Both the position numbers and the translations under genes were made by a program. From positions 1 to 34,970 of the forward strand of contig QZKO01000087.1 of assembly GCA_003599505.1 (NCBI GenBank): a stretch of 34,970 nt of DNA, in the 5' to 3' direction. Positions 1-34,970 of this stretch are shown here, one piece after another. Numbering within the stretch: the first letter of the stretch is position 1; every line of letters begins with the position of its first letter. Origin of the DNA: Nitrospiraceae bacterium (GTDB taxonomy: Bacteria; Nitrospirota; Thermodesulfovibrionia; UBA6902). The notes under the pieces were generated by a model. It saw nothing but the letters and a program-made list of their open reading frames with translations, was not told the origin of the DNA and did not search any database.

Positions 1-7
1 TTTTCAT
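1..7 (-). CDS. Start of a gene running off the left edge
   Basis: A strong Shine-Dalgarno (GGAGGAGGA on the minus strand, about positions 12-20) stands 5-6 nt before an ATG at 7-5. Only the first codons (Met-Lys) are inside the window, so no function can be given. The remnant ORF, the ribosome site and the ATGAAAA start resemble the arrangement upstream of the glycosylase gene near 6750, which suggests that the two loci share a duplicated segment. Confidence 0.4.
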
Positions 8-29
8 AATATCCTCCTCCTTTTAATTT

Positions 30-98
30 TTATTCAGCAACCCGCTCTTTTATCCATTTGCTCTCAATCAAACCCTGAGAAAGAAAGGGATCGCTCAT
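30..98 (-). pseudogene. Short remnant ORF with DPF..ESKWIKE motif
   Basis: A 22-codon open frame (ATG at 98, stop TAA at 30-32) reads MSDPFLSQGLIESKWIKERV then AE. It is about 70% identical to the end of a second remnant at 6748-6861, and the DNA at 34-65 matches 6761-6792 at nearly every base. The DPFxxxxLxxxxWIxEW pattern resembles the C-terminal end of YciI-like proteins, which is a weak comparison. The frame stays open upstream as far as the TAG stop of the antitoxin gene and shares that gene's frame. Most likely it is the tail of a lost gene; translation as a micro-protein cannot be excluded. Confidence 0.35.
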
Positions 99-128
99 TT
101 CGGGGAAGAAAGTCTTTGATGCCGCCGG

Positions 129-530
129 CTACACAGGTATCTCCAGCAGGATCTTCTCGTAGTTAACCATCGGAGTCGTCTTCTCCCTGCCGTCTTTTGT
201 CTTCTTCAGTTCGATCAGCCCGGCGTCGGCAAGGAATTTAACGTCGTTAAAAGTATTTTTGATGTCCCTGTGCAGAAGCTTCGCAAGTTCGTATATCGAT
301 TGAGGATGGTTTTTCCTGATAGTTTTCAGTATCCTTAACCGCTCCTCCGTCAGGACCTTTCTCATGGCCTCAAAACTTGCAAACGAGACGCCTTCATGTT
401 TTGTCACCTTGCGGCCCTTATGAAGTTTTCCCATGACATCCTTGACTTCATTAAAAAGCTCTTCATCGGACTTTATAGATATTTTTATGTTTCTAACCCT
501 CACCAGTCGTCTCCTTGAATTTTCTGACAT
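129..530 (-). CDS. HTH regulator, TumA-type antitoxin
   Basis: This 133-residue protein has a winged-helix domain in its second half (about residues 50-130). The segment EERLRILKTIRKNHPQSIYE then LAKLLHRD and FNDVKFLADAGLIEL is typical of MarR/ArsR-like DNA-binding folds of the HVO_A0114 type. The N-terminus is basic (SRRRLVRVRN). It lies downstream of a TumE-like toxin gene and overlaps it by 38 nt, so the two are translated as a pair with the toxin first and the regulator second. In known TumE-TumA pairs the second protein neutralises the toxin and represses the operon; that role is inferred here from fold and position. The gene ends with TAG, and the same frame continues open into the remnant at 30-98, so that remnant may once have been joined to it. 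It could instead be a stand-alone regulator, but the pairing argues against this. Confidence 0.78.
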   Translation of the reverse strand: MSENSRRRLVRVRNIKISIKSDEELFNEVKDVMGKLHKGRKVTKHEGVSFASFEAMRKVLTEERLRILKTIRKNHPQSIYELAKLLHRDIKNTFNDVKFLADAGLIELKKTKDGREKTTPMVNYEKILLEIPV

Positions 531-786
531 CTTTCATGAAATCCTTCCAGAGTTGTTCAATGCTCTCGAATTTGTAGGGATGCTCAGTTTCTTTAAAATG
601 TTTATGGTCTCCTTTACACTCTGCATTGTCATAGCAAACGATACGTTCGTTATTGACTATGAATGCAAAAGAATATTTAAATCCATGCGGCCTCTCTTTG
701 CTCTGAGGCACCTTCCATATTTTAATTTCCTGAAAAGATGTCTCATTGAAATATCTTTTCTCATGAAAAACAAGCTCTCCCCTCAT
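493..786 (-). CDS. TumE-family toxin (DUF6516)
   Basis: This 97-residue protein matches what I know of the DUF6516/TumE family: an N-terminal strand with a hydrophobic-charged pattern, ERPHGFKYSFAF at about residues 31-42, YDNAECKGDHKHF at about 52-64, and a C-terminal EQLWKDFMKDVRKF segment. Family members are about 90-120 residues and sit beside an HTH antitoxin, as here (38 nt overlap with the next gene). TumE proteins are described as growth-inhibiting toxins with an RNase-like activity; the charged DN..KGDH cluster is the probable active region, but the catalytic residues are not established by this sequence. The ATG at 786 has no clear ribosome site. A candidate promoter just upstream would give a very short leader. 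Alternative: a degenerate, inactive member. Confidence 0.8.
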   Translation of the reverse strand: MRGELVFHEKRYFNETSFQEIKIWKVPQSKERPHGFKYSFAFIVNNERIVCYDNAECKGDHKHFKETEHPYKFESIEQLWKDFMKDVRKFKETTGEG

Positions 787-795
787 GTTGGTTTA

Positions 796-825
796 TTTTT
801 ACCATATATTGAGCCGGGTAGTCAA
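796..825 (-). promoter_or_regulatory. Candidate sigma-70 promoter of the toxin-antitoxin pair
   Basis: On the minus strand TTGACT (825-820) is followed after 18 nt by TAAAAA (801-796). Transcription would start only a few bases before the toxin ATG at 786, which fits the lack of a Shine-Dalgarno there. The -10 match is weak. Confidence 0.35.
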
Positions 826-842
826 GCTGACTCCGTGTGGTC

Positions 843-891
843 AGGCCTGCACATCTTGTTATCTTCAACTGCAACAAGTGAGAGCAGGCCT
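843..891. repeat. Imperfect inverted repeat between divergent genes
   Basis: AGGCCTGC (843-850) is the exact reverse complement of GCAGGCCT (884-891), and inside it CTTGTT (855-860) pairs with AACAAG (873-878). The element lies between the toxin-antitoxin pair (minus) and the TetR gene (plus), so it is not at a gene end where a terminator would be expected. It may be a miniature repeat element or a regulatory site. Confidence 0.5.
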
Positions 892-921
892 TCACAGTTG
901 TTCCACAACTTATCTTCTTTC

Positions 922-950
922 TTGACTTAATCGGACGCTTCGTTTATTTT
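922..950 (+). promoter_or_regulatory. Sigma-70 promoter of the TetR gene
   Basis: TTGACT (922-927), a 17-nt spacer and TATTTT (945-950) form a good vegetative promoter. The palindrome of the presumed operator begins at the next base. Confidence 0.7.
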
Positions 951-970
951 ATTAGAGTAATTGCTCTAAT
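951..970. promoter_or_regulatory. TetR-type operator palindrome
   Basis: ATTAGAG (951-957) and CTCTAAT (964-970) are perfect inverted half-sites with a 6-nt centre. The site covers the expected transcription start of the regulator gene. This is the classic arrangement for a TetR protein that represses its own gene. No second copy was seen before the efflux genes. Confidence 0.65.
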
Positions 971-1012
971 TATTGTTTGGATGTCATTGAGCGACGAATT
1001 ACCGTCGAGCAG

Positions 1013-1609
1013 ATGAAAAAATTGACCACAAAAGACAGGATCGTCGATGCCGCGTTAAGGCTCTTCAATGAAGAAGGGACGAAGGCGGTGACCACGAACC
1101 ACGTGGCAGCGGCCGCCGGCATAAGCCCGGGCAACCTGTATTATCACTTCAGGAACAAGGAAGAGATAATCAGGGAGATATTTTCCAGGCTCGTTGAATT
1201 CACGAATTCCGAATCGACATACGGCGCCGGTTTTCGCGTGAAGCCGTCGATTGAGAACCTCGAGGAGGTCTTCAAGCGCGTCCTGACCTTGCATTGGGAA
1301 TACAGGTTCCTGTACCGTGAATTCAACGCCCTGCTCAACAGGGACGAGGAGCTGAAATACAGGATCATTAAGTATCAGAAAGACCGGCTCATGGAAGTCA
1401 GGGAGAGCATCCGGGAGTTCATCAATGCGGGGATTTTCAGGAAAATGGATGATGCCGAGATCGAATTTGTGAAGACGACGCTGTGGATCATCGGCACATA
1501 CTGGCACTCTTACCTTGAGGCCAACGGCAGGAAGATCACGAAGGCGAGGGTGGAGGACGGCATCGGAATGCTGAGAAGGTTTTTAAAACCTTATATGTAC
1601 AAGCCATAA
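1013..1609 (+). CDS. TetR/AcrR family regulator of RND efflux
   Basis: The protein has 198 residues from the ATG at 1013; a TTG at 977 in frame would add 12 residues but is the weaker start. The N-terminal TetR DNA-binding domain is clear: KDRIVDAALRLFNEEGTKAV, then TTNHVAAAAGISPGNLYYHF and RNKEEII, where the recognition helix ends in the family's NLYYHF motif. The remaining 140 or so residues form the ligand-binding and dimer domain, which does not reveal the ligand. The gene lies directly upstream of an RND adaptor and pump on the same strand, with 94 nt between, the usual layout for a repressor of drug or envelope-stress efflux. The palindrome at 951-970 sits on its own promoter, so autoregulation is likely. 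Which compound induces it cannot be told from sequence. Confidence 0.9.
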   Translation: MKKLTTKDRIVDAALRLFNEEGTKAVTTNHVAAAAGISPGNLYYHFRNKEEIIREIFSRLVEFTNSESTYGAGFRVKPSIENLEEVFKRVLTLHWEYRFLYREFNALLNRDEELKYRIIKYQKDRLMEVRESIREFINAGIFRKMDDAEIEFVKTTLWIIGTYWHSYLEANGRKITKARVEDGIGMLRRFLKPYMYKP

Positions 1610-1634
1610 GCTGTAAGTCGTTAGCTTTAAGCTG
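1606..1634. repeat. AGCT-TAAGCT dispersed repeat, short copy
   Basis: After the TetR stop the sequence runs through AAGCTGTAAG, CGTTAGC and TTTAAGCTGA. It is made of the same AGCT/TAAGC words as the larger element at 13861-13956, so it appears to be a fragment of that dispersed family. The rest of the 1610-1703 gap holds only the GGAGG ribosome site (1688-1692). Confidence 0.45.
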
Positions 1635-1703
1635 AAAAGATTGTCTCTTACGTGTAACAAATAACGAATATTTTATAACGATCTTCCGGAGGTATGAATT
1701 ATT

Positions 1704-2843
1704 ATGAACACTAATTCATATACAAAAAAGGAGAAAATCCTGAGGCGGATATGGGGCATGCTCCCTTCGCTGTTTCTGGCGTTTCTGATCGTCATTGTCC
1801 TGGTAAACGCCTCGCGTATTAAAACTGAAAGTGAAAGGATAAAGGCTGAAAAACTGGCCTCGATGCATAAGGAGCGCCCGTCTGTAAACGTTGTGACCCT
1901 CGATATTAATCATCTGCCGGTGCGGGACAGTCTGGACCTTCCGGCGCAGGTCGAGGCATGGGTCGATCTTAAGGTATCCGCCGAGGTCCAGGGCAAGGTG
2001 CGCGAAATGCTTGTAACAGAAGGGCAGCATATCAAAAAAGGCGACCTTATTGCTGTCATCGACACGCGTGATTATGAGAATGAACTCGCGTCGGCCCGTG
2101 CGGAATATCTGTTAGCGGAGAAAAACCACACTCGTACAAAGGACCTCTTTGAAGAAAAACTTGTGACAAAGGCGCAGTATGACAGCGACCTGTCCAGGTT
2201 TGAAAACCTTAAGGCTTCGCTCAGGAACGCCGAGCTTCGGCTCGAAAGATGTCATATCAGGGCGCCCATAACCGGGATAATTAACCGTCTTGACGCCAAG
2301 GTGGGAATGCATCTGAATGTCCAGGACCCGGTAGCAGTCATTCTCGACATCAGCAGGGTCAAGGTATGCTCGGGCATACCCGAGTCCGACGTGGATGATG
2401 TGAGGAGGCTTGAACATTTCGATATCGCTCTTACCGCACTTGACAAGACAGTTAGGGGCAGGAAATATTTCCTCTCACGCAGTCCCGAATCCTTAGCGCA
2501 TATTTACAAACTCGAGATAGTAGTTGATAATCCCGGCGGGGACATACTACCCGGCATGTTCGCGCGGGTGAATATCATAAAGAAGGAAGTAAAGGACGGC
2601 ATTGCAGTACCCCTTTACTCCGTCATATCCCGCGGCGACGAGAAGTTTGTGCTCGTGGAAAACTCTGGTGCGGCGCACGCGCGGCCGGTCGAGACCGGCA
2701 TCCTCGACGGTTGGAAGGTCCAGGTCACAAAAGGCCTCAGCGTGAACGACCATGTAATAGTAGTGGGCCACCGGGGTCTTGACGAGGGGCAGAAGGTAAA
2801 CGTAATCCGCAGAATATCAAAGCCGGAGGAGCTGAGCAATTGA
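1704..2843 (+). CDS. RND efflux periplasmic adaptor (membrane fusion protein)
   Basis: This 379-residue protein has an inner-membrane anchor at about residues 16-36 (LPSLFLAFLIVIVLVNA) and then the HlyD/AcrA order of parts. These are a lipoyl half-motif (VEAWVDLKVSAEVQGKVREM, then LVTEGQHIKKGDLIAVID), an alpha-helical hairpin at about 130-180 (ARAEYLLAEKNHTRTKDLFE and the matching helix RFENLKASLRNAELRLERC), the second lipoyl half (IRAPITGIINRLDAKVGMHL), a beta-barrel, and a membrane-proximal domain ending KVNVIRRISK. It bridges the inner-membrane pump to an outer-membrane channel. The start ATG follows GGAGG by 11 nt. The stop overlaps the pump start, so the two are translationally coupled. 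No outer-membrane factor gene lies in the window; a TolC-like channel must come from elsewhere. Confidence 0.92.
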   Translation: MNTNSYTKKEKILRRIWGMLPSLFLAFLIVIVLVNASRIKTESERIKAEKLASMHKERPSVNVVTLDINHLPVRDSLDLPAQVEAWVDLKVSAEVQGKVREMLVTEGQHIKKGDLIAVIDTRDYENELASARAEYLLAEKNHTRTKDLFEEKLVTKAQYDSDLSRFENLKASLRNAELRLERCHIRAPITGIINRLDAKVGMHLNVQDPVAVILDISRVKVCSGIPESDVDDVRRLEHFDIALTALDKTVRGRKYFLSRSPESLAHIYKLEIVVDNPGGDILPGMFARVNIIKKEVKDGIAVPLYSVISRGDEKFVLVENSGAAHARPVETGILDGWKVQVTKGLSVNDHVIVVGHRGLDEGQKVNVIRRISKPEELSN

Positions 2844-5800
2844 AACTTTCCGACGGCGCTGTAAGACAAAGAATAACCGTGATGGTGCTTGCCGCGATCA
2901 TATTAGTCTTCGGCGCATACTGCTACAAAGTCCTGCCCCGTGAGAGCGAGCCCGACATTACCATTCCATATGTATTCATATCGACCCCCTACAAAGGAGT
3001 CTCTCCCTCGGATATCGAGACGTCGATCACGGTCCCGATAGAGAAGAAGCTCAAGGGCCTTGAGGGCGTTAAGAAGGTCCATTCGATAAGCTCCGAAGGC
3101 GAGTCCTCCATCAGCGTCGAATTCGTCACGGGCACCGATATCGACACAGCCATAGAAAAAGTCAGAAACAAGGTGGATGAGTCGAAGAATGATCTGCCGT
3201 CCGATCTTGAAGACGACCCGTCGGTCTTTGAAGTGAATTTTTCCGAGATGCCGGTCGTGGTATTTTCCCTCAACGGAACGTGCGGCAATCCCTGTCTTAA
3301 AAAGATTGCGGATGAGATAGAGGACGAGATAGAGGCCGTACCGGGCGTTCTCGAAGTGGATATCGCCGGGGCGCTCGAACGCGAGATCCGCATAGAGATC
3401 GAACCCGGTAAACTCGCCTACTACAACATCCCTGTCACTGCTTTACAGAATGTTGTTTCAAGGGAAAACCGGAACATATCGGGCGGTGCGATAAGGCTCG
3501 GGGACGGGCGTTTCCAGCTCAGGGTCCCGGGCGAATTCAGCGCCCCCGGTGAGATATACGGCCTTGTCGTAGGAACGCATAACGGCCAGCCTGTCTACCT
3601 GAAGGACCTTGCCGTCGTCAAGGACGGGTTCAAGGACGAGGTCAGCCGCTCACGCCTTAACGGCCGCGAGGCGGTGAACATTGCGGTCAAGAAACGGGCG
3701 GGTGAAAACATCATAGAGATAACAGACAGGGTCGATGAGATATTAGCGCGGCTGAGCGCCGGTTGGCCCAAGGGGACGGAGATCATCAAGGTAATGGACA
3801 AGGCAAGGGACATCCGGCTCATGGTCGACGACCTCAATAATAATATCCTCTCCGGTCTCGTGCTGGTAGTCGCCGTGCTTCTTTTTGCCATGGGTCTGAG
3901 GAACGCCGTGCTTGTGGGACTTGCCATACCTTTTTCCATGCTCCTGTCGTTCATCGTGCTTTATGCAATGGGGATTACGCTCAACATGGTCGTGCTCTTC
4001 AGCCTTACGCTTGCGCTCGGCATGCTCGTGGACAACGCGATTGTTATTGTTGAAAATATTTACCGCTACATGCAGCAGGGCGTGTCGAGGGTACAGGCCG
4101 CCATGCGCGCCACTTCCGAGGTCGCCTGGCCGGTGATTAACTCCACTCTTACAACGCTTGTGGCTTTTTTGCCCATGATCTTCTGGCCCGGGATTATGGG
4201 AGAATTCATGAAATATCTTCCTATCACCCTGATAGTGACGCTCTCGGCGAGCCTTTTTGTCGCGTTAGTGATAAACCCCGCGCTTGCCGCTTTTTTTATG
4301 AAGACAAAGGGGGGCGCCGGCCCCTCACTCGATCCGGAAGAGGCCTTTGCAGCCGGGGAAAAGCCGGTCGCGATCAGGGGGCGTATCCTTACCTTTTATT
4401 CCACTCTGCTTAAGTCCGCGCTCAGGCATCGCATCGCGGTGGTTTTGATAACCGCTGTTTTCATGATCATCCTTTTTCAGGGATGGTTTCTCGTGGTCGG
4501 ACTTGAAAAGCCGGTAGAATTCTTCCCGCACATCGACCCGAGGTCCATGTATGTGAATATCGATGTCCCCGAAGGGTCCGATATCGATTACAACGACCGT
4601 ATACTGAAACAGATCGAAATGCACATAAACGGAACTATGGACGGTCATGATTCAAACACGATGGAGGGCGCTTACAGGGCATCCTACGTTACGAAGAAGG
4701 ATAGAGAAAACAAAGGCGGTCCAGGCGATCTTGAAAACATCGAATACATTTACACTCGCTCAATGGCCTTCCCCTCCGCAGGCTCCGCGTTTGAGCCCAC
4801 TGCCGCGAACCACGTGGGGATACAGTTCCTTGAGCTGCAGGACCGGCGTGAACCTTCCTCTGAAACGGTCGAAAAGATACGTGAGCGAATAACGGACATC
4901 CCGGGCGCCAAGATAACCGTGGCAGAAGCAGAGGGTGGACCGCCGACAGGCGCGCCGATCAATATCGAAATATCCGGCGCGGACTTCAGCGTGTCAGGCA
5001 GGATTGCAGGCGAGATACGAAAAATTATCGCGCAGGTCCCTCACGTCGAAGACATCAGGGATGATTACGTGGAGGGTTCTCCTTCTGTGAGGGTGTCCGT
5101 AGACCGCCAGAAGGCCGCGCTCTTCGGGCTCACGACCGATTCAATAGGGTTTGCCCTCAAGACCGGGTACAACGGTCTCAATGTATCAACTTACCGCGAA
5201 GGAGATGAGGACTTTGACATAACAGTCCAGCTCTCCGACCCCGACAGGAGAGTGACCGACGTCCTTCGCGAGCTCATGGTGCCTGCGCAGGATGGCAGGC
5301 TCGTCCCGCTTACGACAGTCGCGAGGATCGATTTCACGGGGAGCCTCGGCAATGTCATAAGGATCAACCATGCGCGCGTTGTGACCGTAAAGGCCAATGT
5401 CGATGAGACAAAGATACCTGGACCGGCGGCGCGACAGGAGGCCGAGGAATTGCTGAAGAATTTCCCGCTCCCCCCGGGTTACAAGATAAAGTTTACCGGC
5501 GAATTCGAATTCCAGAAGGAGTCAGAGGAGTTTTTGACCAGGGCCTTTGTGGTGGCGCTCTTTCTCATATTCCTTGTCCTCGTTGCCATGTTCAATTCCG
5601 TCACACAGCCATTCATCATTATGACCTCGGTGCTCATGTCATTAGGAGGTGCATTCCTCGGACTTATATCGATAAGCTCTCCGTTCGGCATCATCATGAC
5701 TGGTGTGGGAGTGATATCGCTTGCCGGGGTCGTAGTGAACAACGGTATAGTGCTTGTCGATTATACGAACAAACTCCGCGAGAGGGGAATGAACATACAC

Positions 5801-6154
5801 GACGCGGTTGTCGCGGGCGGCGCGACCCGGCTGCGGCCCGTCCTCCTTACAGCGATAACGACCATACTCGGGCTTGTCCCCATGGTGACCGGGGTGTCCT
5901 ATGATTTTCAGAACTGGAACATCTCATGGGTGAGCGAATCCACACAATGGTGGCGCACAATGGCTGTGGTTGTTATCTACGGTTTAATGCTTGCAACATT
6001 CCTGACCCTCATTGTAGTGCCGGTGCTTTATTCGCTCTTCGATTCGTTACACGGTACAACCGGCTCCTTTGTCGAAGGCGTCAGAAGGCTCTACTGGAAG
6101 CCGCTTGAATGGATCATGAGGAAGCCCGGCAGGGAGCAGAGCGATCAGGAATAA
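2840..6154 (+). CDS. RND multidrug efflux pump, AcrB/HAE type
   Basis: The pump has 1104 residues, slightly longer than the usual 1020-1050. TM1 is near residues 11-30 (VMVLAAIILVFGAYCY). The first periplasmic porter loop begins ESEPDITIPYVFISTPYKGV. TM2-TM6 include LVDNAIVIVENIYRYMQQ around residue 398, where Asp398 matches a proton-relay aspartate of TM4; the neighbouring residue is Asn rather than the second Asp of AcrB. A second porter loop carries GADFSVSGRIAGEIR, and TM7-TM12 include VVVNNGIVLVDYTNKLRERG. The start is TTG, overlapping the adaptor's TGA by 3 nt. Sequence does not fix the substrate; the single-Asp TM4 is shared by several efflux subfamilies. It works with the adaptor just upstream under the TetR regulator. 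Confidence 0.93.
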   Translation: MKLSDGAVRQRITVMVLAAIILVFGAYCYKVLPRESEPDITIPYVFISTPYKGVSPSDIETSITVPIEKKLKGLEGVKKVHSISSEGESSISVEFVTGTDIDTAIEKVRNKVDESKNDLPSDLEDDPSVFEVNFSEMPVVVFSLNGTCGNPCLKKIADEIEDEIEAVPGVLEVDIAGALEREIRIEIEPGKLAYYNIPVTALQNVVSRENRNISGGAIRLGDGRFQLRVPGEFSAPGEIYGLVVGTHNGQPVYLKDLAVVKDGFKDEVSRSRLNGREAVNIAVKKRAGENIIEITDRVDEILARLSAGWPKGTEIIKVMDKARDIRLMVDDLNNNILSGLVLVVAVLLFAMGLRNAVLVGLAIPFSMLLSFIVLYAMGITLNMVVLFSLTLALGMLVDNAIVIVENIYRYMQQGVSRVQAAMRATSEVAWPVINSTLTTLVAFLPMIFWPGIMGEFMKYLPITLIVTLSASLFVALVINPALAAFFMKTKGGAGPSLDPEEAFAAGEKPVAIRGRILTFYSTLLKSALRHRIAVVLITAVFMIILFQGWFLVVGLEKPVEFFPHIDPRSMYVNIDVPEGSDIDYNDRILKQIEMHINGTMDGHDSNTMEGAYRASYVTKKDRENKGGPGDLENIEYIYTRSMAFPSAGSAFEPTAANHVGIQFLELQDRREPSSETVEKIRERITDIPGAKITVAEAEGGPPTGAPINIEISGADFSVSGRIAGEIRKIIAQVPHVEDIRDDYVEGSPSVRVSVDRQKAALFGLTTDSIGFALKTGYNGLNVSTYREGDEDFDITVQLSDPDRRVTDVLRELMVPAQDGRLVPLTTVARIDFTGSLGNVIRINHARVVTVKANVDETKIPGPAARQEAEELLKNFPLPPGYKIKFTGEFEFQKESEEFLTRAFVVALFLIFLVLVAMFNSVTQPFIIMTSVLMSLGGAFLGLISISSPFGIIMTGVGVISLAGVVVNNGIVLVDYTNKLRERGMNIHDAVVAGGATRLRPVLLTAITTILGLVPMVTGVSYDFQNWNISWVSESTQWWRTMAVVVIYGLMLATFLTLIVVPVLYSLFDSLHGTTGSFVEGVRRLYWKPLEWIMRKPGREQSDQE

Positions 6155-6166
6155 AGGCGCATTCTG

Positions 6167-6751
6167 CTATTTATATTTCCGAACAAGCTCTTTGTATCTG
6201 AAGCAACTCTTAATATGGTCATTCACCATTCCGGTTGCCTGCATATGAGCATAAATAATTGTTGAACCCACAAATTTAAATCCCCTCTTTTTTAAATCAT
6301 TGCTTATGAGGTCTGAGACCTCCGTCTTTGCCGGAAGCTCGCTTAAGGAGTTAAACCCGTTATGGACTGGTTTACCGCCGGTAAATCTCCAGATATATTT
6401 ATCGAATGTCCTGAATTCCTTCCTGACTTCAATGAAGGCTTTTGCGTTCGCTACAGCGCCTGTAATTTTCAACTTATTACGGATAATTCCGGCATCGCTC
6501 ATAAGGGAATTTATTTTTCGTTTGTCATATGCCGCTATTTTATTGAAATCAAAATTATCAAAGGCCTTTCTGAAATTCTCTCTTTTCCTCAAAATCGTAA
6601 GCCAGCTCAACCCCGCCTGAAAGCCTTCAAGGATGAGAAACTCAAACAGCTTTCCGTCATCATGGACCGGAACTCCCCATTCGTCATCATGATATTTCAT
6701 AAGAAGGGGATCAGTAATCGGCCAGGAACAGGTTTGTTTGCTGTTTTTCAT
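6167..6751 (-). CDS. tag: DNA-3-methyladenine glycosylase I
   Basis: This 194-residue enzyme excises 3-methyladenine from alkylated DNA as the first step of base-excision repair. The N-terminus CSWPITDPLLMKYHDDEWGV is the Tag signature. The zinc-binding set is complete: Cys8, His21, His179 and Cys183 (NDHIKSCF). The core FEFLILEGFQAGLSWLTILR is the substrate-binding segment. Length is normal for the family (about 190). The start ATG follows a GAGGAT ribosome site and overlaps the stop of the upstream remnant as ATGA, so the gene was once coupled to a now truncated partner. It converges with the RND pump, whose stop is 12 nt away. Confidence 0.96.
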   Translation of the reverse strand: MKNSKQTCSWPITDPLLMKYHDDEWGVPVHDDGKLFEFLILEGFQAGLSWLTILRKRENFRKAFDNFDFNKIAAYDKRKINSLMSDAGIIRNKLKITGAVANAKAFIEVRKEFRTFDKYIWRFTGGKPVHNGFNSLSELPAKTEVSDLISNDLKKRGFKFVGSTIIYAHMQATGMVNDHIKSCFRYKELVRKYK

Positions 6752-6861
6752 TTTATATCCTCAGCAACCCACTCTTTTATCCATTTGCTCTCCAGCAACT
6801 CCTGAATGACAAAAGGATCGTTGTCATTTATGAGTTGTTTGTTCAGCCTGCTGTTGAGTGA
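6748..6861 (-). pseudogene. Remnant of a gene upstream of tag
   Basis: A 37-codon open frame without a start ends LINDNDPFVIQELLESKWIK and then EWVAEDIK, with its TGA overlapping the tag start. Its last 20 or so residues match the remnant at 30-98. The NDPFV...WIKEW ending resembles a YciI-like C-terminus, a weak comparison. The frame is closed by TGA just upstream of 6861, so only the 3' end of the gene survives. Confidence 0.4.
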
Positions 6862-6889
6862 TCATGATTATCCCTTCTTTCTAAAACAA

Positions 6890-8014
6890 TTAAGCTTCCA
6901 GCGCCTGCCGGATGTCCTCAATCAAGTCGTCTTTGTTCTCAATTCCGACGGACAATCTGAGAAGGTTGTCTGAAATGCCCAGGCGTTTTTTTACTTCTTC
7001 AGATACCTTCTGATGTGATGTGGTTGCAGGGTCGCATATTGTTGTCTCTACTCCTCCGAGGCTCAGGGCTGCCTTAATGAGCTTAAGCCGTTTCATGAAG
7101 GCCTGGGCCGGCGTATCTTTAATTTCAAAAGAGAGCATGGCCCCGTAACCGGACATTTGATTACGGGCAATCTTGTGCCCGACGTGGTTTTCGAGCCCTG
7201 GGTAATTCACGCCGGCAACCTTTGCATGGTTCTCAAGGAATCCCGATATCTCAAATGCATTCTGTGTCTGCCGTTCCACTCTAATTGAAAGGGTCTTCAG
7301 GCTCCTTTCGAGCAAGTAACAGCTCAGCGCGTTTAGACTGCCTCCGAAATGCGCGGCGGTCCTCCTGATACGCGCGGCAATCTCTTTATTCGCAAGCGCA
7401 ACGCCGCAATAAAGGTCACTGTGTCCGCCGAGATACTTTGTCCCGCTGTGAAGCACGATGTCAATGCCGAGTTTAAACGGGTTCTGGTTGATCGGGGTTG
7501 CGAAGGTATTGTCGATAATTGTGAGAATGCGTCTCCGCCTGCCGATCTCCGCGACTGCGCGCAGGTCCACCACATTGAGTAAAGGATTGGTCGGGCTCTC
7601 AATATAGATTATCCGGGTGTTCGGTTTGATCGCCTCTTCAATAGCATGCGCTTCTTTCCCGGCCATGGTGAAAGAGATGCCGAGCCTGCTGAAATGCTCT
7701 TCCACAAAGGCATGACTTCCGCCGTAAATCTCATCCTGCACCACGGCGTGATCACCGCTATTCAGCAATGTGAGCAAGACCGTGCTTATCGCGGCCATGC
7801 CGGAAGAAAATATGACGCCGTTTTCGGCGCCTTCAAGCTCGCAGAGTTTCTTTACAACAGCCTCCTGGTTCGGCGTGTTGAAGTACCTTTGATAAAGCCG
7901 GACATCCGTATCGAGATACCCGTAGGCGGAAGAGGTAAATATCGGAGTATTTATCCCCTTTGTCTGCGTGTCCGGATAACCGCCTGCATGAATGCATTTT
8001 GTGTCAATGTGCAT
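6890..8014 (-). CDS. Cys/Met metabolism PLP enzyme (cystathionine gamma-synthase/beta-lyase or methionine gamma-lyase type)
   Basis: The protein has 374 residues and belongs to fold-type I PLP enzymes of sulfur amino-acid metabolism. The PLP lysine is Lys193 in VLHSGTKYLGGHSDL. The phosphate-binding motif SSGMAAIST is at about 70-78, the cofactor-ring Asp is in TIIDNTFATP (about 165-174), and YIESPTNPLL is at about 137-146. These features are shared by cystathionine gamma-synthase, cystathionine beta-lyase, O-acetylhomoserine sulfhydrylase and methionine gamma-lyase, and I cannot choose between them from sequence alone. The gene follows a cupin gene by 17 nt, with a GGAGAAT ribosome site, and an EamA exporter precedes both. 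The set may handle or export a sulfur amino acid. Length is slightly short for the family (about 380-400) but complete. Confidence 0.9.
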   Translation of the reverse strand: MHIDTKCIHAGGYPDTQTKGINTPIFTSSAYGYLDTDVRLYQRYFNTPNQEAVVKKLCELEGAENGVIFSSGMAAISTVLLTLLNSGDHAVVQDEIYGGSHAFVEEHFSRLGISFTMAGKEAHAIEEAIKPNTRIIYIESPTNPLLNVVDLRAVAEIGRRRRILTIIDNTFATPINQNPFKLGIDIVLHSGTKYLGGHSDLYCGVALANKEIAARIRRTAAHFGGSLNALSCYLLERSLKTLSIRVERQTQNAFEISGFLENHAKVAGVNYPGLENHVGHKIARNQMSGYGAMLSFEIKDTPAQAFMKRLKLIKAALSLGGVETTICDPATTSHQKVSEEVKKRLGISDNLLRLSVGIENKDDLIEDIRQALEA

Positions 8015-8031
8015 AAAATTCTCCTTTCATA

Positions 8032-8364
8032 TCATAAGAACTCTTTCCTCACCGGCGACCATGCGTCCACGGCTTTACAGGATTTTTCCCCTGTAGAAGC
8101 AGCGTGAACAATGTTTGACGGAATGGCTATCACGTCACCGGACTTCAGAGCAACAGTCTTACCTCCATAGGAAAAGGTCAGCTCCCCTTCCAGTATCAGG
8201 GTAATCTGCTCTGCCTCGTGCGAATGCTCTGGAAACTTCGTATCAGGCCCCATTTCAAAATACGTGAGCATCGTTTTGTCCAGCCCTACGGCCCACATCT
8301 TCGCGCCGGGGACATTCGGTTTCAGTGATAAATCATCATTGTGATATACTTTTATCTCATTCAT
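8032..8364 (-). CDS. Cupin-domain protein
   Basis: From the ATG at 8364 this is 110 residues. That start is preferred because GGAGG stands 6 nt upstream; an in-frame ATG at 8421 would add 19 poorly conserved residues. A single cupin barrel is visible: PDTKFPEHSHEAEQITLILE supplies the first metal-binding motif (H-x-H and E), and GDVIAIPSNIVHAA the second with its His. The metal-binding residues look intact, so an enzyme or a small-molecule sensor is possible. The gene lies 17 nt before the PLP enzyme gene and is probably co-transcribed with it. The substrate is not evident. Confidence 0.85.
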   Translation of the reverse strand: MNEIKVYHNDDLSLKPNVPGAKMWAVGLDKTMLTYFEMGPDTKFPEHSHEAEQITLILEGELTFSYGGKTVALKSGDVIAIPSNIVHAASTGEKSCKAVDAWSPVRKEFL

Positions 8365-8463
8365 TATTTTCCTCCATCGCCGGCCTTCTATTTCTTTAGG
8401 TACTTCATCTGGATATTCCATAGTATAAGTCCTGCGCCTTCAGGGGGCGCTCTCCATATATCA

Positions 8464-9345
8464 TCAATCCCTTTGCCCAATGATAACCAGCGCCACGCCG
8501 GTCAGGATTATCATCATTGCTGAAATCCCCTTCGCTGTAATCTCTTCACCTGCAAACCATACGCCCAATAACACCGCAATAACAGGGTTGACGTACGCGT
8601 AGCTTGTCGCAAGGGCAGGGCGCACCTTTTCAAGAAGGTAAATGTAGGCAATGAACCCTACGAGTGAACCGAAGACCGCAAGATACAATATCGCGCCTAT
8701 GGAATACAGGCCCGGCGTCCCTGTCATCCGTTCTCCGCTCAGCAAGCTCACAATCAGGACCAGCGCGCCTCCGGCAACCATTTCGATCGCGCTTGCCATT
8801 ATTCCAGGAGGGAGCTTTAATCTCCTGCTCCATACAGAGCCGAAGGCCCATGACATCGCAGCGATGACCAGAGCGGCTGAACCAACCGGATGCGTCCTTA
8901 AATCTGTTTCAAGATTCAGGACAGCGACCCCCGCGAATCCAAGCATCAGACCCGCCCATTCAAAACGGCTTGCCCGGTGCTTCCATATACCCGCGAATAT
9001 TACCGCCCACAGCGGCGTGGTAGCTATCATAAGAGACGCGAGTCCTGACGACACCCACTGTTCTGCGTACGCTACCCCGGCGCTGCCGCCGAAAAGCAGC
9101 AGCCCTCCGATCATGGTCGCGTTTATCCAGTGGGAAAAATCAGGGGCGGATGCGCCTCTGATCCTCAGGAAAAGATACAGGCCGCCTCCCACTGCGAGAA
9201 AGCGTATCCCCATCATGAAGAAAGGCGGAAAATCCTCCAGCGCTATTTTTATAGCGAGGTATGTCGAACCCCAGGAGATGTAAACGGCAAGCAGGGCCAG
9301 CATTATCCTCGCTTTGCCGTCTCCTTTAATTGCTTTTTTGAACAT
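8464..9345 (-). CDS. EamA/DMT-family exporter, YedA-like
   Basis: This 293-residue integral membrane protein has about ten hydrophobic helices in two EamA repeats. The opening LLAVYISWGSTYLAIKIALE and DFPPFFMMGIRFLAVGG is the characteristic YedA/RhaT-type start; the second repeat includes AAMSWAFGSVWSRR and ends PVIAVLLGVWFAGEEITAKG. Members export amino acids or related metabolites; the substrate here is unknown. The gene is first in a minus-strand series with the cupin and the PLP enzyme, 99 nt before the cupin start. No strong ribosome site is seen before the ATG. An isolated promoter-terminator unit lies 146 nt upstream and could be its leader. Confidence 0.9.
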   Translation of the reverse strand: MFKKAIKGDGKARIMLALLAVYISWGSTYLAIKIALEDFPPFFMMGIRFLAVGGGLYLFLRIRGASAPDFSHWINATMIGGLLLFGGSAGVAYAEQWVSSGLASLMIATTPLWAVIFAGIWKHRASRFEWAGLMLGFAGVAVLNLETDLRTHPVGSAALVIAAMSWAFGSVWSRRLKLPPGIMASAIEMVAGGALVLIVSLLSGERMTGTPGLYSIGAILYLAVFGSLVGFIAYIYLLEKVRPALATSYAYVNPVIAVLLGVWFAGEEITAKGISAMMIILTGVALVIIGQRD

Positions 9346-9361
9346 GTTTTAAAATAATTTC

Positions 9362-9440
9362 AGCCACGAATTTCCACGAATTGCCTCGAATGAATCAGGA
9401 GCAGATTTTTATTCGTGCTTATTCGTGTACATTCGTGGCT
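9362..9440. repeat. ACGAAT/ATTCGT inverted-repeat element
   Basis: AGCCACGAAT (9362-9371) is the exact reverse complement of ATTCGTGGCT (9431-9440). Between them lie further ACGAAT, CGAATGAAT, ATTCGTG and ATTCGTGT words, so the whole 79 nt can fold as a long hairpin. It has the look of a dispersed non-coding repeat rather than a gene-specific site. Confidence 0.7.
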
Positions 9441-9490
9441 ATCTCCTTTTCTTTACTTTCCCTGCATCCCATTTCATGGCGCATCTCCCA

Positions 9491-9523
9491 AAATAAAAAA
9501 GCCGCGGATTTTATTCCGCGGCC
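9491..9523 (-). terminator. Strong rho-independent terminator of the small unit
   Basis: On the minus strand GCCGCGGA (9522-9515), a 6-nt loop and UCCGCGGC (9508-9501) are followed by UUUUUUAUUU. It closes the transcript that starts near 9640. Confidence 0.85.
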
Positions 9524-9553
9524 TTTGAAGTTTCCCTGTTATCCGATTAACAG

Positions 9554-9640
9554 TTAATAGAATACCTCCCCGGCCACGGCATTTATATGCCATGCGGCTT
9601 TAAGGACTCTTTTAGCCATTAACGGATTTGAGTAAAACAT
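9554..9640 (-). CDS. Possible 28-residue leaderless peptide
   Basis: The predicted transcript start (A at about 9640) falls on an ATG that opens a 28-codon frame, reading MFYSNPLMAKRVLKAAWHIN then AVAGEVFY. No Shine-Dalgarno exists, so translation would be leaderless or would start at the second Met (9619). The stop is followed by a hairpin and the terminator, a layout seen with leader peptides, but no run of one regulatory codon is present. Coding status is uncertain and the same bases may serve only as RNA structure. Confidence 0.3.
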   Translation of the reverse strand: MFYSNPLMAKRVLKAAWHINAVAGEVFY

Positions 9641-9646
9641 GTTATC

Positions 9647-9675
9647 AGTATAGAGAAAGATATTTTTCGTGTCAA
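9647..9675 (-). promoter_or_regulatory. Near-consensus sigma-70 promoter
   Basis: On the minus strand TTGACA (9675-9670), exactly 17 nt, then TATACT (9652-9647). This is the best promoter match in the window and it drives the small unit at 9491-9640. The bases on the other side (9676-9837) are AT-rich and hold only a weak candidate promoter (TTGTGG, 16 nt, TATAAA, about 9745-9772) for the next plus-strand gene. Confidence 0.8.
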
Positions 9676-9837
9676 GCAAAATCTGCAATAAGTTATATAA
9701 AAAAATTACGTAATATTTAAAAAAATATCTTATGCTCCAGGCATTGTGGTCGCGGTCTTCACTTTTATAAACCGGAAGAGTTAATATATTTTCTCAAATA
9801 ATATGCGGTTACTGATAATTTGAAAAGGGGAAAAATT

Positions 9838-11058
9838 ATGAAATACATCGTACTGGTAGGCGACGGGATGGCGGACAGGCCGATGAAAGAGCTTGGAGGC
9901 AAGACCTGCCTGCAAAAAGCGCGTACGCCGAATATGGACCTGATTGCGCGCGGGGGTAACGCGGGCAGGGTGAGGACAATACCCAAAGGGTTTGAGCCGG
10001 GCTCCGACGTCGCGAACCTTTCCATCCTCGGTTACAACCCTTCAAAATACTACAGCGGCAGGGCCCCGGTCGAGGCGGTCTTCAGGGGGATTGACCTGGG
10101 TCCGGAAGATATAGCATTCAGATGTAACCTCGTGACTTTGGATTTTTCAGGTACCGGCGGAAGGAAATCGGCCCGCATGCAGGATTATAGCGCCGGACAT
10201 ATCACGACCAGGGAAGCGGGAAAACTTATCAGGGACATCAATAAAAAATTGGGCGGAAGGGAAATTGTTTTTTATCCCGGAGTGAGTTACCGCCATTTGA
10301 TGATCTGGAAAAACGGGGAGGAGAAAATCAGGTGCACTCCGCCACATGATATCACAGGGAAGAAGATAAGCGGTCATCTCCCTGCAGGAAACGGCTCTGA
10401 AATCCTTAACGTGCTTATGGAGCAGTCGACGGAAATATTATTGTCGAACCAGGTCAATAAAGAAAGACTCAGAAAAGGGCAAAACCCGGCCAACAGCGTC
10501 TGGTTCTGGGGACAGGGCAGAAAATTATCCGTCCCGGGATTTAAAGATAAATATAATCTCAGGGGCGCTCTAATATCGGCAGTTGATTTGACGAAAGGAC
10601 TCGGCCTGTGCGCGGGCTTTGATATCATCAACGTAAAAGGCGCGACGGGGTATATCGACACCAATTACGCAGGCAAGGCAAATGCCGCGCTGAAGGCGCT
10701 GAAGAAGTACGACATTGTCTATGTTCACGTTGAAGCGCCCGACGAAGCGGGACATAACGGAGACGCAAAGATAAAAATAAAGGCGATAGAGGACTTTGAT
10801 TCAAAGGTTGTCGGCGCGGTGCTGAAAGGGATCAGGAATTTCAAAGAATACCGTATCCTGCTTTTGCCGGACCACGCGACACCGGTCAGGGCGAGAACGC
10901 ATACGCCTGAGCCGGTCCCGTTTGCGATTTACGGGACAGGCATAAGTCCGAAAAATAAAAAGACCACATCATTCTCTGAAAGTATCTGCAGGATGAGGAA
11001 CGCGCTGTCTTTTGAAAAGGGATATAAGCTGATGGATTATTTTACAAGGAGGTCTTAG
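9838..11058 (+). CDS. Phosphoglycerate-mutase-like protein, proposed homoserine kinase
   Basis: From the ATG at 9838 (after AAGGGG) this is 406 residues; a TTG at 9820 is the weaker start. It belongs to the alkaline-phosphatase superfamily group of cofactor-independent phosphoglycerate mutase (COG3635). It shows Asp9 in [11 protein letters not shown], the nucleophile Ser62 in [11 protein letters not shown], and the metal-binding stretches [13 protein letters not shown] and LLPDHATP. The same family includes TIGR02535, proposed as a substitute homoserine kinase in genomes lacking thrB. The next genes are aspartokinase (4 nt after the stop) and citramalate synthase, an amino-acid context that favours the homoserine-kinase role over glycolysis. 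This is inference; mutase activity is not excluded. Confidence 0.82.
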
Positions 11059-11062
11059 TTTC

Positions 11063-12277
11063 ATGCTGATCGTCCAGAAATACGGAGGAACATCTGTCGC
11101 GAATGCGGACAGGATCAAGGCTGTGGCGGAGCGTGTCGCGAAGGCCGCGAAGGAAGGACACAAGGTAGTCGTTGTTGTCTCCGCAATGGCGGGTGAGACG
11201 GACAAGTTGATAGGGCTTGCCAATCAGATATCCACTAATCCCGGAGAGAGGGAGATGGACCTCCTCCTGTCGTCAGGCGAGCGCATAACCAGCGCGCTTA
11301 CTGCCATGGCTGTGGAAGCCCTTGGGTATAAAGCGATAGCATTTACGGGCCGGCAGATGGGCATCATTACGGACGCGGTCCACACAAAGGCAAGGATAGA
11401 GAAGATCACCGGTGAACGGGCCAGGAAAGCATTGGACGAAAACTACGTAATTGTTGTCGCGGGGTTCCAGGGAATAACCGGGACTGATGACGTCACGACC
11501 CTCGGGAGGGGAGGGTCCGATCTTTCCGCGGTCGCCATAGCGTCGGCGCTGAATGCCGACCTGTGCGAAATTTATACGGACGTTGACGGGGTCTACACAA
11601 CAGACCCCAATATCGCGCCCGAGGCCAGGAAACTGGAAAAGATCTCTTATGAAGAAATGCTGGAGCTCGCGAGTCTCGGGGCGAAGGTCCTTCAGACGAG
11701 GTCAGTTGAGTTTGCAATGAAATACGAGGTGCCTGTGGTTGTGAGGTCAAGCTTCAATGATAACCCGGGAACGCTTGTCACCAGGGAGGATAAGGATATG
11801 GAAAAGGTAGTTGTGTCCGGAGTCGCTTACGACAAGAACCAGTCGAAGATTACCGTCAAGACAGTGCCGGATAAACCCGGAATCGCTGCAAGACTTTTTA
11901 AAGCTATCGCCGATGCGAATATCGTAGTGGACATGATAGTGCAGAATATCAGCATAGGCGGAAACGCTACGGATATATCGTTTACCGTGCCCAAGACCGA
12001 CAGCAAGAAGACCCTCGCGCTGACCGAGAAGATCGCGGGGGAACTTGAGGCAAAAGGCGTTGATCTCAGAGAAGATATAGCGAAAATATCCGTTGTGGGC
12101 GTCGGCATGAGGACGCATTCCGGTGTGGCGTCCCAGATGTTCGACACCCTCGCGAAACATGGTATCAACATCATGATGATAAGCACGTCCGAGATAAAGG
12201 TTTCCTGCATTATCGAACTTAAATACACCGAACTTGCCGTCAGGGTGTTGCATGAGGCGTTCGGGTTGTCGCAGTAA
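11063..12277 (+). CDS. lysC: Aspartate kinase
   Basis: This 404-residue enzyme phosphorylates aspartate, the first step to lysine, threonine and methionine. The N-terminus [20 protein letters not shown] is the kinase signature. [20 protein letters not shown] and [16 protein letters not shown] follow at about 150-185. Two ACT regulatory domains are at the C-terminus: [20 protein letters not shown] at about 270 and [20 protein letters not shown] at about 350. Feedback inhibition by lysine and/or threonine is therefore likely. The ribosome site AGGAGG lies inside the last codons of the preceding gene, so the two are coupled. The length is normal for a monofunctional LysC. Confidence 0.97.
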
Positions 12278-12295
12278 TTATGTTAAAATAGCGCC

Positions 12296-13858
12296 ATGCG
12301 AAAAGTTGAATTATATGATACGACATTAAGGGACGGCGCCCAGTCGGAAGAGATCTCGTTTTCCGTTGAGGACAAGTTAAGGATCGCCCGCAAGCTTGAC
12401 GAGTTCGGCGTCCATTACATCGAAGGCGGGTGGCCCGGAGCTAATCCCCGCGACGCGGAGTTTTTTGAAAAGGTCAGGAAGCATAAATTCATTACTTCAA
12501 AACTCGCGGCGTTCGGCGCGACGCACAGGGCGTCGCTCAAGGTAAATGAAGACCCGAGCATAAAGGCGCTGCTTGCCGCAAAAACCCCTGTAGTCACTAT
12601 TGTGGGCAAGACATGGGACTTTCATGTAAGGGAAGCATTGAGGGTTTCAAACCAGACAAACCTCGAGCTTATTTACAACACTATCTCATATCTCAGGAGA
12701 AAAGTCCCACAGGTCTTTTTCGACGCCGAGCATTTTTTTGACGGCTACAAGGCAAATCCCGAATACGCGCTCAAGACGCTTGACGCGGCTGTTTCCGCCG
12801 GAGCGGACTGCCTGGTGTTGTGTGATTCAAACGGCGGGACCTTACCGAATGATATCGGGAAAATAGTCCGGACCGTTTACGATAAATTTAAAACACCTCT
12901 CGGCATCCACGCTCATAATGATTCCGAATGCGCTGTCGCCAATTCCATCATCGCCGTGGAACACGGCGCCGTGCAGGTGCAGGGGACGATCAACGGTCTC
13001 GGTGAGAGGTGCGGCAATGCCAACCTGATTTCAGTGATTCCTAACTTAAAGGTTAAGCTTAAGATAAACTGTATAACGGATGGTAAATTAAAGAAATTAA
13101 AGGATGTATCCCGGTTTGTGACCGAGATTGCCAACCTCAGGCCTTTCAAGAGGCAGCCATATGTCGGTGACAGCGCGTTCGCGCATAAAGGCGGCATACA
13201 CGTAAGCGCGATCCTGAGGCACCCGGAGACATATGAGCACATTAAGCCTGACGTTGTCGGTAATTACCAGAGAGTGCTTATCTCCGACCTCGGCGGAAGG
13301 GGCAATATTATCAAGAAAGCCAGAGAGGTCAATCTTAAGGTTGATCCTGATTCTCCTGAGATAGCTCATATTGCCAGGCAGATGAAGGAGCTTGAGAACC
13401 AGGGGTTTCAGTTTGAAGGCGCTGAAGCTTCATTCGAGCTTTTAATGAAAAAGACCTTCAAACTTCACAGGAAATTCTTTGAGCTTACAGGTTTCAGGGT
13501 AATTGTGGAAAAAAGGAGTGAAGGCGAAGAATGCCTGAGTGAAGCCACAATTATGCTGAAAGTCGACGGGAAACCGGAGCACACTGCGGCGACAGGTCAT
13601 GGCCCCGTAAACGCGCTTGACGCTGCTTTGAGAAAGGCTCTTGAAAAATTCTATCCGCAGTTGAAAAAAGTAAGACTGCTCGACTATAAAGTAAGGGTGC
13701 TGACAGCGGGAACAGGCACTGCCGCAAAGGTCAGGGTACTGATAGAATCCGGCGATGACGTTCACAAATGGGGCACAGTCGGCGTTTCCGAGAACATCAT
13801 CGAGGCCTCCTGGCAGGCGCTCGTGGACAGCATAGAGTATAAACTTTTGAGAGGATGA
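12296..13858 (+). CDS. cimA: (R)-citramalate synthase
   Basis: The 520-residue protein condenses pyruvate with acetyl-CoA to citramalate, the threonine-independent entry into isoleucine synthesis. The DRE-TIM motif is [20 protein letters not shown] at residues 6-25. The metal-binding His pair lies in [15 protein letters not shown] (about 202-216), followed by [15 protein letters not shown]. The C-terminal third is the LeuA-type dimer and regulatory domain ([20 protein letters not shown]). Length and order fit the CimA subgroup TIGR00977 rather than LeuA or NifV. It follows lysC by 18 nt. With the neighbouring homoserine kinase candidate and aspartokinase, the cluster supplies the aspartate-family and isoleucine pathways. 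No attenuator was seen upstream. The ATG has no obvious strong ribosome site. Confidence 0.95.
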
Positions 13859-13867
13859 ATGAGCTAT

Positions 13868-13956
13868 AAGCTTTAAGCTATTAGCTATAAGCAGTAAGCT
13901 AATAGTAAAAACGGGTTGTCTTAAGCTTATCGCTAACAGCTAATAGCTTAAAGCTT
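13868..13956. repeat. Perfect 19-bp inverted repeat, AGCT-TAAGC family
   Basis: The arm at 13868-13886 (AAGCTTTAAGCTATTAGCT) is the exact reverse complement of the arm at 13938-13956. The 51-nt centre holds more AGCTATAAGC and TAAGCTTATCGC words. The element fills almost the whole gap between cimA and the rseC-like gene and ends 8 nt before the latter's ATG, which lacks a normal ribosome site. A smaller relative is at 1606-1634. Confidence 0.8.
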
Positions 13957-13963
13957 TTCTATT

Positions 13964-14398
13964 ATGATGGAAGAAACCGGCATAGTCACAAAAACAGAAG
14001 GCATTATGGCAAAAGTAGCCGTGCAGAAACGGGGCACATGTGAAGGGTGCGGCGCCAGAGGAGTCTGTGAAACGACTGAAGGAGGAATGGAGATAGACGC
14101 CCTGAACCCTGTCCAGGCAAAAGTCGGCCAGACAGTGAAGGTTTCAATCAAACCTTCAACATATCTGAAAGGCACCATGCTGGTGTACGGAATCCCTCTC
14201 ACAGCCCTGATTGCCGGCGCGATAATCGGCAAGAATATCGGCGAAACATATATGAAAGAGACGGGCTCGGACCTGATTGCCGCCATAGCAGGGTTCGGCG
14301 CACTTATAATCTCGTTCTTTGGAATAAAGATATGGACGCGCAAGGCTGAGACAAAGACAGAATACAAACCGGTTATCGAGGAGATAATAAAAGAATAA
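13964..14398 (+). CDS. rseC: RseC/MucC-family membrane protein
   Basis: This 144-residue protein has the RseC layout. A short cytoplasmic N-terminal domain carries a Cys cluster (KRGTCEGCGARGVCE, Cys at about residues 25, 28 and 33). Next comes a beta segment DALNPVQAKVGQTVKVSIKP. Two transmembrane helices are at about 66-86 (MLVYGIPLTALIAGAIIG) and 98-117 (LIAAIAGFGALIISFFGI). In E. coli RseC works with the Rsx complex, a homologue of Rnf, in reducing SoxR; here a complete Rnf operon lies 10 kb downstream, so a role as an Rnf accessory or iron-sulfur factor is plausible. Two adjacent ATGs (13964, 13967) are possible starts; neither has a clear ribosome site. Confidence 0.85.
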   Translation: MMEETGIVTKTEGIMAKVAVQKRGTCEGCGARGVCETTEGGMEIDALNPVQAKVGQTVKVSIKPSTYLKGTMLVYGIPLTALIAGAIIGKNIGETYMKETGSDLIAAIAGFGALIISFFGIKIWTRKAETKTEYKPVIEEIIKE

Positions 14399-14475
14399 GG
14401 GGTCAAGGGGTCAAGGGGTCAGGGGGTCAAGAGAAAAAAGACTTGTACCCCCGGCCCCTCGGCCCCTTGAACCCT
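14399..14475 (+). repeat. G-run minisatellite, hairpin or G-quadruplex
   Basis: Starting at the base after the rseC stop, four G-runs (14399-14402, 14407-14410, 14415-14418, 14422-14426) are separated by TCAA, TCAA and TCA. This is a canonical four-tetrad G-quadruplex motif on the coding strand. About 20 nt later the C-rich stretch 14447-14475 can pair back with it, with CAAG/CTTG closing the loop, so an imperfect long hairpin is the competing fold. It may act as a terminator or as an mRNA element before the GTPase gene, whose ribosome site GGGAGGA follows. Confidence 0.7.
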
Positions 14476-14500
14476 CCAATTAATACAGGGAGGATATTAC

Positions 14501-16588
14501 ATGAACTTCGATGTTGAGAAAATCAGGAATGTCGCGATAATCGCTCACGGCGGGGCCGGAAAGACTTCTCTTGTCGAGGCCATACTTTTTGATGCAAAGG
14601 CCACTGACAGAATGGGTACGGTCCAGGACGGGACCACAGTTACTGATTATGAAACGGAAGAAATCAACAGAAAAATATCGATATCTTCCGCAACAGCCTT
14701 TTGCGACTGGAAGGGGTACAGGTTTAATCTGGTTGACACTCCCGGTTATATCAATTTTATCGAAGACACCAGATGCTGTCTCAGCGCCGTCGACGGCGCC
14801 ATAGTAATCGTAAGCGCGTTATCAGGGGTAAAAGCCGAGACTGAAAAAATCTGGCAATTTGCGTGCAAGTATGAGATCCCCAGACTCGTCTTCATTAATA
14901 AACTGGACAGGGAAAATGCCGACTTCAGGATGGCCCTGAGCGACCTCGAGAAATCTTACGGTTCATCCGCCATACCGCTGAATATTCCCATTGGAGCGGA
15001 AAACAGTTTCGAAGGGGTCATCGATCTCGTCAACCTGAAGGCGTATACATACAATAATGGGAATCCGGCGGAAGGGGCCATCCCCGACGCGTACAAAAAA
15101 GATGTTGAAGAGTACCGGAAATTACTGATTGAGAAGATAGCGGAATCCGATGACGCGCTGCTTGAGAAGTACCTTGAAGGGGCAGAACTCACGGCAGAAG
15201 AGGTAAGGAAAGGCATCAGATGGGGATCCATCACCCGGAGGTTCATTCCTGTTGTATGCGGCTCCGCGACCAGGAACATCGGCATTCAGCAACTGCTTGA
15301 CACTGTAATACTCTGTCTTCCCTCTCCCGGCGATAAGGCAAATATAACCCCTATTGCGGGCAAAGACCCTAAAACAGGAGAAGAGAAGAAGAGGAAGCCT
15401 GTTGCGACCGAACCCCTCTCGGCGCGCGTGTTCAAGACCATCGCGGACCCTTTTGCAGGAAAGCTTACCCTGTTCCGCGTGTACTCGGGAATATTGAAAG
15501 CGGACACGGCAGTGTATAACGCCACCCGCGATGTCAAAGAGAAGGTGGGACATATTTTTTATCTTCTCGGCAAGAAGCAGGTGCCTGTGAATCAGGCGGG
15601 TCCTGGAGAGATTGCAGCGGTCGCAAAACTGAAAGATACGCAAACCGGGGACACCATAACCGACGCCGGGCATCACCTGATTTTTGAGCCTGTACAGTTT
15701 TCCGACCCTATGATTTCGTACGCGATAGAAGCTAAAACGAGGGGGGATGAAGAAAAGATCAGCACGGCCCTCCACAGGATGCTTGAAGAAGACCCTACGC
15801 TTAAATTCCACAGGGACGCCGATACAAAAGAGATGATACTTGCCGGGATGGGACAGGTGCATCTTGAAGTGACCCTTGAGAAGCTGAAAAGGAAATTCGG
15901 GGTCGAGGTCCTCATGAAGACCCCCAAGATCCCTTACCGGGAAACCATCAAGGCTGTTTCAAGCGCGCAGGGCAGATACAAGAAACAGTCCGGAGGAAGA
16001 GGGCAATACGGCGACTGCTGGATAAAGATCGAGCCGCTTCCCAAGGGCAGCGGATTTGAGTTCGTCGACAACATCGTAGGCGGGGTCATCCCCAGGCAAT
16101 ATATTCCCGCCGTTGAGAAAGGCATTATTGACGCTATGAAGGACGGGTTGATTGCCGGGTACCCGGTAGTCGATATGAGGGCGACCCTCTATGACGGTTC
16201 ATACCATACCGTCGATTCATCTGAAATGGCCTTCAAGATAGCGGGCTCCATGGCTCTGAAGAACGCGGCCCAGAACGCGAAAGTCATCATCCTTGAGCCG
16301 ATCGTCAAAGTGGAAGTAATTATCCCCGACGAATTCCTGGGGGCCGTCATCGGGGACCTCAACTCCAAACGCGGGAAGGTGCAGGGCGTGGAGCCGCAGG
16401 CTGGAGGCAACCAGAAGATCATGGCGCAGGTGCCGATGTCCGAGATACTGACCTACGCGAACCAGCTCAACTCCCTGACCAGCGGACGGGGCATTTATAC
16501 GATGGAGGCGTCTCATTACGAGGAAGTGCCTTCACACCTTGCTCAGAAGATCGTCGCGCAGAAGACGGAGGCGAAGAAAGAAGAGTAA
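14501..16588 (+). CDS. Elongation factor G-like GTPase (EF-G2 type)
   Basis: The 695-residue protein has all EF-G domains. The P-loop is AHGGAGKTS (15-23), where canonical EF-G has AHIDAGKT. The switch region TVTDYETEEINRKISIS replaces the usual TVTDWMEQEQERGITI. G3 is DTPGYINF and G4 NKLD. Domains II-V follow, with domain IV containing GRGQYGDCWIKIEPLPKGSG and domain V VKVEVIIPDEFLGAVIGDLN. The altered P-loop and switch I place it with the second EF-G-like group found beside the true fusA in many bacteria, whose function (translocation or recycling variant) is not settled. A normal fusA would be expected elsewhere in the genome. The gene ends in a good terminator. Confidence 0.88.
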   Translation: MNFDVEKIRNVAIIAHGGAGKTSLVEAILFDAKATDRMGTVQDGTTVTDYETEEINRKISISSATAFCDWKGYRFNLVDTPGYINFIEDTRCCLSAVDGAIVIVSALSGVKAETEKIWQFACKYEIPRLVFINKLDRENADFRMALSDLEKSYGSSAIPLNIPIGAENSFEGVIDLVNLKAYTYNNGNPAEGAIPDAYKKDVEEYRKLLIEKIAESDDALLEKYLEGAELTAEEVRKGIRWGSITRRFIPVVCGSATRNIGIQQLLDTVILCLPSPGDKANITPIAGKDPKTGEEKKRKPVATEPLSARVFKTIADPFAGKLTLFRVYSGILKADTAVYNATRDVKEKVGHIFYLLGKKQVPVNQAGPGEIAAVAKLKDTQTGDTITDAGHHLIFEPVQFSDPMISYAIEAKTRGDEEKISTALHRMLEEDPTLKFHRDADTKEMILAGMGQVHLEVTLEKLKRKFGVEVLMKTPKIPYRETIKAVSSAQGRYKKQSGGRGQYGDCWIKIEPLPKGSGFEFVDNIVGGVIPRQYIPAVEKGIIDAMKDGLIAGYPVVDMRATLYDGSYHTVDSSEMAFKIAGSMALKNAAQNAKVIILEPIVKVEVIIPDEFLGAVIGDLNSKRGKVQGVEPQAGGNQKIMAQVPMSEILTYANQLNSLTSGRGIYTMEASHYEEVPSHLAQKIVAQKTEAKKEE

Positions 16589-16612
16589 GAGCGATCAGGA
16601 CCGCACTTTATT

Positions 16613-16652
16613 AAAGGCGGGTTCGGGCTGTAAACCTGGACCCGCCTTTTTT
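16613..16652 (+). terminator. Rho-independent terminator after the EF-G-like gene
   Basis: AAAGGCGGGTTC (16613-16624) pairs with GGACCCGCCTTT (16638-16649) in a 12-bp stem with one G-U pair, followed by a T run. It lies 25 nt after the stop codon. Confidence 0.85.
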
Positions 16653-16761
16653 GTTCGCGTGCAATTTTTCATTGCAACGCATACCCTGATTATGTATCAT
16701 ATCCTATGTTTGCAACCTGCCGGATTTTATGATATATATTTTGTAGCAAAAAGGAGCGCTT

Positions 16762-17157
16762 ATGGAAAATTTTTTATCGGGCATTATTGCAGGGGTATTA
16801 ATTGTTCTTGCGGCGTTTCTGGTTCCAGCCATTCTTCAGATAACGAGGACCGCAAAGGCTGCCGAGAGCTTTCTTAAGAGCACGCAGGAATCGCTGAACC
16901 CGCTGATTCTGAAATTAAATGAAACCGCCGACAGGGCCAACAGGGTTACGGAAGGAGTTGAAGAGTCGGTCAGTAATGTTCAGCATCTGACCAAAGCAAT
17001 CGGGGAGACCGCGACGATTATTGAAGATGTAAACAGGACCATCGGGCGGGCCGGGATGTTCTTTTCGGTTACGTCCTCGGGACTTGGAGCAGGCATCAAA
17101 GCCGCACTCGGAGTTTTGACAAAAGGCGCGGTTGAGAAGATAACGTCATCGAAATGA
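16762..17157 (+). CDS. DUF948-like single-pass membrane protein
   Basis: This 131-residue protein has one N-terminal membrane helix (GIIAGVLIVLAAFLVPAILQ, about residues 7-26) and then a long charged amphipathic helix (about 30-95) that is probably coiled coil, ending with a small Gly/Ala-rich segment (GLGAGIKAALGVLTKG). The pattern and the neighbouring YtxH-like gene fit DUF948 proteins, which are anchored at the inner membrane and have no firmly known function. ATG follows AAAAAGGAG by 7 nt. It is the first of two small membrane-protein genes between the terminator at 16652 and the activase gene; they may form a general-stress or envelope unit. Confidence 0.7.
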   Translation: MENFLSGIIAGVLIVLAAFLVPAILQITRTAKAAESFLKSTQESLNPLILKLNETADRANRVTEGVEESVSNVQHLTKAIGETATIIEDVNRTIGRAGMFFSVTSSGLGAGIKAALGVLTKGAVEKITSSK

Positions 17158-17193
17158 GGAAACACAGAAGAATTTTGGTTATTTGATATTGTT

Positions 17194-17223
17194 TCGAATT
17201 TCGTATTTCGTGCTTCGAATTTA
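17194..17223. repeat. TTCGAATTTCG repeat fragment
   Basis: TTCGAATTTCG (17194-17204), ATTTCGTGC and CTTCGAATTT form an imperfect palindromic string between the two small membrane-protein genes. It is the kind of AT/CG-alternating intergenic repeat often dispersed in such genomes; no other copy is seen in this window. Confidence 0.35.
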
Positions 17224-17274
17224 ATTCTATCTTAGTGGTTTTAGATACGGATAACCTTTTAAAAGGAGGGTAAA

Positions 17275-17586
17275 ATGAGCGACGACAGAGGCTTTTGCGC
17301 GGGGAGTGTTTTTCTTGCTTTTGTTTTAGGGGGCATTGTGGGAGCAGGGATAGCCTTGCTTACGGCCCCGCAGTCAGGGGAAGAAACAAGAAAGAAGATT
17401 AAAGAGTTTGCCGATGACACAAAGAAAAAGGCCGGTGAATACGCGGGGGAGGTAAAAGATAAATTCAGCCACGCGGTTGAGAGCGGCAAGCATTTTGTTG
17501 AAGATAAGAAATCCTTGATTTCGACGGCCATCGAGGCCGGAAAAGAGGCTTACGACAAAGAGAAGGAAAAACTGTCGAAAGGATAA
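17275..17586 (+). CDS. YtxH-domain protein
   Basis: The 103-residue protein starts with a short polar stretch and one glycine-rich membrane helix (VFLAFVLGGIVGAGIALLTA, about residues 11-30), followed by the diagnostic PQSGEETRKKIKEF motif of the YtxH family (gas-vesicle GvpP-like or general-stress proteins). The rest is a long Lys/Glu-rich helix with apolipoprotein-like repeats (ADDTKKKAGEYAGEVKDKFS). The start has an AAAAGGAGGG ribosome site. It follows the DUF948-like gene, a pairing common in several phyla. It is probably a membrane-associated stress protein; its molecular role is unknown. It ends 27 nt before the activase gene, so read-through is possible. Confidence 0.88.
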   Translation: MSDDRGFCAGSVFLAFVLGGIVGAGIALLTAPQSGEETRKKIKEFADDTKKKAGEYAGEVKDKFSHAVESGKHFVEDKKSLISTAIEAGKEAYDKEKEKLSKG

Positions 17587-17613
17587 AAATATAAACGAAG
17601 GTGCTAATGGGAA

Positions 17614-20600
17614 ATGACGCCTATACATAGATTTATTGGCCTTGACGCGGGTTCGGTAAGCGTGAAACTTGCGGTTCTGGATGCCCGGGGGAATATTCTT
17701 GACACAAAATATGTGAGGCATAAGGGAAACCCTCTGCCTGTAGCGTATGAGCTGTTAAAGAGTGTAACGCGTGTAGGGGCGTTTCATGAAACGCCCCTAC
17801 TATCCATTACCGGTTCCGCCGGTAAAATCATCGCCGAAGCACTGGGCATTAAGCCCGTAAATGAAGTCGTCGCTCTCAGTTATTCCACGAAAAAACTGTA
17901 TCCTGCGGTAAAGACCGTCATTGAAATGGGCGGTGAAGATTCAAAGCTCCTACTTCTTGAAAACGGAGCTATCAGGGAATTCTCCATGAACTCTGTATGC
18001 GCTGCAGGGACGGGTTCCTTCATAGACCAGCAGGCGGAAAGACTTTATCTCAGCATCGAGGAATTCAGCGAACTCTCTCTCAAATCGCAGCACCCCCCTC
18101 GTATAGCCGGCAGGTGCAGTGTCTTCGCAAAATCGGACATGATCCACCTGCAGCAGATAGCGACACCCCTTGAAGACATCGTCGCGGGACTCTGTTTCGC
18201 GGTTGCGAGAAATTTCAAGGGCAGTATCTGTAAAAACATGGAGCTTCCTGCCCCCGTCAGTTTTCAGGGCGGCGTAGCAGCAAACAAAGGCGTTGTCAGG
18301 GCGTTCAGAGAAGTGCTGCCGGCAGACGATATTATAATCCCCGATCACTTTGCGATAATGAACGCGATAGGAGCTGCACTGAAAGATATGGAGGAGGGAC
18401 TTGAAAATTCTTTTGATATCGAAAAGCTGAAGCTGTTTATGGAGTCGCTGAAAGAAGAGGATACAGGGCATAAGCCTCTCAGGGAAGGCAAGGGGCAAGG
18501 GGCAAGAGGCAAAGGGCAAGAGACAGCGGTTAGCGATGTAGGGGCGGGTTTGAAATTCGCCTCTGATATTAACGCATACATGGGCATCGACATCGGCTCG
18601 ATAAGCACCAACCTTGCCGTAATCGATGAAGAGGGCAGACTGCTTGCAAAAAGATATCTCATGACCGCCGGCAGGCCGATCGAGGCCGTCAAAAAAGGTC
18701 TTGAAGAAATAGGCTGCGAGCTTGGCGACAGGGTAGCTGTCCGCGGTGTAGGCACCACAGGCTCCGGCAGGTACATGATAGCGGATTTTGTCGGCGCGGA
18801 TATCGTCAAAAACGAGATAACGGCCCAGGCCAGGGCCGCTGTGGAAATTGACCCGGAAGTAGACACCATTTTTGAAATAGGCGGGCAGGATTCAAAATAT
18901 ATCTCTTTAAGAGACGGCATTATAATTGATTTTGAAATGAACAAAGCCTGCGCCGCAGGCACCGGGTCTTTTATTGAAGAGCAGGCCGAGAAACTCGGTA
19001 TTTCGGTGAAAAATGAATTTGCCGAGATCGCGTTCAATTCGCAAAAACCCTGCACCCTCGGCGAAAGGTGCACGGTTTTCATGGAGAATTCCCTCCTGTC
19101 GAAACAGCAGAGGGGAGGGACAAAAGAAGACCTTACCGCGGGACTTGCTTATTCAATAGTCCAGAACTACATAAACCGCGTTGTAGGCGACAGGGCAATG
19201 GGCAGCAAGATATTTTTTCAGGGAGGGGTGGCGTTTAATAAATCTGTTGTAGCTGCATTTGAAAACTTTCTTGGAAGAGAAATTATAGTCCCTCCGCATC
19301 ATGATGTCACGGGCGCGATAGGCATGGCGATAATCGTGAAGAAGCATATGGAGGGTCAGCGGACAGCGGTTAGCGTTCAGCAGTCAGCCGTAGGGGCAAT
19401 TCATGAATTGCCCCCTACAACATTCAAGGGCTTCGATCTTTCCAAAAGAAGCTACGAGATAAAATCCTTTCCTTGCAAGGGTTGCGACAATTTGTGCGAG
19501 ATAAACAGGGTCCAGGTTGAAGGGGAGAAGGAGCCGCTATACTACGGCAGCAGATGCGAGAAATATGACGTTAAACGGAAGAAAAATAATATTTCCAAAG
19601 ACATGCCCGATCTGTTCGCCGAGCGTGAAGAGCTTTTAACAAAGACGCACAATGAATATGAGGCAAGGGGCAAGGGGCAAGAGGCGAGGGGCAAAAGAAT
19701 CGGCATACCCCGCATTTTCTTCTTTCACGATTTCCTGCCGTTCTGGAGCGCGCTCCTGTGGGAGCTTGGATTTGAGGTAGAGCTCTCGGCAGGCACCAAC
19801 AGGCAGATAATAAACAAGGGCGTTGAGAATATCCTCGCTGAAAGCTGCTTTCCCCACAAGGTCGCTCACGGGCACATCAGGGACCTGCTGGACAAAAAAG
19901 TTGACGCTGTATTCCTGCCGAGCTTTATAAATTTCAACCCGGACGGTGAATCGACACGGAGTTTTGCCTGTCCGTATGCGCAGACCATGCCGTACATAGC
20001 GGGGATAGCCTTCGGGGGTATCCGCCTCCTTAAGCCGGTGATAAACTTCGAGCGGGGAAGGTCATATCTGGTAGATGAAATATACCGCTCGCTGAAACCG
20101 TTCCATATAACTAAACGGGCAATAAAGAAAGCGATGGAGAAGGCGGATGAGGCGCAGCGGGAGTTTGTCTCGGCAATAAAGACGCGGGGCCGCGGGCTTC
20201 TTGACGGGATAACTGAAAAGACGCTTATTATCGCGGGCCGTTCATACAACGCCTCGGATTCCGGCATTAATCTCGAAATACCGAAGAAACTTGCCGCGCT
20301 GGGGGTGTTTTCCATTCCCATGGATTATCTGCCTCTGGAAAGCGTCGACATATCCGCTAAATGGGCGAATATGTACTGGAGGTCAGGGCAGAACATTCTG
20401 AGGGCGGCTGAGATAATAAGGGACAACCCGAAGCTGTTCGCGCTCTATATAGGAAATTTCTCCTGCGGCCCGGATTCCTTTATCCAGCATTTCTTTGATG
20501 AAACCATGCAGGGCAAACCATACCTTCATATCGAGATCGACGAACACAGCGCGGACGCCGGAGTTATAACAAGGTGTGAGGCCTTTCTTGACAGCATAGA

Positions 20601-21957
20601 ACAACAGGAGAGAAGCAATGAAGGCATTAAGGGATTAAGGGAAGAAGCGGCCGCAATCCCCCGCTCTGTTTTGCCGTCGTTGAGCCGCGCTCCTTTACAC
20701 AATAAAAAGGTTGTTTACATCCCGCGCATGTCGGACCATACCTACGGGATAGCCGCCGCGTTTGAAGCCTGCGGCATGGACGCCGAGGTTATGGACGTGC
20801 CTGATATTGAGACCGTAAAGATCGGAAGGCGTTACGTCTCCGGGAAGGAATGCTATCCCTGCGCCATTACAACCGGAGACATGGTGAAAAGGGCCATGTC
20901 GGAAGATTTCGACCCTGACAGGGCGGTGTTTTTTATGCCGTCGGGGGCCGGACCGTGCCGTTTCGGGCAATATAATATTTTCCACAGGCTGGTGCTCGAT
21001 GAGATCGGTTTTAAAAAGGTCCCGATACTTTCACCCAATCAGGACGAATCGTTTTACAGCGCCCTCGGCATGATCGGAAAGGATTTCACAAAGCACGCAT
21101 GGAGAGGGATTGTCGCAATCGAGCTGCTGATGAAGTGCCTTCATGAGACGCGGCCTTATGAGGCCGGCAAAGGTGAGACAGACGCCCTGTATCAGGAATA
21201 TCTTAAAAAGATAAGGAAGGCGTTAAAAAGCGGCAACGGAGATATCCCGGAACTTTTTCGCTCTATAAAAAAATCTTTTTCAGAGGTAAAGAAGACCGGG
21301 GCGAAGAAACCCCTCATAGGGGTCATCGGAGAAATATTCGTCCGGCACAATGTCTTTGCCAATGAAAATTTAATAAGGAAAGTTGAGGAAATGGGTGGAG
21401 AGGTGTGGCTTGCGCCTGTCGAAGAATGGCTCTATTACGTGAATCTGATGGCGCTCAGGAAATCACTGGTCCGGCTCCGCACCGATTTGTTTACCCAAGG
21501 GCTGGCAGAGGACCTTTTAAGGACTGTCCTTACAAGGCATGTCCAGAAAAAAATAGAGCATAAGTATTCAAAGCCTTTCCATGGGTTCCTGAAGACACTG
21601 AAAGAACCTTCAACTACGGAAATATTGAAGAACGCGTCTCCATATCTACATGATTCATTTGAAGGGGAAGCCGTGCTGAGCATGGGCAAGGCAGTGGATT
21701 TTGTGAAACACGGCGCTTCCGGCATCATAAGCGCTATGCCTTTCGGGTGCATGCCGGGCACTATCGTAAGCGCCTTGATGAAAGGACTCAAGAGAGACAC
21801 CGGCATCCCGTGCCTCAGCGTCGCTTATGACGGCGTGGAAACAACGTGTTCCGGGATACAGCTTGAGGCCTTCATGCACCAGGCTGGGGAATACAACGAC
21901 AGGGGCAAGGGGCAGGGGGCAAGGGGCAAAGGGAAGTCAGACGCCGGACTTCTATAA
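17614..21957 (+). CDS. Giant acyl-CoA dehydratase activase (BcrA/BadF + DUF2229)
   Basis: The 1447-residue protein is the fused form of the 2-hydroxyglutaryl-CoA dehydratase activase family. Two ASKHA ATPase modules occur. The first starts at residue 7 (FIGLDAGSVSVKLAVLD) with MGGEDSKLL, VCAAGTGSFIDQQAERL and GRCSVFAKSDM. The second starts at about 323 (MGIDIGSISTNLAVID) with IGGQDSKYI, CAAGTGSFIEEQAEKLG and GERCTVFMENS. Each half has the two Cys that would hold the bridging [4Fe-4S] cluster. A CKGCDNLCEINRV cysteine segment follows, then the DUF2229 region (RIFFFHDFLPFWSALLWELG, about 702) and a C-terminal part with FMPSGAGPCRFGQYN. It may hydrolyse ATP to drive low-potential electrons to a dehydratase-like partner, but no dehydratase gene is present. 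Its coding sequence contains six repeat insertions, listed separately, all in frame. Confidence 0.88.
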   Translation: MTPIHRFIGLDAGSVSVKLAVLDARGNILDTKYVRHKGNPLPVAYELLKSVTRVGAFHETPLLSITGSAGKIIAEALGIKPVNEVVALSYSTKKLYPAVKTVIEMGGEDSKLLLLENGAIREFSMNSVCAAGTGSFIDQQAERLYLSIEEFSELSLKSQHPPRIAGRCSVFAKSDMIHLQQIATPLEDIVAGLCFAVARNFKGSICKNMELPAPVSFQGGVAANKGVVRAFREVLPADDIIIPDHFAIMNAIGAALKDMEEGLENSFDIEKLKLFMESLKEEDTGHKPLREGKGQGARGKGQETAVSDVGAGLKFASDINAYMGIDIGSISTNLAVIDEEGRLLAKRYLMTAGRPIEAVKKGLEEIGCELGDRVAVRGVGTTGSGRYMIADFVGADIVKNEITAQARAAVEIDPEVDTIFEIGGQDSKYISLRDGIIIDFEMNKACAAGTGSFIEEQAEKLGISVKNEFAEIAFNSQKPCTLGERCTVFMENSLLSKQQRGGTKEDLTAGLAYSIVQNYINRVVGDRAMGSKIFFQGGVAFNKSVVAAFENFLGREIIVPPHHDVTGAIGMAIIVKKHMEGQRTAVSVQQSAVGAIHELPPTTFKGFDLSKRSYEIKSFPCKGCDNLCEINRVQVEGEKEPLYYGSRCEKYDVKRKKNNISKDMPDLFAEREELLTKTHNEYEARGKGQEARGKRIGIPRIFFFHDFLPFWSALLWELGFEVELSAGTNRQIINKGVENILAESCFPHKVAHGHIRDLLDKKVDAVFLPSFINFNPDGESTRSFACPYAQTMPYIAGIAFGGIRLLKPVINFERGRSYLVDEIYRSLKPFHITKRAIKKAMEKADEAQREFVSAIKTRGRGLLDGITEKTLIIAGRSYNASDSGINLEIPKKLAALGVFSIPMDYLPLESVDISAKWANMYWRSGQNILRAAEIIRDNPKLFALYIGNFSCGPDSFIQHFFDETMQGKPYLHIEIDEHSADAGVITRCEAFLDSIEQQERSNEGIKGLREEAAAIPRSVLPSLSRAPLHNKKVVYIPRMSDHTYGIAAAFEACGMDAEVMDVPDIETVKIGRRYVSGKECYPCAITTGDMVKRAMSEDFDPDRAVFFMPSGAGPCRFGQYNIFHRLVLDEIGFKKVPILSPNQDESFYSALGMIGKDFTKHAWRGIVAIELLMKCLHETRPYEAGKGETDALYQEYLKKIRKALKSGNGDIPELFRSIKKSFSEVKKTGAKKPLIGVIGEIFVRHNVFANENLIRKVEEMGGEVWLAPVEEWLYYVNLMALRKSLVRLRTDLFTQGLAEDLLRTVLTRHVQKKIEHKYSKPFHGFLKTLKEPSTTEILKNASPYLHDSFEGEAVLSMGKAVDFVKHGASGIISAMPFGCMPGTIVSALMKGLKRDTGIPCLSVAYDGVETTCSGIQLEAFMHQAGEYNDRGKGQGARGKGKSDAGLL
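17773..17800. repeat. Perfect 28-bp palindrome inside the activase gene
   Basis: GTAGGGGCGTTTCA (17773-17786) is followed at once by its exact reverse complement TGAAACGCCCCTAC. It encodes residues 54-62 (VGAFHETPL) in frame and lies in a surface-type position before LLSITGSAGK. It belongs with the similar elements at 18538 and 19390. Confidence 0.9.
18485..18522 (+). repeat. GGGGCAA 7-bp minisatellite, copy 1 in the activase
   Basis: About five units of the type GGGGCAA (with GGCAAGA and AAGGGCA variants) encode GKGQGARGKGQE, residues about 292-303. The unit length of 7 is not a multiple of 3, yet every frame reads the same heptapeptide (G-A-R-G-K-G-Q) and has no stop. It falls in the linker between the two ATPase modules. 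Confidence 0.9.
18538..18566. repeat. Degenerate GTAGGGGC palindrome in the activase
   Basis: GTAGGGGCGGGTTTG and AAATTCGCCTCTG form an imperfect palindrome that still pairs as RNA if G-U pairs are allowed. It encodes VGAGLKFAS in frame and directly follows the word GACAGCGGTTAGCG, which recurs before the element at 19390. Confidence 0.65.
19390..19418. repeat. GTAGGGGC palindrome with one extra base in the activase
   Basis: The left arm GTAGGGGCAATTCA (19390-19403) meets TGAATTGCCCCCTAC (19404-19418), a reverse complement apart from one extra C. It encodes AVGAIHELPPT in frame. The segment from 19362 (GACAGCGGTTAGCG and further TCAGC words) also looks inserted, placing about 25 foreign residues after the second ATPase module. 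Confidence 0.85.
19661..19696 (+). repeat. GGGGCAA 7-bp minisatellite, copy 2 in the activase
   Basis: About five units encode EARGKGQEARGKR (residues about 682-695), just before the DUF2229 region begins (IGIPRIFFFHDF). The frame is kept. Some units carry G-to-A or A-to-G changes, so this is an older or drifting copy. Confidence 0.88.
21901..21935 (+). repeat. GGGGCAA minisatellite, copy 3, G-quadruplex motif
   Basis: G-runs at 21902-21905, 21909-21912, 21915-21919, 21923-21926 and 21931-21933 have loops of 2-4 nt (CAA, CA, CAA, CAAA), a canonical G-quadruplex motif on the coding strand. It encodes RGKGQGARGKGK at the very C-terminus of the activase. Confidence 0.9.
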
Positions 21958-21959
21958 TC

Positions 21960-21989
21960 GATCAGCCCCGGCTGATCCGCCGTGGCGGA
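21960..21989. repeat. Two adjacent hairpins after the activase stop
   Basis: GATCAGCC/GGCTGATC with a 2-nt centre (21960-21977) overlaps by two bases with TCCGCC/GGCGGA (21976-21989). Both are perfect. No T-run follows, so this looks more like a REP-type element or an mRNA 3' stabiliser than a rho-independent terminator. The rest of the gap to 22082 contains a GGGGACAG...CTGTACC half-palindrome and nothing else I recognise. Confidence 0.7.
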
Positions 21990-22082
21990 CAAACACTGTT
22001 TTGCATTCGGTATCGGGGACAGCGAGTTCCTGTACCTTTATTCGTGTCGTAAGAAATACCTCCTATGTCGTTATGAAACCAA

Positions 22083-22883
22083 ATGACTGACAAAGAGCTT
22101 AAATATGGTGTGTTGTGGGGATGGGATGAGCTGGTTCTTGCACTTTACCTTTATTGTCAAATACCGTTTGCTCGAACAAAGGCCAATAATCCTGATGTAA
22201 TCAGTCTTGCCAGGTTGATTGGCCGGACGCCCAGTGCGGTTGCCCGGAAGCTCGGGAATTTTGGGGCGTTTGATCCGATGCTCGCGGTAAAGGGCGTTCG
22301 AGGATTAACCCACGGAAGCGCTATGGATCGGAAGGTTTGGGATCATTTTTATGGGCAGTGGGATTCGCTGGTCGACAAGAGCCAAGTGCTTTTAGAAAAA
22401 AAGAATGCTGAACCTGTTTATAGTTCACTTCAAGAGGAACAGGATGACTTTTCTATCATATCCCGTCCCATTGGACTGACGGAGAAGAGGTCTACAGTGT
22501 TGACGCGGTTGGTTCAATCATTTTTTCGACGGGCGGTCTTATCGAGTTATGAGTCGAGTTGCTGCATTTGTGGGACAGACATCGCCCAATTGCTTGTGGC
22601 GAGTCATATTATTCCATGGTCTGAAAGTAAGGGAATTCGTACTGATCCCGAAAACGGGCTTTGTCTGTGTGCTCTGCACGATAAGGCATTTGATCGAGGA
22701 CTAATTTCATTGAATACCTCTCTTGAAATCCTTGTCTCACCAGTTATAAAAAAGACAAGGTCAATCTTTGTTAGACAGGCCATAATCGATTTCGAAGATA
22801 AGAAAATTATCAGTCCGAAGCGGTTTATGCCGAAAACAGAATATATTGAGTGGCACAATATAAACATCTACAAGAGTGCATAA
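22083..22883 (+). CDS. HNH endonuclease of a restriction island
   Basis: The 266-residue protein has a C-terminal HNH_2-type nuclease fold. CCICGTDIAQLLVASHIIPW is at about 160-179, where Cys161 and Cys164 begin a zinc knuckle and His175 is the first catalytic His. NGLCLCALHDKAFDRGLISL at about 191-210 completes the beta-beta-alpha-metal site. The first 95 residues (GWDELVLALYLYCQIPFAR and LARLIGRTPSAVARKLGNFG) form a helical, probably DNA-binding, domain recurrent in restriction-associated HNH proteins. The next gene, an NgoMIV-like restriction enzyme, starts 11 nt after its stop, so they form one operon. The pair has a more AT-rich style than its flanks and was probably acquired by transfer. 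It may be a second restriction enzyme or a modification-dependent nuclease; its target is unknown. Confidence 0.85.
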   Translation: MTDKELKYGVLWGWDELVLALYLYCQIPFARTKANNPDVISLARLIGRTPSAVARKLGNFGAFDPMLAVKGVRGLTHGSAMDRKVWDHFYGQWDSLVDKSQVLLEKKNAEPVYSSLQEEQDDFSIISRPIGLTEKRSTVLTRLVQSFFRRAVLSSYESSCCICGTDIAQLLVASHIIPWSESKGIRTDPENGLCLCALHDKAFDRGLISLNTSLEILVSPVIKKTRSIFVRQAIIDFEDKKIISPKRFMPKTEYIEWHNINIYKSA

Positions 22884-22894
22884 GGGGACACATA

Positions 22895-23689
22895 ATGATC
22901 TCGTCGATTCTTGCTTTATTACGCAGCGAATATCACAAGAAAATTTGCATAAACTTACTTGGACATCGTCCGGGAAAGAAGGATGTTTATTCAAATGCCG
23001 ATGATTCAAGCATCGTTAGCATAGAATTGGCGAGGGGTTTGGCCGATAGACTTGGTGGTCCTTTTTGCACCAATCCGCCTTCTGCGCAAGGGGCCTGTGA
23101 ACTCTTTATTCAGCTTACTAAGGAGTTTTTGTCTACTACCTTAGGACTGTTGCAACATTTGAGACCTGGTGAGTGGCGGTTTTTAGCAAGCAAGGGAAGC
23201 GGCGACTATTTGATAACCCCGGATATTGTAGTATCGAGGGACCCTCTTTCCGACGGAGAAATCAACGCCGGTTCGAAAGGAAAGGATGCAATCGTCTCGG
23301 ACCGTGACAAAACCTCCGGCTTCACGCCGCTGAGAAAACAGAATTTCCCGGCCGATTACCAACTTTTGCATGCCAGCATCTCATGTAAATGGACTATGCG
23401 AAGCGATAGAGCACAGAACACTCGCACGGAAGCGTTGAATTTGATTCGCAACCGAAAAGGCCGCGTGCCGAATATTGTTGCCGTGACCTTTGAACCCTTG
23501 CCCGCCCGGTTGGCATCATTGGCGTTGGGAACCGGCGATATCGACTGCACTTATCACGGAGCACTCCACGAACTTATTGATGCCGCAAAAAATAGCTCTT
23601 ATCAGGATGCATTCGAATTATTGACCCTGATGGTAGATGGAAGAAGACTGAGGGATATCAGCGACCTTCCGTTTGATCTGGCAATTTAA
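22895..23689 (+). CDS. NgoMIV-like type II restriction endonuclease
   Basis: From the ATG at 22895 (ribosome site AAGGGG) this is 264 residues; a GTG at 22850 in frame is weaker and overlaps the previous gene. The segment SISCKWTMRSDRAQNTRTEA (161-180) holds the NgoMIV active-site pattern Ser-Cys-Lys (163-165) with Glu179 fourteen residues after the Lys, as in the known enzyme. ITPDIVVSRD supplies a likely metal-binding Asp110. IVAVTFEPLPARLASLALGT, then GDIDCTYH, is a further family-specific stretch. NgoMIV (286 residues) cuts GCCGGC as a tetramer; the same target is likely but not proven here. The expected partner, a cytosine-5 methyltransferase, is absent from the whole window. Confidence 0.85.
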   Translation: MISSILALLRSEYHKKICINLLGHRPGKKDVYSNADDSSIVSIELARGLADRLGGPFCTNPPSAQGACELFIQLTKEFLSTTLGLLQHLRPGEWRFLASKGSGDYLITPDIVVSRDPLSDGEINAGSKGKDAIVSDRDKTSGFTPLRKQNFPADYQLLHASISCKWTMRSDRAQNTRTEALNLIRNRKGRVPNIVAVTFEPLPARLASLALGTGDIDCTYHGALHELIDAAKNSSYQDAFELLTLMVDGRRLRDISDLPFDLAI

Positions 23690-23802
23690 TCAGCTTGCAG
23701 CAAACATTGCAGGCGCTGAGTGAAGCGGCAAATCAGGGATTGTCGGCCGGGTTGACGGCGGGCGGGATTTATCCCTATGAAATCGCTGAGGGTATATGGT
23801 AA
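23677..23802 (+). pseudogene. Open-frame fragment at the edge of the nuclease island
   Basis: A 41-codon frame without a clear start runs past the restriction gene and includes LQALSEAANQGLSAGLTAGG followed by IYPYEIAEGIW and a stop. Its composition looks like real protein, and it may be the 3' end of a gene cut off when the island was inserted. I do not recognise the family. It could also be chance. Confidence 0.25.
23752..23781 (+). promoter_or_regulatory. Candidate promoter of the COX24 mini-gene
   Basis: TTGACG (23752-23757), 18 nt, TATGAA (23776-23781). It is a modest match and lies about 70 nt before the start codon. A further AT-rich word TATATGGTAAACT follows at 23793-23805. Confidence 0.3.
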
Positions 23803-23850
23803 ACTGTTTATCTGTTTTTTAAGGAAGTTAAAAAGAAGGAGGTGAATTGT

Positions 23851-23937
23851 TTGGGAAGTGTTGTTAAGTGGCGCAAGAAGAAGATGAGCAAGCATAAACA
23901 CAGGAAGCTCTCAAAGAAAATGAAACATAAGAAGTAA
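23851..23937 (+). CDS. AURKAIP1/COX24-domain mini-protein (bS22-like)
   Basis: This 28-residue, extremely basic protein reads MGSVVKWRKKKMSKHKHRKL and then SKKMKHKK. It starts with TTG, 5-6 nt after a perfect AAGGAGGTGA ribosome site. The MGSVxKxRKKxMxKxKHRKL pattern is the bacterial AURKAIP1/COX24 family, whose mycobacterial member bS22 is a small-subunit ribosomal protein near the decoding centre. A ribosomal role is therefore likely. The gene stands alone between the nuclease island and the rnf operon. It is often missed by annotation because of its size and TTG start. After it, 23938-23998 holds nothing I can name. Confidence 0.87.
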   Translation: MGSVVKWRKKKMSKHKHRKLSKKMKHKK

Positions 23938-23998
23938 AAATAAACGCTTCATTTTCCGGTAAATTTATTAACGATATCAGTTGTCCTGGAAATTGCTC

Positions 23999-24027
23999 TT
24001 GACATTAAGTTTTATAAATGTTAAAAA
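23999..24027 (+). promoter_or_regulatory. Candidate promoter of the rnf operon
   Basis: A perfect -35 TTGACA (23999-24004) is followed after 17 nt by TAAAAA (24022-24027). The -10 is weak, but the site is the only good -35 in the 195-nt gap before rnfC and leaves a leader of about 100 nt with no recognised riboswitch. Confidence 0.45.
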
Positions 24028-24132
24028 TATCCGCTTTGTTTTAAATTTACTCAAGCAGTTTAATTTATAGCATTATAAACGGAACTTGTAACTCGTCTTT
24101 TTAAATCCTGCGTATTTATTGAAGGGATAAGA

Positions 24133-25443
24133 ATGAGTAGAGCTGCGACGTTTGAAAGAGGGATCCATCCGGAGGAAAGCAAGGAGCTTACCGCGCACAA
24201 GCCGGTGGTAACGGCCCCCCTTCCGGCCCGGGTAATAATCCCGTTGAGCCAGCACGCGGGCGCGCCGGCAAAGGCTGAAGTCGCTATCGGCGATACGGTA
24301 AAGAAGTATCAGCTCATCGGTTCTCCGCAGGGTTTTGTCTCCGCTCCGGTGCACGCCTCAATTTCCGGCAAGGTCACCGCCATAAGCGAATTCCCCCATC
24401 CGTCGGGGAGATTGGTCCCGTCCATAGTAATTGAAAGCGACGGACTTGACGAGGGTCTGCCGTTAACTGATAACAAAGATTATATGGACCTCGATGCGGA
24501 CCGGATCAAGGCGCTTGTAAAAGAAGCAGGGATAGTCGGCCTCGGCGGCGCGGCGTTTCCCACGAGCGTAAAGCTTTCCCCGCCCAAAGAAAAACCTATC
24601 GATACAGTCATCATAAACGGCGCGGAATGCGAGCCGTACCTGACCGCCGACCACAGGCTGATGGTTGAGAAACCGCAGGAAATAGTGAACGGGCTGAAGT
24701 TGTTAATGAAATCGGTAGGGGTCAAAAAAGGATACATCGGCATAGAAAAGAACAAGCCGGACGCTATTGATATAATGCAAAAGGCCGTATCCGGTGAATC
24801 AAATATTGAAGTAATACCACTTACTGTTAAATATCCGCAGGGCGCGGAAAAGATGCTGATCAAGGCTGTAAAGGGAAGGGAAGTCCCAAGCCGCGGACTG
24901 CCTATGGATGTAGGCTGCGTTGTACAGAATGTCGGCACCGCTCTCGCTGTGTATGAAGCGGTCCGGTTCGGCAAACCTTTGATAGAAAGGGTTGTGACTG
25001 TTACCGGCAACGGAGTGAGGGAGCCTAAAAATATCCTCGCGCGTATCGGCACGCGCATCTCTGAGCTCCTCGACCTCAGCGGCGGTCTTGTAGACAGCGC
25101 CGTGAAAGTGATATCAGGAGGCCCTATGATGGGTTTCGCGCAGTGGAGCCTTGACGTCCCGGTTATAAAGGGCATGTCGGGTCTTCTGGTTTTAACAGAA
25201 AGTGAATATGTTTCATCTGAAGAATATTTCGCGTGCATCAGATGCGGAAGATGCGTTGATGTATGTCCCATAGGGCTTAACCCTTCGATGCTGAGCATCC
25301 TGGCTGAGAAAGGGCATTATGAAGAGGCCAAGGATTATAACCTCTTCGACTGCTTTGAGTGCGGCTCCTGTGCCTTTGTCTGCCCGGCGAAGAGGCCGAT
25401 GGTACAGTTCATGAGACTGGCGAAATCGCAGGTGAAACCGTGA
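24133..25443 (+). CDS. rnfC: Rnf complex subunit C, NADH-side flavin/FeS protein
   Basis: The 436-residue membrane-bound subunit carries the NAD(H)/FMN site and passes electrons between RnfB and NAD+. The N-terminal part (HAGAPAKAEVAIGDTVKKYQ and SAPVHASISGKV) is the RnfC biotinyl-lipoyl-like domain. The flavin and nucleotide segment includes GLGGAAFPT (137-145) and NGAECEPYL (162-170). Two ferredoxin motifs follow, CIRCGRCVDVCP (Cys368, 371, 374, 378) and CFECGSCAFVCP (Cys407, 410, 413, 417). The length matches clostridial-type RnfC and lacks the long Ala-rich tail of gamma-proteobacterial forms. It is the first gene of the rnfCDGEAB operon; rnfD follows after 9 nt. Confidence 0.97.
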   Translation: MSRAATFERGIHPEESKELTAHKPVVTAPLPARVIIPLSQHAGAPAKAEVAIGDTVKKYQLIGSPQGFVSAPVHASISGKVTAISEFPHPSGRLVPSIVIESDGLDEGLPLTDNKDYMDLDADRIKALVKEAGIVGLGGAAFPTSVKLSPPKEKPIDTVIINGAECEPYLTADHRLMVEKPQEIVNGLKLLMKSVGVKKGYIGIEKNKPDAIDIMQKAVSGESNIEVIPLTVKYPQGAEKMLIKAVKGREVPSRGLPMDVGCVVQNVGTALAVYEAVRFGKPLIERVVTVTGNGVREPKNILARIGTRISELLDLSGGLVDSAVKVISGGPMMGFAQWSLDVPVIKGMSGLLVLTESEYVSSEEYFACIRCGRCVDVCPIGLNPSMLSILAEKGHYEEAKDYNLFDCFECGSCAFVCPAKRPMVQFMRLAKSQVKP

Positions 25444-25452
25444 GGTTAATAA

Positions 25453-26472
25453 ATGTCAACTGAAGCAAAGACACATCCGCTGGTAGTTTCCGTAAGTCCG
25501 CATGTGCGGGGCGAAGAATCAATCTCCAAAATCATGTGGACCGTCAATTTTGCGCTTCTTCCGGCATTTATTATGTCGGTTTATTATTTCGGGCCGAGGG
25601 CGTTATATGTCACGGGCCTATGCATATTAACGGCAGTGCTTTCGGAGCACATTTACCAGAAGGCGCTGAATAAAAAGGTTACATCAAACGACGGGAGCGC
25701 GTTTTTAACAGGGCTTCTCCTCGGGATGAACCTCCCGTCCGGCATTCCGTTTTATATCCCGGTTACAGGTTCTTTTGTCGCTGTTGTGATTACAAAAATG
25801 CTCTTCGGCGGGCTCGGATATAATATTTTCAACCCGGCCCTTATAGGAAGGGCTTTTTTATTGATAACGTGGCCCAAGCTGATGACCAAATGGCCGATGC
25901 CGACCGCGAATTTCCTTGAAATGGACGCAAAGACAACTGCCACTCCACTGGGCCTTCTGAAAGAAGAGGGGCTGGCAAAACTTATAGAGCATTTCGGCGA
26001 CAAGGCCGCGCTTTATAAATCCCTGCTCTTTGGAAGCACAGCGGGTTCTCTCGGTGAAACTTCCGCGATAGCCCTGCTCCTCGGCGCTGCCATACTTCTT
26101 TATAAAAGGTATATTACCTGGCATATCCCTTTTTCATTCCTCGGAACGGTCGCGCTTGCGGCATGGATATTCGGCGGCAAGGAAGGGCTTTTCACAGGCG
26201 ACCCTGTTATACATCTGTTAAGCGGCGGCCTTATCCTGGGCGCTTTTTTTATGGCAACGGATTACGTTACCTGTCCCACTATCAGAAAGGGACAGCTAAT
26301 CTTCGGCGTCGGATGCGGCGCCATTACCATGCTTATCAGATTAAAGGGAGGCTTCCCTGAAGGCGTAATGTTCGCGATCCTTCTTATGAACTGTTTCGCG
26401 CCGCTGATTGACAGGAACGTCAGGCCGAAACAGTTCGGGGCAGTTAAAGCAGTTAAAGAGGTCAAAAAATGA
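25453..26472 (+). CDS. rnfD: Rnf complex subunit D, membrane flavoprotein
   Basis: The 339-residue integral membrane subunit of the NqrB/RnfD family has about ten helices, including LTGLLLGMNLPSGIPFYIPV and LIGRAFLLITWPK. The segment TTATPLGLLK (161-170) corresponds to the site where FMN is attached through a phosphoester to Thr; Thr164 just before Pro is the likely residue. GGLILGAFFMATDYVTCPTI lies in the last third. RnfD is part of the ion-translocating core. It follows rnfC by 9 nt with a GAGGT ribosome site, and its TGA overlaps the rnfG start as ATGA. Confidence 0.96.
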   Translation: MSTEAKTHPLVVSVSPHVRGEESISKIMWTVNFALLPAFIMSVYYFGPRALYVTGLCILTAVLSEHIYQKALNKKVTSNDGSAFLTGLLLGMNLPSGIPFYIPVTGSFVAVVITKMLFGGLGYNIFNPALIGRAFLLITWPKLMTKWPMPTANFLEMDAKTTATPLGLLKEEGLAKLIEHFGDKAALYKSLLFGSTAGSLGETSAIALLLGAAILLYKRYITWHIPFSFLGTVALAAWIFGGKEGLFTGDPVIHLLSGGLILGAFFMATDYVTCPTIRKGQLIFGVGCGAITMLIRLKGGFPEGVMFAILLMNCFAPLIDRNVRPKQFGAVKAVKEVKK

Positions 26473-27158
26473 CAACAAAAGACATTATAAAAATAACCGT
26501 CAATCTCGTGGTGATATATCTGCTCGGCGGCCTGCTTATTGCCTTTGTCTACGCAAAGACGTCTCCCATTATGTTCATCAAGGCAAAAGAAGAAAAGGAA
26601 GCCGCGCTCAGAACGATGATGCCCGAAGCGCAGCATATTGCAAAACTTGGAGACTGGGAGCCCCATGAAAAACACGCGGAGTATTATGCCGCGCAGGAAT
26701 GCGGAGAGCTGAGAGTTACAACGGTCAAGGATGAAAAGACGGGAAAAACAAAAGAACAGAAAGAATGTATCGATGCCAGGGCCATCGGTTATATTGTAGA
26801 GGGTTTCGGCAAAGGGTATTCGAGCTACATTAATGTTCTTGCTTCGGTCGATAAGAATTTCACAGTCCAGAAGGTAAGCGTCCTCCATCACGCGGAAACA
26901 CCGGGCCTTGGAGATGAGATAGAAAAGGAATACTTCCTGAAACGGTTTGCAGGCAAGAGCGCCGACAACCTTGTTGTCATAAAAGGTGAAACGCAGGACA
27001 AGGTTGAGGCCATTTCAGGCGCAACAATATCCAGCCGCGCGGTAACGGAAGACGGCGTGAAAAACGGCGTAAAGATGCTGAAGGAAAAATTATCGGACGC
27101 CGGAGAAGAGAAGAAAGAAGACACTGGAAAGGAACACGACCATGGCCCACACTCATAA
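26469..27158 (+). CDS. rnfG: Rnf complex subunit G, covalent-FMN protein
   Basis: The 229-residue protein has one N-terminal membrane helix (LVVIYLLGGLLIAFVYA, about 13-29) and a periplasmic FMN-binding domain. The flavinylation motif SGAT is at 183-186, so FMN would be bound to Thr186, and GYIVEGFGKGYSS at about 107-119 is the usual core. The AETPGLGDEIEKEYF stretch (142-156) is the strongly conserved RnfG/NqrC signature. The C-terminus is unusually His/Glu-rich (KEHDHGPHS), perhaps metal binding. A longer insert with three extra charged turns is present at about 85-100 (VKDEKTGKTKEQKEC). Its 3' end overlaps rnfE by 17 nt. Flavin transferase (ApbE) needed for attachment is not in the window. 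Confidence 0.96.
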   Translation: MTTKDIIKITVNLVVIYLLGGLLIAFVYAKTSPIMFIKAKEEKEAALRTMMPEAQHIAKLGDWEPHEKHAEYYAAQECGELRVTTVKDEKTGKTKEQKECIDARAIGYIVEGFGKGYSSYINVLASVDKNFTVQKVSVLHHAETPGLGDEIEKEYFLKRFAGKSADNLVVIKGETQDKVEAISGATISSRAVTEDGVKNGVKMLKEKLSDAGEEKKEDTGKEHDHGPHS

Positions 27159-27786
27159 AAGCAACTGGGAATTAATCAAGAACGGGATGTTCAGCGAGAA
27201 CACCATCTTCAGGATGGCGATAAGCCTGTGTCCTTCCATCGCGGTCACGAACAGCCTGAAGAACGGTTTCTACATGGGCGTATCGGTCATCTTCGTCCAG
27301 ACAATGGTCAACCTGACCGTTTCATTAATAAGAAATTTCATCAACCCCAAGATACGCATTCCTATATTCATGATGGTTATTGCCGGTTATGTGAGTATCA
27401 TAGATATGTCGATGGCCGCATGGGCGAGGCCTGTTTACAAACAGATCGGCCTGTATATTCAGCTCATAGTCGCCTTTGCTTCGATCTTTGCCCGCGCGGA
27501 GGTCTTCGCGGTAAAGAACAGGATTGTCCCGTCGGTATGCGACGGTCTCGGCATGGGGATCGGGTTCTTTTTGGCGATGATCGTCATCAGCTTCTTCAGG
27601 GAGCTCCTGGGGAAAGGGGCCTTATGGGGATTCCCTATCGTGTCGGGGAACCCGCTGCTTATAATGATCCTGCCTGCCGGAGGTTTCTTCGCGGTGGGAT
27701 TATTGATGGGATTTTTCAACTGGATGGACGCGAAATTGGCCTCGAGAAAAGGCGAGTCGGCGTCAGCGGAGAAACAGGCGGCATAG
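27142..27786 (+). CDS. rnfE: Rnf complex subunit E, membrane protein
   Basis: This 214-residue integral membrane protein of the RnfE/NqrD family has about six helices. The segment NGMFSENTIFRMAISLCPSI and AVTNSLKNGFYMG near the N-terminus is the family signature, with one conserved Cys that, together with that of RnfA, holds a membrane iron-sulfur centre. GDGLGMGIGF (written CDGLGMGIGF here) and FRELLGKGALWGFP follow in the second half. It forms the inverted-repeat core with RnfA for ion passage. The start has AAAGGAA as ribosome site inside rnfG. Confidence 0.96.
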   Translation: MAHTHKSNWELIKNGMFSENTIFRMAISLCPSIAVTNSLKNGFYMGVSVIFVQTMVNLTVSLIRNFINPKIRIPIFMMVIAGYVSIIDMSMAAWARPVYKQIGLYIQLIVAFASIFARAEVFAVKNRIVPSVCDGLGMGIGFFLAMIVISFFRELLGKGALWGFPIVSGNPLLIMILPAGGFFAVGLLMGFFNWMDAKLASRKGESASAEKQAA

Positions 27787-27816
27787 AGCCGGCAAAAAAA
27801 TTTCAGGAGAAAGATT

Positions 27817-28404
27817 ATGGATTTCGAAAGACTTTTCCAACTGGTCGTAGCGGCGTCGTTAATAAATAATTTTGTCTTCACCCGCTTCCTGGGTCTGTGT
27901 ATCTTCTTCGGGGTTTCCAAAAAAATGGAGACAGCCGTTGGAATGAGCATAACCTTCACCGCTGTTATGGTGATCAGCGCCGCGTTAAGCTGGGTAGTTT
28001 TTGAATATGTCATGCTGCCGCTTGACATCACTTTTCTGAAGATAATCGTATTCATAGGCATTATCGCGGCATTTGTCCAGTCTGCCGATACTATAATGAA
28101 AAAGGTAAGCCCTTCGCTTTATTACAAACTCGGCATATATCTGGCGCTGATAACAACAAATTGTATTATCCTCGCTGTCCCCCTTATAAATTCGGGCGAG
28201 AGATACAGTTTTCTGGAAAGCATGTCGTTCGGCCTCGGTTCGGGTCTTGGTTTCGCGCTCGCGCTTGTAATCATGGCGAGCATCCGTGAGAAACTCGAGC
28301 TTGCCGATATACCGGCCCCGTTCAGAGGATTGCCGATTTCATTTATAATAGCCGGGCTTATTGCGCTTGCGTTTACGGGGTTTTCAGGGTTGATAACGCT
28401 GTGA
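27817..28404 (+). CDS. rnfA: Rnf complex subunit A, membrane protein
   Basis: The 195-residue integral membrane protein has six helices and is the partner of RnfE. NNFVFTRFLGLCIFFGVSKK at about 19-38 contains the conserved Cys for the intramembrane cluster, and LALITTNCIILAVPLINSGE at about 107-126 a second conserved Cys. The length (about 190) is standard. It follows rnfE by 30 nt after an AGGAGA ribosome site. The 3' side is followed by a G-run repeat before rnfB. Confidence 0.97.
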   Translation: MDFERLFQLVVAASLINNFVFTRFLGLCIFFGVSKKMETAVGMSITFTAVMVISAALSWVVFEYVMLPLDITFLKIIVFIGIIAAFVQSADTIMKKVSPSLYYKLGIYLALITTNCIILAVPLINSGERYSFLESMSFGLGSGLGFALALVIMASIREKLELADIPAPFRGLPISFIIAGLIALAFTGFSGLITL

Positions 28405-28410
28405 AAAACA

Positions 28411-28437
28411 GGGTTCAAGGGTATAGGGTTCAAGGGG
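28411..28437 (+). repeat. GGGTTCAA minisatellite between rnfA and rnfB
   Basis: G-runs at 28411-28413, 28419-28421, 28426-28428 and 28434-28437 are separated by TTCAA, TATA and TTCAA, a three-tetrad G-quadruplex motif on the coding strand of the rnf mRNA. It is the same kind of repeat as at 14399 and inside the activase gene. The remaining gap to 28491 contains only the rnfB ribosome site. Confidence 0.75.
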
Positions 28438-28491
28438 TCGAGTGGGTACAAATTTAGAGGGTTAATCTGATATACTATTTAAGGGCACGTT

Positions 28492-29685
28492 ATGTTTAAA
28501 ACACCAGGAAAAATAAAAGCAGCTTTGGTAACTTTTGCGCTGTTACTCTCCTGTTCCACCGCGCTTTATGCGGGCGTTGGAGGCGGGGTTGAGGCGCGTG
28601 AAACGGTAAATCTTATTGAGGTCGTCAAGTTTACGGCAGTATTTCTGGTGGGGTTCAGCGCTATTTTCGGTATCGGTCTCGCCTTTGCCGCAAAGAGATT
28701 CGCGGTACAGGAAGACCCCCGTATTGACCAGGTGTCCGAGGTCCTTGCCCACGCCCACTGCGGCGCCTGCGGATACGCGGGCTGCAGGCAGTACGCGGAG
28801 GCGGTGGTATTAAATCCCGATGTTTCGCCAAGTTTATGTACTCCCGGCGGGAAGGCCTCGGCTGAAGCTGTTGCCAGGATTACCGGCAAGGTGATGACCC
28901 AGCTTGAGCCCAAGATCGCAAGGGTATTCTGCCAGGGCGGATGCTCCAAAGCGGTCCGGAGGTTCAAATATGAAGGCATAGCGGACTGCAAGGCGGCAAT
29001 CCTCGCGAGCGGAGGAGACAAGGCATGTGTTTACGGATGTCTCGGCTACGGCACCTGCTCAAGGGTGTGTCCCTTTGGCGCCATTACCATGAGCGATGAC
29101 AACCTGCCGGTAATAGACCCTGTAAAATGCACGGCCTGCGGTCAATGCGCCAGGGCGTGTCCCACAAAGGTCATCGAAATACTTCCTATGGCAAAAGAAG
29201 TCCTGGTAAGGTGTCATTCGAAGGACAAAGGCCCTGTAACAAGGAAGAACTGCCAGACCGGATGTATCGCGTGCGGCATTTGCGCAAAGGTGTGTCCTTA
29301 TAACGCGCCTGCGATTACAAACAATCTCTCAAGGATCGACCTTGATAAATGCAAGGTCTGCGGCCTCTGCGCGACAAAGTGCCCTACCAGCGCGATTATG
29401 GATTACATCCCCAGGAGACCGAAGGCGCTTATTACAGATAAATGCATCGGCTGTCATATGTGCGCAAAGGTATGCCCGGTGAATGCCCCTTCGGGCGAGA
29501 TGAAAAAACTGCATGTCATCAACCAGGGCCAATGCATCGGATGCGGCATCTGCACGTCCAAGTGTCCTGTGGCAGCCATCACCGGCACCTTCAACTATGC
29601 CGAAGTCCTGCAGGCCTACGAAGCCAAAAAGGCCGCGCGGGAAAAGGCAAAGTCCTCTGAAGCTGAGACCGCAGCGAGCGCGTAG
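28492..29685 (+). CDS. rnfB: Rnf complex subunit B, polyferredoxin
   Basis: This 397-residue subunit takes electrons from ferredoxin. A hydrophobic segment lies at residues 10-29, and a membrane helix at about 45-66 (VKFTAVFLVGFSAIFGIGLA). Then comes the RnfB [4Fe-4S] domain HCGACGYAGCRQYAEAV with Cys90, 93, 98 and 116. Six further ferredoxin clusters begin at Cys179, 213, 258, 287, 318 and 348 (for example CTACGQCARACP and CIGCGICTSKCP). E. coli RsxB has two; the six-cluster form is known in clostridial and other anaerobic Rnf. The C-terminal tail is Ala/Lys/Glu-rich. Seven clusters in total suggest a long electron wire. It is last in the operon, 87 nt after rnfA, which leaves room for a separate regulatory element. 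Confidence 0.96.
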   Translation: MFKTPGKIKAALVTFALLLSCSTALYAGVGGGVEARETVNLIEVVKFTAVFLVGFSAIFGIGLAFAAKRFAVQEDPRIDQVSEVLAHAHCGACGYAGCRQYAEAVVLNPDVSPSLCTPGGKASAEAVARITGKVMTQLEPKIARVFCQGGCSKAVRRFKYEGIADCKAAILASGGDKACVYGCLGYGTCSRVCPFGAITMSDDNLPVIDPVKCTACGQCARACPTKVIEILPMAKEVLVRCHSKDKGPVTRKNCQTGCIACGICAKVCPYNAPAITNNLSRIDLDKCKVCGLCATKCPTSAIMDYIPRRPKALITDKCIGCHMCAKVCPVNAPSGEMKKLHVINQGQCIGCGICTSKCPVAAITGTFNYAEVLQAYEAKKAAREKAKSSEAETAASA

Positions 29686-29718
29686 TCCATTCCTGCATCT
29701 TCATCCATTAATCCCGGC

Positions 29719-29747
29719 TAAAGATTAGCCTCCGCTGAACCGATTAA
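29719..29747 (+). promoter_or_regulatory. Sigma-28-like promoter, copy 1
   Basis: TAAAGATT (29719-29726) and CCGATTAA (29740-29747), with 17 nt between TAAA and CCGAT, resemble the FliA consensus TAAAGTTT and GCCGATAA (16 nt between TAAA and CCGAT in the consensus). The same string with the same spacing recurs at 30636. Confidence 0.55.
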
Positions 29748-29764
29748 AATATCACGGTATTGCT

Positions 29765-30631
29765 ATGGAAAAAGTCTTGGGTGGGGACAACACGATGAAA
29801 AACGATTCCTTGAAACGTTCCGTGCATAAAATACCCTCACTCCCCACGCTCCCGGTTATCGCGCAGGAGATACTGATGCTTATAGACGACGAGCTGGTCC
29901 CGGTCGGCAAACTTGAAAGTATCATAGAGAACGATCCCGCCATATCGGCCCGGGTATTGAGTCTTGCCAACTCGGCTTTCTGGGGCATCACCCCTGTTAA
30001 AACGTTAAGGGACGCGATCTTCAGAATCGGCTTTAACACCGTCAAGCACCTTGCGGCAGGGGTGTCTCTGATGACCCTTTTTGACGACGGGAAGCATGGT
30101 AAAAAAGGTTATCAGAGGGTATTCAACCATTCTGTCGCGGTGGGGTTTATCGCAAAGCTTTTGTCCCGCAACCTCCGCATGGCAGTGCCTGAAGAAATGC
30201 TGATGAACGGTATGCTGCATGATATAGGCATATTGGCGCTTCACAGGTATTTCGAGGATTCTTACTCGGAGGTGCTGGACCGCGCGGGAAGCGGGCAATC
30301 CCTTATCGAAGCCGAGAAGACAGTGCTGGATTTTACTCACGCGGAGATCGGCGGATGGCTGGCTGAAGAATGGGGCCTGCCCCGCAGCATTATCCATACG
30401 ACGTTATACCATCATGAGCCGGGTATGTCGAAAGAACACACGAAGCAGGCCGCTGTTGTGCATCTTGCCGATTTTCTCACTGCCCGGAGCATCCTTTGCC
30501 CTGTGGAGAAAGACCCCGGATATCTGCTTGATCCTTCCTGTCTCAGTATGCTCGGCATATCGGACAAAGATATGGATTCCCTGGTTTCACAGGTACAAAA
30601 CGGTGATCTCCTTAACGGGCTTTTTGTATAG
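29765..30631 (+). CDS. HDOD-domain signalling protein
   Basis: The 288-residue protein consists mainly of one HDOD domain (about residues 20-220). It starts KIPSLPTLPVIAQEILMLID and includes the family helix IENDPAISARVLSLANSAFW, then MLHDIGILALHRYF, AEIGGWLAEEWGLP and the YHHEP-type end. HDOD domains are non-catalytic relatives of HD phosphodiesterases that act in chemotaxis, motility and stress signalling. The ATG at 29765 is kept because it sits at the same distance from the shared upstream string as the next gene's ATG; a second ATG at 29795 has GGTGGGG before it and would shorten the protein by 10 residues. The sigma-28-like promoter suggests that it belongs to the flagellar/chemotaxis regulon. 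Confidence 0.9.
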   Translation: MEKVLGGDNTMKNDSLKRSVHKIPSLPTLPVIAQEILMLIDDELVPVGKLESIIENDPAISARVLSLANSAFWGITPVKTLRDAIFRIGFNTVKHLAAGVSLMTLFDDGKHGKKGYQRVFNHSVAVGFIAKLLSRNLRMAVPEEMLMNGMLHDIGILALHRYFEDSYSEVLDRAGSGQSLIEAEKTVLDFTHAEIGGWLAEEWGLPRSIIHTTLYHHEPGMSKEHTKQAAVVHLADFLTARSILCPVEKDPGYLLDPSCLSMLGISDKDMDSLVSQVQNGDLLNGLFV

Positions 30632-30635
30632 GGAC

Positions 30636-30664
30636 TAAAGACTACCGGCTTCTGAACCGATTAA
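30636..30664 (+). promoter_or_regulatory. Sigma-28-like promoter, copy 2
   Basis: TAAA (30636-30639) and CCGATTAA (30657-30664) again have 17 nt between them. From CTGAACCGATTAAAATATCA on, this copy and the one at 29719 are identical for 20 bases and put the next ATG at the same distance. It begins 5 nt after the HDOD stop. Confidence 0.55.
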
Positions 30665-30681
30665 AATATCAGGAGTCCGAT

Positions 30682-30948
30682 ATGGCAAATACGGTCTACA
30701 GGATCAGGAGGTCATTTCAGTTCAAAAACTCCGGTCAGGCAAAGGCCTTTTTTGAAATCGCCGGAATTTACGGCAAAGGCAGGGTGTTCGGAGCTGTGGT
30801 CCTTTACGAAGCAGCACTTGAATTTCTGGTGTGGAGGAAGCTCGAAAATCTCGCGGTGATGGTTTCGGAATGCTCTTTGCGGGACCTGGATATTTATAAA
30901 ATGACTTCGCAGGCAGGCTTCAAGGCCTTCAAGAACGCCGGTCCTTAA
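30682..30948 (+). CDS. Small unknown protein, probable motility regulon
   Basis: This 88-residue protein has no family that I recognise. It starts RIRRSFQFKNSGQAKAFFEI, then AGIYGKGRVFGAVVLYEAAL and EFLVWRKLENLAVMVSECSL, and ends in a basic helix. It is likely a small alpha/beta or all-alpha cytoplasmic protein without signal peptide or membrane helix; two short hydrophobic strands (VFGAVVLYEAA and LAVMVS) are not long enough to span a membrane. The start ATG follows AGGAG by 7 nt. The shared sigma-28-like promoter with the HDOD gene makes a motility or chemotaxis role plausible, but that is context only. Confidence 0.75.
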   Translation: MANTVYRIRRSFQFKNSGQAKAFFEIAGIYGKGRVFGAVVLYEAALEFLVWRKLENLAVMVSECSLRDLDIYKMTSQAGFKAFKNAGP

Positions 30949-30976
30949 CCTGTGGGACGGGTCTGATCAAAGTCGC

Positions 30977-31492
30977 TTATCTTCTGAAAAGAAACGGTTT
31001 CCTTTTTTCCCGGTCATACCTCACCCATATTTTTGTGATTATCTTATTGCCTTTAATGGTGTAATCGATGTAGAGGATATCAGGAATGCCGAATTCAAGA
31101 GGGTGGTATAACGGCTTCAATTCATATCCGACTATGTTCCCCTGCCGGTCGAGTATCCTGCTCAGTTCTGTCTTGCGTACTGCATAGTGGGACCCAACAT
31201 GTCTCTCTGCTTTCTCGAGCGCCTCTTTGGCGGGGACCTGTTTTAAAACAGTGTAATCATATTCAGGCGCGAATATCTCAAAAGAATAACCGTCTCCCTC
31301 TTTGTCGAGGATCGCCACGTTTTCGACGTCATCGCTGTACCTGACCCCATGCAGCAGGAGGGTATAAGTTCCCGAAACTTCCCGGGACGCCGCGGGGTCT
31401 GTCCTAAGATATCCCCCGCCCATGCAGGAATACAGGGTCATCAAGACAAAGATCAGCGCCGGCGCCGCGGTTGAGTATTTTAAAAACCTCAT
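30977..31492 (-). CDS. Unknown lipoprotein paired with Slp
   Basis: The 171-residue protein has a lipoprotein signal (MRFLKYSTAAPALIFVLMTL then YSCMG), with the lipobox Cys at residue 23. The mature part (about 148 residues) is beta-rich, with SGTYTLLLHGVRYSDDVENV, DYTVLKQVPAKEALEKAERH and a C-terminus that ends in IWVRYDREKRKPFLFRR. I do not recognise a family. It starts 6 nt after the Slp gene and so shares its transcript. It is likely anchored in the outer membrane with Slp. It converges with the small plus-strand gene ending at 30948. Confidence 0.8.
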   Translation of the reverse strand: MRFLKYSTAAPALIFVLMTLYSCMGGGYLRTDPAASREVSGTYTLLLHGVRYSDDVENVAILDKEGDGYSFEIFAPEYDYTVLKQVPAKEALEKAERHVGSHYAVRKTELSRILDRQGNIVGYELKPLYHPLEFGIPDILYIDYTIKGNKIITKIWVRYDREKRKPFLFRR

Positions 31493-31498
31493 GTTCTT

Positions 31499-32062
31499 TT
31501 ACCACCACCAGGGATAAAAAGGGTCATTATAAAAAGGACGATGCCGGAAGCGGTGGAACGGCGCATACGGATAATAGGGGTAATAGTAAGGAGGATACCG
31601 GTAATAATCATACGCGTCATATTCTTCCCAGAGATAGATTTCTTTTATATCGAACACAGGATAAACATATTCCATATCTCCGATAAGGCCTTTCCGGGTT
31701 TCGATAAACTCTCCGGCCACTGTTATCTCCCTGTTTTCTTTGTAGACAAGCGGGTCCAGGAGATCGCCTCTGCTGTATAGAGCGAGAAAACGTCCGTTTG
31801 AAGTCCCGTAAGATTTCAGTTGGCCGAGGGAATTTACCGGCACATATATGGCTTCAACAAGGGAGCCTTCCTTTGTCAGGGTTGTTTTTACAATAACGCC
31901 TCCCAGGATATAAAGCTTCCCCTTGTTCAGCAAAGGGTATTGTTTGATTTCCGAAAGACGTACGTCATAACTCCCTCTTTGCATGATATCCCGCGTCAGA
32001 ACGGGGTAGCAGGAAACCAGAAAAAAAGAGATGATAAAGACGACAAGATAATATTTTTTCAT
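31499..32062 (-). CDS. slp: Slp-family outer-membrane lipoprotein
   Basis: The 187-residue protein has the lipoprotein signal MKKYYLVVFIISFFLVSCYP (lipobox Cys at 18) and then the Slp domain (about 19-140). The domain shows LNKGKLYILGGVIVKTTLTK, EGSLVEAIYVPVNSLGQLK, GRFLALYSRGDLLDPLVYKE and NREITVAGEFIETRKGLIG, the order found in E. coli Slp and YeaY. The C-terminal 40 residues are extremely Tyr/Pro-rich and end NDPFYPWWW, an unusual tail for the family. Slp proteins are carbon-starvation and stationary-phase outer-membrane lipoproteins. The ribosome site is AAGGAGG. It heads an operon with the next lipoprotein, from a good promoter. Confidence 0.88.
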   Translation of the reverse strand: MKKYYLVVFIISFFLVSCYPVLTRDIMQRGSYDVRLSEIKQYPLLNKGKLYILGGVIVKTTLTKEGSLVEAIYVPVNSLGQLKSYGTSNGRFLALYSRGDLLDPLVYKENREITVAGEFIETRKGLIGDMEYVYPVFDIKEIYLWEEYDAYDYYRYPPYYYPYYPYAPFHRFRHRPFYNDPFYPWWW

Positions 32063-32085
32063 TACGCCGCCTCCTTACTGATTCA

Positions 32086-32113
32086 AGTATATCAAAAGAT
32101 GGGGATACGTCAA
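32086..32113 (-). promoter_or_regulatory. Sigma-70 promoter of the Slp operon
   Basis: On the minus strand TTGACG (32113-32108), 16 nt and TATACT (32091-32086), about 24 nt before the Slp start at 32062. Confidence 0.75.
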
Positions 32114-32158
32114 GAGTTTTTTTGGGCGGGACCCGGTAAGCGTTCAGTCTCCGGATAA

Positions 32159-32656
32159 TCAGCTTTTCAATTTAACATTAAGCAGCCCGGCTATCTCGTT
32201 CAGTTCATCGTCAGCGAACTCAATGGCAGCCTTTGATATTTTGTCCCGGGTCAGTCTCTGGACCCTGTCGACCAGATCGGTTATTTCCTGCGCTGAAAGC
32301 CGCAACTTCCTTGTTGTTTTCTCAGTGCCGGTCATCTGATACGCGAATTCCAGCAATTCCTCCAGATCGCCTATCGTCAGCCTCAGGCTGAAAGGCTTGA
32401 GCGCGGGCGTGGCAAAACAGATGCAGTTGTCAGGCAATGAGAAAGATACCTGCCATGAATCGATTTCCTTTATGACCGGCTCTCCGGCAGACCCGTTATT
32501 CGCGGCGGCAGTCGACTCTGATTCTATTGCTCCCGCCTCTTCAGAGCCGTTATTGCCGGGGACCATGAGGTTCCATCCTTCGTTATCGTAACCGCAAATG
32601 CATTTTTTAATTCTTTCATTGACCGGCCGGCCGCAGCCCTTACATAGCAAAGACAT
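32159..32656 (-). CDS. Zinc-ribbon protein of unknown function
   Basis: From the ATG at 32656 this is 165 residues; the AGGAGG ribosome site lies 7 nt before it, whereas an upstream ATG at 32680 would place that site inside the gene. The N-terminus is a short zinc ribbon, LCKGCGRPVNERIKKCICGY, with Cys pairs at 4/7 and 18/20. A Ser/Ala/Asn/Gly linker (about 38-70) and a mixed domain follow, LPDNCICFATPALKPFSLRL and IGDLEELLEFAYQM, then a basic helical part LRLSAQEITDLVDRVQRLTR. I do not recognise the second domain. It may be a nucleic-acid or regulatory adapter. It is transcribed alone, toward the Slp operon. Confidence 0.8.
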   Translation of the reverse strand: MSLLCKGCGRPVNERIKKCICGYDNEGWNLMVPGNNGSEEAGAIESESTAAANNGSAGEPVIKEIDSWQVSFSLPDNCICFATPALKPFSLRLTIGDLEELLEFAYQMTGTEKTTRKLRLSAQEITDLVDRVQRLTRDKISKAAIEFADDELNEIAGLLNVKLKS

Positions 32657-32787
32657 ATTCATACCTCCTGTAACTCTCATAAGATATTTGCATATCCTGT
32701 ATGGTTTATTATGTGATTGCTGTCACTTAATGTGGTAAAATAACCGATGTCAAAAACGTCATAATCGAATGAAAGGGAACAGCAGAT

Positions 32788-34476
32788 ATGGCCGGACCGG
32801 ATTTTGAGCGCCCGTCTGATTTTATCAGGGACATAATTAAAGAAGACCTGAAGACAGGGAAATACGACGGCAGGGTACATACCCGCTTCCCTCCGGAGCC
32901 GAACGGCTATCTGCACATCGGTCACGCGAAATCCATCTGTCTCAATTTCGGGATCGCGAGGGATTTCAACGGACTCTGCAACCTCCGGTTTGACGATACC
33001 AACCCGGTAAAAGAAGAAGTCGAATACGTGGAATCCATAAAAGAAGATGTCAGTTGGCTGGGGTTTGACTGGCAGGAGAGGATGTATTACGCGTCCGATT
33101 ATTTTGAGAAGATGTACGAATATGCCGTGCGGTTGATTGAAACGGGAAAGGCGTATGTCTGCGACCTGAGCGCTGATGAAGTCAGGGAATACCGCGGCAC
33201 GCTGACGGAGCCCGGGAGGGAAAGCCCTTACCGCAACCGGTCCGTTGAAGAGAACCTCGGCCTGTTCGCGAGAATGCGCGCCGGAGAATTTCCGGACGGC
33301 TCCCGGACGCTTCGCGCTATAATCGACATGGCTTCGGGAAATATAAATATGCGCGACCCCGTCATATACCGTATCCTGCATGCGGAGCATCATATGACCG
33401 GCAACAAATGGTGTATTTATCCAATGTACGATTTTGCCCACTGCGTCTCCGACTCGATCGAGAGGATTACTCATTCCATCTGCACCCTTGAATTTGAAGA
33501 CCACCGTCCTCTTTATGACTGGTTTCTCGACAGGTTGAGCGTCTATCACCCGCGGCAGATTGAATTCGCCCGTCTGAACCTCAGTTACACGGTCATGAGC
33601 AAGCGGAAGCTCCTCCAGCTTGTCGAAGGCGGGTATGTCGGGGGATGGGATGACCCGCGCATGCCTACGATTTCAGGGCTGCGCAGACGCGGGTATACAC
33701 CGGAGGCGATAAGGAATTTTTGTGACCGCATAGGCGTCGCGAAGAGGGACAGCGTTGTGGATATGGCGCTGCTTGAATACTGCATACGCGAAGACCTGAA
33801 TAAAAGAGCGCGGCGTGTCATGGCGGTGCTGAGACCCCTTAAGGTCGTTATTATCAACTATCCGGAGGACAGGACCGAAGAGCTTGACGCGGTAAACAAT
33901 CCCGAGGACCCGGGCATGGGAACGCGCAAGGTGCCGTTTTCAAGAGTGCTTTATATCGAGCGGGAGGATTTCCGGGAGGTCCCGCCAAAGCAGTTTTACC
34001 GCCTGTCGCCGGGCCGGGAAGTCCGGCTGCGCTATGCTTACTACATTACTTGCGTGGGAGTGGTCAAAGATGACAGGACCGGCGAGATTGCGGAACTGCG
34101 TTGCACCTATGACCCCGCCACCAGGGGCGGGGATTCGCCTGACGGGCGTAAGGTCAAAGCTACGCTGCATTGGGTATCCGCCGCGCACTCAATGGAAGCC
34201 GAGGCGCGGTTGTATGATTACCTGCTTCTGAAGGCGGACCCGGATGATGTGGAAGAGGGGAAGGATTTTAAATCGAATATAAACCCCGGTTCACTGGAGA
34301 CATTGACGTCATGCAGGATTGAACCGTGCCTCGCGGACGCGAAGCCGGGCAGCGGGTATCAATTCGAGAGGATGGGTTACTTCTGCGTTGACCCTGATTC
34401 AACACCGGGGAAAACTGTCTTCAACAGGACGGTGACCCTGAAAGACACCTGGGCGAAGATTGAGAAAAAGAAATGA
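32788..34476 (+). CDS. glnS: Glutaminyl-tRNA synthetase
   Basis: This 562-residue class I synthetase charges tRNA-Gln with glutamine. [20 protein letters not shown] holds the HIGH motif at residues 43-46, and the KMSKR-type loop is VMSKRKL at about 269-275. The catalytic core contains FRFDDTNP (written [12 protein letters not shown] here), [20 protein letters not shown] and [13 protein letters not shown]. The C-terminal beta-barrel anticodon domain ends with [20 protein letters not shown]. Length is the same as E. coli GlnRS (about 554). GlnRS marks a lineage that has acquired the direct pathway rather than relying only on GatCAB. Its stop overlaps gpsA as ATGA. Confidence 0.97.
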
Positions 34477-34970
34477 GCTACATAACAGTCATAGGCGCCG
34501 GAAGCTGGGGGACTACCCTCGCTCATCTGCTTGCCGGGAAGGGATACGATGTTACACTCTGGGCCTATGAGAAAAACGTAGTTGAAGAGATAAACCGTTA
34601 CCGCACGAACAGCGCGTATCTTCCAGGGGTATCGCTTTCCCCGGACATTGAGGCGACAGACAATATAAAAGACGCCGTCATAACGGCGCGTTATATATTG
34701 TCTGTTGTGCCGACACAATTTACCCGCCCTGTATTCAAAGCGGCAGCGGGTTTTATACCTGAGGATGCCGTTATAATCAGCGCCTCAAAGGGCATTGAAC
34801 AGGGGAGCCTGCTTACTGTTTCTTCAATTTTACGCGAAATAACAGACCGGAAAATCGCGGCGCTCTCCGGCCCGAGTTTCGCGAAAGAGGTCATACAGAA
34901 GTCTCCGACAGCGGTAACGCTTGCGGCTGAAGACCCGGCCCTGGGACTTCAGCTTCAGGAGATTTTCAAT
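34473..34970 (+). CDS. gpsA: Glycerol-3-phosphate dehydrogenase, 5' part
   Basis: The first 166 codons are visible before the window ends. The N-terminal nucleotide-binding fold [20 protein letters not shown] (4-23) has the GxGxxG/A turn. [51 protein letters not shown] and [10 protein letters not shown] are successive GpsA landmarks. The enzyme reduces dihydroxyacetone phosphate to sn-glycerol-3-phosphate for phospholipids. It starts at the ATGA overlap with glnS, so the two are translationally coupled. The catalytic Lys lies further on, outside the window. Confidence 0.95.

Follow-up and report, generated by a model that had tools for sequence, protein, structure and literature searches.

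What does the long gap ahead of an exporter gene in a Nitrospiraceae genome hold, a free-standing RNA or the control region of the genes that follow? The window, which is the whole 34,970-nucleotide stretch of contig QZKO01000087.1 that we analysed, had received an initial annotation in which a consensus promoter, a structured transcript and a strong terminator formed an "orphan" unit, either a dedicated small RNA or an attenuator leader for the exporter-cupin-PLP enzyme genes downstream. From comparison with related sequences, we consider it very probable that the element is a ribosome-mediated transcription attenuator heading a mosaic operon, most likely one that senses slow translation at a Trp codon. 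Attenuation itself is well supported; from the same sequences we infer the signal that is sensed.

Promoter, leader reading frame and terminator in the window

The gap runs from the end of the EamA gene at 9345 to the ATG of a phosphoglycerate mutase-like gene at 9839 and, as annotated before, is the longest noticed in the window's list of open reading frames. The promoter and terminator described there are both present, on the minus strand. The promoter (-35 box TTGACA at 9675-9670, -10 box TATACT at 9652-9647, 17-nt spacer) matches the consensus at 11 of 12 positions and is the best of five promoter-like sites between 7000 and 12500. The bare presence of such a site is uninformative, since shuffled sequences average 6.3. 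The terminator stem at 9526-9497, with 12 pairs (7 GC) and a U-rich tail, is the strongest of seven (6.6 in shuffles). For the 150-nt transcript the computed folding energy is -59.1 kcal/mol, where shuffled versions average -34.2 ± 3.9 (z = -6.3). What places the element above chance is that promoter, ATG, reading frame, hairpin and terminator all recur in relatives.

Absent from the initial annotation was a 28-codon leader ORF that starts at the predicted transcription start, ~9640. As its ATG sits 6 nt past the -10 box, the leader mRNA is probably leaderless: RNA from ~9640 would start at the leader AUG or within 1–2 nt of it. The features, all on the minus strand, are as follows.

9647-9675, minus strand: sigma-70-type promoter, TTGACA-17-TATACT; the layout recurs ahead of the ORF at nearly all related sites
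9554-9640, minus strand: leader ORF, 28 codons, MFYSNPLMAKRVLKAAWHINAVAGEVFY, stop TAA; open frame kept in relatives, with an excess of differences at third codon positions
9589-9594, minus strand: region 1, CAUGGC, which includes the Trp codon UGG (9592-9590); consensus folds pair this region with region 2
9571-9580, minus strand: region 2, GCCGUGGCCG; partner of either region 1 or the terminator 5' arm
9515-9525, minus strand: region 3, the terminator 5' arm, AAGGCCGCGGA
9490-9508, minus strand: region 4, the terminator 3' arm and U-run
9439-9477, minus strand: class I methyltransferase stub, 12 codons (MKWDAG..., stop), preceded by a Shine-Dalgarno-like GGGAG
8464-9345, minus strand: EamA family exporter (NCBIfam YedA model), the first intact gene behind the switch
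8032-8421, minus strand: cupin protein
6890-8014, minus strand: Cys/Met metabolism PLP-dependent enzyme

The spacer to EamA measures ~145 nt, in line with the earlier estimate. Between the methyltransferase stub and EamA, positions 9352-9455 form an inverted-repeat-like spacer, CCACGAAT...ATTCGTGG, a partly dispersed repeat with four partial copies elsewhere in the genome. Divergent from the switch, the plus strand at 9839-13858 carries the phosphoglycerate mutase-like gene, an ACT-domain amino-acid kinase (aspartokinase-like) and a second, ordinary LeuA-type gene.

Relatives of the leader and conservation of its reading frame

Among 61 genomes searched at the DNA level, including that of the window, clear copies turned up in relatives ranging from members of its genus to members of its class. 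Once aligned, these relatives share the promoter, an ATG where the transcript is predicted to start, a short ORF, a hairpin and a terminator, followed by a gene. With a covariance model built from 15 relatives, 230 genomes of the class were screened at E ≤ 0.01 and 99 of them gave a match, though many of the weakest matches are probably due to chance. At E ≤ 1e-4 the phylum gave matches in 64 of 395 genomes, nine of these from a family outside the class; the E-values of this model are rough. The compiled set comprises 96 sites in 85 genomes from two classes of Nitrospirota, with everything computed from draft genomes and with related sequences that are not independent of one another. The initial annotation had left the conservation of its structure to a covariance search, and the structure proved to be conserved in relatives.

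A DNA pattern found 44 stretches in genome collections, and in 27 of them the covariance model recognises the RNA; these 27 are labelled Nitrospirae/Nitrospiraceae, Thermodesulfovibrionales/-ia, 'Nitrospira japonica' or 'Bacterium BMS3'. The other 17, labelled Proteobacteria and Actinomycetales, gave no match to the model, and presence outside Nitrospirota was rejected on that ground. The viral contigs searched gave no match to the leader RNA either. Within the set, leaders L181-L185 and L187 (family f25, from the other class) have a U-run, GCTTTTTT or similar, directly after the leader stop codon, where the window's class has the strand of an AU-rich stem. Some sites are decayed: L094 and L103 in genome G025 keep the promoter and terminator with the leader ORF short or lost, and L136 in genome G006 keeps the promoter and leader ORF and has lost the terminator.

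At Rfam gathering scores, the judgement by eye that no RNA family fits the element stands. A search of the window with Rfam 15 yielded no family at that level, and 20 related loci yielded two tRNAs only. The best sub-threshold hit in the window was a weak, whole-length match to Leu_leader (RF00512; 28.5 bits against a gathering score of 50, E = 6.5e-4). The same model reached E ≤ 0.5 in none of 12 other members, and with the window below the gathering score, membership in Leu_leader was rejected. The Leu_leader of E. coli reportedly encodes a 28-residue leader peptide.

Is the leader ORF translated? We think so, because the frame stays open and third codon positions differ most. Frame 0 from the ATG is open for at least 22 codons at 96% of 94 sites, compared with 21% and 13% for the other two frames (scored at 94 of 96 sites, leaving out L086 and L087, where no ATG was detected, and with the starts of L070 and L115 mis-set; the starts of L086, L070 and L115 were afterwards assigned by hand). 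The ATG follows the -10 box by 6 nt at 57 sites and by 7 nt at 20, together 77 of 94, and the peptide is 26–30 codons long at most sites, with a conserved core AW(H)xxAVAEGG(F/Y). Differences at codon positions 1, 2 and 3 number 540, 581 and 806 among 48 related leaders of 28 aa, and 94, 101 and 181 among 15 related leaders of 27 aa. For these and the residue counts below, 92 of the 96 leaders were used (L087, L094, L103 and L190, decayed or too short, were excluded). In a wider alignment of 54 of the 96 sites, picked mainly by score, indels within the ORF are mostly multiples of three; the few that are not shift the frame with the total ORF length still held.

Alternative pairing and proposed stalling at the Trp codon

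Region 2, with the family sequence GCCGUGGCYG, lies inside the ORF and is complementary either to the upstream CAUGGC or to the terminator 5' arm. Its pairing with the terminator arm is stronger than that of dinucleotide-shuffled ORFs (mean z = -2.9; 91% below -1), and regions 2 and 3 of the same leader pair at -15.53 compared with -15.06 ± 0.10 when swapped (0 of 20,000 permutations, shared ancestry ignored). By computed pairing, antiterminator and terminator are mutually exclusive. The long stem P1 is consistent in alignment A2 and was not recovered in the wider alignment A4.

Ribosome stalling was simulated for 90 of the 96 leaders; L087, L094, L103, L136 and L190 had been excluded beforehand, and L022 was dropped, its 2:3 pairing being weaker than -9 kcal/mol. 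In these leaders the antiterminator is possible for stalls up to the Trp codon and gone one or two codons beyond it. The permissive stretch contains 75 of 97 Trp codons, and 51 of the 97 stand at exactly -12 from region 2. By equilibrium calculation, nearly every stall ahead of the Trp codon is also permissive.

The U of the Trp codon is kept in 52 of 54 rows and forms a G-U wobble with region 2 in 49 of 54, where a C would pair better. The base before UGG closes an Ala codon and varies freely there (GCA 47, GCC 15, GCG 6, GCT 1; n = 69). The conserved UGG and the free preceding base favour a constraint on the codon; the same pattern could alternatively mean selection for a weak region 1:2 helix.

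The proposed mechanism would run as follows. Ribosomes would start on the 5' AUG of the leader. Once a ribosome had passed freely through the ORF, region 1 (CAUGGC) and region 2 would pair again in its wake, the terminator would form, and transcription would end near 9490. A ribosome stalled with UGG in its A site would instead cover region 1 and leave region 2, which starts 12 nt on, free to pair with the terminator 5' arm, so that RNA polymerase would continue into EamA-cupin-PLP or, in most relatives, into methyltransferase-led operons. The attenuator reading is based on the conserved ORF, the terminator/antiterminator pairing and the recurrence of same-strand genes behind the switch (93 of 96 sites).

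How does this compare with known systems? The trp, his and leu operons of enterobacteria carry the classical amino-acid attenuators, which use runs of control codons. The Nitrospirota leaders resemble them in a leader peptide (here predicted to be translated), three alternative hairpins, an intrinsic terminator and a control codon in the 5' arm of the first hairpin. Unlike them, the ORF here is probably leaderless, the usual type has a single Trp codon, region 2, which does the switching, falls within the ORF ahead of the stop codon, and one homologous leader heads many different operons. The Corynebacterium ilvB-II motif, or ilvBNC attenuator, is described as a conserved uORF with antiantiterminator, antiterminator and terminator, and is discussed as a leaderless mRNA (PMC10272879; PMC11857589). 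It is alike in these features and set apart by sequence, phylum, operon and amino-acid content, which is branched-chain there. None of the downstream labels assigned here is ilvB, which was not among the labelling seeds. The rli80/hflXr attenuator of Listeria likewise combines a small ORF and alternative structures in transcription control by ribosome stalling; it differs from the leaders here in its antibiotic-sensing RLR peptide of 14 residues and in belonging to Firmicutes (PMC6310831). What is unusual is the combination of a probably leaderless ORF, a single Trp codon, region 2 within the ORF, many operons and two classes. In the freely accessible literature searched, we found no description of this leader, which is a weak negative.

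Genes behind the leader and the signal it may sense

A recognised same-strand gene lies downstream at 93 of 96 sites, and two of the other three are contig ends. The unit is thus no orphan, and a stand-alone small RNA was rejected on this count; the other half of the initial proposal, an attenuator leader for the exporter-cupin-PLP genes, agrees with the ORF and the alternative pairing as well. The first recognised gene is methyltransferase A at 49 sites, another methyltransferase at 14, EamA at 8, LeuA (two kinds) at 8, a PNPOx-like protein at 4, TrpE at 3 and ilvE at 2, one of these (L094) behind a decayed leader, with single cases of others. Later genes are a reshuffled, mosaic set of methyltransferases, EamA exporter, PLP enzyme and LeuA, along with GNAT, nitroreductase, MBL-fold and PNPOx-like proteins, PhzF and, at a few sites, chorismate mutase. 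Downstream labels were given by similarity to seeds drawn from the same loci; Pfam/NCBIfam labels cover the window genes and methyltransferase A, and the labels LeuA, TrpE, ilvE, PNPOx, MBL, GNAT, PhzF, chorismate mutase, nitroreductase and aminotransferase were judged from the sequences.

The association with methyltransferase A also holds in the reverse direction: of 46 such genes, spread over 45 of 230 genomes, 42 lie behind the leader and two start at contig ends, with no leader found at the genes G129 and G134. A full class I methyltransferase gene follows the leader in most relatives. The window keeps its first codons only, and a search of its genome assembly found no full methyltransferase-A gene.

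Of the possible signals, we consider a lack of charged tRNA-Trp the most likely, at about an even chance. Trp is present in 81 of 92 leaders (3.9% of residues) and missing from 11; the window leader has a single Trp codon. The three trpE-led leaders, L096, L102 and L196 (genomes G121, G120 and G124; trpG comes next, and trpD too at the two longer loci), have four, two and three Trp codons, an excess that is modest because family f17 leaders not heading trpE already average ~1.5. Trp is missing at five of eight leuA-led sites versus 6 of 84 others (Fisher p = 4e-4, shared ancestry ignored), several of these Trp-less leuA leaders coming from different families and two from one genus. In some relatives a new operon seems to have brought a change of control codon, with more Trp before trpE and its loss before most leuA. 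Among 30 other trpE loci of the class there was no convincing Trp leader, the few matches being chance frames, some of which by eye fall in tRNA-like sequence. Apart from trpE (three sites) and chorismate mutase (a few), most downstream operons have no evident link to Trp.

Because nearly any earlier stall is permissive, the signal could be broader than Trp. It is possible, if rather unlikely, that the attenuator senses a general slowing of translation, for example by ribosome-targeting antibiotics, and that the operon is a stress or detoxification set. The simulation is consistent with this, since the antiterminator becomes free there wherever a ribosome halts, with few exceptions, as far as the Trp codon. 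So are a peptide whose sequence drifts while its length is held, the methyltransferases, EamA exporters, GNAT, nitroreductase, MBL-fold and PNPOx-like proteins downstream, and the precedent of the hflXr leader of Listeria (PMC6310831). However, the Trp codon is retained in most leaders despite its wobble pair, and Trp number tends to track the downstream gene.

A leucine- or branched-chain-responsive attenuator of the Leu_leader type is improbable. LeuA or ilvE is the first gene at ten sites (8 and 2), the leaders are 12.3% Leu, and the window has the weak Rfam match; but that match extends to none of the 12 other members, leucine is frequent in any hydrophobic peptide, and in leaders of the usual type a ribosome at the Leu codons would sit too far upstream to cover region 1 fully.

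Still less probable is a trans-acting small RNA, or a secreted small peptide, that merely sits beside the operons. The strong promoter and terminator would give a stable RNA of ~150 nt, and attenuator RNAs can work in trans, as reported for peTrpL in Sinorhizobium (PMC7298713); yet a same-strand gene persists behind the sites though its identity changes, and the complementarity of the terminator 5' arm to the ORF is conserved. A metabolite riboswitch with an ORF open by chance is the least probable of all: class I methyltransferases form the majority of first downstream genes and the hairpin and terminator are conserved, but the open frame with its third-position excess, the alignments without a large unpaired conserved core and the lack of an Rfam match all speak against it.

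To our knowledge, gene control in Nitrospirota, whose members are mostly uncultured, is almost unknown, and this leader family is an apparently undescribed group of translation-sensing switches there. Reading the element as an attenuator, we tentatively suggest, with a little less than even confidence, that a single ancestral switch, with a leaderless leader peptide, persisted in both classes as a plug-in sensor, its operon being repeatedly reshuffled and its control codons retuned (e.g. extra Trp when trpE was recruited), and that the usual operon is an uncharacterised pathway or a stress response to slow translation. The shared regulator defines a co-regulated gene set of unknown purpose, and the Trp-rich (trpE) and Trp-less (most leuA) variants are natural material on change in attenuator specificity. 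One genome, G030, carries three copies of the switch (L074, L078 and L058) with different leader peptides, two of which precede methyltransferase A and one leuA.

What the first reader, a model, noticed from the sequence alone, without database searches (positions are those of the whole stretch)
17773..19418. Intergenic-type palindromes carried in frame inside the activase gene
The element at 17773-17800 is a perfect 28-bp palindrome (GTAGGGGC...GCCCCTAC), and a sister at 19390-19418 differs only in its centre and one base. A degenerate third copy is at 18538. Such elements are normally intergenic. Here they add short peptides (VGAFHETPL, AVGAIHELPPT) at linker positions without breaking the frame. 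This parallels the in-frame palindromic elements known from Rickettsia.
Basis: partly seen in the sequence, partly recalled or inferred. Interest (0 to 1): 0.7.

Follow-up and report, generated by a model that had tools for sequence, protein, structure and literature searches.

The report
Palindromic DNA repeats inside genes
In this uncultured Nitrospirota bacterium, a short palindromic DNA repeat that is normally found between genes also sits inside at least 13 conserved genes, including two tRNA synthetases, where it is read in frame as an extra loop of about ten amino acids; this resembles the gene-invading palindromes of Rickettsia, but is unusual because the DNA symmetry is kept even as the added amino acids change.

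Summary
A perfect 28-bp palindrome (17773-17800), a near-copy with one extra C (19390-19418) and a decayed copy (18538-18566) lie in frame in a 1447-aa activase gene. The genome holds about 55 copies of the family GTAGGGGC-[self-complementary core]-GCCCCTAC. Twenty are intergenic, at least nine supply a gene's TAG stop, and 14 lie inside Pfam-identified conserved genes (15 with 19390), all at codon phase 0; they include leuS, aspS, queA, prmC and nagZ. Orthologues in nine congeners show every site to be a variable linker, empty or filled in frame by other dispersed repeats. AlphaFold2 puts the three activase sites in coils. The Rickettsia parallel is therefore supported in kind. Three things go beyond the finding. 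(1) The activase linkers are shared landing sites for several repeat families across the class. (2) At orthologous intragenic sites the arms change together (7 paired against 9 one-sided changes; 0.3 paired expected), so palindromicity outlasts amino-acid change, unlike what is reported for Rickettsia elements. (3) The family fails the definition of GTAG-REPs (the tag is paired) and shows no convincing RAYT link. What moves it is unknown. Verdict: a new variant of a known kind; mobility and neutrality are inferred.

The parts
17614..21957 (+). 2-hydroxyacyl-CoA dehydratase activase fusion gene (BcrAD_BadFG + DUF2229), 1447 aa
   Evidence: ORF; Pfam PF01869 E 2.9e-68 and PF09989 E 7.4e-60
17773..17800 (.). 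perfect 28-bp palindrome, core GTTTCA/TGAAAC, read VGAFHETPL; loop between helix 40-52 and strand 62-66
   Evidence: orthologous perfect palindromes with different cores in congeners G005 and G008
18486..18537 (+). in-frame 7-nt-period repeats (AGGGGCA)n then ACAGCGGTTAGCG, read GKGQGARGKGQETAVS
   Evidence: low-confidence coil in the model (residues 293-297, 299-314 with pLDDT < 50)
18538..18566 (.). decayed 29-bp GTAG palindrome, read VGAGLKFAS
   Evidence: intact orthologous copy in G005 (locus L091)
19352..19389 (+). in-frame 7-nt-period repeats (TCAGCGGACAGCGGTTAGCGTTCAGCAGTCAGCC)
   Evidence: read from sequence and congener alignment
19390..19418 (.). GTAG palindrome with AATTCA core plus one extra C, read VGAIHELPPT; coil between helix 563-590 and helix 607-611
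   Evidence: orthologous copies in G005 and G008 without the extra C; model
19661..19698 (+). in-frame (AGGGGCA)n repeat, read ARGKGQEARGK
21896..21933 (+). in-frame (AGGGGCA)n repeat at the C-terminus, read DRGKGQGARGKGK

Best explanation
The palindromes are copies of a small dispersed repeat family, GTAGGGGC + self-complementary core + GCCCCTAC, about 27-30 bp. It lives mostly between genes but also invades coding sequence. Copies survive inside a gene when the reading frame across them is open and the landing place is a surface linker that tolerates extra residues. Phase 0 is open in every core type listed; a second phase is open in some; the phase that reads TAG is always closed. Net length changes against empty orthologues are multiples of three and differ from site to site (+18, +12), so selection on the outcome, not an exact insertion unit, most likely keeps the frame. 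Once inside, the two arms keep changing together, most simply by template-switch (quasipalindrome) correction during replication or by copying from sister elements, even though this alters the protein. Shown: copies, frame, insertion relative to relatives, predicted coil positions, paired changes. Inferred: that the element moves, what moves it, that the added peptides are neutral, and the arm-correction mechanism.
For: About 55 copies in the genome: 20 intergenic, 13 overlapping ORF ends (at least 9 supplying the TAG stop), 22 inside ORFs. Fourteen of these, plus the activase copy at 19390, are internal to conserved genes and all at phase 0. Congeners are empty or differently filled at each site. 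One congener copy (G003, P-type ATPase) is read in another open frame (frame table; peptide). Activase sites fall in predicted coils. Solved AspRS and LeuRS homologues align with gaps around the inserts. Paired changes: 7 against 9 one-sided, 0.3 paired expected; genome-wide, core pairs are complementary in at least 43 of 46 copies although each has at least two pair types. The decayed copy at 18538 has an intact orthologue.
Against: No transposition was seen: there is no target-site duplication and only a weak A preference at the first flanking base. No mover was identified. Both boundaries coincide with different cores at one site (bioA, G000 and G005), which site-specific insertion or core replacement would explain better than random landing. 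Truly empty, closely related sites are lacking, because the congeners are about 80% identical in protein. Nothing is known of expression.
Confidence: 0.8

Rival explanations
1. They are ordinary GTAG-REPs spread by a REP-associated tyrosine transposase (RAYT).
For: Arms begin with GTAG; intragenic GTAG-REPs are known (PMC3733652); the genome has four Y1_Tnp genes of 300-322 aa; within the family, copy number and Y1_Tnp count correlate weakly (rho 0.42, p 0.01).
Against: GTAG is fully paired with CTAC instead of an unpaired tag. None of the four Y1_Tnp loci is flanked by the palindrome. G016 has 69 copies and no Y1_Tnp, G040 has 17 Y1_Tnp and no copies. Over 61 genomes rho is 0.22, p 0.08.
Confidence: 0.2
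2. The palindromes are kept inside genes for a function as DNA or RNA hairpins (transcript stability, pausing, binding site).
For: Arms co-vary at orthologous sites inside genes; intragenic copies are as symmetric as intergenic ones (0.96 against 0.94); the RNA folds to a 12-bp stem.
Against: Presence differs among congeners and the same linkers hold unrelated repeats; the activase has decayed copies; template switching gives paired changes without selection.
Confidence: 0.12
3. The peptide (VGAIHELPL and the like) is selected as a protein motif.
For: All 15 conserved-gene copies in this genome are in the same frame.
Against: The other two frames contain stops for the common cores; the host proteins are unrelated; paired changes are nonsynonymous; 20 copies are intergenic; one congener copy is read in another frame.
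Confidence: 0.03
4. Chance or assembly artefact.
For: The genome is a draft in 87 contigs.
Against: 1.3e-4 perfect 28-bp palindromes expected in the window; the reversed-pattern control gives 2 against 42; orthologous copies occur in separately assembled genomes of other species.
Confidence: 0.01

Closest known systems
Rickettsia palindromic elements (RPE)
   Same: Palindromic repeats, both intergenic and fused in frame in conserved metabolic genes; compatibility with protein fold has been proposed (PMC2229807, PMC10969869).
   Different: About 105-150 bp against 28 bp; reported to lose repeat identity over time (cited in PMC6649704), whereas here arms stay complementary through paired changes; other phylum. 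Sequence identity to RPE was not tested.
GTAG-tagged REPs, including intragenic REPs of Opitutus and others (Di Nocera et al. 2013, PMC3733652)
   Same: GTAG terminus, 20-40 bp, intergenic majority, termini that supply TAG stops, units inside conserved genes.
   Different: The defining unpaired GTAG tag at one end is absent: GTAG pairs with CTAC. No RAYT flanking.
Coding palindromes of nematomorph mitochondria (PMC6649704)
   Same: Palindromes inside protein genes whose arms appear actively maintained; template switching proposed.
   Different: Up to 284 bp, not a dispersed intergenic repeat family, mitochondrial.
MITEs
   Same: Short dispersed inverted repeats that can form in-frame fusions (PMC10969869).
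   Different: No target-site duplication and too short.

Membership tests
GTAG-REP | GTAG at one end, not involved in base pairing | tested here: not met
   GTAG pairs with terminal CTAC; folds as a 12-bp stem with a 4-nt loop from the first base
GTAG-REP | many copies, mainly intergenic | tested here: met
   55 copies, 20 intergenic and 13 at ORF ends
GTAG-REP | association with RAYT genes | tested here: not met
   no flanking copies at four Y1_Tnp loci; weak or no copy-number correlation
GTAG-REP | recognition and cleavage by a TnpA-REP | not testable with these tools
   biochemistry needed
Rickettsia palindromic element | in-frame insertion into conserved protein genes | tested here: met
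   15 copies in 13 genes, absent from orthologues
Rickettsia palindromic element | length of roughly 105-150 bp | tested here: not met
   27-30 bp
Rickettsia palindromic element | sequence homology to a known RPE family | not tested
   RPE sequences were not compared
MITE | target-site duplication | tested here: not met
   49 elements: matching flanks of 2 nt in 5 (3 expected) and 3 nt in 3 (0.8 expected)
MITE | terminal repeats shared with an autonomous element | tested here: inconclusive
   only the four Y1_Tnp loci were examined; other transposases were not

The most novel reading that the evidence does not exclude
In Thermodesulfovibrionia the flexible linkers of conserved proteins are continually rewritten in frame by several unrelated dispersed DNA repeat families, and the palindromic family keeps its symmetry inside genes by copying one arm from the other, so that a DNA-level mutational process, not protein selection, dictates linker sequence genome-wide.
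Probability: 0.35. Interest if true: 0.78.

Novelty: new variant of a known kind. Interest (0 to 1): 0.6.

Why it matters
In-frame palindromes were regarded as a peculiarity of Rickettsia and were later reported as intragenic REPs in a handful of bacteria. Here an uncultured, apparently free-living lineage carries them in core genes such as tRNA synthetases, next to several other in-frame repeat families at the same linkers. Ten genomes of one genus make gain, loss and arm correction directly comparable. That gives a natural test of how new loops enter proteins and of whether palindromes are kept by mutation or by selection.

Tried and rejected
RAYT as mover: loci and copy-number correlation gave no convincing link. 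Target-site duplication or an exact 30-bp insertion unit: not seen. A literature search for the arm GTAGGGGC returned only chance matches in its top rows, unrelated papers. A search for Nitrospirota with palindromic intergenic repeats gave nothing relevant. Generality in a second genus, G016: only 2 of 23 copies lie inside large genes, against 14 of 55 here, so intragenic load varies. A regex survey of repeat peptides in activase linkers found them in 10-31 of 96 orthologues per linker, against 3.5% of control tiles; the patterns were chosen after seeing the data, so this is descriptive only.

Full report
Setting. The window is contig 27 of a 2.64-Mb draft genome. The titles of orthologous records place it among Nitrospirota, Thermodesulfovibrionia. 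The gene is a 1447-aa activase fusion with BcrAD_BadFG and DUF2229 domains.

The observation. The perfect palindrome at 17773-17800, its relative at 19390-19418 and the decayed copy at 18538-18566 are all real and in frame. The relative carries one extra C. Genome-wide, 42 places lie within two mismatches of GTAGGGGC-N12-GCCCCTAC, against 2 for the reversed-pattern control. The family shares 8-bp arms while its cores differ (AATTCA, GATTCA, GTTTCA, GAACGG, GTATTG, GGGTTT, GACCCG and others) and nearly always stay self-complementary.

Where copies lie. Of 55 copies classified in fetched stretches, 20 are intergenic, 13 overlap ORF ends and 22 lie inside ORFs. At least nine of the overlapping copies supply the TAG stop through GTAG. 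Of the inside copies, 14 are internal to Pfam-identified genes, two lie near the termini of longer genes, and six are in short, doubtful ORFs. With the second activase copy, that makes 15 in 13 genes: leuS, aspS, queA, prmC, a class-III aminotransferase, cbiG/H, cbiE/T, nagZ, a 4Fe-4S membrane protein, a P-type ATPase (two), an MMPL exporter, a UDPGP-family protein and the activase (two). Gene names beyond the Pfam families are my reading of the Pfam hits. All 15 sit at codon phase 0. This uniformity follows largely from stop codons: for the common cores both other phases contain a stop. A GAACGG-core copy in congener G003 is read in the other open phase.

They are insertions. Alignments with nine congeners show every one of these sites to be a variable linker: empty, filled with a palindrome of the same or another core, or filled with other dispersed repeats read in frame, such as NSELLTPNSKLS, SPVTRHSSL and NPPLIPPLFKGG. 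The activase linkers show the same across the class. Net length differences are multiples of three, such as +18 at MMPL and +12 at cbiG against empty congeners, and +18 at activase site 1 against other genera. AlphaFold2 places the three activase sites in coils between secondary-structure elements, with pLDDT below 50 over most of residues 293-314. Aligned to solved AspRS and LeuRS, the query has gaps opposite or beside the inserts.

Arms change together. At activase site 1, three species have three different perfect palindromes in the same place (cores GTTTCA, GTTGCA, GTTTCG), each differing by a complementary pair of nonsynonymous changes. At the cbiG site the outer arms change symmetrically too, GCAG/CTGC against GCCG/CGGC. 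Over nine orthologous sites, 7 paired and 9 one-sided changes were counted; about 0.3 paired are expected if changes are placed at random. The null ignores shared ancestry and cannot separate template switching, conversion from sister copies, repeated insertion and selection for pairing. Template switching is known to create and maintain such pairing (PMC8794818, abstract only).

Mover. Four Y1_Tnp genes exist but carry no flanking palindrome. G016 has 69 copies without any Y1_Tnp and G040 the reverse. There is no target-site duplication. The mover is unknown.

Comparison. In-frame palindromes are known from Rickettsia and, as intragenic REPs, from several other bacteria including within tRNA synthetases and repair genes; Di Nocera et al. 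already suggest linkers and loops as the tolerated sites (PMC3733652). What is added here is a symmetric family without an unpaired tag, load in core genes of a Nitrospirota lineage, shared linkers with other repeat families, and maintained symmetry inside genes. I therefore file it as a new variant of a known kind.

Limits. The genome was sampled around the copies, the congeners are about 80% identical in protein, and no expression data exist.

Noticed in passing
locus L138 (G000 contig 26, 18000-35921), cobalamin-type genes: Very dense in in-frame repeats: about 22 repeat runs within 18 kb, in nearly every ORF.
   Followed up: partly
leuS linker before YWMPVDQ in nine congeners (L163-L182, L248): Eight congeners have exactly 78 nt there although it is written in different 7-nt-period flavours (GTCAGCA-like or AACTCTT-like), as if sequence were rewritten without change of length.
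   Followed up: no
L118, activase site 3 in congener G004: A 59-bp composite with the same arms and inner hairpins, read VGAGLCARPESGQPQGIAPT, folds as one long hairpin.
   Followed up: partly
L257 (IMG/VR contig, 14.8 kb): Seven exact copies of the AATTCA-core palindrome in a contig filed as viral; it may be host DNA.
   Followed up: no
bioA-like gene, L137 and L160: Same insertion boundaries on both sides in G000 and G005 but entirely different palindrome cores, suggesting core replacement or site-specific insertion.
   Followed up: partly
window 14390-14434: A period-8 repeat (AGGGGTCA)n at the end of and just after a short ORF.
   Followed up: no
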